Shown in pieces: positions 1-64,000 of a stretch of 64,000 bases of DNA. The notes beneath the pieces are model-generated. The model did no database searches. It worked only from the letters and a program-made list of their open reading frames with translations, and was not told the DNA's origin. Position numbers and translations under genes: made by a program. Numbering within the stretch: position 1 is the stretch's first letter; every line of letters begins with the position of its first letter. The stretch comes from Pontibacter roseus DSM 17521 (lineage in GTDB: Bacteria > Bacteroidota > Bacteroidia > Cytophagales > Hymenobacteraceae): positions 62,001 through 126,000 of the forward strand of contig NZ_KB890765.1 of NCBI RefSeq assembly GCF_000373265.1, given 5' to 3'.

Positions 1-1039
1 TGAAGAGCGCAACCGTCAAACCCAGCGCAATAGTCAGGAGCATTACCCCAGCCAGGACGCGAATCATGGAAATCAGGAAGGCGAACAAGGGGCCAAGTGC
101 CCGGCCGAGCCAGTTGATGACCTGCGATATCAGACGAAAGGGCAACAATACCACCTTGGCCGCAGTACTCTCTTCCCCGTCATGGTCCTTCATGTTCAGG
201 TTCTCCTTTAGGGTATGCTCAATGCTCGATAGCGTCACAGGGTTGCCCTGCATCTGCATCCGTTCGGTGAGGGTGGCAGCCTCTGGAACCGCAATCCAGA
301 GGATGATGTAAGCAAGTATACCAAAGCCACCTGCGAAAATCAGAGCCAGGAACAGGATGCGAATAACGGCCACATCCACCCCGAAATACTTGGCTATACC
401 ACTGGCCACACCCGCCAGTTTCTTATCAGATGGGTCGCGGAACAGTTTTTTGACTGTGATTTCAGGCAGGCTGTAGTTCACGGGTAGCGCTATCCAGAGG
501 ATGATGTACGCAATCAGGCCGAATGAGCCGGATATGCCCTCTGTCAGAGGCGTACCAATCACCAGGAACACGAACAGGAGACGAATCCAGAGCGGGTCCA
601 CGTTGAGGTAGTTGGCTATACCTGCCGACACACCACTGACTACTTTTCGGGACACATCGCGGTACAGTTTCTTGGGTCTGGCCTCTGTGTAGGTTCCTGC
701 TGCAGCGGCGGCTGCCGGTTCACCTGCAGGTCTTGCGGCGCCTCCTGCAAATGGCCTTTCTTCTTCCATCGGCTCCAGAATCTCGAAATCGGTCACGTCA
801 CCCATTTGGGCAATCAGCGACTGTACGTCTTCCAGCGTGATAACCTGTTTGCCGGGGGAGAGACGCGTAGCGAATATCTCAGCTATACGGGCCTCGATAT
901 CGGCCACAATCTCCTCGTGCCCCTCATAGCTGGAGAAGTAGTTACGAATAGACGTCAGGTACCGACTAAGCTGCTCATAGCCATCTTCTTCTATGTGGAA
1001 GATGATGCCTTGCAAATTGATGTTTATGTTCTTTTTCAT
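1..1039 (-). CDS. PspC domain membrane protein, two PspC domains (3' end outside window)
   Basis: Translating the minus strand from the ATG at 1039 gives an open frame to the window edge, so the C-terminus is missing. Residues about 1-95 are a soluble region opening MKKNININLQGIIF. An Ala/Pro-rich linker follows, then two successive PspC domains of about 60 residues, each with the pattern KKLYRD/KKLFRD, GVxxGIAxY and a hydrophobic helix ending AYIILWIA. A further hydrophobic stretch begins near the edge. PspC proteins are inner-membrane proteins of the phage-shock/envelope-stress type; the exact role here is inferred. The start overlaps the stop of the upstream padR gene by 4 bases (ATGA), so the two are translationally coupled and probably co-repressed by PadR. 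Confidence 0.9.
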   Translation of the reverse strand, partial: MKKNININLQGIIFHIEEDGYEQLSRYLTSIRNYFSSYEGHEEIVADIEARIAEIFATRLSPGKQVITLEDVQSLIAQMGDVTDFEILEPMEEERPFAGGAARPAGEPAAAAAAGTYTEARPKKLYRDVSRKVVSGVSAGIANYLNVDPLWIRLLFVFLVIGTPLTEGISGSFGLIAYIILWIALPVNYSLPEITVKKLFRDPSDKKLAGVASGIAKYFGVDVAVIRILFLALIFAGGFGILAYIILWIAVPEAATLTERMQMQGNPVTLSSIEHTLKENLNMKDHDGEESTAAKVVLLPFRLISQVINWLGRALGPLFAFLISMIRVLAGVMLLTIALGLTVALF

Positions 1040-1380
1040 GATTGCTGAGCTTTCTTGTGTTGCATGATAAATTCAGTGGAGGCTACCAGTTCGGACCAGG
1101 TGTCGCGGAGTTGCTCCAGGAAGCTGCGGCCCGTTTCGGTGAGAGTGTAATACTTGCGCGGTGGACCAGAGGTAGATTCTACCCAACTATAGTCGAGAAG
1201 CCCCGCGTTCTTGAGGCGAGTAAGCAGGGGGTACAGGGTACCCTCCACCACTATCATCTTGGCAGCTGTTAGCTCCTCCAACATATCGGATGCATATACC
1301 TCACCACGAGCGATAATCTCCAGGATGCAGAATTCCAGAATTCCCTTCCGCATCTGCACTTGTGTGTTTTCTACTTTCAT
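1036..1380 (-). CDS. PadR-family transcriptional regulator
   Basis: 114-residue winged-helix regulator starting MKVENTQVQMRKG. The frame stays open 18 codons upstream, but the ATG at 1380 fits PadR N-termini and lies just downstream of a good promoter. The family motif is plain: LEFCILEIIARGEVYASDML, then EGTLYPLLTRLKNAGLL (recognition helix and wing) and a basic Y-Y-LTETG segment. PadR proteins are small dimeric repressors, usually autoregulated and paired with a membrane or efflux gene. Here the partner is the overlapping PspC gene. Direct repeats across the promoter upstream are the likely operator. The ligand is unknown. Confidence 0.92.
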   Translation of the reverse strand: MKVENTQVQMRKGILEFCILEIIARGEVYASDMLEELTAAKMIVVEGTLYPLLTRLKNAGLLDYSWVESTSGPPRKYYTLTETGRSFLEQLRDTWSELVASTEFIMQHKKAQQS

Positions 1381-1403
1381 GATGATTCCGTTAAATGTTG
1401 AAG

Positions 1404-1448
1404 CAAATATAATATAAGGTACTATGTAAAACAAGGTACTGTGTAAAA
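1404..1448 (-). promoter_or_regulatory. padR-pspC promoter with direct-repeat operator
   Basis: Reading the minus strand, TTG (1432-1434) is followed after exactly 20 bases by TATATTTG (1404-1411), a full match to the Bacteroidota -33/-7 promoter. Two 16-base direct repeats differing at one position, AAGGTACTATGTAAAA (1416-1431) and AAGGTACTGTGTAAAA (1433-1448), cover the spacer and the -33 element. This placement suits a repressor site, and the adjacent PadR protein is the obvious candidate to bind it. The promoter match is seen directly; the binding is inference. Confidence 0.72.
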
Positions 1449-1656
1449 ATAATTACGATTCTTTTTAGAAAGGGTTTAACCCACAATATTTTGTGGATGT
1501 AATTCATTATTTTTGATGGGAAAATTTAGAGCTGAGACATTTAACTAAATCGCTCTGAGGCGTGTTAAGGGGCAAAATACACTGCCTGAGGCGCTTTAAA
1601 AAAATGTGCAACGGGAGTAGTTGAAAGAAGGGAATCCAAGGAAAATTTTAGTGCCT

Positions 1657-2751
1657 ATGAGCAAATTTACGCTACCATGCCTTATTGCTATGCTGCTCCT
1701 ATGCGGTGGCCTCGCCACGGCGCAGGTGTCCACACCCAAGTATAGCAATGAGTTCCTGAACATCGGTGTTGGTGCCCGGGCCCTGGGTATGGGCAATGTT
1801 CAGGTGGCCGTTGCCAACGACGCCACGGCCGGCTTCTGGAACCCAGCAGGTCTGCTGCGCCTCCCCAACAGGTATAACATCGCGCTGATGCACTCGGAAC
1901 TGTTCGCCGGCGTCGCCAAAAACGACTACGGTAGCTTTGCTATGCCAATAGACTCCAGCAGCGCCTTGGCGGTGTCTGTTATTCGGTTGGGCGTGGACGA
2001 CATCGTGGACACGCGCCGCCTGCAGAACGAGTATGGCTACATCCAGTACGACAGCATCCGCTTCTTCTCCGTAGCGGACTACGCCATGCTGCTTTCCTAT
2101 GCCCGCAAGAGCAACCTGATAGAGGGGCTGCAACTAGGGGTGAACGCCAAGATAATCTACCGCAATGTGGGGGAGTTTGCCAACGCCTGGGGGTTTGGCT
2201 TTGATGCGGGTGCTCAGTTAAGACGCGACACCTGGCACTTCGGACTCATGGCCAAAGACATTACCACCACCTTCACGGCCTGGACCCACAACGTGGAGGC
2301 GCTGGAGGAGACATACCAACAGACCGGAAACGACCTGCCTGAGAACACGGCTGAGTTGACGCTCCCACGCCTGGTGCTGGGTGTGGGCAAGAGCTTCACC
2401 TTCACGGACAAGATATCAGGCCTGCTGGCGACAGACCTCGACGTGACTTTTGACGGAAAGCGCAATGTGCTTCTCAAGTCAGGCTTCGCCTCTCTTGACC
2501 CGCACATAGGTATGGAATTGGCCTATGCCCAAACCGTGTTCGTGCGGGGAGGCATCAACAACTACCAGCAGTATAAGACATTCGAGGGAGGCACCTCCTC
2601 TAAGGTACAGCCCAACTTTGGTGTGGGCTTCCATAACAACGGACTGAACATCGATTTGGCGATGTCGCGCGTGAACGGACGAGACAGCAACATGGCGAAT
2701 GGCGGTGGTCTGTACTCTGTTATCATTTCTCTAGGTTATTCCTTCAATTAA
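1657..2751 (+). CDS. PorV/PorQ-family outer-membrane beta-barrel protein
   Basis: 364 residues from the ATG at 1657; an in-frame TTG at 1621 is less likely because the signal peptide starts at MSKFTLPC and ends ...GLATAQ. The mature start, FLNIGVGARALGMGNVQVAV, with ATAGFWNPAGL shortly after, is the FadL-like signature of the PorV/PorQ family. The rest is alternating beta-barrel sequence ending in aromatic LGYSFN. In the T9SS, PorV shuttles cargo to the attachment complex and PorQ works with PorZ. The next gene, 27 bases downstream, is a C25 peptidase-like PorU2, so this is probably its partner. I cannot tell PorV from PorQ or a paralog by eye. Confidence 0.85.
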   Translation: MSKFTLPCLIAMLLLCGGLATAQVSTPKYSNEFLNIGVGARALGMGNVQVAVANDATAGFWNPAGLLRLPNRYNIALMHSELFAGVAKNDYGSFAMPIDSSSALAVSVIRLGVDDIVDTRRLQNEYGYIQYDSIRFFSVADYAMLLSYARKSNLIEGLQLGVNAKIIYRNVGEFANAWGFGFDAGAQLRRDTWHFGLMAKDITTTFTAWTHNVEALEETYQQTGNDLPENTAELTLPRLVLGVGKSFTFTDKISGLLATDLDVTFDGKRNVLLKSGFASLDPHIGMELAYAQTVFVRGGINNYQQYKTFEGGTSSKVQPNFGVGFHNNGLNIDLAMSRVNGRDSNMANGGGLYSVIISLGYSFN

Positions 2752-2778
2752 CAACACACGGTTTTAGTATCGTAGCCG

Positions 2779-5700
2779 ATGAACATTTACAAGCTATACA
2801 GACATTGCCTGTTCACACTCATTCTAGTGGCAGGAGCCTTTGCAGCTGCTTCTGCACAATCACCCACACCCTATGGCAATGAATGGATTGATTACTCCAA
2901 AACCTACTATAAACTGAAGGTGGTCAATACCGGCCTGCACCGTCTGAGCCATGGCTACCTGGATAGTCTGGGCTTGGCAGGCGTGAACCCGCAGCACTTC
3001 CAACTGTTCAGAAGAGGCCAGGAAGTCGCTATCCACGTGGCTGGCGAGGCAGACGGCAGGCTGGACCGACAAGACTTTATAGAGTTCTACGGAGAGCGCA
3101 ACGACGGCCGTCTGGACCAGGACCTCTACAAGAACCCCGCCCACCAACCACACCAACTCTACAGTCTCTATACTGACACAGCAGCGTACTTCCTAACTGT
3201 GAACTCAGCGGGAGGCAAGCGCATGCGGGAGGTGAATCCTGCTATTGATGGACGGACGCCGGAGCCTTACCATTTGCAGAAGGTGGTGAGCTATTATGTA
3301 GATAGATACTATAATGGCAAAGTGCATGGGGACGCGCTTCTATCTTGGATGGATGAGGGGGAAGGGTATAGCTCAACTGCCTCCCGTGTAGCAAAGAATT
3401 ATGACGTAAACGCGGTTGTAAACTTAGCATCAAGTGGACCAAAACCAATTTTAGAGTATGCCGTGGGTGGCGTAAATTCAAATTCACATGGATTTGCTGT
3501 GAATTTAGTTCCTCCGGCAGGTGGTGTAAAACTCCTGTCACGCTTCCAAATCGAAAAAGATGGCTTTGCAAAAGGTAAATCTACTTTAGAGTTTTCAGAT
3601 ATCTCTTCGCAAGGTAAAGTCACGATACAGACAGTGCCTGATGCCACCCCTTCGAACGATGTTACTTTTTCATATGGCAAACTTACATTTCCTCAGATAA
3701 CCAGTTTTACTGGTAGTTCAATGTTTTTCCATACAGATTCAACTCGGGCCTCAAATCCCTATTTTGAGTTTACCGGAGCTTCTGAATCTGTTGTATCATA
3801 TGATGTAACGGACTCAAATAATCCTGTAAGGATTGCCGGGCGGTTAAATGGCCAGAACAAAGGTTTCGTCATACCGACCGAGTTTAAGTCACATAAGGTA
3901 CTATTAGCAAGTACGGTTAATGCTTTCAAGCCTAGGGGGAGGGTTGATGTAGTGAAGTTCAGGAGTATTGCAGCTGAAGAATCAAATTACATCATCATTA
4001 CCAACAGGAGATTGATGAAGGTAGCCGCAGGGGCACAAAATTCAGCACCGGTTGAGTATGCAGCATATAGAGCATCAGCAGTGGGTGGCGGTTATGATAC
4101 ACTGTTACTTCACGTGGACCAAGTAGTAAATCAATTCCATTATGGAGAATTTTCCTCCAATGCCATTCGTAAGTTTATGGAATTTATGTTGACCTCTGAG
4201 CGCCCCAAGCACCTGTTCCTGATTGGCAAGGGCATGAAGTACGCCGCGCCTTCGGATTTTAGGAGTGTTGATAACAGTAGTAGTAGGAACAGTTTGTATC
4301 ATGTAGGTAATAGATATCACAAGGCATATGAAATAGACTTAGTGCCAACGGGTATGATGCCTTCCTCTGATATTTTCTTTACGGCAGACTTTCGAAATCA
4401 TAAATATGAACCACGGGTGCCAACAGGCCGTTTACCTGTAACAGATGCAGAACAGATTCTTGCATACTTGAACAAAGTAAAAGAATACGATGCAGTTCCT
4501 GAAGGACTAGCATGGAGAAAGAATATTCTACAGCTTGGAGGAGGAAGTAACGTGAACCAAATGAATAAATTCGCGAATTGGCTTACGATTTACAAAAACA
4601 TAGCTGAGGGCCCTTTTCTAGGTGCTAATGTTTTGGAGAAATACCGAAAAAGTGTGAGTGAGACTGTAACTACTATAAACGTTTCGGAGGAGGTAAATGA
4701 AGGTCTTTCTTTAATGACGTTCTTTGGTCATAGTTCTGCCACAACATCAGACCTTGATGTTGGTTTTGCATCCATCAATATCAATGGTTACCGTAACAAA
4801 GGAAAATATCCAGTTATCCTGATGAATGGTTGTGCTACGGGTGATGCCTTCATATACAATTACAAATCATTTGGTGAAGACTGGTTGCTTACCCCCGATA
4901 GAGGAGCAATATCTTTTATAGCACATTCTCATACAGGCGGGGATAATCCTTTGAACGACTACTCTAGGAATTACTATCAGACTGCGTTCAGTGATGCGAA
5001 TTTCTATGGACGAACAATAGGTGAAATACAGAAGGAGGCAGTTAGGCGTCTTAATACTACACACTCATCCGATGGATACTATGTCGCAACAATGACACAA
5101 ATGGTGCTGCAGGGTGATCCGGCTGTCAAGCCCTATGCACCAAGCAAGCCTGATTATACATTTGATAACAATTTATTCGTAATTACAGATAGTAATGGTG
5201 AAGTAGCCACTTCTGAATCTGAAAATCTACTGCTTCAGGTTAACATAAATAATTTCGGCAAGGCTATTCCGGACTCAGTAGATGCTAAAATCAAACGCAC
5301 TTTAGCAGGCAACGCTATTGTTGAATCAGGTACAATTAGAGTGAAGCCTATACTTAAAAAGGACCAGCTTCAGCTTATTCTGCCCAACTTAGGAACAGCA
5401 GCAGCAGGGATGAACAGTTTCGAAATTGAGTTAGACAATACGTACAGAGTAAATGAATTAAAAGAGGACAATAATCTTTTGCGGATTCAACACTTCCTGC
5501 CAAGTTCTGGTATTTCAGCATTAGCTCCAATGGAGTACTCTATTGTTAAGAATTCTAGAGTCAGTTTGGTTGTTCAATCCACACAGTTAGGAGCAGAGCC
5601 TAAGGGAGTATATTTTGAAATGGATACAACTCACGGCTTTAATTCTGCTCTTAAACGTTCATATAATGCTGGAACTGGAGTAGTACGGGCGTGGGATGTT

Positions 5701-7830
5701 GAGTTGCCATTACTGCAGCCTGGTATAGATAGTACAGTATTTTACTGGAGGGCCAGGTTTGATAGCTTTGCTCCTGGTGAGGATACAGTATGGGTGCAAA
5801 GCTCATTTAGATATATCAGTAACAGCATAGGAGGCTGGTCACAAAGCCACACGGGCCAGTTCGGTAAAGCCAAGCTAGAAGGTATAAACTATGAAGAGAA
5901 ATACGGCACAAAATGGAATTTCAACCCATTGTACGCCAATATAGAACTTCGTACAGTAGGTGGAGATGTACGATATAGCCAGCCTCCTTATGGAATCTTT
6001 TTAAACGGTCACACCGAAACCAACAACGCCTGTGGAAACTTCGAAGGGTCTTCTGCCCCACGCATGTATTTTGTTGTACTAGACAACGTAGAACTAAGTA
6101 GAAAAAACGTCCCAGGTATGGCAGGATGTTCTTGGATGCCTTTCCTATACCAGTTTGGTGACTTGAATAATCCAACTGTGAGGTCTAACTTGCAGAAATT
6201 TTTGGCGGCAGTGCCTGAGGGCTACTATGTATTCGGCATCAGCATTAATAAAGTGCCATTTGAATTATTTACACCAGAATTGAAAGCGGCATTTAAGAGC
6301 ATTGGCTCTGGAATCATAGATGAGTTGAAGACTGGTTATCCCTATGCTATAATAGGACAGAAAGGAGCAGCACCGGGCACGGCAAAGGAAGCCACTGCTA
6401 AGGTTGAAGGAGACATTGCTGCCACTTCCCAAGAAGTCACATTGACGACTGTTTTGCAAACGCGTGAGAAGGAAGGCACCGTGACCTCCACTATCATAGG
6501 ACCTGCCCTAAGCTGGGGAAGCCTGCACCACAACATTGAGCGATACGGAGCAGGTAACGATAGCTACAAGCTCAGCCTTTATGGAGTGAATGCCGCTGGG
6601 CAAAGGAACCTGTTGGCTGAGGACATCAAAGAGAAAGTATACAACCTAGCCAACATAAAGGCAGAGGAATATCCGAGTCTGCAGCTGATGGCCACCTTGA
6701 CTGATACGGAAGCCAGAACGGCTCCTCAACTGAAACAGTGGATGGTGTACTACGAAGCAGCCCCAGAGGGAGTCATACGGCCGGATTTGGTGGAAGTGAG
6801 CGATGACATTGTGACGGAGCAGGCCAGTAGGGGCATGATAAATATGCCGATGGCCTTCCAGAACATCACCCCGTATGCGTTCCGGGATTCGTTGACAGTG
6901 GAGGTGACGGTGACTGGTGAAGGTATAGAACCTATGGTGTCACGGTTTAAAATCGGAGCGCTGGAGGGTAACAAGACTACTAACTTCAGCTTTAGCATGC
7001 CGACATCTGCTTTGGATGGCAGCTACAAACTGAGCATGTACGTGAATCCGCGCCTGCAGCCGGAGCAGCAGTATCAGAACAACATCTATGAGGTGAATTT
7101 CGCTGTGAAGTCCAAACTGCACCCTATCATGGACGTCGCCTTTGACGGGGTGCATATCATGGATGGGGAGTTGGTTTCACCAAGTCCTCTTATCAGTATC
7201 ATGCTGAAGGATGAGAATAAACACGCCTTCCTGCAGAATGCCGATGCTATGGAAGTTTATTTGACAGATGGCCGGGGTAATACTTTGGATGTGAAACAAT
7301 CTGCCAAACCAAATGAAATGCGCGTGTATCCGGCGGATGAGAAGAATGACTTCCGGTTTGAGTACAAGCCGGAGCGTTTGGAGAATGGCAGGTATACTCT
7401 GGAGGTGAAAGGCAAGGATGTGACGGGTAAGGATTCCGGGGTATCTCCATACCGCATCAGCTTTGAAGTGGAGAATGAGTCAAAAATCACGAACTTCTAC
7501 CCATACCCAAACCCGTTCTCTTCCAAGACGCAGTTCATCTTCACGTTGACAGGCGCTGTCATACCACAGGACTTTAAAATACAGATAATGACCGTAACTG
7601 GGAAGGTGGTGAAGGAGATAATGCGGGAGGAGATTGGACCAATACGCATCGGCAACAACAAGACTGAATATGCATGGGACGGTACAGATACGTTCGGAGA
7701 CAAACTTGCCAATGGCGTATACCTGTACCGGGTGGTGATGCCGCAGGGCACTGAAGAAATGAAGCACAACTGGAAGAAAGGCGACAAGGCCTTCGTGAAC
7801 GGATATGGCAAAGTATACATTCTACGCTAA
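2779..7830 (+). CDS. porU2: C25-family protein, type IX secretion sortase PorU2-like
   Basis: 1683 residues with a signal peptide (to ...AAASAQ). The N-terminal region has the gingipain-like beta domain seen in PorU proteins, with GLHRLSHGYLDSLG. The C25 domain carries the expected catalytic pair: His651 in TFFGHSS and Cys685 in MNGCATGD. Several beta-sandwich regions follow, and the C-terminus is FlgD-like (YPYPNPFSS, then AWDGTDTFGDKLANGVYLYRVV). PorU is the surface sortase that cleaves T9SS signal domains; at this length the protein fits the PorU2 group, whose precise substrate set is less certain. It follows a PorV/PorQ-family gene and ends at a strong terminator. The middle (about 3270-5820) is markedly more AT-rich than the flanks. 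Confidence 0.82.
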   Translation: MNIYKLYRHCLFTLILVAGAFAAASAQSPTPYGNEWIDYSKTYYKLKVVNTGLHRLSHGYLDSLGLAGVNPQHFQLFRRGQEVAIHVAGEADGRLDRQDFIEFYGERNDGRLDQDLYKNPAHQPHQLYSLYTDTAAYFLTVNSAGGKRMREVNPAIDGRTPEPYHLQKVVSYYVDRYYNGKVHGDALLSWMDEGEGYSSTASRVAKNYDVNAVVNLASSGPKPILEYAVGGVNSNSHGFAVNLVPPAGGVKLLSRFQIEKDGFAKGKSTLEFSDISSQGKVTIQTVPDATPSNDVTFSYGKLTFPQITSFTGSSMFFHTDSTRASNPYFEFTGASESVVSYDVTDSNNPVRIAGRLNGQNKGFVIPTEFKSHKVLLASTVNAFKPRGRVDVVKFRSIAAEESNYIIITNRRLMKVAAGAQNSAPVEYAAYRASAVGGGYDTLLLHVDQVVNQFHYGEFSSNAIRKFMEFMLTSERPKHLFLIGKGMKYAAPSDFRSVDNSSSRNSLYHVGNRYHKAYEIDLVPTGMMPSSDIFFTADFRNHKYEPRVPTGRLPVTDAEQILAYLNKVKEYDAVPEGLAWRKNILQLGGGSNVNQMNKFANWLTIYKNIAEGPFLGANVLEKYRKSVSETVTTINVSEEVNEGLSLMTFFGHSSATTSDLDVGFASININGYRNKGKYPVILMNGCATGDAFIYNYKSFGEDWLLTPDRGAISFIAHSHTGGDNPLNDYSRNYYQTAFSDANFYGRTIGEIQKEAVRRLNTTHSSDGYYVATMTQMVLQGDPAVKPYAPSKPDYTFDNNLFVITDSNGEVATSESENLLLQVNINNFGKAIPDSVDAKIKRTLAGNAIVESGTIRVKPILKKDQLQLILPNLGTAAAGMNSFEIELDNTYRVNELKEDNNLLRIQHFLPSSGISALAPMEYSIVKNSRVSLVVQSTQLGAEPKGVYFEMDTTHGFNSALKRSYNAGTGVVRAWDVELPLLQPGIDSTVFYWRARFDSFAPGEDTVWVQSSFRYISNSIGGWSQSHTGQFGKAKLEGINYEEKYGTKWNFNPLYANIELRTVGGDVRYSQPPYGIFLNGHTETNNACGNFEGSSAPRMYFVVLDNVELSRKNVPGMAGCSWMPFLYQFGDLNNPTVRSNLQKFLAAVPEGYYVFGISINKVPFELFTPELKAAFKSIGSGIIDELKTGYPYAIIGQKGAAPGTAKEATAKVEGDIAATSQEVTLTTVLQTREKEGTVTSTIIGPALSWGSLHHNIERYGAGNDSYKLSLYGVNAAGQRNLLAEDIKEKVYNLANIKAEEYPSLQLMATLTDTEARTAPQLKQWMVYYEAAPEGVIRPDLVEVSDDIVTEQASRGMINMPMAFQNITPYAFRDSLTVEVTVTGEGIEPMVSRFKIGALEGNKTTNFSFSMPTSALDGSYKLSMYVNPRLQPEQQYQNNIYEVNFAVKSKLHPIMDVAFDGVHIMDGELVSPSPLISIMLKDENKHAFLQNADAMEVYLTDGRGNTLDVKQSAKPNEMRVYPADEKNDFRFEYKPERLENGRYTLEVKGKDVTGKDSGVSPYRISFEVENESKITNFYPYPNPFSSKTQFIFTLTGAVIPQDFKIQIMTVTGKVVKEIMREEIGPIRIGNNKTEYAWDGTDTFGDKLANGVYLYRVVMPQGTEEMKHNWKKGDKAFVNGYGKVYILR

Positions 7831-7850
7831 GGTAGAGGTATAGCAAACCC

Positions 7851-7888
7851 AACAAAAAAGGAGCACTGACCAGTGCTCCTTTTTTGTT
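7851..7888. terminator. Bidirectional rho-independent terminator
   Basis: A perfect 18-bp stem with a 2-base loop, core GGAGCACTGACCAGTGCTCC, flanked by A6 on the left and T6 on the right, so it works in both directions. It separates the convergent porU2-like gene (+) and folA (-). Confidence 0.93.
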
Positions 7889-7903
7889 GGTGAAAGTATG
7901 GTA

Positions 7904-8392
7904 TTATTTTCTCCTCAGTTCCCGGAAGGTATAAGGGTACGGGTTCTTCTCGTCTGGTTCGTGCTGCTCGGCATTTACTTCCTGCCACTCAGCCATGTCC
8001 AGCTCCGGGAAAAAAGTGTCGCCCTCAAAGGTATGGTGCACCTCAGTCAGGAAGATGGTGTCCACCTCGGGCAATACCTGCTTGTAAATCTCGGCGCCGC
8101 CTACTATGCTCACTTGTTCCTTGTCAAGTTCCCTGCCCTTCTGAAGCGCCTCCTGCACAGAATGAACCACGAGGCAGCCTTCCGCCTCAAATCCCTCCTG
8201 GCGGGTGACGATGATGGTGGTCCGGCCGGGAAGCGGCTTGCCTATGGATTCGAAGGTCTTACGCCCCATCACCATGGGGTGGCTCATTGTTTTTTGCTTG
8301 AAGTGGCGCAAATCGGCCGGAAGGTGCCAGATGAGTTGGTTATTCCTGCCAATCACATTGTTCTCGGCTACGGCTACTACAATGGCAATCAT
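7904..8392 (-). CDS. folA: Dihydrofolate reductase
   Basis: 162 residues, normal length for bacterial DHFR. It reduces dihydrofolate to tetrahydrofolate with NADPH. Motifs are clear: VVAVAENNVIGRNNQLIWHLPADL, with Trp22 and catalytic acid Asp27, the cofactor motif MGRKTFESIG (42-51), RTTIIVTR and IVGGAEIY. The start overlaps the stop of fmt by 4 bases (ATGA). It is the last gene of namZ-fmt-folA, just before the terminator. Coupling with fmt makes sense because the formyltransferase uses 10-formyl-tetrahydrofolate. Confidence 0.97.
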   Translation of the reverse strand: MIAIVVAVAENNVIGRNNQLIWHLPADLRHFKQKTMSHPMVMGRKTFESIGKPLPGRTTIIVTRQEGFEAEGCLVVHSVQEALQKGRELDKEQVSIVGGAEIYKQVLPEVDTIFLTEVHHTFEGDTFFPELDMAEWQEVNAEQHEPDEKNPYPYTFRELRRK

Positions 8393-9327
8393 GCGTTTTC
8401 TGTTTTAAAAGTATAGCCCCGCAACAAATCCTGTATCGGCATGCGCTTCTTGCCTTCCATCTGTAGGTCTAGGACAGAGATGACACCGGCAGCGGTCTGT
8501 ACGTGCAAGTAGGTTTTGTTGTCCGTTTTGATTTGGCCGGGCTGTAAGGTATAGGCGGTGCTTTCCAAGATTTCGGTTTTGAAAAGCTTGAACGTCTTCT
8601 CGTCGAAACGCGTCCAGGCGGCGGGGTAAGGGGAGAGGCCGCGGATGAAGTCGCGCACCTTTCGGGCGGGCTGGTTCCAGTCTATCTCGCAGGTCTCTTT
8701 GAAAATCTTGGGGGCGTGCTTCGTCTCGGCTGAAATCTGCTGTGGCTGTGGTTGCACCTCGCCTCGCTCAATGGCCTGCACTGTGCGCACAGCCAATTCA
8801 GCTCCTAGGTGCTTCAGTTTTTCATACATGCTGCCAAAGTCATCCTCCTCCAGAATTGGAACGCGTTCCTGGAAAATCAAGTCTCCCGTGTCAATCTCAT
8901 GCTTGAGGAAGAAGGAGGTGACGCCGGTTTCTTTCTCACCGTTGATGATGGCCCAGTTGATTGGCGCCGCTCCACGGTACTGGGGAAGCAGCGAAGCATG
9001 TATGTTGAAAGAACCCAATTCCGGCATGGCCCACACCACCTCCGGTAACATCCGGAAAGCCACGATGATTTGAAGATTGGCCTGGTAGCTGCGCAGCTCC
9101 TCCAGAAATGCCTCTGATTTCAGGTTGGTGGGCTGCAGTACCGGTATACCTTGCGACACGGCATACTCCTTCACCGGCGACTGCTGTAGCTTCTGCCCGC
9201 GCCCGGCCGGTTTATCGGGAGCGGTAACCACGGCTACTACTTTGTATTGGTGTTCAACGAGTGCCTGCAGCGTAGGTACCGCAAAGTCAGGCGTCCCCAT
9301 GAACACGATTCTGAGGTCTTGCTCCAT
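8389..9327 (-). CDS. fmt: Methionyl-tRNA formyltransferase
   Basis: 312 residues from ATG at 9327 (MEQDLRIVFMGTPDFAVP). A TTG at 9339 could add four residues but would overlap the upstream stop, so I prefer the ATG. The catalytic triad is visible: Asn108 and His110 in FNIHASLLPQYRGAAPINWA, and Asp146 in HEIDTGDLI. The C-terminal OB-like domain starts near residue 205. It formylates initiator Met-tRNA using 10-formyl-tetrahydrofolate. It sits 4 bases after namZ and overlaps folA. Confidence 0.97.
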   Translation of the reverse strand: MEQDLRIVFMGTPDFAVPTLQALVEHQYKVVAVVTAPDKPAGRGQKLQQSPVKEYAVSQGIPVLQPTNLKSEAFLEELRSYQANLQIIVAFRMLPEVVWAMPELGSFNIHASLLPQYRGAAPINWAIINGEKETGVTSFFLKHEIDTGDLIFQERVPILEEDDFGSMYEKLKHLGAELAVRTVQAIERGEVQPQPQQISAETKHAPKIFKETCEIDWNQPARKVRDFIRGLSPYPAAWTRFDEKTFKLFKTEILESTAYTLQPGQIKTDNKTYLHVQTAAGVISVLDLQMEGKKRMPIQDLLRGYTFKTENA

Positions 9328-9331
9328 GGTT

Positions 9332-10558
9332 CTATTCAAAGTCAGGGTATAGCAGATAGTTTTTGCGGAGCACTTTGTAATCGGAAAGCTCGGGCTCCCA
9401 GCTTGCCCTTATCTCGGCTTCGGTTCTGCCGGCTATCACTTGCTTGCGCAGCTCAGAGGTTCCGGCAAGCTTCTCAAAGAAGTTGTTGAAAAACTTGTCC
9501 TTGTTCGACGAATTGTTGTACATCTCCAGCAGGTAGGCCAGCGTGAACGGCTGCGCCTTCGATGGGTCAGTCAAATCCATGCCGTAGCATTTTACGCCTT
9601 TGTGGGGCGGGTCGGTTGCGCCCGGTGTGCTCACGGGGGTAAACGAAAAGTCTTTCTTCTGGTAGAACGGCGAGCCAATCACTTGAAAAGGAGTGGGTGT
9701 GCCACGACCAACGCTCACGTTGGTTCCCTCAAAGAAACAGATGGAAGGGTATAGCGCAATGGCCTGCGCGTTGGGCAGGTTAGGAGAAGGGCGCACCGGC
9801 AGGTTGTAGGCCATCTTGTGTGTGTAGCTCTCCATAGGTATAACCGTCAGGTCACAGCTCTTGCCGCCTTCCAGCCACTTCTCGCCGTTAATCATCTTAG
9901 CTAACTCGCCTACGGTGAGACCGTGCACAATTGGGATGGGATGCATGCCCACGAAAGACTTGTGCTCCATCTCTAGCACCGGGCCATCAACGTATTGCCC
10001 GTTCGGGTTGGGACGGTCCAGCACGAGCATGGTCTTACCGTTTTCGGCGCAAGCCTCCATGGCATAGTGCATCGTGCTAATGTAGGTATAGAAGCGCGTA
10101 CCTACGTCCTGTATGTCGAACACGAGCACGTCAAGGTTCTTCATCTGGGCCGGAGACGGCTTCTTGTTGTTGCCATAGAGCGAGATTATCGGCAGGCCGG
10201 TCTTGGTGTCTTTTGCGTCTTTAATGTGAGCGCCGGCGTCTGCTTCGCCTCGGAAACCATGCTCCGGCGCAAAAATCGTGGTCACCTCTACCCCGCGGCT
10301 AATCAATGTGTCCACCAAATGGGCTTTGCCCACCATAGAGGTCTGGTTCACGACCATACCCACCCGCTTACCCTGCAGGTGTTTCAGGTAGCGGTCCAGC
10401 TGTTCTGCACCCAGCGCCAGCGGTTTCTGCGCAGGGGATTGAGCCGTTTCGGCAGGCGGAGTGTGCTGCTCCGTAGTGGCAGCAGGTGTCTGTTTGGGAG
10501 AGCAGCTGTTGAACCCAAGCAGCAGGGCTCCATAGAGTATAACGATTGGTTGTATCAT
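9332..10558 (-). CDS. namZ: Exo-beta-N-acetylmuramidase NamZ-family lipoprotein (DUF1343)
   Basis: 408 residues with a lipoprotein signal ending LGFNSC (Cys19), so probably membrane-anchored on the periplasmic side. A Pro/Thr-rich linker follows. The DUF1343 domain carries GKRVGMVVNQTS, IFAPEHGFRGEADAG, VFDIQDVGTRFYTY, DRPNPNG and FEGTNVSVGRGT, all family hallmarks. Characterised NamZ enzymes release N-acetylmuramic acid from non-reducing ends of peptidoglycan fragments, a step in cell-wall recycling. First gene of an operon with fmt and folA. The activity is taken from the family. Confidence 0.88.
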   Translation of the reverse strand: MIQPIVILYGALLLGFNSCSPKQTPAATTEQHTPPAETAQSPAQKPLALGAEQLDRYLKHLQGKRVGMVVNQTSMVGKAHLVDTLISRGVEVTTIFAPEHGFRGEADAGAHIKDAKDTKTGLPIISLYGNNKKPSPAQMKNLDVLVFDIQDVGTRFYTYISTMHYAMEACAENGKTMLVLDRPNPNGQYVDGPVLEMEHKSFVGMHPIPIVHGLTVGELAKMINGEKWLEGGKSCDLTVIPMESYTHKMAYNLPVRPSPNLPNAQAIALYPSICFFEGTNVSVGRGTPTPFQVIGSPFYQKKDFSFTPVSTPGATDPPHKGVKCYGMDLTDPSKAQPFTLAYLLEMYNNSSNKDKFFNNFFEKLAGTSELRKQVIAGRTEAEIRASWEPELSDYKVLRKNYLLYPDFE

Positions 10559-10775
10559 CGTGGGGTAGTGTAGTGGTATAGCGTGTAAGTATTATGCGGT
10601 TAAATATGGAACTAAGATGTGCCTTCGGTTGCGTTCTGAGCCTCAAAGCGAAGTATGGGATTAGAGATGATGCCGAACGAAGATTGTCCGCTCAGCTTGC
10701 CCAGCAAAATCGGAACTTAAACAGGCTCTAAGTCAAAATTCATACCTATCTTTAAGGCAGTTTAGACACAAGCGA

Positions 10776-11990
10776 GTGAACGTTTCCAAATACATATCCG
10801 AAAAGATTTCTGAGGTACAGTCTGGTTCCTTCACCACGTCTGTGACAAAAATAGCAATTATAAGCATAGCTGCGGGCATTGCCATCATGATTGTGTCGTT
10901 TGCCATACTGGAAGGATTCCGTAACGAGATACGGGACAAGATTTTCAGCTTTGGGGCACACCTGCAGATAAGCAAGTACGACACCAACAATTCCTTTGAG
11001 GGCGCTCCCATCAGTACGGCGACCGGCATAAACAGCACCGAAGATATACCAGGTATAGCGCACATCCAATCCTTCGCACGCAAGACGGCCATCATCAAAA
11101 CTGATGAAGAGGTGCTGGGCGTGGTGGTCAAGGGAGTAGACAAAGGGTATGACCTGTCGGCGATGCAGCAGAACCTGGACGAAGGAAAGCTTATCGGCTT
11201 CAACGATACGGCGTCTTCCATGGACGTGATGCTCAGCCGGCGCATTGCGGACAAACTCAGGCTGAAAGTGGGGGATGAGGCCATTTTCTACTTTATACAG
11301 AACCCACCCCGCGCCCGCAAACTGAAGGTGTCGGGCGTGTTCAACACCGGCCTGGAGGAGTTTGATGAAGTGTTTGTGATTGGCGACCTGCAACTGGTGC
11401 GGGAACTGAACAACTGGCCTGACACGCTGGTAGGAGGCGTCGAAATTCTCCTGAAAGACTTCGAGCAGATAGATTTGGTGGCGGACCAGGTGTTCGACCA
11501 GATGAACTATGACCTGCAACTCGAAAAAATAACCGACAGGCACGCCCAGCTGTTTGACTGGCTCCAGCTCCTGCGCAAGAACGTGGTCATCTTCCTGGTG
11601 CTCATTATCTTCGTGGCGACTTTTAACATGGTGTCTACGGTATTCATCATGATTATTGAGCGCATCAACATGATTGGGGTGCTTAAGGCAGTAGGGGCGA
11701 CGGATGCGCAGATACGGCAGATTTTCTATTTCCGGGGGCTGAGCCTGACGCTGAAGGGCATGTTCTGGGGGAATCTGATAGGGCTGGGCTTTTGCGTGAT
11801 TCAGTACTACTTTGAAATCATCCCGCTCGACCCCGAAAACTACTACATGGACACGGTGCCCATCAGCTGGAATTTCGGAATCATTGTTATACTCAACGTG
11901 ATTACGCTGTTGATGACCATGCTGGCCATCCTCATACCTGCCGCCATGGTAGCCCGCATCAAGCCGGTGAGAGCAATCAAATTTGACTAA
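10776..11990 (+). CDS. FtsX-like ABC transporter permease (LolC/LolE type)
   Basis: 404 residues from GTG at 10776 (MNVSKYISEKI). One N-terminal membrane helix (IAIISIAAGIAIMIVSFAIL), a large periplasmic MacB-PCD-like domain (about 50-255), then three helices: VVIFLVLIIFVATFNMVSTV, the LKGMFWGNLIGLGFCVIQYY region and IIVILNVITLLMTMLAILIPA. This is the 1+3 arrangement of the FtsX/LolC/LolE superfamily. The C-terminal KPVRAIKFD is typical of LolE-like permeases in Bacteroidota. No ATPase gene is adjacent, so the partner is encoded elsewhere. A lipoprotein-release role is likely but not certain. Confidence 0.85.
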   Translation: MNVSKYISEKISEVQSGSFTTSVTKIAIISIAAGIAIMIVSFAILEGFRNEIRDKIFSFGAHLQISKYDTNNSFEGAPISTATGINSTEDIPGIAHIQSFARKTAIIKTDEEVLGVVVKGVDKGYDLSAMQQNLDEGKLIGFNDTASSMDVMLSRRIADKLRLKVGDEAIFYFIQNPPRARKLKVSGVFNTGLEEFDEVFVIGDLQLVRELNNWPDTLVGGVEILLKDFEQIDLVADQVFDQMNYDLQLEKITDRHAQLFDWLQLLRKNVVIFLVLIIFVATFNMVSTVFIMIIERINMIGVLKAVGATDAQIRQIFYFRGLSLTLKGMFWGNLIGLGFCVIQYYFEIIPLDPENYYMDTVPISWNFGIIVILNVITLLMTMLAILIPAAMVARIKPVRAIKFD

Positions 11991-12015
11991 GACCGTTCCG
12001 CTATACCTATCCTAG

Positions 12016-12059
12016 AAAAAAGAGAGCGGCCAAACTGAGTTTTGGCCGCTCTCTTTTTT
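12016..12059. terminator. Bidirectional rho-independent terminator
   Basis: A perfect 19-bp stem (12016-12034 with 12041-12059) around a 6-base loop. The arm AGAGAGCGGCCAAA is flanked by A-run and T-run, so it terminates both the permease gene (+) and the convergent MscS gene (-). Confidence 0.93.
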
Positions 12060-12123
12060 GCTAGGTATGACTTAATATATCAGTGCTCAGGCACACACGT
12101 CTCGCAGTAGGAAGAGCTATACC

Positions 12124-12915
12124 TTAGCTCAAGGCTATACCTTGTTCTTCGAAGGTAGCCTTCACCTTTTCGTTCATGTCCCAGAAGAAGTTCCAGTAGT
12201 TTTCCTTGTTTACCCATACACGCACACTCAGGGTAAGTAATTTATCGGTGAAATCGGTGACCACGATGACCGGGGCAGGTTCGGGATGCACACGTTTATC
12301 AGCGTTCAGCAGGCCTAGCAATATCTGCCTTACCTGGCCGATGTCGTTGTTCACAGAAACCGGATATTTGAGCTCCACCCGGCGCGTTTTCTCTACCGTG
12401 TAGTTTACCACCACACTGTTGGCCAGCGGGCCATTGGGTATAAAGATTGTCTTGTTGTCCGGCGTCTTGATGACCGTGTTGAAAATGTTGATGATGTCCA
12501 CGGTTCCGGCCTGCCCCTGTGCCTCTATGTAATCGCCTACGCGGAATGGTTTGATGGTCAGAATGAGTACACCACCTGCAAAGTTGGAGAGGCTGCCCTG
12601 CAGGGCCAAACCAATGGCAAGACCCGCTGAGCCCAGTATGGCAATGAAGGAAGTCATCTCAACGCCCAATTGGGCAATGACAAGGATAATCAGCAGCACC
12701 CGCATGATGATGGCCAGGAGGTTCTTCAGGAAAGGGCGCAGCGAAATATCCACATCCTTCCGCACCATCAGGTTGTATATCAGTCGGTTCAGCCAGTTGA
12801 TGACCCAAAGGCCGACGAGCAGGGTAAGGGTGGCAGCTACCAGGCGCATACCATATACCATCACAAAGTTGGTGATAGTGGCGCTGTAGGCATCGAAGTT
12901 GAAAAAGTCGAACAT
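12124..12915 (-). CDS. MscS-family small-conductance mechanosensitive channel
   Basis: 263 residues from ATG at 12915 (MFDFFNFDAYS); an earlier in-frame start at 12975 would put a non-family extension over an upstream terminator. Helices run at about 17-40 and 60-85. The pore helix TM3 is obvious: GSAGLAIGLALQGSLSNFAGG, rich in Gly/Ala as in MscS. The beta domain follows with KPFRVGDYIEAQGQAGTVDIIN and TPDNKTIFIPNGPLANS, both family motifs. It releases solutes under hypo-osmotic shock. The stop codon lies inside a tandem pair of the GCTATACCTT word. Confidence 0.95.
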   Translation of the reverse strand: MFDFFNFDAYSATITNFVMVYGMRLVAATLTLLVGLWVINWLNRLIYNLMVRKDVDISLRPFLKNLLAIIMRVLLIILVIAQLGVEMTSFIAILGSAGLAIGLALQGSLSNFAGGVLILTIKPFRVGDYIEAQGQAGTVDIINIFNTVIKTPDNKTIFIPNGPLANSVVVNYTVEKTRRVELKYPVSVNNDIGQVRQILLGLLNADKRVHPEPAPVIVVTDFTDKLLTLSVRVWVNKENYWNFFWDMNEKVKATFEEQGIALS

Positions 12916-12940
12916 GCTGTTTAGGTATGGGCAAACAAAA

Positions 12941-12972
12941 AACTCTGACGACCTCGCAAGGGCATCAGAGTT
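12941..12972 (-). terminator. Terminator of the M23 peptidase gene
   Basis: On the minus strand, AACTCTGA (12972-12965) pairs with TCAGAGTT (12948-12941) and runs into a T-rich tail. It lies 34 bases beyond the stop of the M23 gene. Confidence 0.75.
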
Positions 12973-13005
12973 CAAAATTGGTTATTTTCTAAAGCAATGG
13001 CAATA

Positions 13006-13704
13006 CTAAGGCAGGTGCCGGCTCTGTAGAATCAGGTTGGGGTTCGGGCATAGCGCCTCGTAAACTGCTCTTTCAGACAAACGGGCCACCCCAGGATAGT
13101 CGCCTTGCTTCCCATCCATACTGCTGATGATTTGGAAATGCAAGTGCGGAGGCCAATCGCCGTTTTCAGGGAAAGACCCCACTGTGGCGATTTTGTCACC
13201 TTTCCTGAACTCCTTTCCAACCTCCAGCCCTGCCAGAGAAGAGACACTTAGGTGGCCATACAAGGTATAGAAGGTCGTGCCCTCTAACTCATGCTCCAAT
13301 ATGATAGTCGGGCCGTAGTCGCCGAAGTTGGCGTTGTCGGCAAAGCTATGCACCTGTCCATCAAGCGGTGCAAAGACAGCCGTCCCAGCCTCCAGCCACA
13401 CGTCCACACCCAGGTGCAGGTCACGGCTTTCGGCGGCTACATCAAAGTGCGAACTGCGCCGGTAGATGAACCTGTTCTCCAAGTATCCTCCCACACCTAT
13501 GGTGGCGTTGCGCTCCTGCAGCATGTGTTTGACAGCTTCGTCAAACGCTGCTGTGTTGCGCAGGTCAGTCTGCTGCAGCCTTTGGTTGGCAGCAGAGAAA
13601 TCGAGCAGGCACACATCATCGCCGTTCAGGTCCGCATTAAGCACGGGCCCGAAGGCAATAGCATGCTGCCTTAGCAGGTCACTAAGTTTTTTTGAATCAC
13701 TCAT
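13006..13704 (-). CDS. M23/LytM-family metallopeptidase
   Basis: 232 residues. The LytM zinc site is complete: His97 and Asp101 in DLHLGVD, and His187/His189 in PPHLHF; YGHLS (His151) is also typical. There is no signal peptide or membrane helix at the N-terminus (MSDSKKLSDLLRQHA), so it would be cytoplasmic unless exported in another way, which is unusual for a peptidoglycan endopeptidase. The N-terminal 80 residues do not match a domain I recognise. A stand-alone gene with its own terminator. The peptidase fold is certain; the substrate is not. Confidence 0.88.
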   Translation of the reverse strand: MSDSKKLSDLLRQHAIAFGPVLNADLNGDDVCLLDFSAANQRLQQTDLRNTAAFDEAVKHMLQERNATIGVGGYLENRFIYRRSSHFDVAAESRDLHLGVDVWLEAGTAVFAPLDGQVHSFADNANFGDYGPTIILEHELEGTTFYTLYGHLSVSSLAGLEVGKEFRKGDKIATVGSFPENGDWPPHLHFQIISSMDGKQGDYPGVARLSERAVYEALCPNPNLILQSRHLP

Positions 13705-13753
13705 ACAGGTATAGCGAAGCGGAGGGTTTTCCGCCGCGCAAGTATAAGAAGAA

Positions 13754-14308
13754 TCAAGCTATTTCTTCCACATACTTGGAGAGTGTCTTCAGGCTTTTTG
13801 TCTTGCCAAAGAGCTCCTCAGACTTTTTGCTGTAGGCCTGCGCAGCCTCCTGTAGCGTGTCGAAGGTGCCCAGGTTGATGCGCTGCTTGTTGTGGTGGAT
13901 GATGGCACGGTACTTTTGTGCCTCCTTGTGTACCCCGCGCACGCCCAGCTTGTTCTCCGTCTTGGAGGTGTTACGCACGATTTTGCAGAGCGGCGCCCAT
14001 TCCAGGTTTTCGCGGCGGCAGTCCAGTTTGTTGCCGTTCTTGAAGTGCACGTAGAGCTTGATGTTGCTTTCTGGTTTTTCCAGAAGCTGCTCCCCAATCA
14101 TCTTGTGCAGGTAAATGGTTTCGTTGCGGTACTTGCCGTTCTTCAGGGGCCAGTTTTTCTGGAAGAAGGCGTAGCCGTTGGAGTGTATGCGCAGGTGCTT
14201 CAGGAATTCTATCTGCTGCAGGTACGCATTGTTTTGAATGTACTCGTAGGTGCGGTCGTCAACCACTACGGTTTTTTCACAGTTTTTGAGAGTTAGTTTG
14301 TAGAGCAT
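13754..14308 (-). CDS. Free-standing HNH endonuclease-like protein with AP2 DNA-binding domain
   Basis: 184 residues from ATG at 14308 (MLYKLTLKNCEKTV). Residues about 75-120 carry an HNH-like core: YLHKMIGEQL, VHFKNGNKLDCRRENLEW. Residues about 130-165 form an AP2/ERF-like domain: GVRGVHKEAQKYRAII then LGTFDTLQEAAQAYSKKSEELFG. This HNH-AP2 pair is common in homing endonucleases and phage proteins. The gene is not inside an intron, intein or prophage that I can see. It may be a domesticated or solitary mobile endonuclease; a regulatory role is also possible. Lys-rich and somewhat AT-richer than its neighbours. Confidence 0.8.
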   Translation of the reverse strand: MLYKLTLKNCEKTVVVDDRTYEYIQNNAYLQQIEFLKHLRIHSNGYAFFQKNWPLKNGKYRNETIYLHKMIGEQLLEKPESNIKLYVHFKNGNKLDCRRENLEWAPLCKIVRNTSKTENKLGVRGVHKEAQKYRAIIHHNKQRINLGTFDTLQEAAQAYSKKSEELFGKTKSLKTLSKYVEEIA

Positions 14309-14570
14309 TGGTGTTTTCAGTAGTTGTATTTTGGAGAACGGAATGCGGGTGCAGGATAGTACCCGGATGCCACAGATATAGGCAGTAATCTGCAAATGTG
14401 CGGCTTTTTTTTCATTCTACGTTCATCGTGTTACAGATTCGATTACATTACGTTATTAATTGTGACAGCGCTAATTTTTGAGCGATATTTTCCACGAACA
14501 GAATAGTTTGTCGTAACTTTCAGTTTTAAACCGTATTGATTTACTAATCCGTCGAGCAAAAAATAGGAAT

Positions 14571-15656
14571 ATGAGTAGCCCTTACTTCAGTCTGAAAGTT
14601 GTGGAGATTACCCGTGAAACTTCAGATGCGATTACCATACATTTAGAACATCCCGATAAAAAAGTCATACCGTATAAGCCTGGTCAGTTCCTGACGCTTA
14701 TCCTCCCGATTGAAGGAAAAAAAGTACGTCGTTCGTACTCGCTTTGCAGCGCCCCGGATGAGGGGATTAGGCTGTCTGTAACTGTTAAACGTGTAGAAGG
14801 TGGTCTGGTTTCCAATTACTTACTAGATCAGTTGCAAACTGGTCAGGAAATTGAGGTAATGGAGCCATTGGGCAACTTCAAACTGGAGCCGAACGCCAGC
14901 CAGAGCCGGAACATCGTCCTGTTCGGGGCTGGGAGCGGTATCACGCCGCTCATGTCTATGCTCAAGTCGGTGCTGCGCGAAGAGCCCAACAGCAAGGTGA
15001 CCCTCCTCTACGGCAACCGTGATGAGGAGTCTGTCATCTTCAAAAAGGAGCTGGAAGAGCTGAGCGCCACCTACGCGGGCCGACTCCACACCGAGTACAT
15101 TTTTAGCCAACCCAGACAGCAATGCGAGCACGGTGGACGCATGAATCAGAGCATGGTCATCAAGATTCTGGAGCGCTTGAAAATGGCCAAATCGGAAAAT
15201 TCGCTTTACTACATGTGCGGACCGGAAGGCATGATGGAGGAGGTGCGCAAAGCCCTCAATGTGCTGCATGTTCCGGCTGACCGAATTTTCCGGGAGAGCT
15301 TTGTGAGCAACAAACTCATAGAGCAGCAGGAGCAAGAGCAGCACGGCGAAGTCATGGCCTCTGACGACGATGGGGAAATCACGACGCAGATTGTCACCAT
15401 CATCTACGAAGGTGCCGAGTACAGTGTGCAGGTAGAGCCGGACCAGACCATTTTGGAGGCCGCCCTAGAGCAGGACGTGGACCTGCCTTATTCGTGTCAG
15501 GCAGGACTGTGCACCGCCTGCCGGGGCAAGTGCCTGAGCGGCAAAGTGCACCTGGATGAGCGCGAAGGCCTCTCCGACGCTGAGTTGGATGAGGGTTACG
15601 TGCTCAACTGCGTAGGCCATCCGCTCACCGCCAACGTGGTGATAGAAATCGGGTAG
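14571..15656 (+). CDS. paaE: Phenylacetyl-CoA epoxygenase reductase subunit PaaE
   Basis: 361 residues. An N-terminal ferredoxin-NADP reductase module (FAD site RRSYSLCSAP, then LFGAGSGITPLMSML and MCGPEGMMEEV) is followed by a plant-type 2Fe-2S ferredoxin domain with Cys309-x4-Cys314-x2-Cys317 and Cys347. PaaE passes electrons from NADPH to the di-iron PaaA oxygenase. Its length and domain order fit PaaE. The other subunits lie 2 kb away on the opposite strand, so expression is from a separate promoter. Related ferredoxin reductases of other oxygenases are the alternative, but the nearby paaABCD makes PaaE most likely. Confidence 0.88.
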   Translation: MSSPYFSLKVVEITRETSDAITIHLEHPDKKVIPYKPGQFLTLILPIEGKKVRRSYSLCSAPDEGIRLSVTVKRVEGGLVSNYLLDQLQTGQEIEVMEPLGNFKLEPNASQSRNIVLFGAGSGITPLMSMLKSVLREEPNSKVTLLYGNRDEESVIFKKELEELSATYAGRLHTEYIFSQPRQQCEHGGRMNQSMVIKILERLKMAKSENSLYYMCGPEGMMEEVRKALNVLHVPADRIFRESFVSNKLIEQQEQEQHGEVMASDDDGEITTQIVTIIYEGAEYSVQVEPDQTILEAALEQDVDLPYSCQAGLCTACRGKCLSGKVHLDEREGLSDAELDEGYVLNCVGHPLTANVVIEIG

Positions 15657-15772
15657 GACTGTGGCTATACCTGGCCCTAAGACATTGCTGAATCCAGTGC
15701 AGATCTGTTAGTGGATTTTTTTGCACTTTCAGAAGAAGTGTCTATATTACCTCTTCTTATACATAACAAGCT

Positions 15773-17503
15773 ATGAGTAAAACTGAAGCTATGATACAAG
15801 TGCCCGAACGAAAGAAGAGGGTATACCTGTCGGAAGACTTTAAAATCGATACCTGGGAAACCATTGCGCCATACTTTGAAGAGCTAAAAAGCCGTGACAT
15901 CCATTCGGTGGAGGAACTGGAGAAGTGGATGAAGGACCGCAGCGAACTGGAGAGCGTGCTTTCAGAGGACTTGGGCTGGCGCTACATCCGGATGACCTGC
16001 GATACACAGAACGAAGAAATAACGAAGGCGTTTCAATACTTCGTCTCTGAAATCGAACCCAAGATAGCACCCTACGACCACGAACTGAACCTAAAGCTGA
16101 TGCACTCGCCTTACGTGAACGGGCTGGACAGGGAGAAGTACAGGGTATACCTGCGTGGCGTGGAACGGGCACTCGAGATTTTCCGGGAGGAAAACATTCC
16201 CCTTAACACCGAGATAAGCACTAAGCAACAGCAGTATGCCGCCATCACAGGCGCCATGACCGTAACGCTGGATGGGCAGGAAATGACCCTGCAGCGCGCC
16301 GCTGACCGACTCAAACGCAACGAACGCGAAGTGCGCGAAGAAGCCTGGAGGGCCATACAGGAAAGAAGAGTGGCAGACCGGCAGAAGCTGGATGATTTGT
16401 TTGATGAACTGCTGCATCTCCGTACGCAGGTAGCCAAAAACGCCGACTTCGAAAACTTCCGCGACTACATGTTTGCTGCCATGGGCCGCTTCGACTATAC
16501 CCCGCAGGACTGTTTCGATTTCCACCAATCCATTGAAGAAACTATCGTGCCTTTCCTGACGAAGGTGGACCAGGAACGCAAGCGGCAACTGGGGCTGGAA
16601 GAGCTTCGGCCTTGGGACCTGGACGTGGACCCAAGCGGCAAAGCGCCGCTGGAGCCGTTCAAGTCAGGTGAGGAGCTGCTGGAGAAAACGGTTCAGGTAT
16701 TCTACAACTTGGACACCTACTTGGGGGACTGCCTGGCCACCATGCGCGAGATGGGCCACCTGGATTTGGAATCCCGAAAAGGCAAGGCTCCGGGAGGCTA
16801 TAATTACCCTCTGGATGAGATTGGTGTTCCATTTATTTTCATGAACGCCACTTCCAGTCTGCGCGATGTGATTACCATGCTGCACGAAGGCGGACACGCC
16901 GTACATTCCTTTCTGACCCGAGATTTGACCTTGGGAGCTTTCAAACATCCACCGTCTGAGGTAGCCGAATTGGCCTCTATGTCTATGGAGCTCATTTCAA
17001 TGGACTATTGGGACACCTTCTTTAAGGATGAGGATGAACTGCGCCGTGCCAAGCGAACCCACTTGGAGAGTGTGCTCGAGACCTTTCCTTGGGTGGCTAC
17101 CGTGGACAAGTTCCAGCACTGGATTTATGAGCACCCGGAGCACAAGCAGGAGGAGCGTCACCAGGAGTGGCTGAACATTTTTGAGCGCTTCAACCACCTG
17201 GAGGTGAACTGGAGCGGACTGGAAAAGTACAAGCCGTTCATCTGGCAGAAGCAGCTGCACATCTATGAGGTACCCTTCTACTACGTAGAGTATGCCATGG
17301 CACAACTGGGCGCCATAGCCGTGTGGAAAAACTACAAAGAGAACCCTGCCGAAGGCTTGGCGGCTTACAAACGTGCCCTAAGCCTAGGCTATACCGTTCC
17401 CATTGGCGAGGTATACGCTGCAGCCGGCATCAAATTCGACTTCAGCACCGATTACATCAAGACCCTGGTCAATTTTGTGCAGGGCGAGATGGAGCAGCTC
17501 TAA
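15773..17503 (+). CDS. M3-family oligoendopeptidase (PepF-type)
   Basis: 576 residues, usual length for the family. The zinc site is MLHEGGHAVHSF with His371 and His375 of HExxH and the downstream Glu in PPSEVAELASMSMELIS. It cleaves short peptides in the cytoplasm; no signal peptide is present. Residues near the C-terminus (VPFYYVEYAMAQLGAIAVW) are typical of the catalytic cleft. It sits between paaE and the convergent paaABCD operon with no evident metabolic link and has its own terminator. Confidence 0.94.
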   Translation: MSKTEAMIQVPERKKRVYLSEDFKIDTWETIAPYFEELKSRDIHSVEELEKWMKDRSELESVLSEDLGWRYIRMTCDTQNEEITKAFQYFVSEIEPKIAPYDHELNLKLMHSPYVNGLDREKYRVYLRGVERALEIFREENIPLNTEISTKQQQYAAITGAMTVTLDGQEMTLQRAADRLKRNEREVREEAWRAIQERRVADRQKLDDLFDELLHLRTQVAKNADFENFRDYMFAAMGRFDYTPQDCFDFHQSIEETIVPFLTKVDQERKRQLGLEELRPWDLDVDPSGKAPLEPFKSGEELLEKTVQVFYNLDTYLGDCLATMREMGHLDLESRKGKAPGGYNYPLDEIGVPFIFMNATSSLRDVITMLHEGGHAVHSFLTRDLTLGAFKHPPSEVAELASMSMELISMDYWDTFFKDEDELRRAKRTHLESVLETFPWVATVDKFQHWIYEHPEHKQEERHQEWLNIFERFNHLEVNWSGLEKYKPFIWQKQLHIYEVPFYYVEYAMAQLGAIAVWKNYKENPAEGLAAYKRALSLGYTVPIGEVYAAAGIKFDFSTDYIKTLVNFVQGEMEQL

Positions 17504-17525
17504 GCCGAAACCAAAGTTTTACAAT

Positions 17526-17564
17526 AAAGCCCCGGCATTACCTGATACGTAGTGGCGGGGCTTT
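17526..17564 (+). terminator. Terminator of the M3 peptidase gene
   Basis: AAAGCCCCG (17526-17534) pairs with CGGGGCTTT (17556-17564), followed by more T. It lies 22 bases after the stop codon. Confidence 0.85.
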
Positions 17565-17594
17565 TTCATGGGGAGATATGAGGACAGTTTTGCA

Positions 17595-17702
17595 GGTATA
17601 GCTTTGGGCTCAAATACAGGTATACCTGTTGCACAAAAGTATAGCTTGGGCAGGTGTGGTCTCGAGATTGAAGCCTGGGTTTGGGTGTTTATTGGCTATA
17701 CC
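17595..17702. repeat. Cluster of AGGTATA words, including a 13-bp inverted pair and a 14-bp palindrome
   Basis: The 315-base gene-free stretch 17504-17818 holds two terminators and this cluster between them. TTGCAGGTATAGC begins it and its exact reverse complement GCTATACCTGCAA ends it. Midway is the perfect palindrome ACAGGTATACCTGT (17617-17630), and a partial copy, AGTATAGC, lies just after. This is the densest group of a word repeated throughout the window. No conserved protein or known RNA family is recognisable here. Confidence 0.75.
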
Positions 17703-17758
17703 TGCAAGCCCGCCTCATGGACGGCCATGCTCACTAGAGGGGTCCATTGCCTTCTTGT

Positions 17759-17804
17759 AAACCAGCAGCGCCCGTCACGAACTCGTGACGGGCGCTGCTG
17801 GTTT
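17759..17804 (-). terminator. Long perfect hairpin at the end of the paa operon
   Basis: A perfect 22-bp stem (17759-17780 with 17783-17804) with a 2-base loop; the inner part is GCCCGTCACGA. It begins 15 bases beyond the paaD stop. The T-tract is short (GGTTTA), so it may act partly as an RNA-stabilising stem, but its position fits termination. Confidence 0.75.
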
Positions 17805-17818
17805 AATTTAGTAGAAAT

Positions 17819-18304
17819 CTACAAAGGCTTGAACTGTTCAAACATCTGGCGGCAGTCGTTGCAGTAGTGCATGGAGCGGCAAAGAGTGGGCCCAAAGGGC
17901 GTACGCATGTCTGTGTTGTCGCTGTCGCAGTACGGGCACTTTACATGCTCCAGAATGTCAAGGTCCAGGATGAGGTCATACTTGGGTGGCGGTGCCAGAC
18001 CAAACTCCTTTAGGTGCTTCCGGCCTTTCTCAGAAATCTTGTTGCTGTCCCATGGTTTGTCAAAGGTCATGTTGACGGTATGGCTCGTGATGCCGTTCTT
18101 CTCCAAGGTGCGCTGCACGTCCTTCTTCATGTAGTCCATGGCAGGGCAACCGGCAAAGGTAGGCGTCATGTTCACGGTCACGTGGCCAGCATCTGAGACT
18201 TCCACGCCCGTGATGACGCCCAAGTCTACCAGCGACAGCACCGGTATCTCCGGGTCCTTCACATCCTCCAACAGGGTCAATATGTTCTCCTTCGTCAACT
18301 CCAT
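17819..18304 (-). CDS. paaD: Phenylacetyl-CoA epoxygenase subunit PaaD
   Basis: 161 residues. The N-terminal MIP18/DUF59 domain shows VKDPEIPVLSLVDLGVI and TPTFAGCPAMDYM. The C-terminus is a zinc-ribbon-like part with CPYC, a single Cys, then CNDC, as in PaaD. PaaD is needed for assembling or maintaining the metal centre of the epoxygenase complex. Last gene of paaABCD; 10 bases separate it from paaC. Confidence 0.94.
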   Translation of the reverse strand: MELTKENILTLLEDVKDPEIPVLSLVDLGVITGVEVSDAGHVTVNMTPTFAGCPAMDYMKKDVQRTLEKNGITSHTVNMTFDKPWDSNKISEKGRKHLKEFGLAPPPKYDLILDLDILEHVKCPYCDSDNTDMRTPFGPTLCRSMHYCNDCRQMFEQFKPL

Positions 18305-18314
18305 CTTTATGAGT

Positions 18315-19070
18315 TTACCACTCCGCTGTTGGGTCTATTTTGAACACCTCGGCCATCTCATCCAGGAGCGGCTGCAGGTGCTCGGTATGCTCCCCGTAAC
18401 GTCCTCCAAACCTAGGTTCAATGGTGCTCAGGTCTGGCAGTTTTAACTCAGTTTTCTCTATGACCGTTTTGATGCGCTGCAACCACGCTGTTTTCACGGC
18501 TTCCTCACCTGCATAAACACCACTCTCAATCAGTTCCTGCTCATACTTGGACGGTTCGAACATACCCAACGCATAAGGTATGGCTTCGTCCAGGGCGGAC
18601 TGTAGACGCAGGATGGCTTCCTCGGTGGAGGCGCCCAGATTCTTAATCCAAGTGTTGGCATGCAGCACGTGGTATTTTACTTCACCTTTGAGTTTGGTAG
18701 CCACCTTCGCAATTGGTTCGTAGCTGGACTGGCTCAACATCTCGAAGCGGATGATTTCGGCGTTGTCGTATAGAAAGTGACGAATCAGGCTGAAGTCGTA
18801 CTCGCCGTTCGGCAGTTCCACCAGCTGGCTGTTGTGAAACTGGTTGGCGTTGCGGGTGAAGGCCACCGTGTCTGGCTCAGCTTCGCCAAGCTCCTGCAGC
18901 AAGGTATAGAAAGCCAGGCTGTGGCCAATCTTGTCCTGCGCCATAGATGAGAAAGCAATGTCCTCCTCCAGTATCGGGCCAAAACCCGTCCACTCGGAGT
19001 TGCGGTGGCCCAATATGAGTTGGTCATCGGCTAGTTTGTACAACAGGTCTTTTATCGCTAGCTCGTTCAT
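18315..19070 (-). CDS. paaC: Phenylacetyl-CoA epoxygenase structural subunit PaaC
   Basis: 251 residues, ferritin-like fold. Motifs include LADDQLILGHRNSEWTGFGPILEEDIAFSSMAQDKIGHS and the family-typical RHFLYDNAEIIRFEML. PaaC is the catalytically inactive partner that forms the heterodimer core with PaaA. Its ATG overlaps the paaB stop by one base (TAATG), showing tight coupling. Confidence 0.95.
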   Translation of the reverse strand: MNELAIKDLLYKLADDQLILGHRNSEWTGFGPILEEDIAFSSMAQDKIGHSLAFYTLLQELGEAEPDTVAFTRNANQFHNSQLVELPNGEYDFSLIRHFLYDNAEIIRFEMLSQSSYEPIAKVATKLKGEVKYHVLHANTWIKNLGASTEEAILRLQSALDEAIPYALGMFEPSKYEQELIESGVYAGEEAVKTAWLQRIKTVIEKTELKLPDLSTIEPRFGGRYGEHTEHLQPLLDEMAEVFKIDPTAEW

Positions 19071-19705
19071 TAGGAGGCAGTCGTTTTATGTTCTTCTTTA
19101 TACTTTGTGATTTTGTCCATCACTTTGTAGGCGATGGCCTCGCGGTACTTCTTCTCCGGTATCGTGGTCCACATGTCTTTGTCTTCCTCTGCAGACTGGA
19201 GCACATGCTTTGACATCACCACCCACACGTTCACAATCGGACCTTTATCACCGTATTGGTTGCGAGCCTCCTGCAGTGCTTCCTGGTAAGAGGTAGCCAT
19301 AACGCGTCCAGCATGGGTATGGGCTTTGCCACGCTTCTTCAGGTGGAAAATTTCATACGGCTCTGGCTGCTCACTCTGCTCAGTTGGGTCTTGTGCACGC
19401 ACCATGTCGTACACGTTCTCACCGTCTCCGGCATAGGGCGTTACCTGTATGTGCTCAGTGCGGGCAATCCACATACCGGTGCAAGCGGCACGGCGGCTGT
19501 ACTGCTCCTTGGCAAACAGAAAAGCTACTTCCTCGTTAGGGGCGTGCACAGGGCCTACATAGGTATAGGCAGCGCCTTCCTTTTTCTGGTGGAAGACCTC
19601 GTATGTCTCAAACTGGTCCAGTTCCGGTTTAGGCTCAATGGCGGGCGCCTCGCCTTCCGGCAGGTTCAGTCGGGTTACTCTTGGGTCAAGTGATGTCAAA
19701 GACAT
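19070..19705 (-). CDS. paaB: PaaB with two tandem PaaB domains
   Basis: 211 residues, about twice the ~95 residues of Proteobacterial PaaB. Two similar PaaB segments are visible: FETYEVFHQKKEGAAYTYVG...AKEQYSRRAACTGMWIARTEHI (about 31-85) and PYEIFHLKKRGKAHTHAG...ARNQYGDKGPIVNVWVVMSKHV (about 115-168). A Lys-rich tail follows. PaaB bridges the PaaAC heterodimers in the characterised complex. The duplication could let one polypeptide replace a PaaB dimer; that is inference. It is also possible that this arrangement is normal in Bacteroidota. Confidence 0.92.
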   Translation of the reverse strand: MSLTSLDPRVTRLNLPEGEAPAIEPKPELDQFETYEVFHQKKEGAAYTYVGPVHAPNEEVAFLFAKEQYSRRAACTGMWIARTEHIQVTPYAGDGENVYDMVRAQDPTEQSEQPEPYEIFHLKKRGKAHTHAGRVMATSYQEALQEARNQYGDKGPIVNVWVVMSKHVLQSAEEDKDMWTTIPEKKYREAIAYKVMDKITKYKEEHKTTAS

Positions 19706-19797
19706 AGTTTTGTTAGTTATGAGTCATGAATTGAGAGTTATGAGTTAAAGGGAAAACCACTTTGAACGCTTCACTCTCAACTGTTAACCACCATTGA

Positions 19798-20784
19798 CTA
19801 GGCCAATGGACGAACGTATTTCGCTTTGGGGTTGAGAAGGGCCCTGCGGACCCAGGCGCCACGCTCTTCGGCGGTGCGGCGCACGGCCAGACGCTCCGCG
19901 TTACAAGGGCCATCGCCGTTAATCACGCGCTTGAACTCATCCCAATCCGGCTCAGTGTATTCCCACTGGCCCGTCTCCATGTTCTTCTTCAGGTTAGGGT
20001 CTGGCACGGTTAGGCCAAGTTCCCAAATCTTGGGCACGTACATGTCCAGGAACTGCTGGCGGCACTCGTCGTTGGAGGCCATCTTCACTTTCCAGCGCAT
20101 AAGCGTTTCGGTGTGCGTGCTCATCTTGTCAGACGGTCCAAAGAAGGTCATGATAGGAGGCCACCAGCGGTTGAGGGCGGCTTGTATCATCTCGCGCTGC
20201 TTGGGTGTTCCGGTAGCCATGTGTACCACGGCATCGTGGCCATACTTCAGGTGGAAAGCCTCCTCCGCACAGATGCGCTCCAGTGCACGGGAATACGGAC
20301 CGTAGCTGCCTTTGGCGTTGGCCATCTGGTTCACGATAGCGCCTGCGTCAATCAGCCAGGAAATGATGTTGGAGTCCGCCCAAGTAAAGGCCGGATAGTT
20401 GAACACGTTGGAGTACTTGCTCTTGCCGTTAATCAGGTCCGTGAGCATCTGCTCGCGTGTTTTGCCCAACGTCTCGGCGGCGCTATATAATAATTGGGCG
20501 TGTCCTACCTCGTCCTGCACCTTGGCCATCTGGGCCATTTTGCGGCGGAAGCCGGGGGCACGGGTAATCCAGGTGCCTTCGGGCAGGGCGCCAATGATTT
20601 CGGAATGGGCATGCTGCTCAATCATACGGATAAGCTGCTTGCGGTAAAGTTGCGGCATCCAGTCGTTTGGCTCAATCTTCTCGCCACGGGCGATGCGCGC
20701 CTCAAATTCGGCCAGTTTTACCGGGTCTTCGGTCTGCAGGTCATCGAACTTGGTAGCTTCAAAAACGTTTCCTCCTCCGTACAT
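19798..20784 (-). CDS. paaA: Phenylacetyl-CoA epoxygenase catalytic subunit PaaA
   Basis: 328 residues, normal length. The ferritin-like di-iron site is present: Glu in [26 protein letters not shown] (ExxH), and [17 protein letters not shown] (ExxxxH type). PaaA binds the CoA thioester and epoxidises the aromatic ring of phenylacetyl-CoA with O2. The C-terminal part ([23 protein letters not shown]) is family-typical. First gene of paaABCD, 106 bases downstream of the tetR gene. Confidence 0.96.
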
Positions 20785-20816
20785 AATATCTATGGTTTTA
20801 AGGTTCTGTAATAAGT

Positions 20817-20843
20817 GCCGGACTGTTAAGGTGGCAGTCCGGC
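20817..20843. other. Inverted repeat between tetR and paaA
   Basis: A perfect 9-bp inverted repeat, GCCGGACTG and CAGTCCGGC, around a 9-base loop. It has no T-run on either side, so it is not a standard terminator. Lying in the leader between tetR and paaA, it could be a processing or stabilising stem, an attenuator part or an operator. Confidence 0.5.
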
Positions 20844-20890
20844 AAAGGTTAGGTTTAGTTAGGGTGTATTAGGTAATGGTCAGGTATAGC

Positions 20891-21469
20891 TTAGTTTAAA
20901 CTAAGGTTCGTCTTCAGCCCGTTCAGCAGCATAGCTGACAGATTCTCGGCAATCTCCTCCGGCTTCATTTTTCCCTCCGGCTTGTACCAGGTATGTATCC
21001 AGTTTAGGCCGGAAAGGATGGTGAGCACGGCAAACTTCTCATCCGGCACCTGAAACTCCCCGCTGGCTATACCTTGGCGGATGATGTCTCGGAAGTAGTT
21101 CTCGTACCGGTCACGCAGAGCCAGAAAATCGCTGTGGTGCGGCTCACTCAGGTGGCGCCACTCCTGCAGGAAAACAGCAGATGCCTCTGTATTGCGAGTC
21201 AGGACGCGGACGTGCGCGGTAATGGCCCGCTGCAACTGCTCCGTGGCACTGGCGTTTTCGTCCTTAAGTGCCTCAATCGCCCCAAAAAACTCATCCGCCA
21301 TCCGGAAACACACCCGCTGGAGAATCTCCTCCTTGGAACGGATATGCGAGTAGATGCTGGCCGCCTCTATACCCAAGGCATTGGCCAAATCGCGCATAGA
21401 TGTGGCTGAGAATCCCCGTGTCTTAAACAAGGCTGTAGCTTTTTGCTCTATCTGTTCTTTCCTGCTCAA
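20891..21469 (-). CDS. TetR/AcrR-family regulator, candidate paa repressor
   Basis: 192 residues. The N-terminal HTH is clear: ATALFKTRGFSATSMRDLANALGIEAASIYSHIRSKEEIL. The C-terminal ligand domain resembles TetR regulators of acyl-CoA metabolism. The first in-frame start that keeps the full HTH is TTG at 21469, which lies in a copy of the CTATACCTTG word; no suitable ATG exists. A promoter and palindromic operator sit just upstream. The position next to paaABCD and a crotonase suggests control of aromatic or acyl-CoA degradation, with a CoA ester as likely effector (inference). Confidence 0.87.
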   Translation of the reverse strand: MSRKEQIEQKATALFKTRGFSATSMRDLANALGIEAASIYSHIRSKEEILQRVCFRMADEFFGAIEALKDENASATEQLQRAITAHVRVLTRNTEASAVFLQEWRHLSEPHHSDFLALRDRYENYFRDIIRQGIASGEFQVPDEKFAVLTILSGLNWIHTWYKPEGKMKPEEIAENLSAMLLNGLKTNLSLN

Positions 21470-21494
21470 GGTATAGTTTGTATATAGATAACAA

Positions 21495-21526
21495 CAAATG
21501 TAAGCAACCTAACGTTCGTTAGCAAA
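21495..21526 (-). promoter_or_regulatory. tetR promoter with embedded palindromic operator
   Basis: On the minus strand TTTG (21526-21523) is followed after exactly 20 bases by TACATTTG (21502-21495), a full Bacteroidota promoter match. The spacer is largely filled by CTAACGTTCGTTAG (21509-21522 on +), a 6-bp inverted repeat with 2-bp gap of the kind bound by TetR proteins. This strongly suggests autorepression. No second copy was found upstream of paaA. Confidence 0.78.
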
Positions 21527-21904
21527 TTTATTTTACGCACGGCGCCTTGTCTAGGTTGTAGGTAGAGGTGTGGGTGCAGTGGGTGAGAATGCGCCACAAA
21601 CCGTTCTGAATGTATTTGGTTATGCATAGTATTCACTCTGCGCATGAGCTGACGCAGCAGGAGCGCCAAAGAGATTTCGACTTTCTTACTGAACGAGTAA
21701 GTATAACTTGTTGAGAACTAGAAAACTTTTTAAAATTAGGCTGTTTGCTGGTGTGTTTTTTGCTTGTAGCGTTACATAAGTATGCCAATAGGAGAGGGAG
21801 AAATTGCCTGCTTTTACTTATATTATACAAGCTATTCCCGAAACACTTCGTATACTTGGAACCGGTGTGCCGGAATGTACAACCACATTAAAGAAGACAC
21901 TATC
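21527..21904. other. Intergenic region, divergent tetR / crotonase leader
   Basis: Gene-free stretch upstream of the crotonase gene. It is AT-rich with several T-runs. Apart from the tetR promoter at its left edge I see no convincing promoter, RNA or conserved ORF. A frame open from 21782 extends the crotonase upstream but the added residues look non-coding. Confidence 0.45.
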
Positions 21905-22714
21905 ATGACGGAGACTACAGATACCGCTCAGGCGCATACAATGGATTACGTCGACTATGAGGTCAGAGACCGGGTTGGGTATATCACATTGGCCAGAGCC
22001 GAAAAGCGCAATGCGCTTAACGCAGAAATGGTGACGGAACTGAAGCGCGCCTTTGCCGCCGCCGAGGATGACGAGGCCTGCAAAGTGATTGTGCTGCGCG
22101 CGGCAGGCAAGGTGTTCTGTGCCGGCGCCGACTTAGAGTATCTCCAGCGGCTGCAGCAATACGACTACCACGACAACCTCGCCGACTCCACTCACCTGAT
22201 GGAGCTTTTCCGCCTCATCTATACCTTGAAGAAGGTAGTGATAGCGCAAGTGCACGGGCATGCCATCGCCGGTGGCTGCGGACTCGCTTCCATTTGCGAC
22301 TTCGTGTTCACGGTGCCTGAGGCCAAGTTCGGCTACACCGAGGTGAAGATTGGCTTTATACCTGCTATCGTGAAAGTGTTCCTGCTCCGCAAGATAGGGG
22401 AGTCCCGCGCCAAGCAATTGTTGCTGACCGGTGACTTGATATCGGCAGAGGAGGCGCAGACGTATGGCCTGGTTAATTACGTGGTGCCGGCCGAAGAACT
22501 GGAGGAACGTGTAGCTAGCTTCGCCCAGAAGCTATGCACCGAGAACTCACGACAGTCCATGGAGGTGACCAAGGAGATGATTGCCCGCGTGCAGGAAATG
22601 TCCCTGGAGGATGGCTTGCAGTACGCCGCTGAGATGAACGCAGTAGCCCGCGGAAGCGAAGACTGCCAGCGGGGTATAGACGCTTTCCTGAAAAAAGAAT
22701 CCCTTACCTGGTAA
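21905..22714 (+). CDS. Enoyl-CoA hydratase/isomerase (crotonase) family protein
   Basis: 269 residues from ATG at 21905 (MTETTDTAQAH). The oxyanion-hole motifs are present: FCAGADLEYLQ and HGHAIAGGCGLASICDFVF. Of the two catalytic glutamates of enoyl-CoA hydratase, the first position is Gly126 (GGCG instead of GGCE), while the second is kept as Glu146 in GYTEVKIG. Single-Glu crotonases are often isomerases, so simple hydratase function should not be assumed. It may serve phenylacetate or branched-chain acyl-CoA breakdown. It lies between the paa genes and the carotenoid island. Confidence 0.88.
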   Translation: MTETTDTAQAHTMDYVDYEVRDRVGYITLARAEKRNALNAEMVTELKRAFAAAEDDEACKVIVLRAAGKVFCAGADLEYLQRLQQYDYHDNLADSTHLMELFRLIYTLKKVVIAQVHGHAIAGGCGLASICDFVFTVPEAKFGYTEVKIGFIPAIVKVFLLRKIGESRAKQLLLTGDLISAEEAQTYGLVNYVVPAEELEERVASFAQKLCTENSRQSMEVTKEMIARVQEMSLEDGLQYAAEMNAVARGSEDCQRGIDAFLKKESLTW

Positions 22715-22758
22715 GATTCTGTTGAAGTCTTAAAACCATTTGTTAAACTTGTTGTTTG

Positions 22759-23265
22759 ATGAGTATGCTGATGGGCCTTGGAATCATGTTGATAACTTTT
22801 GTAGCGATGGAGGGTGTGGCCTGGGCCATGCACAAATACGTGCTGCACGGGTTTCTGTGGTTCCTGCACAAGTCCCATCATACCCGCCACGACCACGCCT
22901 TTGAGTGGAATGACCTGTTTTTCGCCTATTACGGCACCCTGGCTATGTTGTTCTTTGTCTTCGGCAGCGAACCCATTGACTACCGGTTCTGGATTGGTGC
23001 AGGCATCACCCTCTATGGGGTGGCGTATTTCCTGATACACGATGTCTTCATTCACAGGCGCATCAGGCTTTTTGGTAAAACGTCTAATGTTTACCTCAAA
23101 GCCTTGAACATGGCGCATAAAGTGCATCATAAGTCCTCGGGCCGCGACGGCTCTGAGTCCTATGGCATGTTGTGGGTGGCACCAAAGTATTTCAGGGCGG
23201 CATATTCCATCATTCAAAAACAACAGGGGGAACAGACGTGGCGCAGTACACCATCAAAGAGCTAG
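22759..23265 (+). CDS. crtZ: Beta-carotene hydroxylase CrtZ (fatty-acid-hydroxylase superfamily)
   Basis: 168 residues from ATG at 22759. The histidine boxes of CrtZ are all visible: MHKYVLHGFLW, HKSHHTRHDHAFEWND, HDVFIHRR and AHKVHHKSSG. Hydrophobic helices at about 5-20 and 50-95 place it in the membrane. CrtZ hydroxylates beta-ionone rings, giving zeaxanthin, or astaxanthin together with CrtW. The 3' end overlaps the regulator gene by 28 bases. TTGTTAAAC at 22740-22748 upstream recurs before the sigma factor gene. Confidence 0.93.
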   Translation: MSMLMGLGIMLITFVAMEGVAWAMHKYVLHGFLWFLHKSHHTRHDHAFEWNDLFFAYYGTLAMLFFVFGSEPIDYRFWIGAGITLYGVAYFLIHDVFIHRRIRLFGKTSNVYLKALNMAHKVHHKSSGRDGSESYGMLWVAPKYFRAAYSIIQKQQGEQTWRSTPSKS

Positions 23266-24122
23266 AGCATCTTTCGGGCATAAAGGCCCATACCATACGC
23301 ATCTGGGAGCAGCGTTACAACGTTCTCTGCCCGCAGCGTACCGATACTAACATCCGCTATTACAGCGACGCCGACCTGAAGACCCTGCTGAACATCTCGC
23401 TTCTCAACGAGCAGGGGTTCAAGATATCCAAAATAGCCCGGATGAGCCCGGAGCAGCTCAGGCTAGCGGTGCAGCAACTGGCTGAGCAGGAGAGCACTTC
23501 CCTGGCGCACCACATCAATGCCATGGTGGCTGCCATGGTGGACATGGACGAAGAGCGGTTTGATAAATCCCTTTCCACGGCCACCCTGCAACTGGGATTT
23601 CAGGAGACCATGCTGCAGGTGGTATACCCGTTTCTGCATAAAATCGGCATCCTGTGGCAGACCAATAACATAAGCCCTGCGCACGAGCATTTTGTGAGCA
23701 ACCTCGTGCGTCAGAAGCTGATTGTGGCCATAGACGGGCAGGTGGTTAAGCACAGAGAAGGCATGTCGGCTTACCTGCTATACCTGCCGGAGGGAGAACT
23801 GCACGAGATTGCCTTGCTCTATATGAATTACCTCATCCGGGCGCATCACCAGCAGGTGATATACCTGGGGCAAAATCTGCCTTTCGAGGACCTGCAGCGG
23901 ACCTATAACCAGTGCCAGCCTCAGATTCTATGCACCGTGCTGACCATCGTGCCGGAACGGGAGCAGGTGCAGGCCTACCTCAACAAGCTTTCCGAGACTT
24001 TCCCCAAGGCTCTTATCTATGTCTATGGGTACCAGGTCCAATACGATTTCCTCAATTTCCCTGAAAATGTGCGTAAGATAAGGTGCATCGAGGATTTTAT
24101 CGCCTTGCTTCCCAAGGTATAG
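23238..24122 (+). CDS. MerR-family regulator with CarH/LitR-like B12-binding domain
   Basis: 294 residues from GTG at 23238 (VAQYTIKELEHLSG), which starts exactly at the MerR HTH; a longer frame runs back into crtZ. HTH: YTIKELEHLSGIKAHTIRIWEQRY. The CarH light-sensing pattern W-x9-EH is conserved (Trp140, Glu150, His151 in LWQTNNISPAHEHF), and His189 in GELHEIA fits the cobalamin axial ligand. Later Gly residues of the canonical B12 motif are not obvious. In CarH, adenosylcobalamin keeps a repressor tetramer in the dark and light breaks it, turning on carotenoid genes. The gene's position inside crt genes supports that role. The stop codon TAG is part of an AAGGTATAGC word. Confidence 0.85.
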   Translation: MAQYTIKELEHLSGIKAHTIRIWEQRYNVLCPQRTDTNIRYYSDADLKTLLNISLLNEQGFKISKIARMSPEQLRLAVQQLAEQESTSLAHHINAMVAAMVDMDEERFDKSLSTATLQLGFQETMLQVVYPFLHKIGILWQTNNISPAHEHFVSNLVRQKLIVAIDGQVVKHREGMSAYLLYLPEGELHEIALLYMNYLIRAHHQQVIYLGQNLPFEDLQRTYNQCQPQILCTVLTIVPEREQVQAYLNKLSETFPKALIYVYGYQVQYDFLNFPENVRKIRCIEDFIALLPKV

Positions 24123-24152
24123 CGGTGTATACCTAATGTGCATTTTATTTGA

Positions 24153-24186
24153 AAAAGAGCCAAACCCAAGCGGGTTTGGCTCTTTT
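24153..24186 (+). terminator. Terminator of crtZ-merR
   Basis: A 15-bp perfect stem (24153-24167 with 24172-24186), arms ending GCCAAACCC and GGGTTTGGC, loop AAGC, followed by a T-rich run. It separates crtZ-merR from the sigma-crtI operon. A-run on the left lets it work both ways. Confidence 0.9.
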
Positions 24187-24249
24187 GTTTGGACAAAACC
24201 CAGGACAGAGGGAATAAGATGGTCTTGTCTGTTTATATATTTTATAAAA

Positions 24250-24321
24250 TTGTTAAACAGTATTAGTCTTTTTGATAAACATGCCGTATAATTGTTTAAT
24301 AATTTATAACAAATATTAAAC
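24250..24321 (+). promoter_or_regulatory. Candidate operator region upstream of the sigma-crt operon
   Basis: Contains TTGTTAAAC (24250-24258), also present upstream of crtZ, and an 8-bp inverted repeat GTTTAATA (24294-24301) / TATTAAAC (24314-24321) with a 12-base spacer ending 3 bases before the sigma start codon. These share a GTTAAAC/GTTTAA theme and could be sites for the CarH-like MerR protein. The repeats are seen; the function is inferred. Confidence 0.5.
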
Positions 24322-24324
24322 GTT

Positions 24325-24834
24325 ATGACTGCATTAGAATTCACCAATCATATACAGCTCGCTGCTGGTTCTCTGCGGCCAGTTGCCATGAACCTTACCC
24401 GCAACGCGGATGATGCCAAAGACCTGGTGCAGGAAACGCTGCTAAAGGCGCTCAGTAACCGCGACAAGTTCAATGCCGGTACCAACCTGAAGGCGTGGCT
24501 TTACACCATCATGCGGAACACGTTCATCAACAATTACAACAAGGTTACCAAACGCAGCAGCAACATTGACAGTACGGAGTACTTGCAGTACCTGAACACA
24601 GATGACAGCTTTGTGACCGTCAACAAGGGAACGGCTGCCTTCGTGATGAGTGATATCAAGGCTGCTATCGCACGCCTGAATGAAGAGCACCGCCGGCCTT
24701 TCATGATGTACTACATTGGGTATAAGTACCTTGAGATAGCCGAAAAGCTTAATATTCCCATTGGAACAGTGAAAAACCGTATACACATCGCCCGCAAGGA
24801 GTTGAAGAAACTGCTGCAGGTTTATGGCGACTAG
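24325..24834 (+). CDS. ECF-family RNA polymerase sigma factor
   Basis: 169 residues. Region 2: NLTRNADDAKDLVQETLLKAL and KAWLYTIMRNTFINNYN. Region 4: MMYYIGYKYLEIAEKLNIPIGTVKNRIHIARKELKKLL. No anti-sigma gene lies next to it, which is unusual because many ECF factors are held by a membrane anti-sigma. It begins the crtI-crtB operon (36 bases before crtI). By analogy with CarQ of Myxococcus it could drive crt genes, but its target promoters are unknown. Confidence 0.94.
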   Translation: MTALEFTNHIQLAAGSLRPVAMNLTRNADDAKDLVQETLLKALSNRDKFNAGTNLKAWLYTIMRNTFINNYNKVTKRSSNIDSTEYLQYLNTDDSFVTVNKGTAAFVMSDIKAAIARLNEEHRRPFMMYYIGYKYLEIAEKLNIPIGTVKNRIHIARKELKKLLQVYGD

Positions 24835-24870
24835 CTACAACTTTAACAGGATTAATTAGTAAATTCCTAA

Positions 24871-26379
24871 ATGGCTCACAACAAAGTAATCGTAATAGGT
24901 GCAGGTTTCTCCGGCTTGTCTGCCGCCACTTGTCTCGCTGACCAGGGCTATGAGGTGACGGTGCTCGAAAAGAACGCCACTCCTGGAGGGCGGGCCCGCA
25001 GCTTCGAAGCCAACGGCTATACCTTCGACATGGGGCCGAGCTGGTACTGGATGCCTGATGTGTTTGAGTCTTACTTCAACAAGTTCAACAAAAGCGTTTC
25101 CGATTACTATGACCTGGTGCGGCTGGACCCCTCCTACACAGTGGTGTTTGGAGAGGGTGATTTCGTGGATGTACCAGCTTCGCTGGATGAGCTGAAAACC
25201 CTGTTTGAAAATTGGGAGCCGGGGAGTGCTGCTCGTCTCGACAAATTCCTAGAGCAGGCCGCTTATAAATATGAAGTAGGCATCAACCAGCTCGTGTACA
25301 AGCCGGGCCGCTCGATGAGCGAGTTCATGAGCCTGCGTCTGTTGCTGGATGTGCTCCGCATGGATGTGTTCCAATCCATACATGCGCACATCCGCCGCTT
25401 CTTCTCGCACGAGAAAATCATCAAGCTGATGGAGTTCCCAGTGTTGTTCCTGGGTGCGCTACCGCAAAACACGCCGGCGCTTTATAGTCTGATGAACTAC
25501 GCCGATATCAGCCTGGGCACCTGGTATCCGATGGGTGGCATGTATAAGATAATCGAAGGGATGGTGCAGCTGGCTGAGGAGAAGGGCGTGGCTTTTCTCT
25601 ACGACCAGGATGTGCAGGCAATAGAGGTAGAGCAAGGTATAGCCCGCCGCGTACGCACCGCTTCCGGCGTATTCGAGGCTGACGTGGTGGTGGCCAGTGC
25701 AGACTATCACCATGTAGAGAAAAACCTCTTGGCTCCGGCCTACCAGAGTTATACAGACAAGTATTGGGACACACGTGTGATGGCGCCTTCCTGTTTGATT
25801 TTCTATTTAGGTATAGGCAAGAAATTGGAGAACCTGCGCCACCACAACCTGTTTTTTGATGAGGATTTCGGACCGCATGCACATGAGATTTATACTGACC
25901 CGAAATGGCCGGCCAAGCCGCTGTTTTATGTATCGGCGCCATCGGTGACGGACGCCAGCGTGGCGCCTGCCGGCTGTGAGAACCTGTTCGTGCTCATGCC
26001 GGTAGCTCCGGGACTGGAGGATACCGAGGGACTGCGCGAGCAGTACTATAATGTCATCATGGACCGGCTGGAGCACCTGACCAAGCAGGAGGTGCGCAGC
26101 GCTGTGGTGTACAAGCGCAGCTATGCCCACCGCGACTTCATGTCGGATTACAATGCCTTCAAGGGCAATGCCTATGGTCTGGCCAATACGCTGTTGCAGA
26201 CAGCACTGCTCAAGCCTAGTTTGAAGAGCAAGAAAATAAAGAACCTGTACTACGCGGGTCAGTTGACTGTGCCGGGCCCGGGCGTGCCGCCTTCCCTTAT
26301 TTCGGGGCAGGTCGTGGCCAAGGAAGTGGCGAAGGATTATGCACTGGCTCCGGGCCAGCGATTACCAGTGAGCAATTAA
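24871..26379 (+). CDS. crtI: Phytoene desaturase CrtI
   Basis: 502 residues. N-terminal FAD-binding motif VIVIGAGFSGLSAATCLADQGYEVTVLEKN with PGGRARSF and the family-specific GYTFDMGPSWYWMPDVFE. The C-terminal signature is NLYYAGQLTVPGPGVPPSLISG. CrtI desaturates phytoene, usually to lycopene, at the membrane using FAD. The product class here follows from the downstream lycopene cyclase. Followed 13 bases later by crtB. Confidence 0.96.
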   Translation: MAHNKVIVIGAGFSGLSAATCLADQGYEVTVLEKNATPGGRARSFEANGYTFDMGPSWYWMPDVFESYFNKFNKSVSDYYDLVRLDPSYTVVFGEGDFVDVPASLDELKTLFENWEPGSAARLDKFLEQAAYKYEVGINQLVYKPGRSMSEFMSLRLLLDVLRMDVFQSIHAHIRRFFSHEKIIKLMEFPVLFLGALPQNTPALYSLMNYADISLGTWYPMGGMYKIIEGMVQLAEEKGVAFLYDQDVQAIEVEQGIARRVRTASGVFEADVVVASADYHHVEKNLLAPAYQSYTDKYWDTRVMAPSCLIFYLGIGKKLENLRHHNLFFDEDFGPHAHEIYTDPKWPAKPLFYVSAPSVTDASVAPAGCENLFVLMPVAPGLEDTEGLREQYYNVIMDRLEHLTKQEVRSAVVYKRSYAHRDFMSDYNAFKGNAYGLANTLLQTALLKPSLKSKKIKNLYYAGQLTVPGPGVPPSLISGQVVAKEVAKDYALAPGQRLPVSN

Positions 26380-26392
26380 CTCCCCTGAAACT

Positions 26393-27226
26393 ATGGAGCT
26401 TTTCAAAGAAACCTGCCTGAAGTGCAGTAAGCTGATTACCGAGGCGTATAGCACGTCGTTCACGCTCGGCATCAAGACGCTGCACCGTAAATTCCATGCG
26501 CCCATCTACGCCATCTATGGCTTTGTGCGCTGCGCCGATGAGATAGTGGATACCTTTCACGACTACGATAAGCGCAAACTGCTCGACGAATTCAGCCGAC
26601 AGACTTATGAGGCCATTGAGCAGGGCATCAGCCTGAACCCGGTGCTGCATGCTTTCCAGTGCGTGGTGAACGAGTACAAAATAGACCGTACATACATTGA
26701 TGCCTTCCTGAAGAGCATGGCCATGGATTTGGATGACCACGTGTACGACCCGGCGCTGTACAAAGAGTACATCTACGGATCGGCCGAAGTGGTGGGGCTG
26801 ATGTGCCTGAAGGTGTTTTGCGAGGGCGATGCGGAGCAGTTTGAGCGCCTCAAGAAACCGGCCTGCAGTTTGGGCGCGGCTTTCCAGAAAGTGAACTTCC
26901 TGCGCGACATGCAGAGCGACTTCAAGGAGCGGGGAAGGGTGTACTTTCCATCCGTGGACATCCGCACGTTCAACAACGCGAGCAAGGAGGAGATTGAGGC
27001 CGATATCGCCAAAGACTTTGAGGATGCCTACGCCGGTATACTGGCTTTGCCCCGGTCTGCGCGCATGGGCGTATACCTGGCCTACGTGTATTACTTGAAG
27101 CTTTTCCGGAAAATCAGACACCTGCCGGCAACCCATATCTTAAATGAGCGCGTAAGAGTACCTGATAACAAGAAGTTTGCCCTACTTTTGGGCTCCTATG
27201 TCAGGTACCAACTAAATGCCATTTAG
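26393..27226 (+). CDS. crtB: Phytoene synthase CrtB
   Basis: 277 residues, squalene/phytoene synthase family. First Asp-rich motif in YGFVRCADEIVD, second in AFQKVNFLRDMQSDFKERGRVYFP. It condenses two geranylgeranyl-diphosphates to phytoene, the committed carotenoid step. It is tightly packed with crtI upstream and with the unknown exported protein downstream (3 bases). Confidence 0.96.
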   Translation: MELFKETCLKCSKLITEAYSTSFTLGIKTLHRKFHAPIYAIYGFVRCADEIVDTFHDYDKRKLLDEFSRQTYEAIEQGISLNPVLHAFQCVVNEYKIDRTYIDAFLKSMAMDLDDHVYDPALYKEYIYGSAEVVGLMCLKVFCEGDAEQFERLKKPACSLGAAFQKVNFLRDMQSDFKERGRVYFPSVDIRTFNNASKEEIEADIAKDFEDAYAGILALPRSARMGVYLAYVYYLKLFRKIRHLPATHILNERVRVPDNKKFALLLGSYVRYQLNAI

Positions 27227-27229
27227 CCC

Positions 27230-27766
27230 GTGAAGAATATTTTACTCTTACTTTCCGTCTTCCTCTTACTTCCATTCACCCTGCTGGCCGACAATTCCAG
27301 CGACTACAAACTGCCCGATTTGCGCACGCAGTTCCTGGAGGCCAGCAAAGACAGTCGTGCCGGCAAGGAATTTCATGAACTGATGAGCAACTACGAGGAC
27401 AACAACCCCGTGGTGCTGGCTTACAAAGCCATCTCGGAGGCCATCATGGCCAAACATGTCTGGAATCCCTACACGAAGATGAAACACCTGCAGAAGTCAT
27501 CAGAGGTGTTTGAAGAGGCGGTGAAGCTGGATGCGACCAATCCTGAAATCCGGTTTTTGCGCTTCACGGTGGAGCACTATGTGCCCCGTTACCTGAACAT
27601 GAGCAAGAACCTGCAGGACGACAAAGCCAAAATCATCGCGGGTCTGGAGCGCCATCCGAAGTCGGGTCTGTCAACGGACATGGCCCGCAACATTCGCGAC
27701 TTCATGCTAACCAAGGACCACTGCACGGAGCAGGAAAAACAAAGACTCAAAAGTATACCCATTTAA
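27230..27766 (+). CDS. Unknown exported protein inside the carotenoid operon
   Basis: 178 residues from GTG at 27230. A signal peptide is clear (MKNILLLLSVFLLLPFTLLAD), so the mature protein is periplasmic or exported. The mature part is alpha-helical with TPR-like spacing, e.g. NPVVLAYKAISEAIMAKHVWNP and SSEVFEEAVKLDATNPEIRFLR. No catalytic motif is recognised. It is placed between crtB and the lycopene cyclase with gaps of 3 and 5 bases, so it is translated with them. A role in carotenoid handling or envelope placement is possible but unproven. Confidence 0.82.
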   Translation: MKNILLLLSVFLLLPFTLLADNSSDYKLPDLRTQFLEASKDSRAGKEFHELMSNYEDNNPVVLAYKAISEAIMAKHVWNPYTKMKHLQKSSEVFEEAVKLDATNPEIRFLRFTVEHYVPRYLNMSKNLQDDKAKIIAGLERHPKSGLSTDMARNIRDFMLTKDHCTEQEKQRLKSIPI

Positions 27767-27771
27767 ACAAC

Positions 27772-28470
27772 ATGCCCCTCTACCTATACCTGAACATCTT
27801 CACCATCCTGTTCCCGCTGTTGCTCTCGTTTGACAGGAAAGTGGCCTTTTACAAGAACTGGCCATACCTCTGGCCGGCCATCGGCATCAACGCGGGTCTG
27901 TTCATCATCTGGGACTCGTTGTTCACAGAGGCGGGTATTTGGGGCTTCAATGAGGAATATCTGGTTGGGATATACCTGTTCAGCCTGCCGTTTGAGGAGA
28001 TTCTTTTCTTTATCACGGTGCCTTACGCCTGTGTGTTCATTTACGAGTGCCTCAATGTTTACATCATAAAAGACCTCTTGCAGCCTTATGCAAAAGGTAT
28101 AACCTTCCTGCTTATACCTGTGCTGCTGCTGTTGGCTGTCTTCAACCTGGAGCGACTCTATACCTTCATCACCTTCACCTTGCTGGCTGCCATGCTGGGG
28201 CTGCATTACTATTATTTTAATACCCAGAAACTGGGGCGGTTTTACCTGGCGTACATCGTGCACCTGGTGCCTTTCCTGCTGGTGAACGGCGTGCTGACTT
28301 ACCTGCCGATCGTGTGGTATAACAATAGCCACAATCTAAGCCTGCGTATTGTGTCTATACCTGTAGAGGACACTATGTACTCCATGCTCATGCTGCTGCT
28401 CACGATTTCAATCTATGAGGGGCTGAAACAGCGGTTTGCCGTTAAACAATATCAGAAGATGGCTGTATAA
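27772..28470 (+). CDS. Lycopene cyclase, fused CrtYc-CrtYd type
   Basis: 232 residues, nearly all hydrophobic, with about seven predicted membrane helices. Two lycopene-cyclase domains are recognised by their acidic motifs: LPFEEILFF (about residue 75) and IPVEDTMYS (about 198). This heterodimer-type cyclase, fused into one chain, converts lycopene to beta-carotene. It replaces the soluble CrtY type. The gene lies 5 bases after the unknown exported protein and 6 bases before ispH. Confidence 0.92.
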   Translation: MPLYLYLNIFTILFPLLLSFDRKVAFYKNWPYLWPAIGINAGLFIIWDSLFTEAGIWGFNEEYLVGIYLFSLPFEEILFFITVPYACVFIYECLNVYIIKDLLQPYAKGITFLLIPVLLLLAVFNLERLYTFITFTLLAAMLGLHYYYFNTQKLGRFYLAYIVHLVPFLLVNGVLTYLPIVWYNNSHNLSLRIVSIPVEDTMYSMLMLLLTISIYEGLKQRFAVKQYQKMAV

Positions 28471-28476
28471 CAGTAT

Positions 28477-29328
28477 ATGAGGAACCTCCAGGTCACAATC
28501 GATTCAAACTCAGGCTTCTGCTTCGGCGTGGTGTACGCCATCCAAATGGCGGAGGACATACTCGACGAGCAGGGATATCTCTATTGTTTGGGTGACATCG
28601 TGCACAACGACGTGGAGGTAGAGCGCCTGCAGCAGCGGGGCCTGCGCATCATTGACCATGCCCAACTGCGGGAACTGCGCAATGAATCGGTGCTGATACG
28701 GGCGCATGGCGAGCCGCCCCAGACGTACCACGTGGCCATGCAGAACAACCTGACCCTGATAGACGCTTCCTGTCCGGTGGTGCTCAAACTGCAGAACCGT
28801 ATCAAGACGTCTTATGACAAGGACGAGCGCATCTTCATCTATGGAAAGCACGGGCATGCGGAGGTGATGGGCCTGTTGGGGCAGACGAGCAACAAAGCGG
28901 TTGTATTTGAGAGCGTGGAGGAACTGATGCAGCACGAACTGCCATCTAAAATCACGCTCTACAGCCAGACCACTAAAAGCACCAACAGCTTTTACAACAT
29001 CAAGAATACGCTGGAACAGCAGGGGTACGAAGTCGATGCCAATGACACCATCTGCCGGCAAGTGTCTAACCGCGACAAAGATTTGCGGAAGTTTGCCGCC
29101 CAGTTCGATAAGATTATCTTCGTGTCAGGCACCAAGTCAAGCAATGGCAAAGTGCTTTACCAGGTATGCAAGGATACCAACCCGGCCACGTACTTTGTGT
29201 CGAAGGTGGAGGAACTGCAGCCGGAGTGGTTTGCCGACGGCGACACCGTAGGGATTTGCGGCGCTACTTCTACTCCCATGTGGCTGATGGAAGAAGTGCG
29301 GGACGCGCTCCTGCGGCAGACGGTATAG
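28477..29328 (+). CDS. ispH: 4-hydroxy-3-methylbut-2-enyl diphosphate reductase (IspH/LytB)
   Basis: 283 residues. The three cluster-binding cysteines are Cys15 (GFCFGV), Cys99 (DASCPVV) and Cys193 (DTICRQ). The substrate histidines fit HN in LGDIVHNDVEV and RAHGEP. IspH makes IPP and DMAPP in the final MEP-pathway step. Co-transcription with crt genes gives precursor supply together with carotenoid synthesis. The stop codon TAG is inside a tandem GGTATAGGTATAGCC. Confidence 0.96.
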   Translation: MRNLQVTIDSNSGFCFGVVYAIQMAEDILDEQGYLYCLGDIVHNDVEVERLQQRGLRIIDHAQLRELRNESVLIRAHGEPPQTYHVAMQNNLTLIDASCPVVLKLQNRIKTSYDKDERIFIYGKHGHAEVMGLLGQTSNKAVVFESVEELMQHELPSKITLYSQTTKSTNSFYNIKNTLEQQGYEVDANDTICRQVSNRDKDLRKFAAQFDKIIFVSGTKSSNGKVLYQVCKDTNPATYFVSKVEELQPEWFADGDTVGICGATSTPMWLMEEVRDALLRQTV

Positions 29329-29381
29329 GTATAGCCTAATTTTTGAACCGTGTTCAGGTGTAGCCTGTTCCTAGAATTCAT

Positions 29382-30071
29382 ATGGCAAAGACAATCAAAC
29401 GGGATAATAGAGGTATAGCGGTGGCGGCTACGATAGTGGCCTGCTGGTTTGGCCTGCTCGCCTACCTGTTGCATTTTCCGATTGACTTTTCTTCGCCGCT
29501 GCCCTACCTGTTCCTGCTGCTGCAGACGCACCTGTATACCGGCCTTTTCATCACGGCCCACGACGCCATGCATGGCGTAGTCGCTCCCGGCAGACCCACG
29601 CTGAATCGCCTTATCGGGACTGTTACTGCTTTCCTGTTCGCTTACAACTGGTATCCGCGTCTGTTGCCTAAACACCACCAGCACCACCGCCACGTGGCCA
29701 CGGAGGAGGATCCTGACTATCACCACGGTTCTTTCTGGCCCTGGTATTACAGCTTTCTGAAGAACTACATCACCTGGTGGCAAATCGTGCTTATGGCCAT
29801 TACTTACAATGTGCTGCAGCTGTTCTTCCCGCTTGAGAATGTTATCATGTTCTGGATGGTCCCTGCAATACTGGCCACGTTCCAGCTTTTCTACTTCGGT
29901 ACTTACCTGCCGCACCGCGGAGAGCATGCGCCTGAGAATCGGCATAAGTCGGGTACGCAGGCCAAGAACCATCTGTGGGCCTTTGTGAGCTGCTACTTCT
30001 TCGGGTACCATTACGAGCACCACGACAAACCCTATCTGCCTTGGTGGCAGCTGTACAAAGCAAAAGGGTAG
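29382..30071 (+). CDS. crtW: Beta-carotene ketolase-like (CrtW) fatty-acid-desaturase-family protein
   Basis: 229 residues, membrane desaturase family. Histidine boxes: HDAMHG, PKHHQHHRHVATEEDPD and GYHYEHHDKPYLPWW. The EDPD and PWW elements match CrtW ketolases rather than general desaturases. CrtW adds 4-keto groups to beta-carotene or zeaxanthin. With CrtZ upstream the likely end products are canthaxanthin- or astaxanthin-type pigments; the real product needs chemistry. The stop codon lies within the terminator stem. Confidence 0.88.
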   Translation: MAKTIKRDNRGIAVAATIVACWFGLLAYLLHFPIDFSSPLPYLFLLLQTHLYTGLFITAHDAMHGVVAPGRPTLNRLIGTVTAFLFAYNWYPRLLPKHHQHHRHVATEEDPDYHHGSFWPWYYSFLKNYITWWQIVLMAITYNVLQLFFPLENVIMFWMVPAILATFQLFYFGTYLPHRGEHAPENRHKSGTQAKNHLWAFVSCYFFGYHYEHHDKPYLPWWQLYKAKG

Positions 30072-30098
30072 CCAACGCGATGTTGGCTACCCTTTTGC
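30060..30098. terminator. Bidirectional terminator overlapping the crtW stop
   Basis: A perfect 17-bp stem (30060-30076 with 30082-30098), arms GCAAAAGGGTAGCCAAC and its complement, loop GCGAT. It includes the crtW stop codon TAG at 30069-30071. A T-rich tail follows on +; the left side suits termination of the convergent HMA gene. Confidence 0.88.
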
Positions 30099-30116
30099 TT
30101 TTAAGGTATAAGCGAC

Positions 30117-30467
30117 TTAGTGCGCACCAGCTTCCTTGCGGCAGCAGTCGTCCAGCTTGTTGTAAGCGCGTGGCGTGGCGGGCTTGTCATCGGCATCGTA
30201 ACCGGTGTCATTCACGGCCTTCTTGATTTTGTCTTCGTTGGTCTTCTTGCTGTCGAAGGTCACGGTCAGCATCTTGGAATCCACGTCCAGTGTAGAGGAC
30301 TTCACGCCTTTCTCGTAGGCCATGGCTTTCTCCAGGCTCTTCTTGCACATGTCGCACACAGCCGACGTCTTGATTTGAATTGTCTTTTCGTTGCCGTTCT
30401 GGGCCTGTACGCTCAGTGTGGTGAAGAATACAAGCAGTGCCACTCCTAGGTTTTGTAGTGATTTCAT
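30117..30467 (-). CDS. Exported heavy-metal-associated (HMA) domain protein
   Basis: 116 residues with a signal peptide (to ...SVQAQ). One HMA domain with Cys38-x2-Cys41 in SAVCDMCKKSLEKAM, a site for soft metals such as copper. The tail ends DDCCRKEAGAH, which could add metal ligands. It lies downstream of the TonB receptor on the same strand and so belongs to a metal module. A periplasmic copper-binding role is inferred from the fold and neighbours. Confidence 0.88.
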   Translation of the reverse strand: MKSLQNLGVALLVFFTTLSVQAQNGNEKTIQIKTSAVCDMCKKSLEKAMAYEKGVKSSTLDVDSKMLTVTFDSKKTNEDKIKKAVNDTGYDADDKPATPRAYNKLDDCCRKEAGAH

Positions 30468-30551
30468 GGTAAGGAATTGAATGGTGAATTATGGTTTATC
30501 TGTTTAAATGGATCTATTCAGGCTGAAGTTGTTTTTACAAAATCTGTACCG

Positions 30552-32774
30552 CTATTCTATCTTGAAGCGCATACCTGCATAAATAACGCGGCCGGTAATC
30601 GGGCCCCACACCATGCTGGCGTCAAAGGCCGGGCCGAATGGGTCGCTGGCGCCCAGGATAGCGTCGGGCTGTCGGTAGTTCAGCAGGTTCTCGCCACCCA
30701 CGTATACCTCCCAGCGCTTGAAGGCCCGCGATACCTGCCCGTTCAAGGTATAGAACCGGTCGGAGCTGCGGGCATTGGCTGCTCCGCTATGTCCTTCGGC
30801 GTAAGCCAGCGGCATCTTTCCAAAGTACTGGGTGGTCAGGTCGGCGCGCCATTTGTCGAAAGGCGTGGCAAAGCCCAGGTTCACGAAGAAGCGGTGCTGC
30901 GGAATCATGGGGCGCTGCTGCAATTCACCGTTGTAAGTGGTCTGCACGTCAAAGTACTTATAGGCCGTCTTCACGTCAAAGCCTTTCAGCACCTCATACT
31001 GCAGCTCCGCCTGGAAGCTGCGCGAGAAGGAGCGCCCCTGCAGGTTGTAAAAGGAAATCTGATGGGCGTTGCTGTACATATCGGCTACCACCTGGTTCTG
31101 GAACATGGTGTAGTAATAGTCGGTGATGAAGGCGCCCGGACGGCCGCCCAATTCAAAGTACTGCGTGAACGAGCCTCCCAGATTCCAGGCTTTCTCCGGC
31201 TCCAGCTCTTCCCGGAAGGTGAATTCACGGGCGCTCACCAGAGAGGCCGTGTTCTCGGATATAGGATTGGCTACACGGAAGCCTTTGCCTGCCGCCACCC
31301 GGAAAATGGTGTTGGGCGTCAAGTCATACTTCACGTTCAGGCGTGGCGTGAACACGGTGCCGTAGAGGTTATGGAAATCAGTTCGGGCACCGGCCACAAT
31401 GGTCAGGTTCTCGGAGTTGTTAAAGATGTACTCGGCAAAGATGCCCGGCACACGCTCGGTGCGGGCTAACCGGTTCTGCTCCAGGCGCTCGGTATAGTCA
31501 TCGTACAGGAAGCTGGCGCCCACTTTATAGGTATGGCCCGTATGCCCGATGATGGACTGGAAGATGAAGCGCAAATCTCCGGTGTTCTGCTCCCCGTTGT
31601 AGTTCCGGCGGCCATAGAGGGAGTTGAACTTGTGGTGCACCCCTGAGGTGATGAAGCCCAAACTCTGGTAAGGCCTTCCGGGGAAGGTATAGGAGGTCTT
31701 GTTGTAGAAGGACAGCCGCTCCGTCTCCGACTCCGTCCCGTAATGCTGCTCCGGACCTACGGGTTCGCCTTTCTCATAATCCATCTGCCCGCCCAGCTTT
31801 GTCTCGCGCAGGGCGTTCACCCCAAACTCCGAAACCCAGGTATCGCCGTGCTTGTACTTCCACTTGTTGTACACGTTGTGGTGCGTGCCCAGCGCCAGGT
31901 CCATGAAGCCGTCCTTGTTGCGGTCCACTCGGTTGCCCAAGTGGTCGGAGTGCAGCATCAGGAGCGTGCTCCACTTCGGACTCACCTGCGCCGACACGTT
32001 TAGGTTGGCATCGAACTTGGCCAGGCTGTTGCCATACAGGTTCAGGTATAGCCGCTCTGTTTTCTCCGGGTCGCGCAGTTTCACGTTCACCTGTCCTGAA
32101 ATGGATTCATACCCATTCAACACAGAGCCCATGCCCTTGATGATGTCAATAGACTCAATGTAAGTGCCGGAGAGGTAGTTGAGGCGGTAGGGGGTGGAAA
32201 GGCCGCGCAAGGCGGGCACGTTGTCAGTAGTCAGCAAGGTATAGGAGCCATCCAGGCCCAGCATCTGTATCTGCTTGGCCCCAGATACGGCATCGGTGGT
32301 GGTCACCTCCACAGAGGCATTGGTCTCAAAGCTCTCCGCCAGGTTGCAGCAGGCCGACTTCTCCAGGTCGCGGTTGGTAATCACTTGGGAGTTGGTAGGC
32401 GTGAGAGCGGAGTAGCGGGTCTGCTGCCCTTCCACCACCACCTCCTGAATGGAGCTGGTCGGGGAGAGGGCCACGGTCACAGTCGTTTTTCCGCTTACAT
32501 CCACCGTGTCGGGCTTATAGCCAAGGTATGATACCACAATATGCGGTGTGGTGGCGTCGGCTGACTGCAGCGTGAAACTGCCCGAGGCATCAGTGGATAC
32601 GCCTTTGGTAGTGCCTTTCCAGACGGCGCTGGCGCCAATAAGGGGAGTATTTGTGGTTCTGTCTACCACCTTGCCGTTAAGCTGCTGGGCGGTGGCAGGT
32701 ATAAGTATTGTAATAAGGAGTGCGAATGTAGCGGCAAACTTGCCAATAAGTCGCACAGGTATGCTGGTATACAT
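30552..32774 (-). CDS. TonB-dependent receptor, probably metal (copper) linked
   Basis: 740 residues with a signal peptide (to ...PATAQ). It starts with a CarboxypepD-like domain (LNGKVVDRTTNTPLIGASAVW), then a plug (SQVITNRDLEKSACCNLAESFET ... SGQVNVKLRD) and a beta-barrel ending in aromatic MRFKIE. The CC pair in the plug (KSACCNLAESFE) is typical of Bacteroidota receptors found with HMA and HYC_CC_PP proteins. It would move a substrate across the outer membrane using TonB energy. Copper as substrate is inferred. Confidence 0.9.
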   Translation of the reverse strand: MYTSIPVRLIGKFAATFALLITILIPATAQQLNGKVVDRTTNTPLIGASAVWKGTTKGVSTDASGSFTLQSADATTPHIVVSYLGYKPDTVDVSGKTTVTVALSPTSSIQEVVVEGQQTRYSALTPTNSQVITNRDLEKSACCNLAESFETNASVEVTTTDAVSGAKQIQMLGLDGSYTLLTTDNVPALRGLSTPYRLNYLSGTYIESIDIIKGMGSVLNGYESISGQVNVKLRDPEKTERLYLNLYGNSLAKFDANLNVSAQVSPKWSTLLMLHSDHLGNRVDRNKDGFMDLALGTHHNVYNKWKYKHGDTWVSEFGVNALRETKLGGQMDYEKGEPVGPEQHYGTESETERLSFYNKTSYTFPGRPYQSLGFITSGVHHKFNSLYGRRNYNGEQNTGDLRFIFQSIIGHTGHTYKVGASFLYDDYTERLEQNRLARTERVPGIFAEYIFNNSENLTIVAGARTDFHNLYGTVFTPRLNVKYDLTPNTIFRVAAGKGFRVANPISENTASLVSAREFTFREELEPEKAWNLGGSFTQYFELGGRPGAFITDYYYTMFQNQVVADMYSNAHQISFYNLQGRSFSRSFQAELQYEVLKGFDVKTAYKYFDVQTTYNGELQQRPMIPQHRFFVNLGFATPFDKWRADLTTQYFGKMPLAYAEGHSGAANARSSDRFYTLNGQVSRAFKRWEVYVGGENLLNYRQPDAILGASDPFGPAFDASMVWGPITGRVIYAGMRFKIE

Positions 32775-32854
32775 GTCTGGTTATCGTTTGAATCTCTGAA
32801 TGCAGGTATAGGCACAGACGGAAAGCCGGTGCCGGGGCGAAGCAATCAGAATCG

Positions 32855-33259
32855 CTAGACGATAAGGATGTGCAGGCGATGCAGCAGATTTATTCCATAG
32901 ACAGGCGGAGAGCTGTCGGAATGGGTGAGGATGCGCTCGTCTGTGGCAAGAGCCGGTGCCCAGGTGGTAAAAAGTGGCTTGAAATCAACCAGGAAGAAAA
33001 CAGGCGCTTCCAGGTGGAAGACCTTGAGCGAAGAAACAGGCTCGAGCTTTTCAAAGGAGAACTCCACTGTGCAGCAGTCCTCTTCTGTATCCTTCTGAGG
33101 CTGAGCATCCTCGCAGCAACCCTCCATAGGCTCCTCGGTTCCGGACGCCTTCAGGCCCGTCATCAGGCACAGCTGCTCGCTCAGGGCAACGCCCACTGAA
33201 CCCAGCAGGATACTGAGGGTCAGCAGCAGTGTGACGGTATGACGGAGGGTCTTGCTCAC
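32855..33259 (-). CDS. HYC_CC_PP-family protein
   Basis: 134 residues from GTG at 33259 (VSKTLRHTVTLLLTL); the frame is open further up but only to a TTG. A signal-like helix is followed by several cysteines: EQLCLMTG, GCCEDAQ and DCCTVEF, then SPPVYGINLLHRLHILIV. These features match the small HYC_CC_PP family commonly found beside copper TonB receptors. The function is unknown; Cys pairs suggest metal binding. A -7 box lies only 4 bases upstream, so the mRNA may be almost leaderless. Confidence 0.78.
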   Translation of the reverse strand: MSKTLRHTVTLLLTLSILLGSVGVALSEQLCLMTGLKASGTEEPMEGCCEDAQPQKDTEEDCCTVEFSFEKLEPVSSLKVFHLEAPVFFLVDFKPLFTTWAPALATDERILTHSDSSPPVYGINLLHRLHILIV

Positions 33260-33263
33260 GGCA

Positions 33264-33271
33264 CAAATATA
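33264..33271 (-). promoter_or_regulatory. -7 box of the HYC_CC_PP gene
   Basis: TATATTTG on the minus strand, a full match to TAnnTTTG. No well-spaced -33 TTG. It is only 4 bases before the GTG start, suggesting a leaderless or very short-leader transcript. Confidence 0.45.
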
Positions 33272-33301
33272 CGCATATCCTCTGAACAAAAGAACCAATC
33301 T

Positions 33302-33558
33302 TTATCCACTTTGGGGATAGCGCCCCACTTTGTCCCACCTTCCCCACTTTGTCCCACTTTTCGAAAATCAACTTGCTTAGCCCTGTCAGGTATAGTGACT
33401 TTTAAGGTTAACTCTCTGTGAAACAAAATGTTATAATATTGCCTCTCTCGTATATTATGGATTAGGTATGTTTTATGCAAATAAACTTATCCGCAAAATG
33501 ACGCGACCAAATGTGGATAATGTGGATAAGTGGGGTGGATAACCGTAATTTATCCACA
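33302..33558. other. DnaA-box cluster: candidate replication origin or DnaA-controlled promoter
   Basis: The gene-free stretch 33260-33653 holds six DnaA-type 9-mers. Three are perfect TTATCCACA or its complement (33512-33520, 33521-33529, 33550-33558). Three differ by one base (33302-33310, 33487-33495, 33534-33542). Two perfect boxes abut directly. Between the left and right groups is an AT-rich segment (about 33420-33490), as expected for an unwinding element. 16-bp direct repeats lie at 33323-33357. dnaA itself is not in the window. Whether this is oriC or a DnaA-regulated dcw promoter cannot be decided here. Confidence 0.6.
33323..33357. repeat. Two 16-bp perfect direct repeats
   Basis: CCCCACTTTGTCCCAC at 33323-33338 and 33342-33357, period 19 bases. 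Related CCAC-TTTG text occurs in the neighbouring DnaA-like site (33302-33314) and, inverted, after the last DnaA box (CCACAAAGTGG). The iteron-like layout is seen; the function is unknown. Confidence 0.8.
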
Positions 33559-33584
33559 AAGTGGTAAAAAGTGGGAGATTGTGG

Positions 33585-33614
33585 TTGTGCTGATTTGCTG
33601 AATCGTTACATTTG
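33585..33614 (+). promoter_or_regulatory. Promoter of mraZ and the dcw operon
   Basis: TTG (33585-33587), 19 bases, then TACATTTG (33607-33614), a full match to the Bacteroidota consensus. It is 27 bases beyond the last DnaA box and 39 bases before the mraZ start. MraZ usually represses its own operon through repeats in this region; clear MraZ boxes were not identified. Confidence 0.68.
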
Positions 33615-33653
33615 TATACTCCGAAAACTATACGGATTAAACTGTCGCAACCC

Positions 33654-34121
33654 ATGAACTTCCTGTCTGGCGAATATGAATGCAAGATTGATCCGAAGGG
33701 AAGGTTGGTTTTACCTGCAAAGATAAAATCAAACCTACCGGAGGCGTCGGGCAATCATGTGGTGCTGACAAGAGGCTTCGAGCCCTGTCTGGTGCTCTAC
33801 CCCAAGTCGGAGTGGAAGTCGATTTACGACAAGGTGGCGGGGCTGAATGAGTTCAATGAGGAGTACCGCCACTTCCAGCGCAATTTCTTCCGTGGCAACA
33901 CGGAGATTGAACTGGACGGCACAGGCCGCTTTATCGTGCCCCGCACGATGGCGCGCTTCGCCGATTTGGAGAAAGAGGCGATTGTGGTGGGCTTGGGCAA
34001 CCGCGTGGAGATTTGGAACCCGGACAAGTATGAGGATTTCCTCATCAAGGACCAGCAGAATTTCTCGCAGCTCGCCCAGAAGTTTTTAGGTGACAAGCAG
34101 GAGGAGGAACCACAGGTATAA
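33654..34121 (+). CDS. mraZ: Transcriptional regulator MraZ
   Basis: 155 residues from ATG at 33654 (MNFLSGEYECKIDPKGRLVLP). Two AbrB-like SpoVT domains are seen: DPKGRLVLPAKIK and DGTGRFIVPRTMARFADL. MraZ binds DNA upstream of the dcw operon and controls it. The last codons, CAG GTA TAA, are a copy of the window-wide AGGTATA word. The stop overlaps the rsmH start by one base (TAATG). Confidence 0.96.
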   Translation: MNFLSGEYECKIDPKGRLVLPAKIKSNLPEASGNHVVLTRGFEPCLVLYPKSEWKSIYDKVAGLNEFNEEYRHFQRNFFRGNTEIELDGTGRFIVPRTMARFADLEKEAIVVGLGNRVEIWNPDKYEDFLIKDQQNFSQLAQKFLGDKQEEEPQV

Positions 34122-35023
34122 TGGAGTACCATCGCCCTGTCATGTTGCAAGAGTGTATTGATGCCCTGGCTATTAAGCCCGACGGCATCTATGTGGATGT
34201 CACGTTTGGAGGGGGAGGCCATTCGGCCCTCATTGCCAGCAAGCTTACAACCGGTAAGCTGTACTCGTTCGATCAGGACCGTGATGCCCAGGAGCAGTCA
34301 AAGAAAATCGAAAACCCGGCCTTTACGTTTGTGCGCGCCAACTTCAGGGACCTGAAGAAGTACCTGCGCCTGTACCGCGTGAAGGAGGTGGACGGCATCT
34401 TGGCTGACTTGGGTGTTTCGTCGCATCAGTTCAACGTGGCTGAGCGTGGTTTTTCCACCCGCTTCGACGGCCCGCTGGACATGCGCATGGACCCGGAGGC
34501 AGGCACGCCAGCGAGCGAAATCGTGAACACTTACAGCCAGGAGCAACTGCACCGGCTGTTCGGCATCTACGGCGAAGTGAAAAACGCCAAGACGCTGGCT
34601 AGTGTCATTGTGGCGCAGCGGGCCCGCAAGCCGATTGAGACAATCGGCGACTTCAAGCAGGCCATCAGTTCCTGTACCCCCCGTGGGAAGGAGAACAAAT
34701 ACCTGGCGCAAGTGTTTCAGGCGCTTCGCATTGAAGTGAACGACGAGATGAAGGCGCTGGAGGAGATGCTGGAGCAGGCGGCGGAAATGCTGAAGCCCGG
34801 TGGACGGCTGGTGGTGATGTCCTACCACTCGCTGGAAGACAGGCTGGTGAAGAACTTCATTGCGAAGGGCAAGTTTTTCGGGGAGGTGGAGAAAGACCTG
34901 TTCGGAAACGAGATAAAGCCGCTCGAGGCCGTCAGCCGCAAGCCTATCGTGCCATCAGAGCAGGAGCTCCTGGAAAACAGCCGCTCCCGTAGCGCAAAAC
35001 TTAGAATAGCAGAGAAGAAATAA
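34121..35023 (+). CDS. rsmH: 16S rRNA (cytosine(1402)-N(4))-methyltransferase
   Basis: 300 residues, standard length. Starts EYHRPVMLQECIDAL; SAM-binding motif YVDVTFGGGGHSALI; other family motifs GILADLGVSSHQFN, RGFSTRFDGPLDMRMD and VMSYHSLEDRLVKNF. It methylates N4 of C1402 in 16S rRNA. Second gene of the dcw operon, coupled to mraZ. Confidence 0.97.
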   Translation: MEYHRPVMLQECIDALAIKPDGIYVDVTFGGGGHSALIASKLTTGKLYSFDQDRDAQEQSKKIENPAFTFVRANFRDLKKYLRLYRVKEVDGILADLGVSSHQFNVAERGFSTRFDGPLDMRMDPEAGTPASEIVNTYSQEQLHRLFGIYGEVKNAKTLASVIVAQRARKPIETIGDFKQAISSCTPRGKENKYLAQVFQALRIEVNDEMKALEEMLEQAAEMLKPGGRLVVMSYHSLEDRLVKNFIAKGKFFGEVEKDLFGNEIKPLEAVSRKPIVPSEQELLENSRSRSAKLRIAEKK

Positions 35024-35070
35024 TGAATTAAGAGACAAAGCTAGACTCTAGCTCAATTTAATAATCAACT

Positions 35071-35508
35071 ATGGCTCCTAACCTGATGACGAAGAAAGCT
35101 GCCGTGCCAAAGGGCAATTCGGTGCGCGTGAGGCCAGAGGAGGCGCCGAAGCCGGAGGTGAAGGTGAAAAAGAAGGGCTTCAGCCTGTTCAAGTTGCTGG
35201 ACAGGTATACCAACGTTGATTTCCTGTTTCAGGAAGGAGTGCCTACCAAGTACCTGCCACATGTGCTCTTCCTGACGGGCGTCACGCTCTTCTACATCGG
35301 CAACACCCACTATGCTGAGAAGACCATACGCAAAATAGCCAAACTCAAAATAGAGACAGAAGACCTGCGCGCAGACTACACCACGTTGAAGTCTGACTAC
35401 ATGGAGGCCAGTAAGCAGTCAGAGGTGGCACGCAATGTGGCGCCGCTGGGCCTTGTCGAAAGTTCATCTCCACCCTATCAAGTCATTGTGCCTGTAGATG
35501 AATATTAA
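35071..35508 (+). CDS. ftsL: FtsL-like cell division protein
   Basis: 145 residues. A basic, Pro-rich cytoplasmic N-terminus (about 1-70) is followed by one membrane helix (LPHVLFLTGVTLFYIG) and a periplasmic coiled coil (AEKTIRKIAKLKIETEDLRADYTTLKSDY). Bitopic layout and position between rsmH and ftsI identify it as FtsL; sequence similarity in this family is low. It overlaps ftsI by 11 bases. Confidence 0.85.
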   Translation: MAPNLMTKKAAVPKGNSVRVRPEEAPKPEVKVKKKGFSLFKLLDRYTNVDFLFQEGVPTKYLPHVLFLTGVTLFYIGNTHYAEKTIRKIAKLKIETEDLRADYTTLKSDYMEASKQSEVARNVAPLGLVESSSPPYQVIVPVDEY

Positions 35509-37594
35509 GAAATCCATAGTGATTCGGGTGCGGGTAGCCTTTTTGGTTGTCTGCCTTTTTGCGTGCGCAATTGTCTATAAAATCGTGCAGATACAGTTTC
35601 TGGACGGTTCCAAGTGGAAAGAGATTTCGAAGGAGCGCCGCATCCGTTACCAGCCGGTGCTGGCGACGCGTGGCAACATCTATTCAGACAATGAGAGTAT
35701 CCTGGCTACGTCCCTGCCCTTTTACCGGGTGGCCTTTGACCCGACTATTGCCGATGCCAAGGCCTTCAACGCGGGTGTGGATTCGCTGGGCATGCTGCTG
35801 TCGCGTTTCTACCGCGACCAGTCGCCGGAGTACTACAGCCGCAAGTTGAAGAACGCGCGGCATGCAGGCAGAAGGTATATCCGGTTGAATAGCCGGCAGA
35901 TAAATTACCAGGACAAAAAGCTCATGTCGAGCTGGCCCATTTTTCGGGCTGGTAAGAACAAGGGAGGCGTGATATTCGAGAAGGTGGAGAAGCGCTTCAA
36001 GCCGTTCGGTCTTCTGGCGGAGCGTACCATTGGCTTCATCAACGAAGACAAGAACGGTGCCGGCCTCGAGTTCAGCTTCAACGGTGAATTGGCTGGCAAA
36101 GATGGTGAGGCGCTGTTCGAACGCATCGCCGGCGGCAACAAGCCTATCTACGACGGCACGGAAGTAGCTCCGCTGAATGGCTACGATATCAAGACCACCC
36201 TGGACATCAACCTGCAGGATGTGGCGGAAAACGCCCTCTATAAGGCACTGGTGGAGAAGAACGCGGACTACGGCTGCGTGATTCTGATGGAGGTGAAGAC
36301 AGGTGAAATCAAGGCGATGGCCAACCTGGGCAAAACCAAGGGCGGCTACATCGAAGACTATAATTATGCGGTTGGTAACCAGGGACGTACGGAGCCGGGC
36401 TCAACCTTCAAGCTTGCTTCCATGCTGGCGTTGTTTGAGCATACGAACCAACAGCTGACCGATACGGTGGATACCGGTAACGGAACCTACCGGATAAAGA
36501 ACACCACGATGACCGATGTGAAAATCGGGGGGTATGGCAAAATCACGACGCAGGAGGTGTTTGAGAAATCATCCAACATCGGAGTCGCGAAGCTGATACA
36601 AGAGAACTTCAGCGACAACCCAAAGGCATTTGTGGACTACCTGAACAAGATTGGCCTGGGCAGCACACTCGGTTTCCAGATGGACGGAGAGGCAAGGCCC
36701 TATATCAAGAATCCGCAGGAGAAGAACTGGTATGGCACCACACTCACCTCCATGTCCATTGGGTATGAGATGAAGCTGTCGCCGCTGCAGACGCTGGCGC
36801 TCTACAATGCCGTGGCTAATAACGGGGTGAAGGTGCAGCCCATCATCGTGAAGGAGATTCGGCGCGCAGACCAGGTGCTTCAGACGTTCCAGACGCGTGT
36901 GCTGAATGAGAAAATCGCTTCAGACGAGACCCTGAAGAAAGTAAGGACCATGCTGGAAGGCGTGGTGCAGAACGGAACCGCCAGGAACATCAAAAGTGCC
37001 GATTATAAAGTGGCCGGTAAAACCGGTACAGCCCGCAAGGTGAAGGATGGCAAGTATGTGAAGCTATACTCCACCTCGTTTGCTGGCTATTTCCCGGCAG
37101 ACAATCCCAAGTATAGCTGCATTGTCATCATTGACAGTCCGCGTGGTGTGAACGTGTATGGTGGCGACGTGGCGGCCCCGGTTTTCAAGGAGGTAGCCGA
37201 CAAGGCGTATGCCCGTGACCTGGCCATGCACCAGCCGCTGCAGGCCCGCGTGGTGCCGAACAAGGACAGCCTGCCACGGGTAGAGGCCGGCAGCTTCGAT
37301 GACCTGAGCCTGATTCTCAACCGAATCGGTATCAGCAACCATGGTGTACCTGCGGATGAGGAATGGGTGCGGGTATCGCCGCAAATGCGCTCCTTGAAGT
37401 TCGAGGCTAACCCAGTGATGGGAGGAAAGGTGCCAAACGTAACGGGTATGACGCTGCGCGACGCGCTGTTCATTCTGGGCAACCAACACCTGAAGGTAAG
37501 TGTGGAAGGTGCCGGCAAGCGGGTGGTAAAGCAGTCAGTGGAGCCGGGAGTTGCGGTAGAAAAAGGAAGTAAAATAACGATAGTATTAAGTTGA
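35498..37594 (+). CDS. ftsI: Septal peptidoglycan transpeptidase FtsI (PBP3)
   Basis: 698 residues. N-terminal membrane helix, dimerisation domain with RRIRYQPVLATRGNIYSDN, and the transpeptidase domain with Ser302 in GSTFK, SSN at 358-360 and KTGTA at 508-512. A C-terminal PASTA domain (about 640-698; KVPNVTGMTLRDAL) is present; E. coli FtsI lacks it. It cross-links septal peptidoglycan together with FtsW. Coupled to murE by TGATG. Confidence 0.96.
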   Translation: MNIKKSIVIRVRVAFLVVCLFACAIVYKIVQIQFLDGSKWKEISKERRIRYQPVLATRGNIYSDNESILATSLPFYRVAFDPTIADAKAFNAGVDSLGMLLSRFYRDQSPEYYSRKLKNARHAGRRYIRLNSRQINYQDKKLMSSWPIFRAGKNKGGVIFEKVEKRFKPFGLLAERTIGFINEDKNGAGLEFSFNGELAGKDGEALFERIAGGNKPIYDGTEVAPLNGYDIKTTLDINLQDVAENALYKALVEKNADYGCVILMEVKTGEIKAMANLGKTKGGYIEDYNYAVGNQGRTEPGSTFKLASMLALFEHTNQQLTDTVDTGNGTYRIKNTTMTDVKIGGYGKITTQEVFEKSSNIGVAKLIQENFSDNPKAFVDYLNKIGLGSTLGFQMDGEARPYIKNPQEKNWYGTTLTSMSIGYEMKLSPLQTLALYNAVANNGVKVQPIIVKEIRRADQVLQTFQTRVLNEKIASDETLKKVRTMLEGVVQNGTARNIKSADYKVAGKTGTARKVKDGKYVKLYSTSFAGYFPADNPKYSCIVIIDSPRGVNVYGGDVAAPVFKEVADKAYARDLAMHQPLQARVVPNKDSLPRVEAGSFDDLSLILNRIGISNHGVPADEEWVRVSPQMRSLKFEANPVMGGKVPNVTGMTLRDALFILGNQHLKVSVEGAGKRVVKQSVEPGVAVEKGSKITIVLS

Positions 37595-39060
37595 TGCGAT
37601 TGCTTCAGGACATACTGAAAGACGTGAACGTGCTGGAAAGCCACGGACCGCTTGCTGTGCAAGTGGCAGGAATCACCTTTGATTCCCGTCAGGTGCAGGA
37701 GGGGGTGCTGTTCGTGGCCATGCGCGGGGTGCAGGTGGATGGACATACCTACATGGGCAAAGCTGCTGAAGCAAATGCCGTGGCGATAGTCTGTGAAGAA
37801 CTGCCGGAAGAGCGGTCAACGGGTGTCACCTACATCAAGGTGAAGAACAGTGGCGAGGCGCTCGGGCAGATGGCTGCTGCTTTCTATGGGCATCCTTCCA
37901 GAAAACTGAAACTGATAGGGGTGACCGGCACCAACGGGAAAACAACGTCTGTGACATTACTGCACAAGCTGTTCCGGGAGTTGGGCTACCATGTGGGGCT
38001 AATTTCTACAGTTCAGAACCAGATAGATGAGGAAGTGATTCCGGCCACCCATACCACTCCGGATGCCGTGTCATTGAACGCGCTGCTGGACAAGATGGTG
38101 AAGGCCGGCTGCGCCTATGCCTTCATGGAAGTAAGCTCACATGCCATGGTGCAGCAGCGGGTGGCAGGTATAACCTTCGCCGGCGGGGTGTTCACTAACA
38201 TCACCCACGACCACCTGGACTACCACGGCACGTTCGATGAGTACATCAAGGCGAAGAAATCTTTCTTTGATATGCTGCCAGCCGGTGCATTTGCACTCAT
38301 CAATGCCGACGACAAACGCGGGCCGGTGATGGTGCAGAATACGAAAGCAGAGGCAAAGTACTTCTCACTTCGCAAAGTGACTGACTTCAAGGCGCGCCTG
38401 ATAGACAACACGCTGCAGGGCCTGCACCTCGAGATAGACGGACACGAAATATGGTGCAAACTGATTGGGGCCTTCAACGCCTACAACCTACTGGGAGCCT
38501 ATGGCGTGGCAGTGCTGCTGGACGAAGACCCGGTGGAGGCGCTGACCATCCTGTCCAGCCTGGATACGGCGGCGGGGAGGTTTGACTACATCGTGTCGGA
38601 GACAGAACAGATAACAGGTATAGTGGACTATGCCCATACGCCAGATGCGCTGGAGAACGTGCTCAATACCATTCAGCAAATCCGGACTCCGCTGCAGACG
38701 GTGATAACAGTGGTTGGCTGCGGTGGCAACCGTGACGCGACCAAACGACCGGTTATGGCGGACATCGCCTGCCGCCTGAGCGACAAGGTGATTCTGACTT
38801 CTGACAACCCGCGCTTCGAGGAGCCTCAGGCCATCTTGGAGGACATGCAGAAGGGCGTGAAGCCGCTGGACTTCAAAAAAACGCTGTCGGTGCTGGACAG
38901 GCGGGAAGCGATTCGCACGGCCTGCATGCTGGCTGGCAAAGAAGATATTATACTGGTGGCGGGCAAAGGGCATGAGACTTACCAGGAGATAAAGGGCGTA
39001 AAATACCCGTTTGACGACAAGCAAGTACTGCAGGAGACCCTGCAGCAACTCGGCAAGTAA
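37594..39060 (+). CDS. murE: UDP-MurNAc-tripeptide synthetase MurE
   Basis: 488 residues from ATG at 37594, overlapping the ftsI stop by one base. ATP motif GVTGTNGKTTSV with Lys116, then TPDAVSLN, EVSSHAM and TNITHDHLDYHG. The substrate-selecting loop near the C-terminus reads TSDNPRFEEPQAI; DNPR is the pattern of meso-diaminopimelate-adding enzymes. So the cell wall should contain mDAP. Cytoplasmic. Confidence 0.96.
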   Translation: MRLLQDILKDVNVLESHGPLAVQVAGITFDSRQVQEGVLFVAMRGVQVDGHTYMGKAAEANAVAIVCEELPEERSTGVTYIKVKNSGEALGQMAAAFYGHPSRKLKLIGVTGTNGKTTSVTLLHKLFRELGYHVGLISTVQNQIDEEVIPATHTTPDAVSLNALLDKMVKAGCAYAFMEVSSHAMVQQRVAGITFAGGVFTNITHDHLDYHGTFDEYIKAKKSFFDMLPAGAFALINADDKRGPVMVQNTKAEAKYFSLRKVTDFKARLIDNTLQGLHLEIDGHEIWCKLIGAFNAYNLLGAYGVAVLLDEDPVEALTILSSLDTAAGRFDYIVSETEQITGIVDYAHTPDALENVLNTIQQIRTPLQTVITVVGCGGNRDATKRPVMADIACRLSDKVILTSDNPRFEEPQAILEDMQKGVKPLDFKKTLSVLDRREAIRTACMLAGKEDIILVAGKGHETYQEIKGVKYPFDDKQVLQETLQQLGK

Positions 39061-39111
39061 AAACAAAGCCGATTACGAAAAGAAACCATTTAGTTACAGA
39101 CTATAGATTAA

Positions 39112-40332
39112 ATGCTCTACCACCTCTTTACATACCTTGACCGCGAATTTGACGTGCTGGGAGCGGGTGTATTCCAATACATCTCTTTCAGGGCAGGTAT
39201 GGCGACTCTGGTGTCATTGCTCATTGCTATGATTTTTGGCGGGCGGCTCATCAAGGTGCTGCAGCGCAAGCAGGTAGGCGAGAGTATCCGCGACCTGGGC
39301 TTGGAAGGGCAGATGGAGAAAAAAGGCACACCGACCATGGGTGGTCTCATCATCCTGCTGGCCATTCTGGTGCCGACGCTGCTGTTCGCGCGCCTCGACA
39401 ACATCTACATCCTGCTCATGCTGGTGTCCACGGTATGGCTGGGGCTCATCGGCTTTTTGGATGACTACATCAAGGTGTTCAAGAAGAACAAGGAAGGACT
39501 GGCCGGAAAATTTAAGGTTCTGGGCCAGATTGGCTTAGGAATAATCGTGGGGCTGACGCTATACTTTAACGACGATGTGGTCGTAAGACAGTACATTTTC
39601 ACAGATGGCTCCACCTCGGCAGTCAATGCCACCAGCAAGTGGGTGGACATCAAATCCATGATTACCACCATTCCCTTCCGCAAGAACAACGAACTCGACT
39701 ACTGCAACCTGTTCAGCTTTGCCGGACCGCTTTTCGCGGGTTGGAGCTGTTACCTGTACATCCCGTTCGTGATATTGGTGATAACGGCTGTATCGAACGG
39801 CGCCAACATCACCGACGGCATCGACGGTCTGGCGGCCGGTACTTCTGCCATCATTGGTCTGACGCTGGCCATATTCGCCTGGATTTCCGGTAACACCATC
39901 TTCGCGGACTACCTGGACATCATGTTTATACCGAACTCGGGTGAACTGACCATTTTCTGTCTCGCTTTCGTGGGAGCCTGTGTAGGATTCCTGTGGTACA
40001 ACTCCTACCCGGCGCAGGTGTTCATGGGCGATACCGGCAGTCTCGCCATCGGGGGCATCATCGCGGTGCTGGCCCTGATTGTGCGCAAAGAGCTGCTGAT
40101 TCCAATCCTGTGCGGCATTTTCCTGATAGAGAACCTGTCGGTGATGCTGCAGGTGAGTTATTTCAAGTACACGAAGAAGAAATACGGGGAGGGCCGGCGA
40201 ATCTTCAAGATGTCGCCGCTGCACCACCACTACCAGAAGAACGGCTACCATGAATCCAAAATCGTGTCACGGTTCTGGATTGTGGGCATCATGCTGGCGA
40301 TTTTGACATTGGCAACCCTGAAGCTGCGATAG
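39112..40332 (+). CDS. mraY: Phospho-N-acetylmuramoyl-pentapeptide transferase MraY
   Basis: 406 residues, longer than the ~360 of E. coli, with extra sequence in a loop around 150-200 that is usual for Bacteroidota. About ten membrane helices. Catalytic motifs: [29 protein letters not shown] and [12 protein letters not shown]; the histidine motif SPLHHHYQ is also present. It makes lipid I from UDP-MurNAc-pentapeptide and undecaprenyl phosphate. Confidence 0.96.
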
Positions 40333-40351
40333 GCTCATTAAAACTGTAAAC

Positions 40352-41695
40352 ATGAAAGTAGCGATACTAGGTGCGGGAGAAAGTGGCGTAGGGGCGGCTT
40401 TGCTGGCTAGGGCGAAGGGGCTGGACGTGTTTGTGTCGGATATGGGGCAGATAAAGGAGGCCTACAAAGCCAAACTGGCGACGGCGGCTATACCTTACGA
40501 GGAAGGTACCCATACCTTTGAGCGGATACTGGAGGCGAAAGAAATCATCAAAAGCCCTGGCATACCTGAAAAGGCCCCTATCATACAGGAAGCGGTGAAG
40601 CGTGGGATTCCGATTATCTCCGAAATCGAGTTTGCTGGCAGGTATACCGATGCCAAGTTCATCTGCATCACCGGCACCAACGGCAAGACCACGACTACGC
40701 TGCTGACTTACCACATGCTCAAGAGCGCAGGTATAGACGTGGGCCTGGCCGGAAACATCGGGGAGAGCCTGGCCGAGAAGGTGATTGAGAACAAACACGC
40801 TTACTACGTGGTGGAACTGAGCAGTTTCCAGCTCGACAACATGTACCAGTTCAAGGCGCACATCGGGGTGCTGCTCAACATCACGCCCGACCACCTGGAC
40901 AGGTATAACTACGAAATGACACAATACGCTGCCTCCAAACTGCGCATCGCGCAGAACATGAGCGGCGCGGACTATTTTATCTACAATGCTGATGATGTTA
41001 ATATCCGTAATGCGTTCGATTCTGCGTCTTTTGGCGGAACCACAGTCCCCTTCACGCTACAAGGGGAACAGAGTGCCAAAGTCTTATTCGAAGGAGACCA
41101 TGTGAAAGTGAACGTGCGATTCTTTGAGGGTGATGTCGATACATCAAAATCCGCCCTTATCGGAAAGCACAACCAATACAATACCATGGCCGCAGTGGCC
41201 GTCGCGAAGCTCATGGGAGTGGAGAACGGGCAGATAGAGCAGGCGCTCGAGACCTTTGAGAACGCTGAGCACCGGCTGCAGCTGGTAGGTATAGCCAAGG
41301 AGGTTTCCTACATCAACGACTCCAAAGCCACCAATGTCGAGGCGGTATGGTACGCGCTGGAGGGCATCAAGCAACCCATCATCTGGATTGCGGGCGGCGT
41401 GGACAAGGGCAACGACTACAGCGCGCTGGAGGAATTGGCCAAGGAGAAGGTGAAAGTGCTCATCTGTCTGGGAAAGGATAATGAGAAGCTGAAGCAGTCC
41501 TTTGGCCGCATCGTGCCCATTATCGCAGAGACGACCTCCATCGAATATGCCGTGCGCCTGAGCCGCTCACTGGCCGTGCCGGGAGACGTAGTGCTGCTGT
41601 CGCCAGCCTGCGCCAGTTTTGACTTGTTTAACAACTACGAGCACCGGGGGCAGCGCTTCCGGGAGGCCGTGGAGAAGATAGTATTGAAGAAATAG
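40352..41695 (+). CDS. murD: UDP-MurNAc-L-alanine--D-glutamate ligase MurD
   Basis: 447 residues. N-terminal Rossmann-like motif VAILGAGESGVGAALLA, ATP motif ICITGTNGKTTTTLL, then VELSSFQLDN and LNITPDHLDRY, and C-terminal YINDSKATNVEAVWYAL and LLSPACASFDLFNNYEHRG. It adds D-Glu to UDP-MurNAc-L-Ala. Cytoplasmic; between mraY and ftsW. Confidence 0.96.
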   Translation: MKVAILGAGESGVGAALLARAKGLDVFVSDMGQIKEAYKAKLATAAIPYEEGTHTFERILEAKEIIKSPGIPEKAPIIQEAVKRGIPIISEIEFAGRYTDAKFICITGTNGKTTTTLLTYHMLKSAGIDVGLAGNIGESLAEKVIENKHAYYVVELSSFQLDNMYQFKAHIGVLLNITPDHLDRYNYEMTQYAASKLRIAQNMSGADYFIYNADDVNIRNAFDSASFGGTTVPFTLQGEQSAKVLFEGDHVKVNVRFFEGDVDTSKSALIGKHNQYNTMAAVAVAKLMGVENGQIEQALETFENAEHRLQLVGIAKEVSYINDSKATNVEAVWYALEGIKQPIIWIAGGVDKGNDYSALEELAKEKVKVLICLGKDNEKLKQSFGRIVPIIAETTSIEYAVRLSRSLAVPGDVVLLSPACASFDLFNNYEHRGQRFREAVEKIVLKK

Positions 41696-41725
41696 CATAA
41701 GCGTACACTTTTAGCCAAAGGTCAC

Positions 41726-42880
41726 ATGATAAAGGGATGGATACAGCAAAACCTGAAAGGGGATGCGGTGCTTTGGGGCATCGTGCTCGCCTTCTCGCTC
41801 ATCAGCGTGTTGGTAGTGTATTCCGCCACAGGCACACTGGCCTATAAGTCGCGGGAGGGAAACACAGAATACTTCCTGTTCAAACACACGTCCCTCATCC
41901 TCATCGGGTTGGCCTTCATGTGGTTTGCCCACAAGGTGAACTACCGCTACTACTCCAGGCTCTCGCTGGTGGCGCTCATCCTGTCGGTGCCCCTGTTGCT
42001 GTTCACCTATTTCTACGGTGCCAATATCAATGAGGCCTCGCGTTGGATTACCATACCTGTGATTAACCAGACCTTCCAGCCTTCGGATTTGGCCAAGCTG
42101 GCGCTCATATCCTACCTGGCGAGCATGCTCTCCAAGAAGCAGCACGTGCTGGATGACTGGAAGCGCAACCTGGTACCCATGTTCCTGTGGACGGGCGGCA
42201 TCTGTGCCCTGATTGCCCTGACCAACACCTCTACGGCGGTGTTACTCTTCATTACCTGCCTGTTGCTGATGTTCATCGGGCGCGTTCCGATGAAGTCGCT
42301 GGCCGCCTTCGTCATCATCGGAGCCATGGCCGGAGGAGCCGCCTTGGCACTAGGTCAGCGTATGGAGACAGCCATCAGCCGTGTGCAGGACTTTATGGAC
42401 CCGACCGAGACAGCCTTCCAGTTGGAACAGTCTTACATTGCCATTGCAACAGGAGGCGTGGTGGGCAAGGGACCCGGCAACAGCGACCAGCGCGATATCC
42501 TGCCGCACCCCTACTCTGACTTCATCTATGCCATCATCCTGGAAGAATATGGATTGATAGGAGGGGTGATTGTCCTGTTCCTATACCTGGCCCTGCTGTA
42601 CCGCGGCCTGGTTACGGTGAGCAAAAGCAACGGAGCGTTTGGTGGACTGCTCTCAGCCGGACTGAGCTTCAGCCTGGTAATACAAGGTATGATTAACATG
42701 GGTGTGGCCGTAGGATTGGGACCGATTACGGGTCTGCCGCTGCCGCTGCTGAGTATGGGAGGCACCTCACTTATTTTTACGGGCATCTCCTTGGGCATCA
42801 TCCTGAGTGTGAGCCGCACCGAAAGCGAACTGGAACGTGCCTCTTTAGGAGCATCTAAAAAAGCGACAGCAAATGCCTAA
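41726..42880 (+). CDS. ftsW: SEDS-family septal glycosyltransferase FtsW
   Basis: 384 residues with about ten membrane helices. SEDS motifs: GANINEASRWITIPVINQTFQPSDLAKL and, in the long loop, LPHPYSDFIYAIILEEYGLIGG, then GLPLPLLSMGGTS. It polymerises lipid II for the septum with FtsI. It overlaps murG by 8 bases. Confidence 0.95.
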   Translation: MIKGWIQQNLKGDAVLWGIVLAFSLISVLVVYSATGTLAYKSREGNTEYFLFKHTSLILIGLAFMWFAHKVNYRYYSRLSLVALILSVPLLLFTYFYGANINEASRWITIPVINQTFQPSDLAKLALISYLASMLSKKQHVLDDWKRNLVPMFLWTGGICALIALTNTSTAVLLFITCLLLMFIGRVPMKSLAAFVIIGAMAGGAALALGQRMETAISRVQDFMDPTETAFQLEQSYIAIATGGVVGKGPGNSDQRDILPHPYSDFIYAIILEEYGLIGGVIVLFLYLALLYRGLVTVSKSNGAFGGLLSAGLSFSLVIQGMINMGVAVGLGPITGLPLPLLSMGGTSLIFTGISLGIILSVSRTESELERASLGASKKATANA

Positions 42881-43985
42881 CCGCATCAGGCCATATCGCA
42901 TCATCATCAGTGGTGGCGGCACCGGCGGGCACATTTACCCGGCCATCGCCATCGCCAACCGAATCAAGGCCATCAGTCCAGATTCGGAAATCCTGTTTGT
43001 AGGGGCGATTGGGCGAATGGAGATGACACGGGTACCGGAGGCGGGCTACAAAATCGTGGGCCTGTGGATTAGTGGGCTTCAGCGCCGACTGACGCTCGAC
43101 AATCTGTCCTTCCCCTGGAAGGTGATTTCCAGTATCCGGATGTCGCACAAGATTATAAAGGACTTCCAGCCGGATGCGGTAGTGGGAGTGGGGGGCTATG
43201 CCAGCGGTCCTCTGCTGTATGCAGCCACTGCTCGGCGTATACCTGCGCTGATACAGGAGCAGAACTCCCACGCCGGCATCACCAATAAGCTGCTGGCCAA
43301 ACGAGTGCAGAAGATATGCGTGGCCTATAAAAACATGGAAGCCTTCTTCCCGGCCGAAAAGCTGGTGTTGACGGGGAACCCGGTGCGGCAGGACATCATG
43401 GACAGCCATACTAAAAGGAGAGAGGCACTACTGCACTTCGGGCTGACATCTGAGAAGAAAACGATTCTGGTTATCGGGGGAAGCCTGGGCGCCAGAACCA
43501 TCAACCAAAGCATAGCCGCAGGGTTGGAGGCCATTGTGGACGCAGGCTATCAGCTGATTTGGCAAACGGGCAGAGCCTATTACCCGCAGGCCCAGGAACA
43601 GGAAAAGCCTTATGTAGACAAAGGGATTCGGGCATTCGATTTTATCAGGCAGATGGACCTGGCCTATGCGGCGGCTGATGTGGTGGTATCCCGGGCGGGT
43701 GCCTTATCCATTTCAGAGCTTTGCCTGGCCGCGAAGCCTGCCATACTGGTGCCCTCGCCCAACGTGGCGGAGGACCACCAGACCAAAAACGCGATGGCCC
43801 TGGTACAGGAGCAGGCTGCATTGCTGGTGCATGACCAGGGGGCACAGCAACAGCTGGTGCCAGCCGCCCTACAATTGGCCGCAAACGAACAGGAGCAGCA
43901 GCGCCTGTCGCAGAACATACAGAAACTGGCGCGGCCCAATGCCGCTGCGGATATTGTCAACGAGTTGTTAAGCATCATCAAGTGA
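42873..43985 (+). CDS. murG: Lipid II synthase MurG (UDP-GlcNAc transferase)
   Basis: 370 residues, GT28 family. N-terminal IIISGGGTGGHIYPAIAIAN, FVGAIGRMEM, GVGGYASGPLLYA and QEQNSHAGITNKLL; C-terminal GGSLGARTINQ and SRAGALSISEL. It adds GlcNAc to lipid I on the inner membrane face. The stop overlaps the murC GTG start (GTGA). Confidence 0.96.
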   Translation: MPNRIRPYRIIISGGGTGGHIYPAIAIANRIKAISPDSEILFVGAIGRMEMTRVPEAGYKIVGLWISGLQRRLTLDNLSFPWKVISSIRMSHKIIKDFQPDAVVGVGGYASGPLLYAATARRIPALIQEQNSHAGITNKLLAKRVQKICVAYKNMEAFFPAEKLVLTGNPVRQDIMDSHTKRREALLHFGLTSEKKTILVIGGSLGARTINQSIAAGLEAIVDAGYQLIWQTGRAYYPQAQEQEKPYVDKGIRAFDFIRQMDLAYAAADVVVSRAGALSISELCLAAKPAILVPSPNVAEDHQTKNAMALVQEQAALLVHDQGAQQQLVPAALQLAANEQEQQRLSQNIQKLARPNAAADIVNELLSIIK

Positions 43986-45376
43986 GACTGGAAGACTATA
44001 GATACATCTATTTCCTGGGCATCGGCGGTATTGGCATGAGTGCCATCGCCCGCTGGTTCTATGCCAATGGCTTTCCGGTTTGGGGCTATGACAAGACCCG
44101 GACCACCCTCACGGAAGCACTTGAGCAGGAAGGTATACAAGTGCATTACGAGGATGACGTACAGCACCTGCCACAAGAGATACTGAATAACAAAGCTGCC
44201 ACACTGGTCGTGCTGACGCCGGCTATACCTGCCGAGCATACCGAGTGGGCCTACCTGAAGGAACAAGGCTATACTATCAAAAAGCGTTCGGAAGTGTTGG
44301 GCATTATCACGGCCTCTGCTTTCACCATAGCCGTGGCAGGTACGCACGGCAAGACAACAACCTCTTCTATCGTGACGCACCTGCTGCACCACGCCGGAGT
44401 GGATTGCTCGGCTTTCCTGGGAGGTATAGCCACCAACCTGAACTCCAACCTGCTTATAGGCAAGGGGGGCGAAGGCAAGGAGACGGTAGTGGTAGAGGCC
44501 GACGAGTATGACCGCTCTTTCCTGACATTGTTCCCGGACATCGCCATCGTGACCTCCGCTGACCCGGACCACCTGGACATCTATGGTGACAAGGAGGAGA
44601 TGATTAGGACCTTCCAGAAGTTCATCAGCCAGATAAAGCCAGGGGGCTACCTTATTCTGCAACAGGATACAGACCCTCGCCTGACGGACCTGGTGCAGGA
44701 GGGGGTACGGGTAATACGCTACAGCCTGGAGCAAGGGGAGGCGCATGTATATCACATCGAAATCGATGGGCATTGGTTCGGTTTTGATGCTGAGACACCC
44801 TTCGGTAACATAGCCCGTCTGCGACTTGGACTGCCTGGCTATCACAACGTTGAGAACGCGTTGGCAGCCCTGATGGCGGCCCAAATCCTGCAGGTACCGG
44901 CCGAGAAACTGCAGTCAGGTATAGCAAGCTACAAAGGGGTGAAGCGTCGTTTCGAAATTGTATTCGAAGGCGAAGGCAAGGTCTTCATAGATGACTATGC
45001 GCACCATCCAAAAGAGATTGATGCGTTCATGTCTTCACTGCGCGCCATCTATCCGGACAAGCAACTAAAAGTGATATTTCAGCCGCACCTCTACACCCGC
45101 ACGCGCGACTTCGCAGATGCGTTTGCGGAGAGCCTGAGCAAGGCGGATGAGCTGGTACTGCTGGATATATACCCGGCCCGGGAAAAGCCAATTGCGGGAG
45201 TGACCTCCCAGATGATTCTGGACAAGGTGACGAGCCCCCGGAAACAGCTGCTGCACAAAGACGAAATATTGCGGAATCTGGCTGAAAACCCTGATTTTGA
45301 GGTGTTGGCAACCGTTGGTGCCGGCGACATAGACACACTGGTTAAGCCTATTAAAAATATTTTAGAAAATAACTGA
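43982..45376 (+). CDS. murC: UDP-N-acetylmuramate--L-alanine ligase MurC
   Basis: 464 residues from GTG at 43982. N-terminal YIYFLGIGGIGMSAIARW, ATP motif AVAGTHGKTTTSSIV, EADEYDRSFL, DPDHLDIYGDKE and DDYAHHPKEIDA. It adds L-Ala to UDP-MurNAc. The GTG start coupled to murG is certain because the motif begins 9 residues later. Followed by ftsQ after one base. Confidence 0.96.
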   Translation: MRLEDYRYIYFLGIGGIGMSAIARWFYANGFPVWGYDKTRTTLTEALEQEGIQVHYEDDVQHLPQEILNNKAATLVVLTPAIPAEHTEWAYLKEQGYTIKKRSEVLGIITASAFTIAVAGTHGKTTTSSIVTHLLHHAGVDCSAFLGGIATNLNSNLLIGKGGEGKETVVVEADEYDRSFLTLFPDIAIVTSADPDHLDIYGDKEEMIRTFQKFISQIKPGGYLILQQDTDPRLTDLVQEGVRVIRYSLEQGEAHVYHIEIDGHWFGFDAETPFGNIARLRLGLPGYHNVENALAALMAAQILQVPAEKLQSGIASYKGVKRRFEIVFEGEGKVFIDDYAHHPKEIDAFMSSLRAIYPDKQLKVIFQPHLYTRTRDFADAFAESLSKADELVLLDIYPAREKPIAGVTSQMILDKVTSPRKQLLHKDEILRNLAENPDFEVLATVGAGDIDTLVKPIKNILENN

Positions 45377-45377
45377 T

Positions 45378-46139
45378 ATGGGCTTGAATAGTAAAATAAA
45401 ATCTTTAATTTTTGCATGTTGTAGCACGCTCGCTATCGGCGGGCTAGCAGGATTCGCTTCTTCACGCCAGAATGAAAAAAAGTGTGAAAAAGTGACAATA
45501 AAAATTGATAATGAGTACAACAATTACTTTATTGGGGATGAGGAAGTAAGGGACCTGCTGACCCGCGAAGGGGAGCGGAAATTGGAGGGGTTACCCAACC
45601 AACAAATTGACCTGAAGAACTTGGAGAAGCGCATAGAGGCGCATAGCTTTGTAAAAGAAGCAGACGTGTTCAGAGGGCTGGATGGCAACATTCATGTAAG
45701 CATAAAACAAAACAGGCCTATAGCAAGAATTATACGACCAGACCAGGATGTCTACATCGATGCAGAGGGTACCCTTCTGCCCCTCTCAGACAGATACACC
45801 GCTCGTGTAATACCTATTACGAAGTCCTCCGCCGGCAAGGCGTTTGGCAGGGACTTCTTTCAGGACTCTACAGGTCATGCCTATCTTTCCTTGCTTCAGT
45901 TCATCGAGAACGACCAGTTTTGGAAAGCCCAGCTAGCTCAGATGCACATTGATGCCCAGGGTAAAGTCTCCTTTCTGCCGCAGGTAGGGGAGCACACAAT
46001 CGAATTTGGGGAGCCTTACAGGGCCGAACAGAAATTCAAAAAATTAATGGTCTTTTATAAAGAGGTGCTGCCCGTGATGGGCTGGGACAAATATAAGAGA
46101 GTCAATGTAGAGTACGAAGATCAGATTATTTGTGAATAA
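45378..46139 (+). CDS. ftsQ: Cell division protein FtsQ
   Basis: 253 residues. One N-terminal membrane helix (SLIFACCSTLAIGGLAGFASS), then a POTRA-like segment (LKNLEKRIEAHSFVKEADVFRGLDGNIHVSIKQNRPIARI). Bitopic divisome protein linking FtsB/FtsL with other components. Similarity is low as usual for FtsQ, but position before ftsA is decisive. The first 200 bases are AT-richer than the neighbouring mur genes. Confidence 0.9.
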   Translation: MGLNSKIKSLIFACCSTLAIGGLAGFASSRQNEKKCEKVTIKIDNEYNNYFIGDEEVRDLLTREGERKLEGLPNQQIDLKNLEKRIEAHSFVKEADVFRGLDGNIHVSIKQNRPIARIIRPDQDVYIDAEGTLLPLSDRYTARVIPITKSSAGKAFGRDFFQDSTGHAYLSLLQFIENDQFWKAQLAQMHIDAQGKVSFLPQVGEHTIEFGEPYRAEQKFKKLMVFYKEVLPVMGWDKYKRVNVEYEDQIICE

Positions 46140-46151
46140 CATATACAGAAT

Positions 46152-47450
46152 ATGCAGAACGACAAAATAGTAGTAGGCTTGGACATCGGCACAACCAAAG
46201 TTTGCGCACTTGTTGGTCGGAAGAATGAGTATGGAAAGCTGGAGATTCTGGGGATGGGCAAAGCCATCTCAGAAGGGGTGGTACGCGGCATTGTCAGCAA
46301 CATCGACAAGACCGTAGAGGCGATAAAGAAGGCTATCCGTCAGGCTGAGGAACAATCGGGCATCAACATCGGGGTAGTAAACGTGGGGATTGCCGGGCAG
46401 CACATCAAGAGCCTGCAGCACAACGGCAGCATCACCCGCCAAATGACGGACCATGAAATCACTGTGGACGATGTGAATCGCCTGACAAACGATATGTACC
46501 GTCTGGTGACGCCTCCTGGCAGCGAAATCATCCATGTGATGCCGCAGGAGTACAAGGTGGACTATGAGGAAGGCATCGTAGACCCAGTGGGTATGTCCGG
46601 TGTTCGTCTGGAGGGCAACTTCCACATCATCACGGCTCAGTCCAACGCCATCAACAACATCAACAAATGCATTTCCCGTGCTGGCCTGGAGGTGGACAAC
46701 CTGATTCTGGAGCCGTTGGCGTCCTGCATGTCTGTGCTGAGCGATGAGGAGAAAGAGGCAGGTGTTGCTTTGGTCGACATTGGGGGAGGCACTACAGATT
46801 TAGCCATCTTCAAAGACAATATCATCCGCCACACGGCAGTTCTGCCTTTCGGGGGCAACATCATCACGTCTGACATCAAGCAGGGCTGCATGGTGATGCA
46901 GAACCAGGCCGAGCAGCTGAAAGTGAAGTTTGGAAAGGCGATTGCCGATGAAGCCTCTGAAAATGAGATAGTTTCCATACCTGGCCTGCGTGACCGCACG
47001 CCAAAAGAAATTTCTCTGAAAAACCTTGCATATATTATAGAAGCACGGATGGAGGAAATAGTGGAACTCATCTATGCGGAGATTGTTAGGTCAGGATATT
47101 CCAATAGCCTGGCTGCAGGTATCGTGATTACCGGTGGTGGGGCGCAACTGCAGAATCTGGTACAGCTGGTGGAGTACATCACCGGTATGGATACACGCAT
47201 TGGCTACCCGAACGAGCACCTGGGCAAGTCCAAGGTGGATGCCGTGAAGAGCCCGATGCACGCCACAGGCGTGGGCTTGGTATTGGCGGGCTATCAGTCA
47301 CTTGATCAGCGCGCCGCGCATCAGGTAGAGTTGCCGCAACAGCAGCAGCAAGAGTATAACAAGCCTGCCGCCAAACCGGCCGCAAAGGAGAAGGAAGGAA
47401 TGGGGCTGTTCCAGAAGCTCAAAGGCTTTTTGTCTGACGACATAGATTAA
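46152..47450 (+). CDS. ftsA: Cell division protein FtsA
   Basis: 432 residues. Actin-like ATPase: VVGLDIGTTKVCALVG (phosphate 1), ALVDIGGGTTDLAIF (phosphate 2) and GIVITGGGAQLQNL (adenosine). The C-terminus has a Gln-rich linker and ends in the amphipathic helix GMGLFQKLKGFLSDDID, which tethers FtsZ to the membrane. 49 bases before ftsZ. Confidence 0.96.
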   Translation: MQNDKIVVGLDIGTTKVCALVGRKNEYGKLEILGMGKAISEGVVRGIVSNIDKTVEAIKKAIRQAEEQSGINIGVVNVGIAGQHIKSLQHNGSITRQMTDHEITVDDVNRLTNDMYRLVTPPGSEIIHVMPQEYKVDYEEGIVDPVGMSGVRLEGNFHIITAQSNAINNINKCISRAGLEVDNLILEPLASCMSVLSDEEKEAGVALVDIGGGTTDLAIFKDNIIRHTAVLPFGGNIITSDIKQGCMVMQNQAEQLKVKFGKAIADEASENEIVSIPGLRDRTPKEISLKNLAYIIEARMEEIVELIYAEIVRSGYSNSLAAGIVITGGGAQLQNLVQLVEYITGMDTRIGYPNEHLGKSKVDAVKSPMHATGVGLVLAGYQSLDQRAAHQVELPQQQQQEYNKPAAKPAAKEKEGMGLFQKLKGFLSDDID

Positions 47451-47499
47451 CAAGAGACTAGTAAATTATTAGAAACCCATAATAGCAGGAGATTTTAGC

Positions 47500-49086
47500 A
47501 TGACTTCAATGTACAGTTTTGACTTGCCCGCAAGCGGTAAGTCCATCATTAAGGTGATTGGTGTCGGGGGCGGTGGCAGCAACGCGGTGAACCACATGTA
47601 TAGCCAGGGCATCAAAGACGTGGAGTTCGTGATCTGTAACACAGATATGCAGGCTTTGAAGAGCAGCAGTGTACCTAATAAACTTCAAATAGGCTTGAAC
47701 CTGACAGAAGGACTTGGCGCTGGCGCCAACCCTGAGAAAGGCAAGCATGCTGCCCTCGAGAGCAAAGAAGAGATACGTGAACTGCTCAGCAACGACACCA
47801 AGATGGTGTTCATTACTGCTGGTATGGGTGGTGGTACTGGTACAGGTGCCGCTCCGGTAATTGCCAAGGTGGCCAAAGAACTTGGCATCCTGACAGTGGG
47901 TATCGTGACGGCTCCTTTCGTATTCGAAGGAAAGAAGAAGAAGACAGCTGCTGAAAACGGTATCAAGGAACTGAGCGAGAACTGCGACACAATCCTGGTT
48001 ATCCTTAATGATAAGCTGCGCGAGATGTTCGGCAACCTGACTATCCGTGAGGCTTTCGCCAAGGCTGACAACGTGTTGACGACAGCCGCGAAGTCAATTG
48101 CTGAAATCATTACGGTTACTGCTGAAGTGAACGTCGACTTTGAAGACGTTAAAACGGTGATGAAAGACTCTGGAGCTGCAGTGATGGGTTCTGCAACGAC
48201 AGAGGGCGAAGGCCGTGCCCTGCGCGCCGCTGAAGAAGCGCTTTCATCTCCATTGCTGAACAACACTGATATCCACGGTGCCCAGAAAATACTCCTTTCC
48301 ATCATGTCTGGTGAGCAGGCCGAACTGGAAATGGACGAACTGACTGAAATCACAGAGTACATCCAGGACAAGGCGGGCCAGGAGGCGGAGGTTATCTTCG
48401 GCCACGGCATCGACTCTTCTTTGGGTCAGAGCATCCGCGTGACGGTAATCGCGACAGGTTTCGCTGCTGACGCAGAGGCTATCATTGAGCCAAGAAAGAC
48501 GGTATTTGACCTAGAGAGCCAAAAAAAAATTGAAGTCGTAGAGCCAGTAAAGGTGGAGACACCTGAGGTAGTTAACTTCGTGGCCAAGCCAGTGGTGGCT
48601 CCTGTAGCCACTACACCGCAGCAGCCGGTTGCGCCGCAGTACGACGTGCGCAGACCAGTAGCAGAGCAGCCGCAGCAACCACAACAGCCACAGGCTCCGC
48701 AGCCGCAGCAGCAGGCTCCACAGCAGGCACAGCCGCAGCGCATTGTCTTTGAACTGGATGGCTATACCTCCAATGAGAATACAAACGCCGGGTATAACAC
48801 CACCCGCGAAGACGACCTTGCCAAACGTGAAGCAGACCGCATCGCGGAAGAGCGTGAACTGATGCAGCGCAGAGCGCAAGAGAGACGTGACCGTCTGAGA
48901 ATGCTGAGCTCTGAAATCACGACTGAGGCTATCAAGGAGAAACTGGATGTGCCAGCATATTTGCGCCGTAATGTAGCGTTGAGCAACGTGGTGCACTCAT
49001 CTGAGCGTAGCATCTCCCGTTTCAACCTGAACGATGACAATGAGATATTAGGCGACAATCGTTTCCTGCACGATAACGTCGACTAA
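47500..49086 (+). CDS. ftsZ: Cell division protein FtsZ
   Basis: 528 residues. GTPase core about 10-330 with GVGGGGSNAVNHM, the tubulin signature GGGTGTGAAPVIA and NNTDIHGAQKILL. The linker (about 350-430) is rich in Gln and Pro. The C-terminal part includes KLDVPAYLRRNV, a Bacteroidota-type conserved peptide, followed by 40 more residues. It forms the cytokinetic Z-ring. Last gene of the dcw operon. Confidence 0.97.
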   Translation: MTSMYSFDLPASGKSIIKVIGVGGGGSNAVNHMYSQGIKDVEFVICNTDMQALKSSSVPNKLQIGLNLTEGLGAGANPEKGKHAALESKEEIRELLSNDTKMVFITAGMGGGTGTGAAPVIAKVAKELGILTVGIVTAPFVFEGKKKKTAAENGIKELSENCDTILVILNDKLREMFGNLTIREAFAKADNVLTTAAKSIAEIITVTAEVNVDFEDVKTVMKDSGAAVMGSATTEGEGRALRAAEEALSSPLLNNTDIHGAQKILLSIMSGEQAELEMDELTEITEYIQDKAGQEAEVIFGHGIDSSLGQSIRVTVIATGFAADAEAIIEPRKTVFDLESQKKIEVVEPVKVETPEVVNFVAKPVVAPVATTPQQPVAPQYDVRRPVAEQPQQPQQPQAPQPQQQAPQQAQPQRIVFELDGYTSNENTNAGYNTTREDDLAKREADRIAEERELMQRRAQERRDRLRMLSSEITTEAIKEKLDVPAYLRRNVALSNVVHSSERSISRFNLNDDNEILGDNRFLHDNVD

Positions 49087-49107
49087 ACTAGGTTTCTAAT
49101 AATGGAG

Positions 49108-49141
49108 AGCGCCCGCAACATCTGTTGCGGGCGCTTTTTTT
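49108..49141 (+). terminator. Terminator of the dcw operon
   Basis: A 13-bp perfect stem, AGCGCCCGCAACA (49108-49120) with 49123-49135, 2-base loop, then T7. It lies 21 bases after the ftsZ stop. Confidence 0.94.
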
Positions 49142-49184
49142 GTGCTCATCTCAACGTATACCTTGGACTCCAAGCAGGGAGATG

Positions 49185-49709
49185 CTAGAATTGGATGAAT
49201 TGCTCTATCTGCTGGTCCAGTAGTTCCTTGTACAGTTGGTTGGTGATGGTGGTGCCATCGTAGTTTTTCTCAAACTGCGCCAACCTGGGCTTTAGGGCAA
49301 GCACATGCATACCCAGGTAATTGAATATATCAGTCAAATGGCTCATGGCCAGGCCGCTGCCCTGTACGCCCGAGGACAGTCCCACCATGGCCGCTTTTTT
49401 GTTCCGGAAGGTGTTGGGGTAGGCGAGGCCATCTATAAATGCTTTGAGCACCCCAGGAAAGGAGCCGTTGTACTCCGGCACCACGAACACGAATTTGTCC
49501 GAAGCCCCAATCGCACTACTGAGCCTGTTGAAGTCCTCATTGAGGCCGACATTGTCGTAGAGGGCAGAAGTGGTGAAATCGGCGGGAAGATCAGCTAAAT
49601 CGAGTATCTGCACATCGATGCCGCGTTCCCGTAGTATCTGGGCATATAGTTCGGCTACGGCTCTTGATCGTGAGTGGGGCCTGTTGGTCCCTGTGATGAT
49701 GGTAATCAT
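49185..49709 (-). CDS. NADPH-dependent FMN reductase family protein
   Basis: 174 residues. Flavodoxin-like: ITIITGTNRPHSRSRAVAEL (phosphate loop), FVVPEYNGSFPGVLKAFID (flavin-binding motif) and KKAAMVGLSSGVQGSGLAM. Such proteins reduce FMN, quinones, azo dyes or metals using NAD(P)H. The substrate cannot be told. Single gene, convergent with ftsZ. Confidence 0.92.
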   Translation of the reverse strand: MITIITGTNRPHSRSRAVAELYAQILRERGIDVQILDLADLPADFTTSALYDNVGLNEDFNRLSSAIGASDKFVFVVPEYNGSFPGVLKAFIDGLAYPNTFRNKKAAMVGLSSGVQGSGLAMSHLTDIFNYLGMHVLALKPRLAQFEKNYDGTTITNQLYKELLDQQIEQFIQF

Positions 49710-49799
49710 GCTTCTGATTGTTTACTATACAACAGGAAAGTCTTCCATTGTTTGGCTAGACAGGCTGTATTCCGCTTCCTGTATACCAAAATAAAACAA

Positions 49800-49833
49800 A
49801 AAAGGCGAGAACAGGTATGCTGTCTCGCCTTTT
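49800..49833 (-). terminator. Terminator of sdhCAB
   Basis: AAAAGGCGAGA (49800-49810) pairs with TCTCGCCTTTT (49823-49833); read on the minus strand it runs into T6. It starts 16 bases after the sdhB stop. The loop contains CAGGTATG, a near-copy of the iterated word. Confidence 0.88.
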
Positions 49834-49849
49834 CCTAGGATTGTTGCGC

Positions 49850-50635
49850 TTATGCCACGTTCTCTGAGCTTGCTTTTGCGCCCAGGTACTCGCGGTTCAT
49901 CATCGCGATGTTGTCCAGCGATATACCTACTGGGCACTCTGCCGCACAGGCTCCTGTGTTAGAGCAGGCGCCGAATCCTTCCACGTCCATCTGGGCCACC
50001 ATGTTCTCCACGCGCGTTTTGCGCTCCACCTTGCCCTGTGGCAACAGTGCCAGCTGCGACACCTTCGCGCTCACGAAAAGCATAGCAGAAGCGTTTTTGC
50101 AGGCTGCCACACAGGCGCCGCACTGGATACAGGTTGCTGCGTCAAACGCCTTATCGGCGATGGTCTTTGGAATCGGAATAGCGTTTGCATCGGGCACACC
50201 GCCTGTGTTCACAGACACATAGCCACCCGCCTGCTGTATACGGTCGAAGGCAGAACGGTCTACCACCAGGTCCTTGTGCACCGGGAAGGCGGCGGCTCTC
50301 CAAGGCTCAATGGTGATGGTGTCGCCGTCTTTGAAGTGGCGCATGTGCAGCTGGCAGGTAGTGGTGCCGCGCTCCGGACCGTGTGCCCGGCCGTTGATGA
50401 AGAGGCTACACATACCGCAAATGCCCTCGCGGCAATCATGGTCAAAGGCAACAGGCTCTTCGCCTCTCACCAACAAATCCTCGTTGAGTACGTCCAGCAT
50501 TTCCAGGAAAGACATATCCGGGGAGATGCCCTTGAGCGGATATGTTACCAGTTGACCTGCTGCATTTCTATCTTTTTGGCGCCAAATCTTCAATGTAAGG
50601 TCCATTGGTTTAGCATTTGGATTACTTCCAGCCAT
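49850..50635 (-). CDS. sdhB: Succinate dehydrogenase/fumarate reductase iron-sulfur subunit
   Basis: 261 residues. 2Fe-2S site in [22 protein letters not shown], then [17 protein letters not shown] and [15 protein letters not shown] for the 4Fe-4S and 3Fe-4S clusters. It carries electrons from SdhA to the membrane subunit. Last gene of sdhCAB, 110 bases after sdhA; the gap holds short AT-rich repeats (ATGAATTATGAATT). Confidence 0.96.
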
Positions 50636-50745
50636 TTTGTCTTTCTAATTATGAATTATGAATTTCGACTTATGAATTAGTTGAAGGAGGATGCTATACT
50701 TACTCAACATCCGGCTCTAATCCATAATTTCTAATTTCCAATTAA

Positions 50746-52680
50746 TTATTTGTAGCTACGCTGCGTCAGTTTCACGTTCTCGAACTTCAGGTCTTCCTTA
50801 TGCAGGACCGCCTGGTTGCCTGGGCCTGTGTATTCCCAAGCGGCCACATAGGCGAAGTTCTCGTCGTCACGGAGTGCCTCGTTCTCTGGCGTCTGGTATT
50901 CCTCACGGAAGTGACCACCACAAGACTCGTTTCTGTGCAGGGCATCGTCCACCATCAGTTCGCCCAGTTCCAGGAAGTCGGCCACACGGTGCGCTTTCTC
51001 CAGTGTCTGGTTCAGCTCTTCGTTCACGCCAGTCACTTTCACGTTCTGCCAGAACTCATCGCGCAGCTTGCGGATTTCCTGTTTCGCAAACTGCAGACCT
51101 TCGGCGTTTCGGGCCATACCGCAGTAATCCCACATAATCTGGCCAAGCGCCTTGTGGAAATCATCTACTGTGCGGTTGCCTTTAATGGAAAGCAGTCGCT
51201 GGGTGATGGAAATTACGTTCTGCTCGGCCTCTTTGAAGGCGGGGTGGTCGGTGCTTACTTTGTCGTATGGCGTCTGTGCCAGGTAGTCACCGATAGTGTA
51301 AGGTATAACGAAGTAACCGTCAGCCAAACCCTGCATCAAGGCCGAAGCACCCAAGCGGTTGGCTCCGTGGTCAGAGAAGTTACACTCTCCGGTGGCGTAC
51401 AGGCCTGGAATGTTGGTCATCAGGTTGTAGTCTACCCAAAGGCCACCCATGGTATAGTGCACGGCAGGGTAGATGCGCATTGGTCGCTCGTACGGGTTCT
51501 CGTCCGTGATTTTGGCATACATCTCAAACAGGTTGCCATACTTGGCTGCGATAGCCGGCTGTCCTTCACGTTTGATAGCATCCGCGAAGTCAAGGTATAC
51601 GGCCAGGCCGGATGCACCTACGCCGCGTCCTTCGTCGCAAACCAGCTTGGCATTACGAGAAGCAACGTCGCGCGGCACCAGGTTACCAAAGGCAGGATAT
51701 TTGCGCTCCAGGTAGTAATCGCGGTCTTCCTCTTTGATGTCGTTTACGGTAATCTCACCCTTGCGCAGGCGCTGGGCAATCTCCACCGTCTTCGGAACCC
51801 ATACACGGCCGTCGTTACGCAGCGACTCTGACATCAGCGTCAGTTTGGATTGATAACCACCCGATACAGGTATACAGGTAGGGTGAATCTGAGTAAAACA
51901 AGGGTTGGCGAACAGAGCTCCTTTCTTGTGCGCGCGCCAGGCAGCCGTGGCGTTGGAGCCCATGGCGTTGGTTGACAGGAAGAACACGTTGCCGTAGCCG
52001 CCTGTAGCCAACACCACCGCGTGCGCGCTGTGCGACTCTATTTTACCGGTAATCAGGTTACGCACTACAATGCCGCGTGCCTTGCCGTCCACCATCACGA
52101 GGTCCAGCATTTCGGTGCGTGGGAACATCTTCACTTTGCCGTAGGCAATCTGGCGGTTCAGGGCAGAGTAGGCGCCCAGCAGCAGCTGCTGTCCGGTCTG
52201 ACCACGGGCATAGAAGGTACGGGATACCTGGGCACCACCAAATGAGCGGTTCGCCAGCAGGCCACCATACTCGCGGGCAAAGGGAACACCCTGCGCCACG
52301 CACTGGTCAATAATGTCCACGGATACCTGCGCCAGGCGGTACACGTTGGCCTCACGGGCACGGTAGTCACCGCCCTTGATAGTGTCGTAGAAAAGACGGT
52401 GGATGGAGTCACCGTCGTTCTGGTAGTTTTTGGCGGCGTTGATACCACCCTGCGCAGCAATAGAGTGCGCGCGGCGAGGGGAATCCTGAAAGCAGAACGC
52501 CTTCACGTTATAGCCAAGCTCGCCGAGTGTGGCAGCAGCCGAAGCACCTGCCAGACCTGTACCAACAACAATGATTTCGTATTTACGCTTGTTAGCCGGG
52601 TTCACCAGCTTCACATTGAATTTATGCTTATCCCACTTCTCAGCCAAAGGCCCTTCAGGGATTTTAGAATCTAATATCAT
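50746..52680 (-). CDS. sdhA: Succinate dehydrogenase/fumarate reductase flavoprotein subunit
   Basis: 644 residues. FAD-binding [17 protein letters not shown], the covalent-FAD histidine context [15 protein letters not shown], and catalytic-site motifs [15 protein letters not shown] and [38 protein letters not shown]. It oxidises succinate to fumarate. The length fits the Bacteroidota type with SdhC cytochrome b. Confidence 0.96.
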
Positions 52681-52701
52681 AGCAACTATTGAAAGTTTAT
52701 G

Positions 52702-53382
52702 TTATGCAAAGAAAAAGAAGTAGAGCGGGATAATCGCGAAGCCCAGGCACACGATAACAGAGAACGCATAGCCGAACGTCTTGATGAATGGCGTGTACTT
52801 CTTGTGCGTGAGGCCCAGTGACTGGAAAGCGCTCTGGAAACCGTGAATCAGGTGGTAAGCCAGCGCTACCATCGAGATAACATAGATGGCCACATACCAC
52901 CAAATCTGGAAGGACTGCACCACCCGCAGGTATAGGTTGTCGTAGTCCACCTCGTCAATCACCACACCCTCCAGGCCACCGAAGCGGGCAGGGACGAAGA
53001 AATTCCAGAGGTGGATGATGAGGAACACCAGGATAATGGTGCCCAGCAGGCCCATGTTGCGGGAAGACCAGGTGCTGTTTTCCTGTGGGTGCTGCTCTGC
53101 ATAGTCAACGGGACGGGCCGTTTTGTTGCGGCGTGTCAGTACAAAGGCATCGTAAATATGGAACAGGAAACCCAGCACCAGCACAATCTCCATGACACGT
53201 ATAACAGGATTGGTAGCCATGAAGTGTGAGTACACGTTGAACGACTCACCGTTGTCAGCATTGAAAAGCTGCAGGTTGCCTACTAGGTGAACCACCAGGA
53301 AGGAGCACAGGAACAGGCCCGTGACAGACATGATGATTTTGCGTCCGATTGTACTGGAAAACGTTTTAGTAAACCAATTCAT
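52702..53382 (-). CDS. sdhC: Succinate dehydrogenase cytochrome b subunit
   Basis: 226 residues with five hydrophobic helices, as in the B-type di-haem single membrane anchor. Start MNWFTKTFSSTIGRKIIMSVTGLFLCSFLVVHLVGNLQLF; further His in LIIHLWNFF and AYHLIHGFQSAFQSLGLTHKKY are likely haem ligands. Because this is one anchor subunit, no sdhD is needed. First gene of sdhCAB, preceded by a good promoter. Confidence 0.95.
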   Translation of the reverse strand: MNWFTKTFSSTIGRKIIMSVTGLFLCSFLVVHLVGNLQLFNADNGESFNVYSHFMATNPVIRVMEIVLVLGFLFHIYDAFVLTRRNKTARPVDYAEQHPQENSTWSSRNMGLLGTIILVFLIIHLWNFFVPARFGGLEGVVIDEVDYDNLYLRVVQSFQIWWYVAIYVISMVALAYHLIHGFQSAFQSLGLTHKKYTPFIKTFGYAFSVIVCLGFAIIPLYFFFFA

Positions 53383-53425
53383 CTGTAATTGTTAGAAGGT
53401 TAAATAATGAATGCTTTTTAATGCT

Positions 53426-53456
53426 CAAAGGTACAAGCGGAGCCTGTATAAAACAA
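53426..53456 (-). promoter_or_regulatory. Promoter of sdhCAB
   Basis: On the minus strand TTG (53456-53454), 20 bases, TACCTTTG (53433-53426): a full Bacteroidota promoter match, about 44 bases before the sdhC start. Confidence 0.72.
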
Positions 53457-53575
53457 TTAAATAGCATATTTTGAATCAATCTAAATTGCAATGCGTAGGA
53501 CTGAAAACCATATATTGTTAACCCACTTTTCTTGCTTTTGTTGATAATAAAAAGGTAAAATATCAGTTTTCATTT

Positions 53576-53583
53576 TACCTTTG
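53576..53583 (+). promoter_or_regulatory. -7 box of the T9SS cargo gene
   Basis: TACCTTTG, a full match, 27 bases before the start codon. No TTG at the expected -33 distance, so the promoter may need an activator. Confidence 0.5.
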
Positions 53584-53610
53584 TTCAGCGCCAAATCTAA
53601 CCCTACGCTT

Positions 53611-56388
53611 ATGCCAAATAGTTTACGCTTGAGGTATTGCTTGCCTGGCTGCTTCGTGTTGTGGGTGTTGATATTGCTGTTGGGAAGTACGAACGAGGCA
53701 CAGGCCACCCACATCAGGGCGGGTGATATCACCGCCCGACGCGATACGGGACCTAACGCAGACCCCCGGAAGTTCTTCTTCACCATGGTCATCTACACCA
53801 AAACCAGCTCTCCGGCTGAAGACCCCTTTGTGCTCATATCCATGGGGGATGGTAACACAGTGCGCGTGGACCGTGGGTCTGTGACGCCGGTGAAGCCGGA
53901 TGTGGACCGGGAGGTGTTCCAATGGGAGTATACCTACGCCAATGCCGGCACCTACCGCGTAACATGGGTTGGCGAGAACCGCAACAACGGCATCCTAAAC
54001 ATGGCTGCCCCCACCGACCAGCTTTCCTTCTCCATCACGACCACCATCACCATCAATCCCCTTCGGGGCCTCAACAGCACACCTGTTCTGACAGTACCCC
54101 CTATTGACGAGGCTACGGCCGGTGAGCGCTGGGTACACAACCCCGGTGCCATTGATGATGACCGAGACAGCCTTTCCTATAAGCTGATACAGCCTCAGTA
54201 CCGCAACCCGGCGGGTGTCATCACCAACGTGCCGGGTTATCGCGACCCCAACAACGTAGACAATTGCCGTAACTCGACCAACACCGGCGCCGCCACCTTC
54301 AACCTAGACCCCATCACGGGTCAGCTGACCTGGGATGCACCCTGCCGCCTGGGGGAATACAACGTGGCCTTTGTGGTAGAGGAGTGGCGTACTTCGGCAG
54401 GTGGAGGCGCTGTGCTGCTGAGCACCGTGGTGCGCGACATGCAGATTCTGGTGGTGGATGCCAAGAACAGGCCGCCGGTGCTCGTGCCCCGCGACACCTG
54501 TATTGTGGCAGGTACTACGCTGAGCACCACCATTACCGCTACGGACCCTGATGGGCACTTGATTAACCTGACGGTGCCAGGAACAGGAGGCATCATTCCA
54601 CCCGCTACTTTCAATGTGACTACCAACGTGCCTGGCAGAGCAGCCGGTCGTCTGGTTTGGAACACGTCATGCACGGATGTGGCAGCACGGCCATACCAAC
54701 TGATTTTCCGGGCTGAGGACAATCCGCCCGCGCCAAGCCGTCCGTTGGTTGACTTGCAGCCTTACCGCATCACCGTAGTAGGCCCGCCGCCCCAGAACCT
54801 GGTGGCAAGCGCCGAGGACCGGAACGTACGCCTGACCTGGGATTCTTACATCTGCCAAAACGCTTCGACTATACGCATTTACCGGCGCGAGGGGCCGTCT
54901 GGATTTGTGCCTGGGCCATGCGAGACAGGTGTGCCGTCTAGTTCGGGGTATGTGCTTATAGGAGAGGTAGGCAAAGAGAAGACTGAGTTCCTGGATGACA
55001 ACGGAGGGCAGGGACTGGTCGCCGGCGCTGAGTACTGCTACATCATCTACGCGGAGTTCCCGCTGCCGGCAGGCGGCAAGAGCATCGCGTCGGTGGAGGC
55101 CTGCGTGGTGCTGGAGCGCGATATCCCTTACATCACCAACGTAACCGTGGACCGGACAGATGTGGCCAACGGGCAGATTACCGTGCGGTGGACTCAGCCC
55201 GGCTCCGGCGTAGAACGCCTGAACCCGCCATTTGAATATCGCCTGTACCGCAAAGATGGGCAGGGACCAGGAGGCACTTACCAGCGCGTGTTCACTTCCC
55301 GCAGACTGACCGACACCGTCTTTGTCAACTCCGGGCTGAATACAGAGGAACTGGCATACCGGTATAAGCTGGAATTCTATAGCACGCGCACCAGAGGAGG
55401 TGCAACGCCGGATGTGCTGCGCGACAGCGCCTCCGCCTCAAGTGTGCGCCTGGAGGCTATACCTACCAGCACCCAAAACGAGCTGGGCGTGACCCTGAAC
55501 TGGACTTACAATGTGCCTTGGCGCAATGAGGTGCTGGAGCACCAGGTATACCGCGTGGAGGGAAACAACCTAGTGGAGATTGGGACTGTTACCGCAACTG
55601 CTACCGGCGGCACCTTCACCGACCAGGGAAGCGCTACGGCTCCGTTGGAGCGCGGGCAGACTTATTGTTATGTAGTCCGGACGCAGGGCTCTTACCAGAT
55701 TGAGGGATTGCCGGAGCCGCTGCAGAACTTCAGCCAACGGGTATGCGTGGAGCTGCCGCGGATTGTATGCGCGCCAGAGCTCAGCATTGATCCACTCGAC
55801 TGCGACGCCTTCGCCAGTAACCCGACGCAGCCGCCTTACCAGAATGTACTGACCTGGGTGCCGCAAATCACAGGGGACTGTACCGACGAGATAGACTTCT
55901 ATACCGTGTACTTCAGAGGTCCGGGCGACACAGAGTACAGGGAGATTGCCAAAACGAAGGAGACCACCTATACCCACGGCGGACTGCAATCCTACGCGGG
56001 ATGCTACCAGGTGACTGCCACCAGTCTGTCTGGCGAGGAGAGCCCGCGCAGCAACGAGGTATGCAAAGACAACTGCATCTTCTTTATGCTGCCAAACATC
56101 ATTACACCGAACGGCGATGGCCTGAACGACGTATTCAGACCTGACAAGCGGACGGCTTTCATCAAATCGATGAAGTTCTCCGTATTCAACCGCTGGGGCG
56201 TGAAGGTATACGAGAGCAACAGCAGCGCAGGCGGAGACGCCCTGTACATCAACTGGCCCGGCGTAGACAAGGATGGCAACCGCCTGACGGACGGCATCTA
56301 CTACTACGAGGCGGAAGTAGAGTTTTTCACCATAGACCCAAGCAAAGAGCGAGCGAAGTACAAAGGCTGGGTAGAGATAGTACGCTAA
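53611..56388 (+). CDS. Large surface protein with T9SS type-B sorting domain (gliding-motility C-terminal domain)
   Basis: 925 residues from ATG at 53611 (MPNSLRLRYC), with a signal peptide (to ...STNEAQA) followed by THIRAGDI. Repeated beta-sandwich domains, some fibronectin-III-like (e.g. PPPQNLVASAEDRNVRLTWD and NVTVDRTDVANGQITVRWTQP), fill the middle. The C-terminal ~90 residues (MLPNIITPNGDGLNDVFRP ... KFSVFNRWGVKVYES ... LTDGIYYYEAEV) match the gliding-motility-associated type-B sorting domain. It should be exported and displayed by the T9SS. Adhesin-like function is inferred. Confidence 0.9.
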   Translation: MPNSLRLRYCLPGCFVLWVLILLLGSTNEAQATHIRAGDITARRDTGPNADPRKFFFTMVIYTKTSSPAEDPFVLISMGDGNTVRVDRGSVTPVKPDVDREVFQWEYTYANAGTYRVTWVGENRNNGILNMAAPTDQLSFSITTTITINPLRGLNSTPVLTVPPIDEATAGERWVHNPGAIDDDRDSLSYKLIQPQYRNPAGVITNVPGYRDPNNVDNCRNSTNTGAATFNLDPITGQLTWDAPCRLGEYNVAFVVEEWRTSAGGGAVLLSTVVRDMQILVVDAKNRPPVLVPRDTCIVAGTTLSTTITATDPDGHLINLTVPGTGGIIPPATFNVTTNVPGRAAGRLVWNTSCTDVAARPYQLIFRAEDNPPAPSRPLVDLQPYRITVVGPPPQNLVASAEDRNVRLTWDSYICQNASTIRIYRREGPSGFVPGPCETGVPSSSGYVLIGEVGKEKTEFLDDNGGQGLVAGAEYCYIIYAEFPLPAGGKSIASVEACVVLERDIPYITNVTVDRTDVANGQITVRWTQPGSGVERLNPPFEYRLYRKDGQGPGGTYQRVFTSRRLTDTVFVNSGLNTEELAYRYKLEFYSTRTRGGATPDVLRDSASASSVRLEAIPTSTQNELGVTLNWTYNVPWRNEVLEHQVYRVEGNNLVEIGTVTATATGGTFTDQGSATAPLERGQTYCYVVRTQGSYQIEGLPEPLQNFSQRVCVELPRIVCAPELSIDPLDCDAFASNPTQPPYQNVLTWVPQITGDCTDEIDFYTVYFRGPGDTEYREIAKTKETTYTHGGLQSYAGCYQVTATSLSGEESPRSNEVCKDNCIFFMLPNIITPNGDGLNDVFRPDKRTAFIKSMKFSVFNRWGVKVYESNSSAGGDALYINWPGVDKDGNRLTDGIYYYEAEVEFFTIDPSKERAKYKGWVEIVR

Positions 56389-56816
56389 TGACACAAGAGG
56401 AACTGGAACGGCTGCAGGGTTTGCCCATCGTATTCTATGATGGCACCTGCGGCTTTTGCCAAGCCAGTATACAAATAGCCCTGAAGCACAACAAGCAGCA
56501 GAACCTGCACTTCGCCGCGCTCCAGTCTGGCTTGGTGGAACAGTTGGTGCCGCAGGAGCAGCTGCCGCATCCGCTGCCTGATTCCATTCTTTTCTATGAA
56601 AACGGCCGGCTACACACGGAGTCCGAGGCCGCACTCCGCATCGCCCGTCACCTCAACTTTCCGTGGTCGGTGCTTTACTATTTCAGGTTTATTCCCTTAT
56701 CTTTCCGCGATTTTGTGTACCGCTTCGTTGCGCGTCACCGCTACCGCATCGCTGGCCGCACCGAGGCCTGCATGCTGCCCAGCCCAGAGGAACGGGCGAG
56801 GTTTGTGGCGTATTAA
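56388..56816 (+). CDS. Thiol-disulfide oxidoreductase DCC-family protein (DUF393)
   Basis: 142 residues. The defining motif is IVFYDGTCGFCQASIQ with Cys21-x2-Cys24. Then PDSILFYENGRLHTESEAALRIARHL and YRIAGRTEACMLP, all family-typical. Proposed thiol-redox function rests on the CxxC motif. The start overlaps the preceding stop by one base (TAATG), so the two are co-translated though the functional link is unclear. Confidence 0.92.
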   Translation: MTQEELERLQGLPIVFYDGTCGFCQASIQIALKHNKQQNLHFAALQSGLVEQLVPQEQLPHPLPDSILFYENGRLHTESEAALRIARHLNFPWSVLYYFRFIPLSFRDFVYRFVARHRYRIAGRTEACMLPSPEERARFVAY

Positions 56817-56959
56817 ATCAAAATGTTTGATTGTTAATTTTTTGAACCGGAAGGTTTGCCGGCTGATGGCGCTGTATACGTGCTAGGCCCTTTACTTTCT
56901 AGGTCTGGCAACCTCCAGGTATAGGTATGGCTTCGAATGACACATGCCCATGCGAATAG

Positions 56960-56976
56960 TGTTCAATTTGTGAACA
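56960..56976. other. Inverted repeat upstream of fabD
   Basis: TGTTCA-ATTTG-TGAACA, perfect 6-bp arms, 54 bases before the fabD start. Possible operator; no regulator can be named. Confidence 0.35.
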
Positions 56977-57029
56977 GGAAGCAACAATCTAACAGTTAGA
57001 CAATCGAAAATCAACAACACACATAGAGC

Positions 57030-57911
57030 ATGAAGAAGGCATACGTTTTCCCGGGACAGGGGTCGCAGTTTGTAGGAATGGGCAAGGACCTGTATGAGCA
57101 GCACGAGGAGGCGAGACAGCTGTTTGACAAGGCGAACGAGATTCTGGGCTTCCACATCACCGAGATTATGTTCAACGGAACTGATGAGGAGCTAAAGCAG
57201 ACTAAAGTAACGCAACCGGCTATTTTCTTGCATTCCGTGGCGCAGGCGGCCGTGGCAAAGGATTTCCAACCGGACATGGTGGCGGGTCACTCGCTGGGAG
57301 AGTTCTCAGCGCTGGTAGCCAGCAAGGTGCTGAGCTTTGAGGATGGGCTGCGCCTGGTGTCCAAACGGGCACTGGCCATGCAGGCCGCCTGTGAGGCTAA
57401 TCCTTCCACGATGGCGGCCATATTGGGCCTCGACGATGCGAAGGTGGAAGAGGTATGCGCCTCCATTGAAGGTGAAGTGGTGGTGGCAGCCAATTACAAT
57501 TGCCCAGGCCAGCTGGTAATTTCTGGCTCCAACCGAGGTATAGAGATTGCCTGTGAAAAGATGAAGGAGGCTGGTGCCAAGCGTGCGCTGCCGCTTCCGG
57601 TAGGGGGTGCTTTCCACTCGCCGCTGATGAAGCCAGCCGAAGAGGAACTGGCCAATGCCATACAGGAAACGAACTTCAGCCAAGGCATCTGCCCTATCTA
57701 CCAGAACGTGGATGCTTTGCCACATACCAAGCCGGAGGAAATCAAAGATAACCTGATTAGCCAACTGACGGCCCCGGTGCGCTGGACGCAATCGGTGCAG
57801 CAAATGGTGGCCGACGGCGCGACACATTTTGTGGAATGCGGACCAGGTAAAGTGCTGCAGGGGCTGGTGAAGAAAATCGAGCGCACCGCCGAAGTGAGCT
57901 CCGTGGAGTAA
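57030..57911 (+). CDS. fabD: Malonyl-CoA--acyl carrier protein transacylase
   Basis: 293 residues. KAYVFPGQGSQFVGMGKDLYE, active-site Ser88 in VAGHSLGEFSALVA, then LPVGGAFHSPLMKPA with the catalytic His, and VECGPGKVLQGL. It loads malonyl onto ACP for fatty-acid synthesis. The gene stands apart from other fab genes here and has its own terminator. Confidence 0.97.
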   Translation: MKKAYVFPGQGSQFVGMGKDLYEQHEEARQLFDKANEILGFHITEIMFNGTDEELKQTKVTQPAIFLHSVAQAAVAKDFQPDMVAGHSLGEFSALVASKVLSFEDGLRLVSKRALAMQAACEANPSTMAAILGLDDAKVEEVCASIEGEVVVAANYNCPGQLVISGSNRGIEIACEKMKEAGAKRALPLPVGGAFHSPLMKPAEEELANAIQETNFSQGICPIYQNVDALPHTKPEEIKDNLISQLTAPVRWTQSVQQMVADGATHFVECGPGKVLQGLVKKIERTAEVSSVE

Positions 57912-57934
57912 GCAGTTACTGAAAATAATTTAAA

Positions 57935-57975
57935 AAGCAGCCCTTCTCAGGTATAGCACCTGAGGAGGGCTGCTT
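57935..57975. terminator. Bidirectional terminator with an AGGTATAGC word in stem-loop
   Basis: An 18-bp stem (57935-57952 with 57958-57975; one G-T pair) with loop ATAGC. The stem-loop apex reads CAGGTATAGCACCTG, so the iterated word is part of the structure. Serves fabD and probably the convergent SDR gene. Confidence 0.85.
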
Positions 57976-57999
57976 CGTTTTGGCAGGTATAGGTTTGGG

Positions 58000-58776
58000 T
58001 TATGCTCCCTGGCCCATGAGCTGCGACAGGCCGCCATCCATAAAATAGCTGGAACCGGTCACGTAATCGGAGTCGGAGGAGGCCAGGAAGACGGCCAGGC
58101 GGGCAATCTCCTCGGGCTTGCCGGCGCGTTTCATTGGGATGTTCTCCTCCTTCTCCTTTCGTACCTTATGGTCATCCACCGCCTCCTGGTTCATAGGCGT
58201 CAGGATCATACCCGGGCAGATGTTGTTGACGTTGATGCCATCCTCGGCCAGTTCCAGGGCCAGGGTGCGGGTGAGGTTGCGTATGGCCGCCTTGGAGGCA
58301 CAGTACTCCGCCGTGCCCGCCGACACGATTTCTTCGTGCACGGAAGACACGTTGATGATTTTGCCCTTGCCGCCCTGCTGTTTCCGGTGCTGGATGAAGC
58401 GGCGGGAGCAGAAGAAGGTGCCGTAGAGGTTGGTGCGGATGGCCCGGTCAAACACCTCGGTTTCCATGTCGGCCACACGGGCGCCTGAGCCGTTGACGGC
58501 GGCGTTGTTCACCAGAATGTCCAGTGTACCGAACTCTTTCAGCGCCTTGTCGAAGAGTTGTGCCACCGCCTGCTCATCGCTCACATCCACCTGCAGTACC
58601 ATGCCTTTGCGCTGGTGCTGCTCTACCTGGCGCAGCGTTTCCTCGGCTCCTTCTTTGTCTGTGTGGTAGGTGATGACCACATCCGCGCCCTCCTGGGCGA
58701 AGGCGATGGCCGTGGCCTGCCCTATACCTGAGTCAGAGCCCGTAATCAATGCTGTTTTTCCGTTCAGTTTCGACAT
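58000..58776 (-). CDS. Short-chain dehydrogenase/reductase (glucose-1-dehydrogenase-like)
   Basis: 258 residues. NAD(P) motif TALITGSDSGIGQATAIAFAQEGADVV, NNAAVNG, catalytic Ser in INVSSVHEEI, and Tyr/Lys in AEYCASKAAIRNL. C-terminal GSSYFMDGGLSQLMGQG is close to glucose-1-dehydrogenase-type SDRs. Substrate unknown; cytoplasmic. Complete, single gene. Confidence 0.92.
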   Translation of the reverse strand: MSKLNGKTALITGSDSGIGQATAIAFAQEGADVVITYHTDKEGAEETLRQVEQHQRKGMVLQVDVSDEQAVAQLFDKALKEFGTLDILVNNAAVNGSGARVADMETEVFDRAIRTNLYGTFFCSRRFIQHRKQQGGKGKIINVSSVHEEIVSAGTAEYCASKAAIRNLTRTLALELAEDGINVNNICPGMILTPMNQEAVDDHKVRKEKEENIPMKRAGKPEEIARLAVFLASSDSDYVTGSSYFMDGGLSQLMGQGA

Positions 58777-58913
58777 ACCTTTTGCTTTAAGTCATTAATG
58801 CTTTCCGAGACACTGCTATACTTGCGCATGTGGGTACAACAGCGTCCTATAGCATACTTGCGGCACGGTCTGTTTGTTCAGAGAATAGGTATAACTGGAG
58901 GGAACATGTCTGG

Positions 58914-59399
58914 TCAGGGGCAGGCAACTCTGGCGGCTGTTGTGGAGAAAGGAGCCGCGTCTTTGTCTTGGAGAACCCAGATGCCGTCCCGTTCCACCAG
59001 TTCTCCTGCCTTCATCTGGATGGCATCAGGCGTCAGTCTGAAAATCCTTTCTTCACGGGCTCGTGTCCCTTTAGCGGTGTAGGTATAGACGGCGATGATA
59101 GTACTGTCCTGCATCGTGCCGTCTAGGGTCCCGGTCATCCGGTCTTTCTCTGCCGGGAGCCAGTCCAACTCGCCTGTCACGTGGGAGCCGTTGATGGTGA
59201 GGTGGATGCGGAGCGAATCGATTACGCCCGGCAGGGTGTCAGGGCCGGAGAAGGTTGGTTTGCCTTTCGTGACCTGCAGGAAACACAGTTGCTGCACCGC
59301 ATCAGTCGCTGACACTGTATGCTCACTCGTTCCTGAACCGCAGGCAGTCAGGAATCCGAACAGGAGCAAGGTATAGCCGGAAGGTACACGTAGGGACAT
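58914..59399 (-). CDS. Hypothetical lipoprotein
   Basis: 161 residues with a lipobox LLLFGFLTAC (Cys20). The mature part seems a small beta-barrel or lipocalin-like fold with alternating residues (LRIHLTINGSHVTGELDWL, TGTLDGTMQDSTIIAVYTYTAKG). I recognise no named family with confidence; similar lipoproteins in Bacteroidota carry a comparable GxLDGxxxDxxI pattern. Located in the outer or inner membrane. Confidence 0.75.
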   Translation of the reverse strand: MSLRVPSGYTLLLFGFLTACGSGTSEHTVSATDAVQQLCFLQVTKGKPTFSGPDTLPGVIDSLRIHLTINGSHVTGELDWLPAEKDRMTGTLDGTMQDSTIIAVYTYTAKGTRAREERIFRLTPDAIQMKAGELVERDGIWVLQDKDAAPFSTTAARVACP

Positions 59400-59474
59400 A
59401 GGCGCAGGAAGTGGAGGTATACCTTATACTGCATTCATAATCAGGCGTTGCGGCAAACCAGTTCTAGCACCGGC

Positions 59475-60107
59475 TCAAATGGAACTCATCAGGTCGTTTA
59501 TGTTTATCTCGAGTGGCTTGGCGCCCAGGCTCTTCAAATCATCGGAGAGTTTCATCAGCTCGTTCCGTAACAGTTCCTGGTCCTGCAGCTGCTCCTCGGT
59601 CAGGTATAGGAACCGGGACAGGTATAGGTTTTCCTGAAGCTTCAGCTCCTCCATCAGCCGGTCCGCCATGGTGGCATCGTGGCGGAAGTCAATCATAGGA
59701 GTCACGTCTACTCGTAAGTTTTGGCTCTTCGGGTTGTGGATCTCTACTTTGAAGTAGTAGTTGCCCATCTTGCCAATCAGGTAGGTGGAGATTTCCTTGA
59801 TAATGGAGTTGATGCCTTCGAGGCCGCCGTAGAAGTCAAGCGCAGCAAAGGCCGGCATGTCGAAAAGGCGCTTTTTGTGGAGGAGCCGTTCGTAGTTGTT
59901 CAGGAGCGCCAATAGTATGAAGGCCGCAGCCACCAAAGCCGAATAGAGGAGAGAGTTGGGCAGCCGCTGCTGCACTACGTAGGCCGAGAAGCCCTCCCGA
60001 ATGACGGCGGGCAAAAGCGTGAACGGAAGCACCAGCAGAAAAGCTACGAAAAAACCGCGCACGAGGCTTTTCCGCTCGGCGAGCATGAGGTTTAGCAATT
60101 CTTTCAT
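59475..60107 (-). CDS. Hypothetical membrane protein
   Basis: 210 residues from ATG at 60107 (MKELLNLMLAERKS). Two hydrophobic helices (GFFVAFLLVLPFTLLPAVI and SLLYSALVAAAFILLALL) are followed by a cytoplasmic region with a predicted coiled coil near the end (LTEEQLQDQELLRNELMKLSDDLKSLG). No family recognised. The central segment YYFKVEIHNPKSQNLRVDVTPMIDF looks like a beta-rich domain. It lies downstream of the DUF5686-type gene. Confidence 0.72.
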   Translation of the reverse strand: MKELLNLMLAERKSLVRGFFVAFLLVLPFTLLPAVIREGFSAYVVQQRLPNSLLYSALVAAAFILLALLNNYERLLHKKRLFDMPAFAALDFYGGLEGINSIIKEISTYLIGKMGNYYFKVEIHNPKSQNLRVDVTPMIDFRHDATMADRLMEELKLQENLYLSRFLYLTEEQLQDQELLRNELMKLSDDLKSLGAKPLEININDLMSSI

Positions 60108-60235
60108 GTGGTTCAGCGGGTGGCCAGCAGGCAAAGACACACCTTATCGTGTGCTCCGTGCGGAATTGGATGCTTCTTCTATATCAGGAATTTAAGTTAA
60201 CATTAATTCTCTTTTTCTAATATATCCTGGTAAAA

Positions 60236-60259
60236 TATTTCTCAGAAGCCTTCTGAAAT
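60236..60259 (-). terminator. Weak hairpin after the DUF5686-type gene
   Basis: CAGAAG-C-CTTCTG core with partly paired ATTTC/GAAAT flanks, 29 bases past the gene's stop. No T-run immediately after, so termination is uncertain. Confidence 0.35.
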
Positions 60260-60287
60260 GCTTTAATGAAAGACTCGTCGCCATTAA

Positions 60288-62915
60288 TTAATTATTGCTG
60301 ATTTTCAATATGGTGGCTATACCTACCCGGAAGCCCAGTTCCTGGAACTCACGGTCGTTGAAAGAGGCGGCGGCCTCGAGGCGCAGCACCCGAAACACGT
60401 TGTCAAGGGAGTAGCCCACCTCGTAGAAGTGCGGCGAATGCTGGGTCTTGAGGTAGTTGAAGAACACGTTCTCTTTCAGGCCGGTGAAGCGCACCTCGGG
60501 TATCTGGGTGAGCAGGAACTTGCGGAACTGGTAATGCGTGTGCCCCGAGAAATAACTGCCCTTGGTGCTGTACTGGTAGTAGTCGAGCAGGCGGAAGGAG
60601 CCGGCCGGCTTGAGGCTGCTCAGGATGGTGCGGTTGCCGTCGAAGTGGTGGTAGTCCATGAAGTACATTTGGCTGCTGTTGAGGAAGGTGCCGCCGCGCA
60701 GCTCAAACTCCAGCCTGCCGCGCACCCCGAAGGAGAAGCCATGGTTGATGCCCACCTGCACCTGGTCGAAGTCCACGTCGCTGCCCAGCACACCCGCTAT
60801 ACCTTTACGGTACAGCAGCAGGAGCTCCGGCGATTTCTCTGTCAGCGGGATTTTGCGGCCGTTGTAGAGGCGGTAGCGCTGCACGGGCCGGTAAATCACG
60901 TTCGCCTCCAGCACGAGCGCCTCATGCTCCGGAAAACCCGTGTCCTCGAGCTCGTGGTTGTTTGGAATGCTCGGCGTGAACACCCTGTCTTTGTCGGAGT
61001 AGAAGAAGCTGTAGCCGGTGGTGTTGAAGAGCTGCCTGCGCTGCGCCCACTCCAGGTTGCCGCTCGCCTTTAGCCAGACCGAGGGCTTGTACTCATACCC
61101 CACGTTCGCAAAGGTCTTCTCATAGATTTTCATGTAGTTGCGGCGGAAGAGCAGCGTGCTGAGCGTGTTGATGTGCGGGTGAATCGGGTTGTCGCTGTTG
61201 AACTGCTCCACGAAGTTGCCGCCCTCCAGGTATAGCAGGTTCGATTTTCCGGCTTTCTTCACGCTGTGCGACAGACGGCCTTTGGCATAGAAGTCCTCGC
61301 TCGAGAAACCATACCTGAGAGTGGGGGCGAACTCGAAGCTGCGGCGCAGGCTGTCGTACTGGTGGCGCAGCTTGCCGCTCAGGTTCACGTTCCAGCCTTC
61401 CACGGTGTTGAAATACACGTTGGCGAAGGTCGGGTCTATGCTCAGGCGTGTGCGGGGGGAAAGGCGGTAGCCGCCTCCGGTCACCACATCCAGCGGGTTG
61501 AATTTCTTCTTCTTGATGACGCCAGTAGAGTCCTTACCGGTCAGCTCGGCCGACTTCACCTGCGCCAGGGAGTCATCGCGTTGGTAGCCTCTGAGCTCCT
61601 TGTCGCTGAGCGGCACCGGGCGCACGGTATCCCAGTAGGCGGAGTCGCGCTTGGTGGCCAGCTTGTCCACAGTATACCTGCGCTCTGACACCACCTCCGG
61701 CTCTTTCCGCTCCTTCAGCGCCTCCTTTTCCTGCTCCAGAATCAGCTGCCGGAACTGCTTGCGCGTGAGTTTGTCCTGACTGGCCAGTGCTTCAAGTGTT
61801 TCATTTTTATTGTTGTGCTTGATGGTCGCAATGGCCTCTGGCACTTCCTCCACCTTCTCATCGATGATTTCCTTGGGCGCGACCAGCTTCTTGTTGAGCA
61901 CCACTTGGTAATCGGAGCAGGAGGCCAGGTATTTGAACTCGCCGGCGAAGCCCATCACCTTGCCGGAGAAATTGTACTGGTGGGTGGTCGGCATCCAGAC
62001 AGCGGGCGCCACCTGGGCATACGTCTGCTTCACTTTGATGGGGAAGCCCATCATGCTGGTTTTGAGGTCGAGGCTGTGGATAGCCCAATAGCCCTCAATG
62101 ATGTAGATGTAGCCCTCAAACACGTTGTCGCCACGGGAGCGGGGTGTCACCTTGATTTTGTTCACGTCGATGTCGCCTTCCCGAAAGCTGCCCTCATACT
62201 GGAACTTGTAGTAGCCGAAAGCCGACTTCGAGAGCGGCGAGACCATCTCCACCACCTTGTCCTTGTAGAAGCTCTCGTTCACGAAACTCATGGGAGAGAT
62301 GGAGCCTTTGTTGTCGCCGGAGGTGCGGATGGAAATCACCTTCTCCTCCAGCTTGTTGGGCTGGCTGAACTTTATCTCGCTCACCGACTCCAGGGTATAG
62401 GCCTCGTTCAGCTTCACACCTTCCTCCTTCAGCTTCTTTTTGAGGAAGAAGGGCGCGTTAGTCAGTTCCCCGGTGCCCTTCACGTATACCTTCATCTGGT
62501 AGCTGTCGTACTGCAGCAGGTGGTATTTCTTTTTGGCGATGGCCTTGCGCATGATGGTGTAGGCCGGGTCCTCGCCTCTGCCTTTCACCTGCACCTCCTT
62601 CAGGGCGAAAGACTGCTCGCCCAGGCTGAAGTCGCGCTGTACCCAGCTGTCTGTCACTTCCACCCGCACCTGCTGCGCCTCATACCCGATGTACTTCACC
62701 AGCACGGTGTGCGTACCCGCCGGCAGCTTGATTTCGTATTCGCCGTTGGCGTTGCTCGAGGAGCCGTTGTTGAGGTTGGTGATGTAGACCGAAGCAAAGG
62801 GCAAGGGCTCGCCGCTGCGGCTCTTGATGGTGCCTTTGATGCCCTGCGCCAGCAGCGGAAGCTGCAGCAGGAGGAATGCGAAAAGCAGAAGGAGCCTGAG
62901 CGGGGAAAGCTGCAT
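60288..62915 (-). CDS. DUF5686 / carboxypeptidase-regulatory-like outer-membrane protein
   Basis: 875 residues from ATG at 62915 (MQLSPLRLLLLFAFLLLQ), the start that gives a signal peptide ending LLAQ; the frame is open to 63014 but the extra residues are Pro/Thr-rich and unlike a signal. The N-terminus is a CarboxypepD_reg-like domain (IKGTIKSRSGEPLPFASVYI). The rest matches the DUF5686 family: DPAYTIMRKAIAKKKYHLLQYDSYQMKVYVKG and a beta-barrel-like C-terminal half ending VGIATILKISNN. A surface or outer-membrane location is inferred; function unknown. Confidence 0.83.
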   Translation of the reverse strand: MQLSPLRLLLLFAFLLLQLPLLAQGIKGTIKSRSGEPLPFASVYITNLNNGSSSNANGEYEIKLPAGTHTVLVKYIGYEAQQVRVEVTDSWVQRDFSLGEQSFALKEVQVKGRGEDPAYTIMRKAIAKKKYHLLQYDSYQMKVYVKGTGELTNAPFFLKKKLKEEGVKLNEAYTLESVSEIKFSQPNKLEEKVISIRTSGDNKGSISPMSFVNESFYKDKVVEMVSPLSKSAFGYYKFQYEGSFREGDIDVNKIKVTPRSRGDNVFEGYIYIIEGYWAIHSLDLKTSMMGFPIKVKQTYAQVAPAVWMPTTHQYNFSGKVMGFAGEFKYLASCSDYQVVLNKKLVAPKEIIDEKVEEVPEAIATIKHNNKNETLEALASQDKLTRKQFRQLILEQEKEALKERKEPEVVSERRYTVDKLATKRDSAYWDTVRPVPLSDKELRGYQRDDSLAQVKSAELTGKDSTGVIKKKKFNPLDVVTGGGYRLSPRTRLSIDPTFANVYFNTVEGWNVNLSGKLRHQYDSLRRSFEFAPTLRYGFSSEDFYAKGRLSHSVKKAGKSNLLYLEGGNFVEQFNSDNPIHPHINTLSTLLFRRNYMKIYEKTFANVGYEYKPSVWLKASGNLEWAQRRQLFNTTGYSFFYSDKDRVFTPSIPNNHELEDTGFPEHEALVLEANVIYRPVQRYRLYNGRKIPLTEKSPELLLLYRKGIAGVLGSDVDFDQVQVGINHGFSFGVRGRLEFELRGGTFLNSSQMYFMDYHHFDGNRTILSSLKPAGSFRLLDYYQYSTKGSYFSGHTHYQFRKFLLTQIPEVRFTGLKENVFFNYLKTQHSPHFYEVGYSLDNVFRVLRLEAAASFNDREFQELGFRVGIATILKISNN

Positions 62916-63038
62916 GCGAACAAAGGTGAAAGGGATGGGATTGTGTGGGGTAGGGGATAGGGTTGCTTTACAAGGATGCAAAGGCGATTCTCGTGGCCTG
63001 TAGTCTGTTTCCATGGATAATTTAAACGCGCGTCAGAA

Positions 63039-63046
63039 CAAATATA
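63039..63046 (-). promoter_or_regulatory. -7 box upstream of the DUF5686-type gene
   Basis: TATATTTG on the minus strand, a full match to TAnnTTTG, without a spaced -33 TTG. It implies a leader of about 115 bases to the chosen start. Confidence 0.45.
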
Positions 63047-63152
63047 AGTATATCGCTTAAAACGTATATATCTAGGATGCACATTTCTAGGGAAAGGTTG
63101 CATGGCCCCAGCGAAAGTATGCAGGTATTGTTATGAAAGGACTGGTGAATTG

Positions 63153-63689
63153 CTAGAAAGCTATACCTAAACCGACGTAGGCCGTCTCCGGGAAGCCGGC
63201 GCCTACCCGGAAAAGAAAATGTCCTCCTGGTTTCTGGTAACGATAGCCAAGCGAACCGACTGCCCGGATGTCGGTGAACTCGGATTTGGCTGGTTTGGGG
63301 TCTGCGTAGTAGTCGCGCAGGTCCTTTTCGTCATCGTAGGCGCTCCTGTCGAACATACGGGCTGCTCCTGCATGGAACTCTACATGGCTGCTCTTCCTGC
63401 CGGTCAGCACGCCCACGGTAACCGACTGGTAAGGGCCACCGGATGTCCAGCTTGCCCAGCCACCGGCTCCCGCCCGAGCCCAAATGCCTTGTAGCACACC
63501 TTTGTCGAATTCAATTACATTCCTGTCGTAGCTGAAGGTATAGGCGCCCATGAGCCCAATGGTGCCTAGGGTGGCATGGACGGCATTTTTCTTGAGACCT
63601 GGTGCTTCGCTGGTGGCGTTGGTGTCCTGCCCGAAGGCCTGGCAGCAGTTGAGCACCAACAGGTAGAGCAGTGCGTATCGGTTGAACAT
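63153..63689 (-). CDS. Hypothetical exported beta-barrel-like protein
   Basis: 178 residues with a signal peptide (MFNRYALLYLLVLNCCQAFGQ). The mature part has alternating hydrophobic residues and Gly/aromatic patterns (GLMGAYTFSYDRNVIEF, VTVGVLTGRKSSHVEFHAGAARMF, FLFRVGAGFPETAYVGLGIAF), as in small outer-membrane barrels; it ends in F. No family named. Confidence 0.72.
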   Translation of the reverse strand: MFNRYALLYLLVLNCCQAFGQDTNATSEAPGLKKNAVHATLGTIGLMGAYTFSYDRNVIEFDKGVLQGIWARAGAGGWASWTSGGPYQSVTVGVLTGRKSSHVEFHAGAARMFDRSAYDDEKDLRDYYADPKPAKSEFTDIRAVGSLGYRYQKPGGHFLFRVGAGFPETAYVGLGIAF

Positions 63690-63719
63690 CAGAGATGGGT
63701 TGATTAGGTATAGGTCGAT

Positions 63720-64000
63720 TTACTTTGTCAACACAAAGCTTTTTACGTCTTCCGTGAATCGTTCAGGTTCTTCTATGTCAGGGAAGTGGGCGCTGTTCTC
63801 GTACAGCCGAATGGCGCTGTTCGGCAGCACCTGTTTCAGGGAAAGGCCGGTATGCAGGCCCCCGTTCTTGTCATGAGCACCGCTGATGAGGAGGGTCGGG
63901 GTTGGCAGCCCGGTTGCTTTTTGTATCAAATCCCCTTTGTTGTGCTGCAGGTATACCTTCGCCATCAGGCCGGTGTTTGTCAGCTTGCTCTCTTGCCACA
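63720..64000 (-). CDS. Alpha/beta hydrolase, C-terminal part (5' end outside window)
   Basis: About 93 residues of the C-terminal portion. The frame is open to the window edge, so the start lies beyond 64000; an internal ATG at 63965 is not the true start. LPTPTLLISGAHDKNGGLHTG carries the acid-turn Asp context and NSAHFPDIEEPERF carries the catalytic His (SAHFPD) of alpha/beta hydrolases. The nucleophile is not in the window. Substrate unknown. Confidence 0.82.
   Translation of the reverse strand, partial: WQESKLTNTGLMAKVYLQHNKGDLIQKATGLPTPTLLISGAHDKNGGLHTGLSLKQVLPNSAIRLYENSAHFPDIEEPERFTEDVKSFVLTK

Follow-up and report, generated by a model that had tools for sequence, protein, structure and literature searches.

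We propose that positions 33512-33614 of a 64,000-nucleotide stretch of the Pontibacter roseus DSM 17521 genome (the window) are probably a composite DnaA/MraZ operator and promoter of the dcw operon, at which the replication initiator would tune dcw expression. The window lies on contig C5 (626,903 bp) of a 4.58-Mb genome in 12 contigs. The first-pass annotation had seen a cluster of DnaA boxes before mraZ and had read it as a candidate oriC or, alternatively, as a site from which DnaA directly regulates the dcw operon. The cluster is real and strongly conserved among relatives. For the regulatory reading we found conservation, recurrence in other families, and a geometry that is fixed relative to both promoter and MraZ array; the binding of DnaA itself stays a prediction.

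To define the cluster, we performed a pattern scan of the 64-kb window. This resulted in three perfect DnaA boxes (TTATCCACA) at 33512-33520 (-), 33521-33529 (-) and 33550-33558 (+), and one-mismatch boxes at 33302 (+), 33487 (+) and 33534 (-). Four of these lie together: box 1 (33512-33520), box 2 (33521-33529), which abuts box 1, box 3 (33534-33542, minus strand, TTATCCACC, one mismatch) and box 4 (33550-33558), with starts spaced 9, 13 and 16 nt and boxes 3 and 4 in opposed orientation. Box 2 is an exact match, as are boxes 1 and 4, and the box at 33487-33495 (+) is an outlying one-mismatch box, TTATCCGCA. The 394 bp of gene-free DNA before mraZ (33260-33653) contain 3 perfect boxes and 6 at one mismatch or fewer; in 2000 dinucleotide shuffles of this region, perfect boxes reached a maximum of 1 (mean 0.0065) and boxes at one mismatch or fewer a maximum of 3 (mean 0.18). 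The originally noted three perfect and three one-mismatch boxes, two of the perfect ones abutting, are thus confirmed far above shuffles. The total for the 64-kb window at one mismatch or fewer was unremarkable (17 versus 12 expected, a count reached by 13 of 100 shuffles), so the signal is the clustering. Across the whole 4.58-Mb genome we found 43 exact box sites (31 for a reversed-pattern control), among which the three before mraZ form the only tight triple. Perfect-box pairs with starts 10 and 15 nt apart lie at C1:582663-582681 (L082) and C1:715558-715581 (L083), and other Pontibacter genomes have perfect-box pairs spaced alike. The AT-rich segment that had been described is present at 33399-33480 (AT 0.71); the repeats called "iteron-like" proved to be two arrays of GTGG units at 9-10 nt (with one 19-nt step), not iterons.

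The predicted mraZ/dcw promoter (33585-33614, +) consists of TTG at 33585-33587, a gap of 19 nt and TACATTTG at 33607-33614, following the form TTG-N19-TAnnTTTG, which we take to be the usual promoter of the host's phylum. The first two genes of the dcw cluster follow on the same strand: mraZ (33654-34121; TIGR00242, E = 1.3e-35, over cut-off) and rsmH, or mraW (34121-35023; TIGR00006, E = 2.6e-98). The proximal GTGG array, a predicted MraZ operator (33559-33588, +), has three units at a 10-nt period (33561, 33571 and 33581). These units touch the -33 element, and the DnaA boxes lie just upstream, box 4 abutting the first unit. Direct GTG(G/T) repeats with a 10-nt period before mraZ are what an MraZ operator would look like, and the pattern resembles (AAAGTGKN3)3 (PMC5282649), the MraZ operator of Mollicutes (Fisunov 2016, as quoted in PMC5282649 and PMC8475190). 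The distal array (33304-33363, -; units at 33306, 33325, 33335, 33344 and 33354) is on the side of the divergent gene and covers most of the outlying box at 33302. It points toward that gene and is kept in 54/54 Pontibacter-like loci, where CCAC-N6-CCAC occurs in all 54 (shuffles 0.4), compared with 0/27 in Hymenobacter. Through it MraZ may regulate the divergent gene, or may form a loop that joins both arrays. Elsewhere in the window, carotenoid-synthesis-like genes occupy 24871-30071, including an apparent phytoene desaturase and synthase recognized by eye and a CrtW-like ketolase with an NCBIfam match below cut-off.

To assess conservation, we collected 80 mraZ loci: L001-L053 from Pontibacter, Botryobacter, Rufibacter, Adhaeribacter and Sabulibacter, and L054-L080 from Hymenobacter. 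The best mraZ matches were Pontibacter records, the first nine having 93-94% protein identity. In the 300 bp before mraZ, the 54 Pontibacter-like upstream regions, the window included, contain 142 perfect boxes distributed over 54/54 loci, compared with 0.4 in shuffles, and we found no perfect box elsewhere in these 54 loci (up to 10 kb each). In L001-L053 the box set lies at about -142, -133, -120 and -104 from the mraZ start, with one or more boxes changed in some loci. Box alignment and promoter spacing were determined for 53 of the 54 Pontibacter-like loci, L049 being omitted for want of an exact anchor. Box 4 is perfect in all 53 aligned loci, box 1 in 50 and box 2 in 37. The sequence in which box 4 meets the first MraZ unit (TTATCCACAAAGTGG) occurs once in 53/54 loci, TAnnTTTG lies 57 nt past the start of box 4 in 53/53 anchored loci, and the promoter TTG lies 22 nt before TAnnTTTG in 52/53. 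Proximal units at 10 nt number at least two in 54/54 Pontibacter-like loci and three in 49/54. The division operon promoter is thus preceded by conserved canonical boxes whose position does not vary, as would be expected of a DnaA-regulated division promoter. The conserved part is the four boxes at 33512-33558. The outlying box at 33487 is found in 10/54 loci (the window and nine near relatives), the same ten carry the outlying box at 33302, and one-mismatch boxes are scattered at roughly similar places in some other loci (e.g., L025, L028 and L037).

Box 3 is perfect in 0/53 aligned loci, with one mismatch in 50 and two in 3 (TTATCCACC in 26, TAATCCACA in 16, TTATCCACT in 7, TTATCAACC in 3 and TTATCTACA in 1). 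On a tree of the downstream DNA its state changes at least 12 times and is never perfect in the 53 rows, which is suggestive of a box held weak by selection. We rejected this as proof of selection for weakness: if the one-mismatch states were equally likely to be chosen, finding no perfect box would be unsurprising. Compensation between the two variable positions of box 3 gave a p value of 0.5, from 2 usable pairs only.

Next, we characterized the distribution of the arrangement across Bacteroidota, using family sets f7, f4, f5, f8 and f2 (the best 30 of 44, 40, 59, 39 and 39 genomes with an HMM match, respectively) in which start codons were placed via tblastn and may be off by some codons. 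At a guess, f5 is Chitinophagaceae and f7 is Flavobacteriaceae. In the 300 bp before mraZ, f5 has 21 perfect boxes in 13/30 loci (best 30 of 59; shuffles 0.2) in another layout, f2 has 4 in 3/30 (best 30 of 39; shuffles 0.1), and f7, f4 and f8 (best 30 of 44, 40 and 39) have none. The 27 Hymenobacter loci have no perfect box before mraZ and a single one-mismatch box in all. At one mismatch or fewer, the counts (shuffle means in brackets; best 30 loci for each family set) were 66 (3.4) in f5, 24 (4.1) in f7, 23 (2.5) in f4, 9 (3.1) in f8, 6 (4.1) in f2 and 1 (1.4) in Hymenobacter. Canonical TTATNCACA before mraZ was near shuffles in f7 (2 sites) and f4 (1 site; best 30 loci each). Perfect boxes were present in three of 40 single loci across the phylum, all three from f5, and 16 loci of other classes (L168-L183) had no perfect box, with one-mismatch boxes in one locus. 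By eye, f5 (L204-L233) also has tandem box-like repeats about 150-230 nt before mraZ, a second and different layout.

A DnaA-box-like site of the form TTWTNMACA lies within 40 nt 5' of the MraZ array in 52/54 Pontibacter-like loci and, among the best 30 loci each, in 24/30 of f5, 29/30 of f7 and 28/30 of f4, the f7 and f4 counts not being independent tests because the motif was widened after those sites had been inspected. Shuffle means were 1.1-2.0 for these four groups and 0.5-2.0 across all groups. The motif was absent beside the MraZ array in 27 Hymenobacter and 28 f2 loci (the latter from the best 30 of 39), and f8 was near chance (5/28, from the best 30 of 39; shuffle mean 2.0, maximum 5). 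For f7 and f4 the counts establish that a site is conserved and fixed in position, but do not identify it as a DnaA box; binding of DnaA to these variants would be a guess. The commonest layout (plus strand, 11 nt before the first GTGG) is found in 41 loci of the window group and 22 f7 loci (best 30 of 44). Nearly every locus in all seven groups has the MraZ-type units themselves, as a GTGG-N6-GTGK pair or three 10-nt units, with 27/27 in Hymenobacter. Because Hymenobacter and f2 have no adjacent box, f8 is near chance and the 16 loci of other classes have no perfect box, the coupling is not general.

We then compared the DnaA proteins. Pontibacter DnaA has FGGRDHSTV where domain IV of E. coli DnaA (1j1v) has FGGRDHTTV. 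In f7 DnaA (L354-L383, best 30 of 44), GKRDH replaces GGRDH in 24/30, with Q in 4, S in 1 and H in 1 at that position, and the f7 site (TTATNAACA) and the recognition motif may have changed together. The regions upstream of f7 dnaA (best 30 of 44 loci) count against such a co-change, with 5 canonical TTATNCACA sites versus 1 TTATNAACA site, and this reduced the probability that we assign to the following broader reading. It is a tentative possibility that, in much of the class Bacteroidia, the dcw promoter has a composite DnaA-MraZ operator of ancient origin that has been lost and reshaped several times. Initiator and division repressor would have a common site there, and the level of the initiator would directly gate expression of the division genes. 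A perfect box also precedes dnaA, in P. roseus at C1:1092756 (L084 2757-2765). Of 22 Pontibacter loci for which the sequence before dnaA was available, 12 have such a box, between about -132 and -158; DnaA autoregulation through it is possible.

In the mechanism that we propose, MraZ would bind the three GTGG units beside the -33 element and repress its own operon, and DnaA would bind the four boxes just upstream. Because box 4 abuts the first MraZ unit, DnaA and MraZ would likely either touch or compete for space. In this way dcw transcription could respond to how much free DnaA, perhaps in its ATP-bound form, is present, which would tie the division genes to replication status, and the sub-optimal box 3 could restrict completion of the complex to higher DnaA levels. 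Binding by the two proteins, repression by MraZ, their competition and the sign of the DnaA effect are all inferred from sequence. We favour DnaA as an activator or anti-repressor, given that its boxes precede both the MraZ array and the promoter, but co-repression has almost the same likelihood.

Could the boxes instead be read by MraZ or another factor, with DnaA playing no part? We consider this unlikely, though boxes and MraZ units both contain GTGG, almost every locus of the deeply sampled families has MraZ-type arrays, and the f7 and f4 variants deviate from the canonical DnaA box. The box starts are not 10 nt apart as the MraZ units are, and box 4 is on the other strand from the remaining boxes. 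Box 2 is TTATGCACA or TTATACACA in 12/53 loci and changed in other ways in 4/53; those 12 of the 16 non-perfect loci differ only at the fifth position, which the DnaA consensus TT[A/T]TNCACA leaves free (PMC8682772), and since such changes destroy GTGG they speak against MraZ as the reader. Rufibacter and f7 variants likewise lose GTGG and keep TTATN. MraZ as sole reader of the boxes is thus disfavoured by both the spacing and the relatives.

It is quite unlikely that the boxes serve mainly in replication control, as a datA- or DARS-like site for DnaA titration or nucleotide exchange whose location at mraZ is a coincidence. The box arrangement is fixed, boxes 3 and 4 are opposed, the weak box is conserved and the site in a second Pontibacter genome, G526, is mid-arm; DARS cores, as described in the available part of PMC8682772, have three DnaA boxes of which I and II are in opposing orientation, and datA/DARS sites also include IHF/Fis sites. 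However, a box-like site persists beside the MraZ array across families despite differences in number, strand and spacing, which fits the promoter role better.

To evaluate the site as an origin, we sampled GC skew. Both halves of the window have positive skew, as do 15/15 samples of C5, on both sides of the site. On contig C1 it is negative in 5/5 samples up to 210 kb and positive in 15/17 from 285 kb, with the minimum at 284.5 kb (joined stretch 200-292 kb); dnaA lies at C1:1.093 Mb, versus about 0.284 Mb for the minimum. Samples of C2, C6, C7, C9 and C10 had small mixed skews, C2 being mostly positive and then negative and C6 rising weakly from mixed to positive (-0.009, +0.015, -0.014, +0.029, +0.060). 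As the sampling covered C1, C2, C5, C6, C7, C9 and C10 of the 12 contigs, the C1 minimum rests also on G526, which has a near-complete chromosome (main contig 4.77 Mb) and an mraZ of 93% protein identity. In G526, skew is positive in 7/7 samples at 0-1.5 Mb, negative in 8/8 at 1.75-3.5 Mb, positive at 3.75 Mb, negative at 3.95 Mb and positive in 3/3 from 4.03 Mb, with the minimum at 4.017 Mb (joined stretch 3.95-4.05 Mb). The same three perfect boxes precede mraZ in G526 (2,513,550-2,513,596), about 1.5 Mb from this minimum and flanked to the left and right by negative skew. The 20 skew samples from Adhaeribacter aquaticus did not divide cleanly into two phases, and skew was positive to either side of mraZ.

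Close to each of the two minima, one and the same gene is preceded by an intergenic region, at C1:291,767-292,991 (L432 767-1991) and G526:4,026,232-4,027,131 (L431), each with 15 box-like sites at two mismatches or fewer (shuffles 3.5 and 2.8, respectively). These two regions have no perfect box and are not beside dnaA, and the intergenic DNA of the positionally equivalent regions did not align; they are likely the oriC, and a better candidate than the mraZ site. The mraZ site, for all its cluster of perfect boxes, AT-rich stretch and gene-free DNA, shows no skew switch on C5, lies about 1.5 Mb from the minimum in G526, competes with a region near the minimum that has many weak boxes, and has Hymenobacter counterparts with no perfect box before mraZ, so that a chromosomal origin here is extremely improbable and the oriC proposal is contradicted by skew in both genomes.

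How cells link division to replication initiation has long been an open problem, and in the model bacteria that the available parts of our sources cover, direct coupling by way of DnaA-controlled transcription has had weak or no effects. In E. coli, the three DnaA boxes upstream of ftsZ (the ftsQA boxes) turned out not to contribute to ftsZ transcription, and in no bacterium has the transcriptional activity of DnaA been shown to affect the timing of cytokinesis in a major way (PMC8203912, in the part available). Likewise, as excerpted, RsmH and PbpB levels appeared wild-type-like in B. subtilis upon replication arrest (PMC11019786), and DnaA action as a transcription factor in E. coli was unaffected by an altered nucleotide ratio or titration (PMC12371093). 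The dcw site adds a candidate from another phylum that is small, conserved and easy to mutate, and for which Hymenobacter is a natural control, with MraZ-type units in 27/27 loci and perfect boxes in 0/27. In the open-licence literature we found no paper whose title or opening abstract lines name this Bacteroidota promoter as regulated by DnaA and MraZ; that DnaA can control division genes is already known, and the DnaA-MraZ arrangement at the Bacteroidota dcw promoter was not found in that literature.

The ftsL operon of B. subtilis is presumably headed by mraZ (yllB). There, DnaA binds the ftsL promoter region (Goranov 2005, via PMC8203912 and PMC11019786), and RsmH and PbpB are also products of that operon (PMC11019786); the site described here is similar in that it would likewise place DnaA at a division operon promoter. 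It differs in phylum and in having an MraZ array beside the boxes, which, going by the available parts of these sources, is described only here. In Caulobacter crescentus, DnaA binds the ftsZ promoter, and the ftsZ, gcrA and podJ promoters are DnaA-dependent (PMC8203912), again an initiator at division and cell-cycle genes; a dcw promoter with MraZ units is, as far as that excerpt covers, particular to our case. Binding was found by ChIP in B. subtilis and in vitro in Caulobacter, whereas the Pontibacter site is known from its sequence alone. The Mollicutes MraZ operator shares the GTG units, the 10-nt period and the position before mraZ, and the DnaA boxes are described only here, to the extent that PMC5282649 and PMC8475190 were available. 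Finally, at the E. coli mioC promoter an MraZ site overlaps a DnaA box (Eraso 2014, via PMC4446571), so that sites for both proteins likewise occur at one promoter; unlike mioC, which adjoins oriC, the promoter proposed here drives mraZ itself and, judging by G526, lies a long way from the skew minimum.
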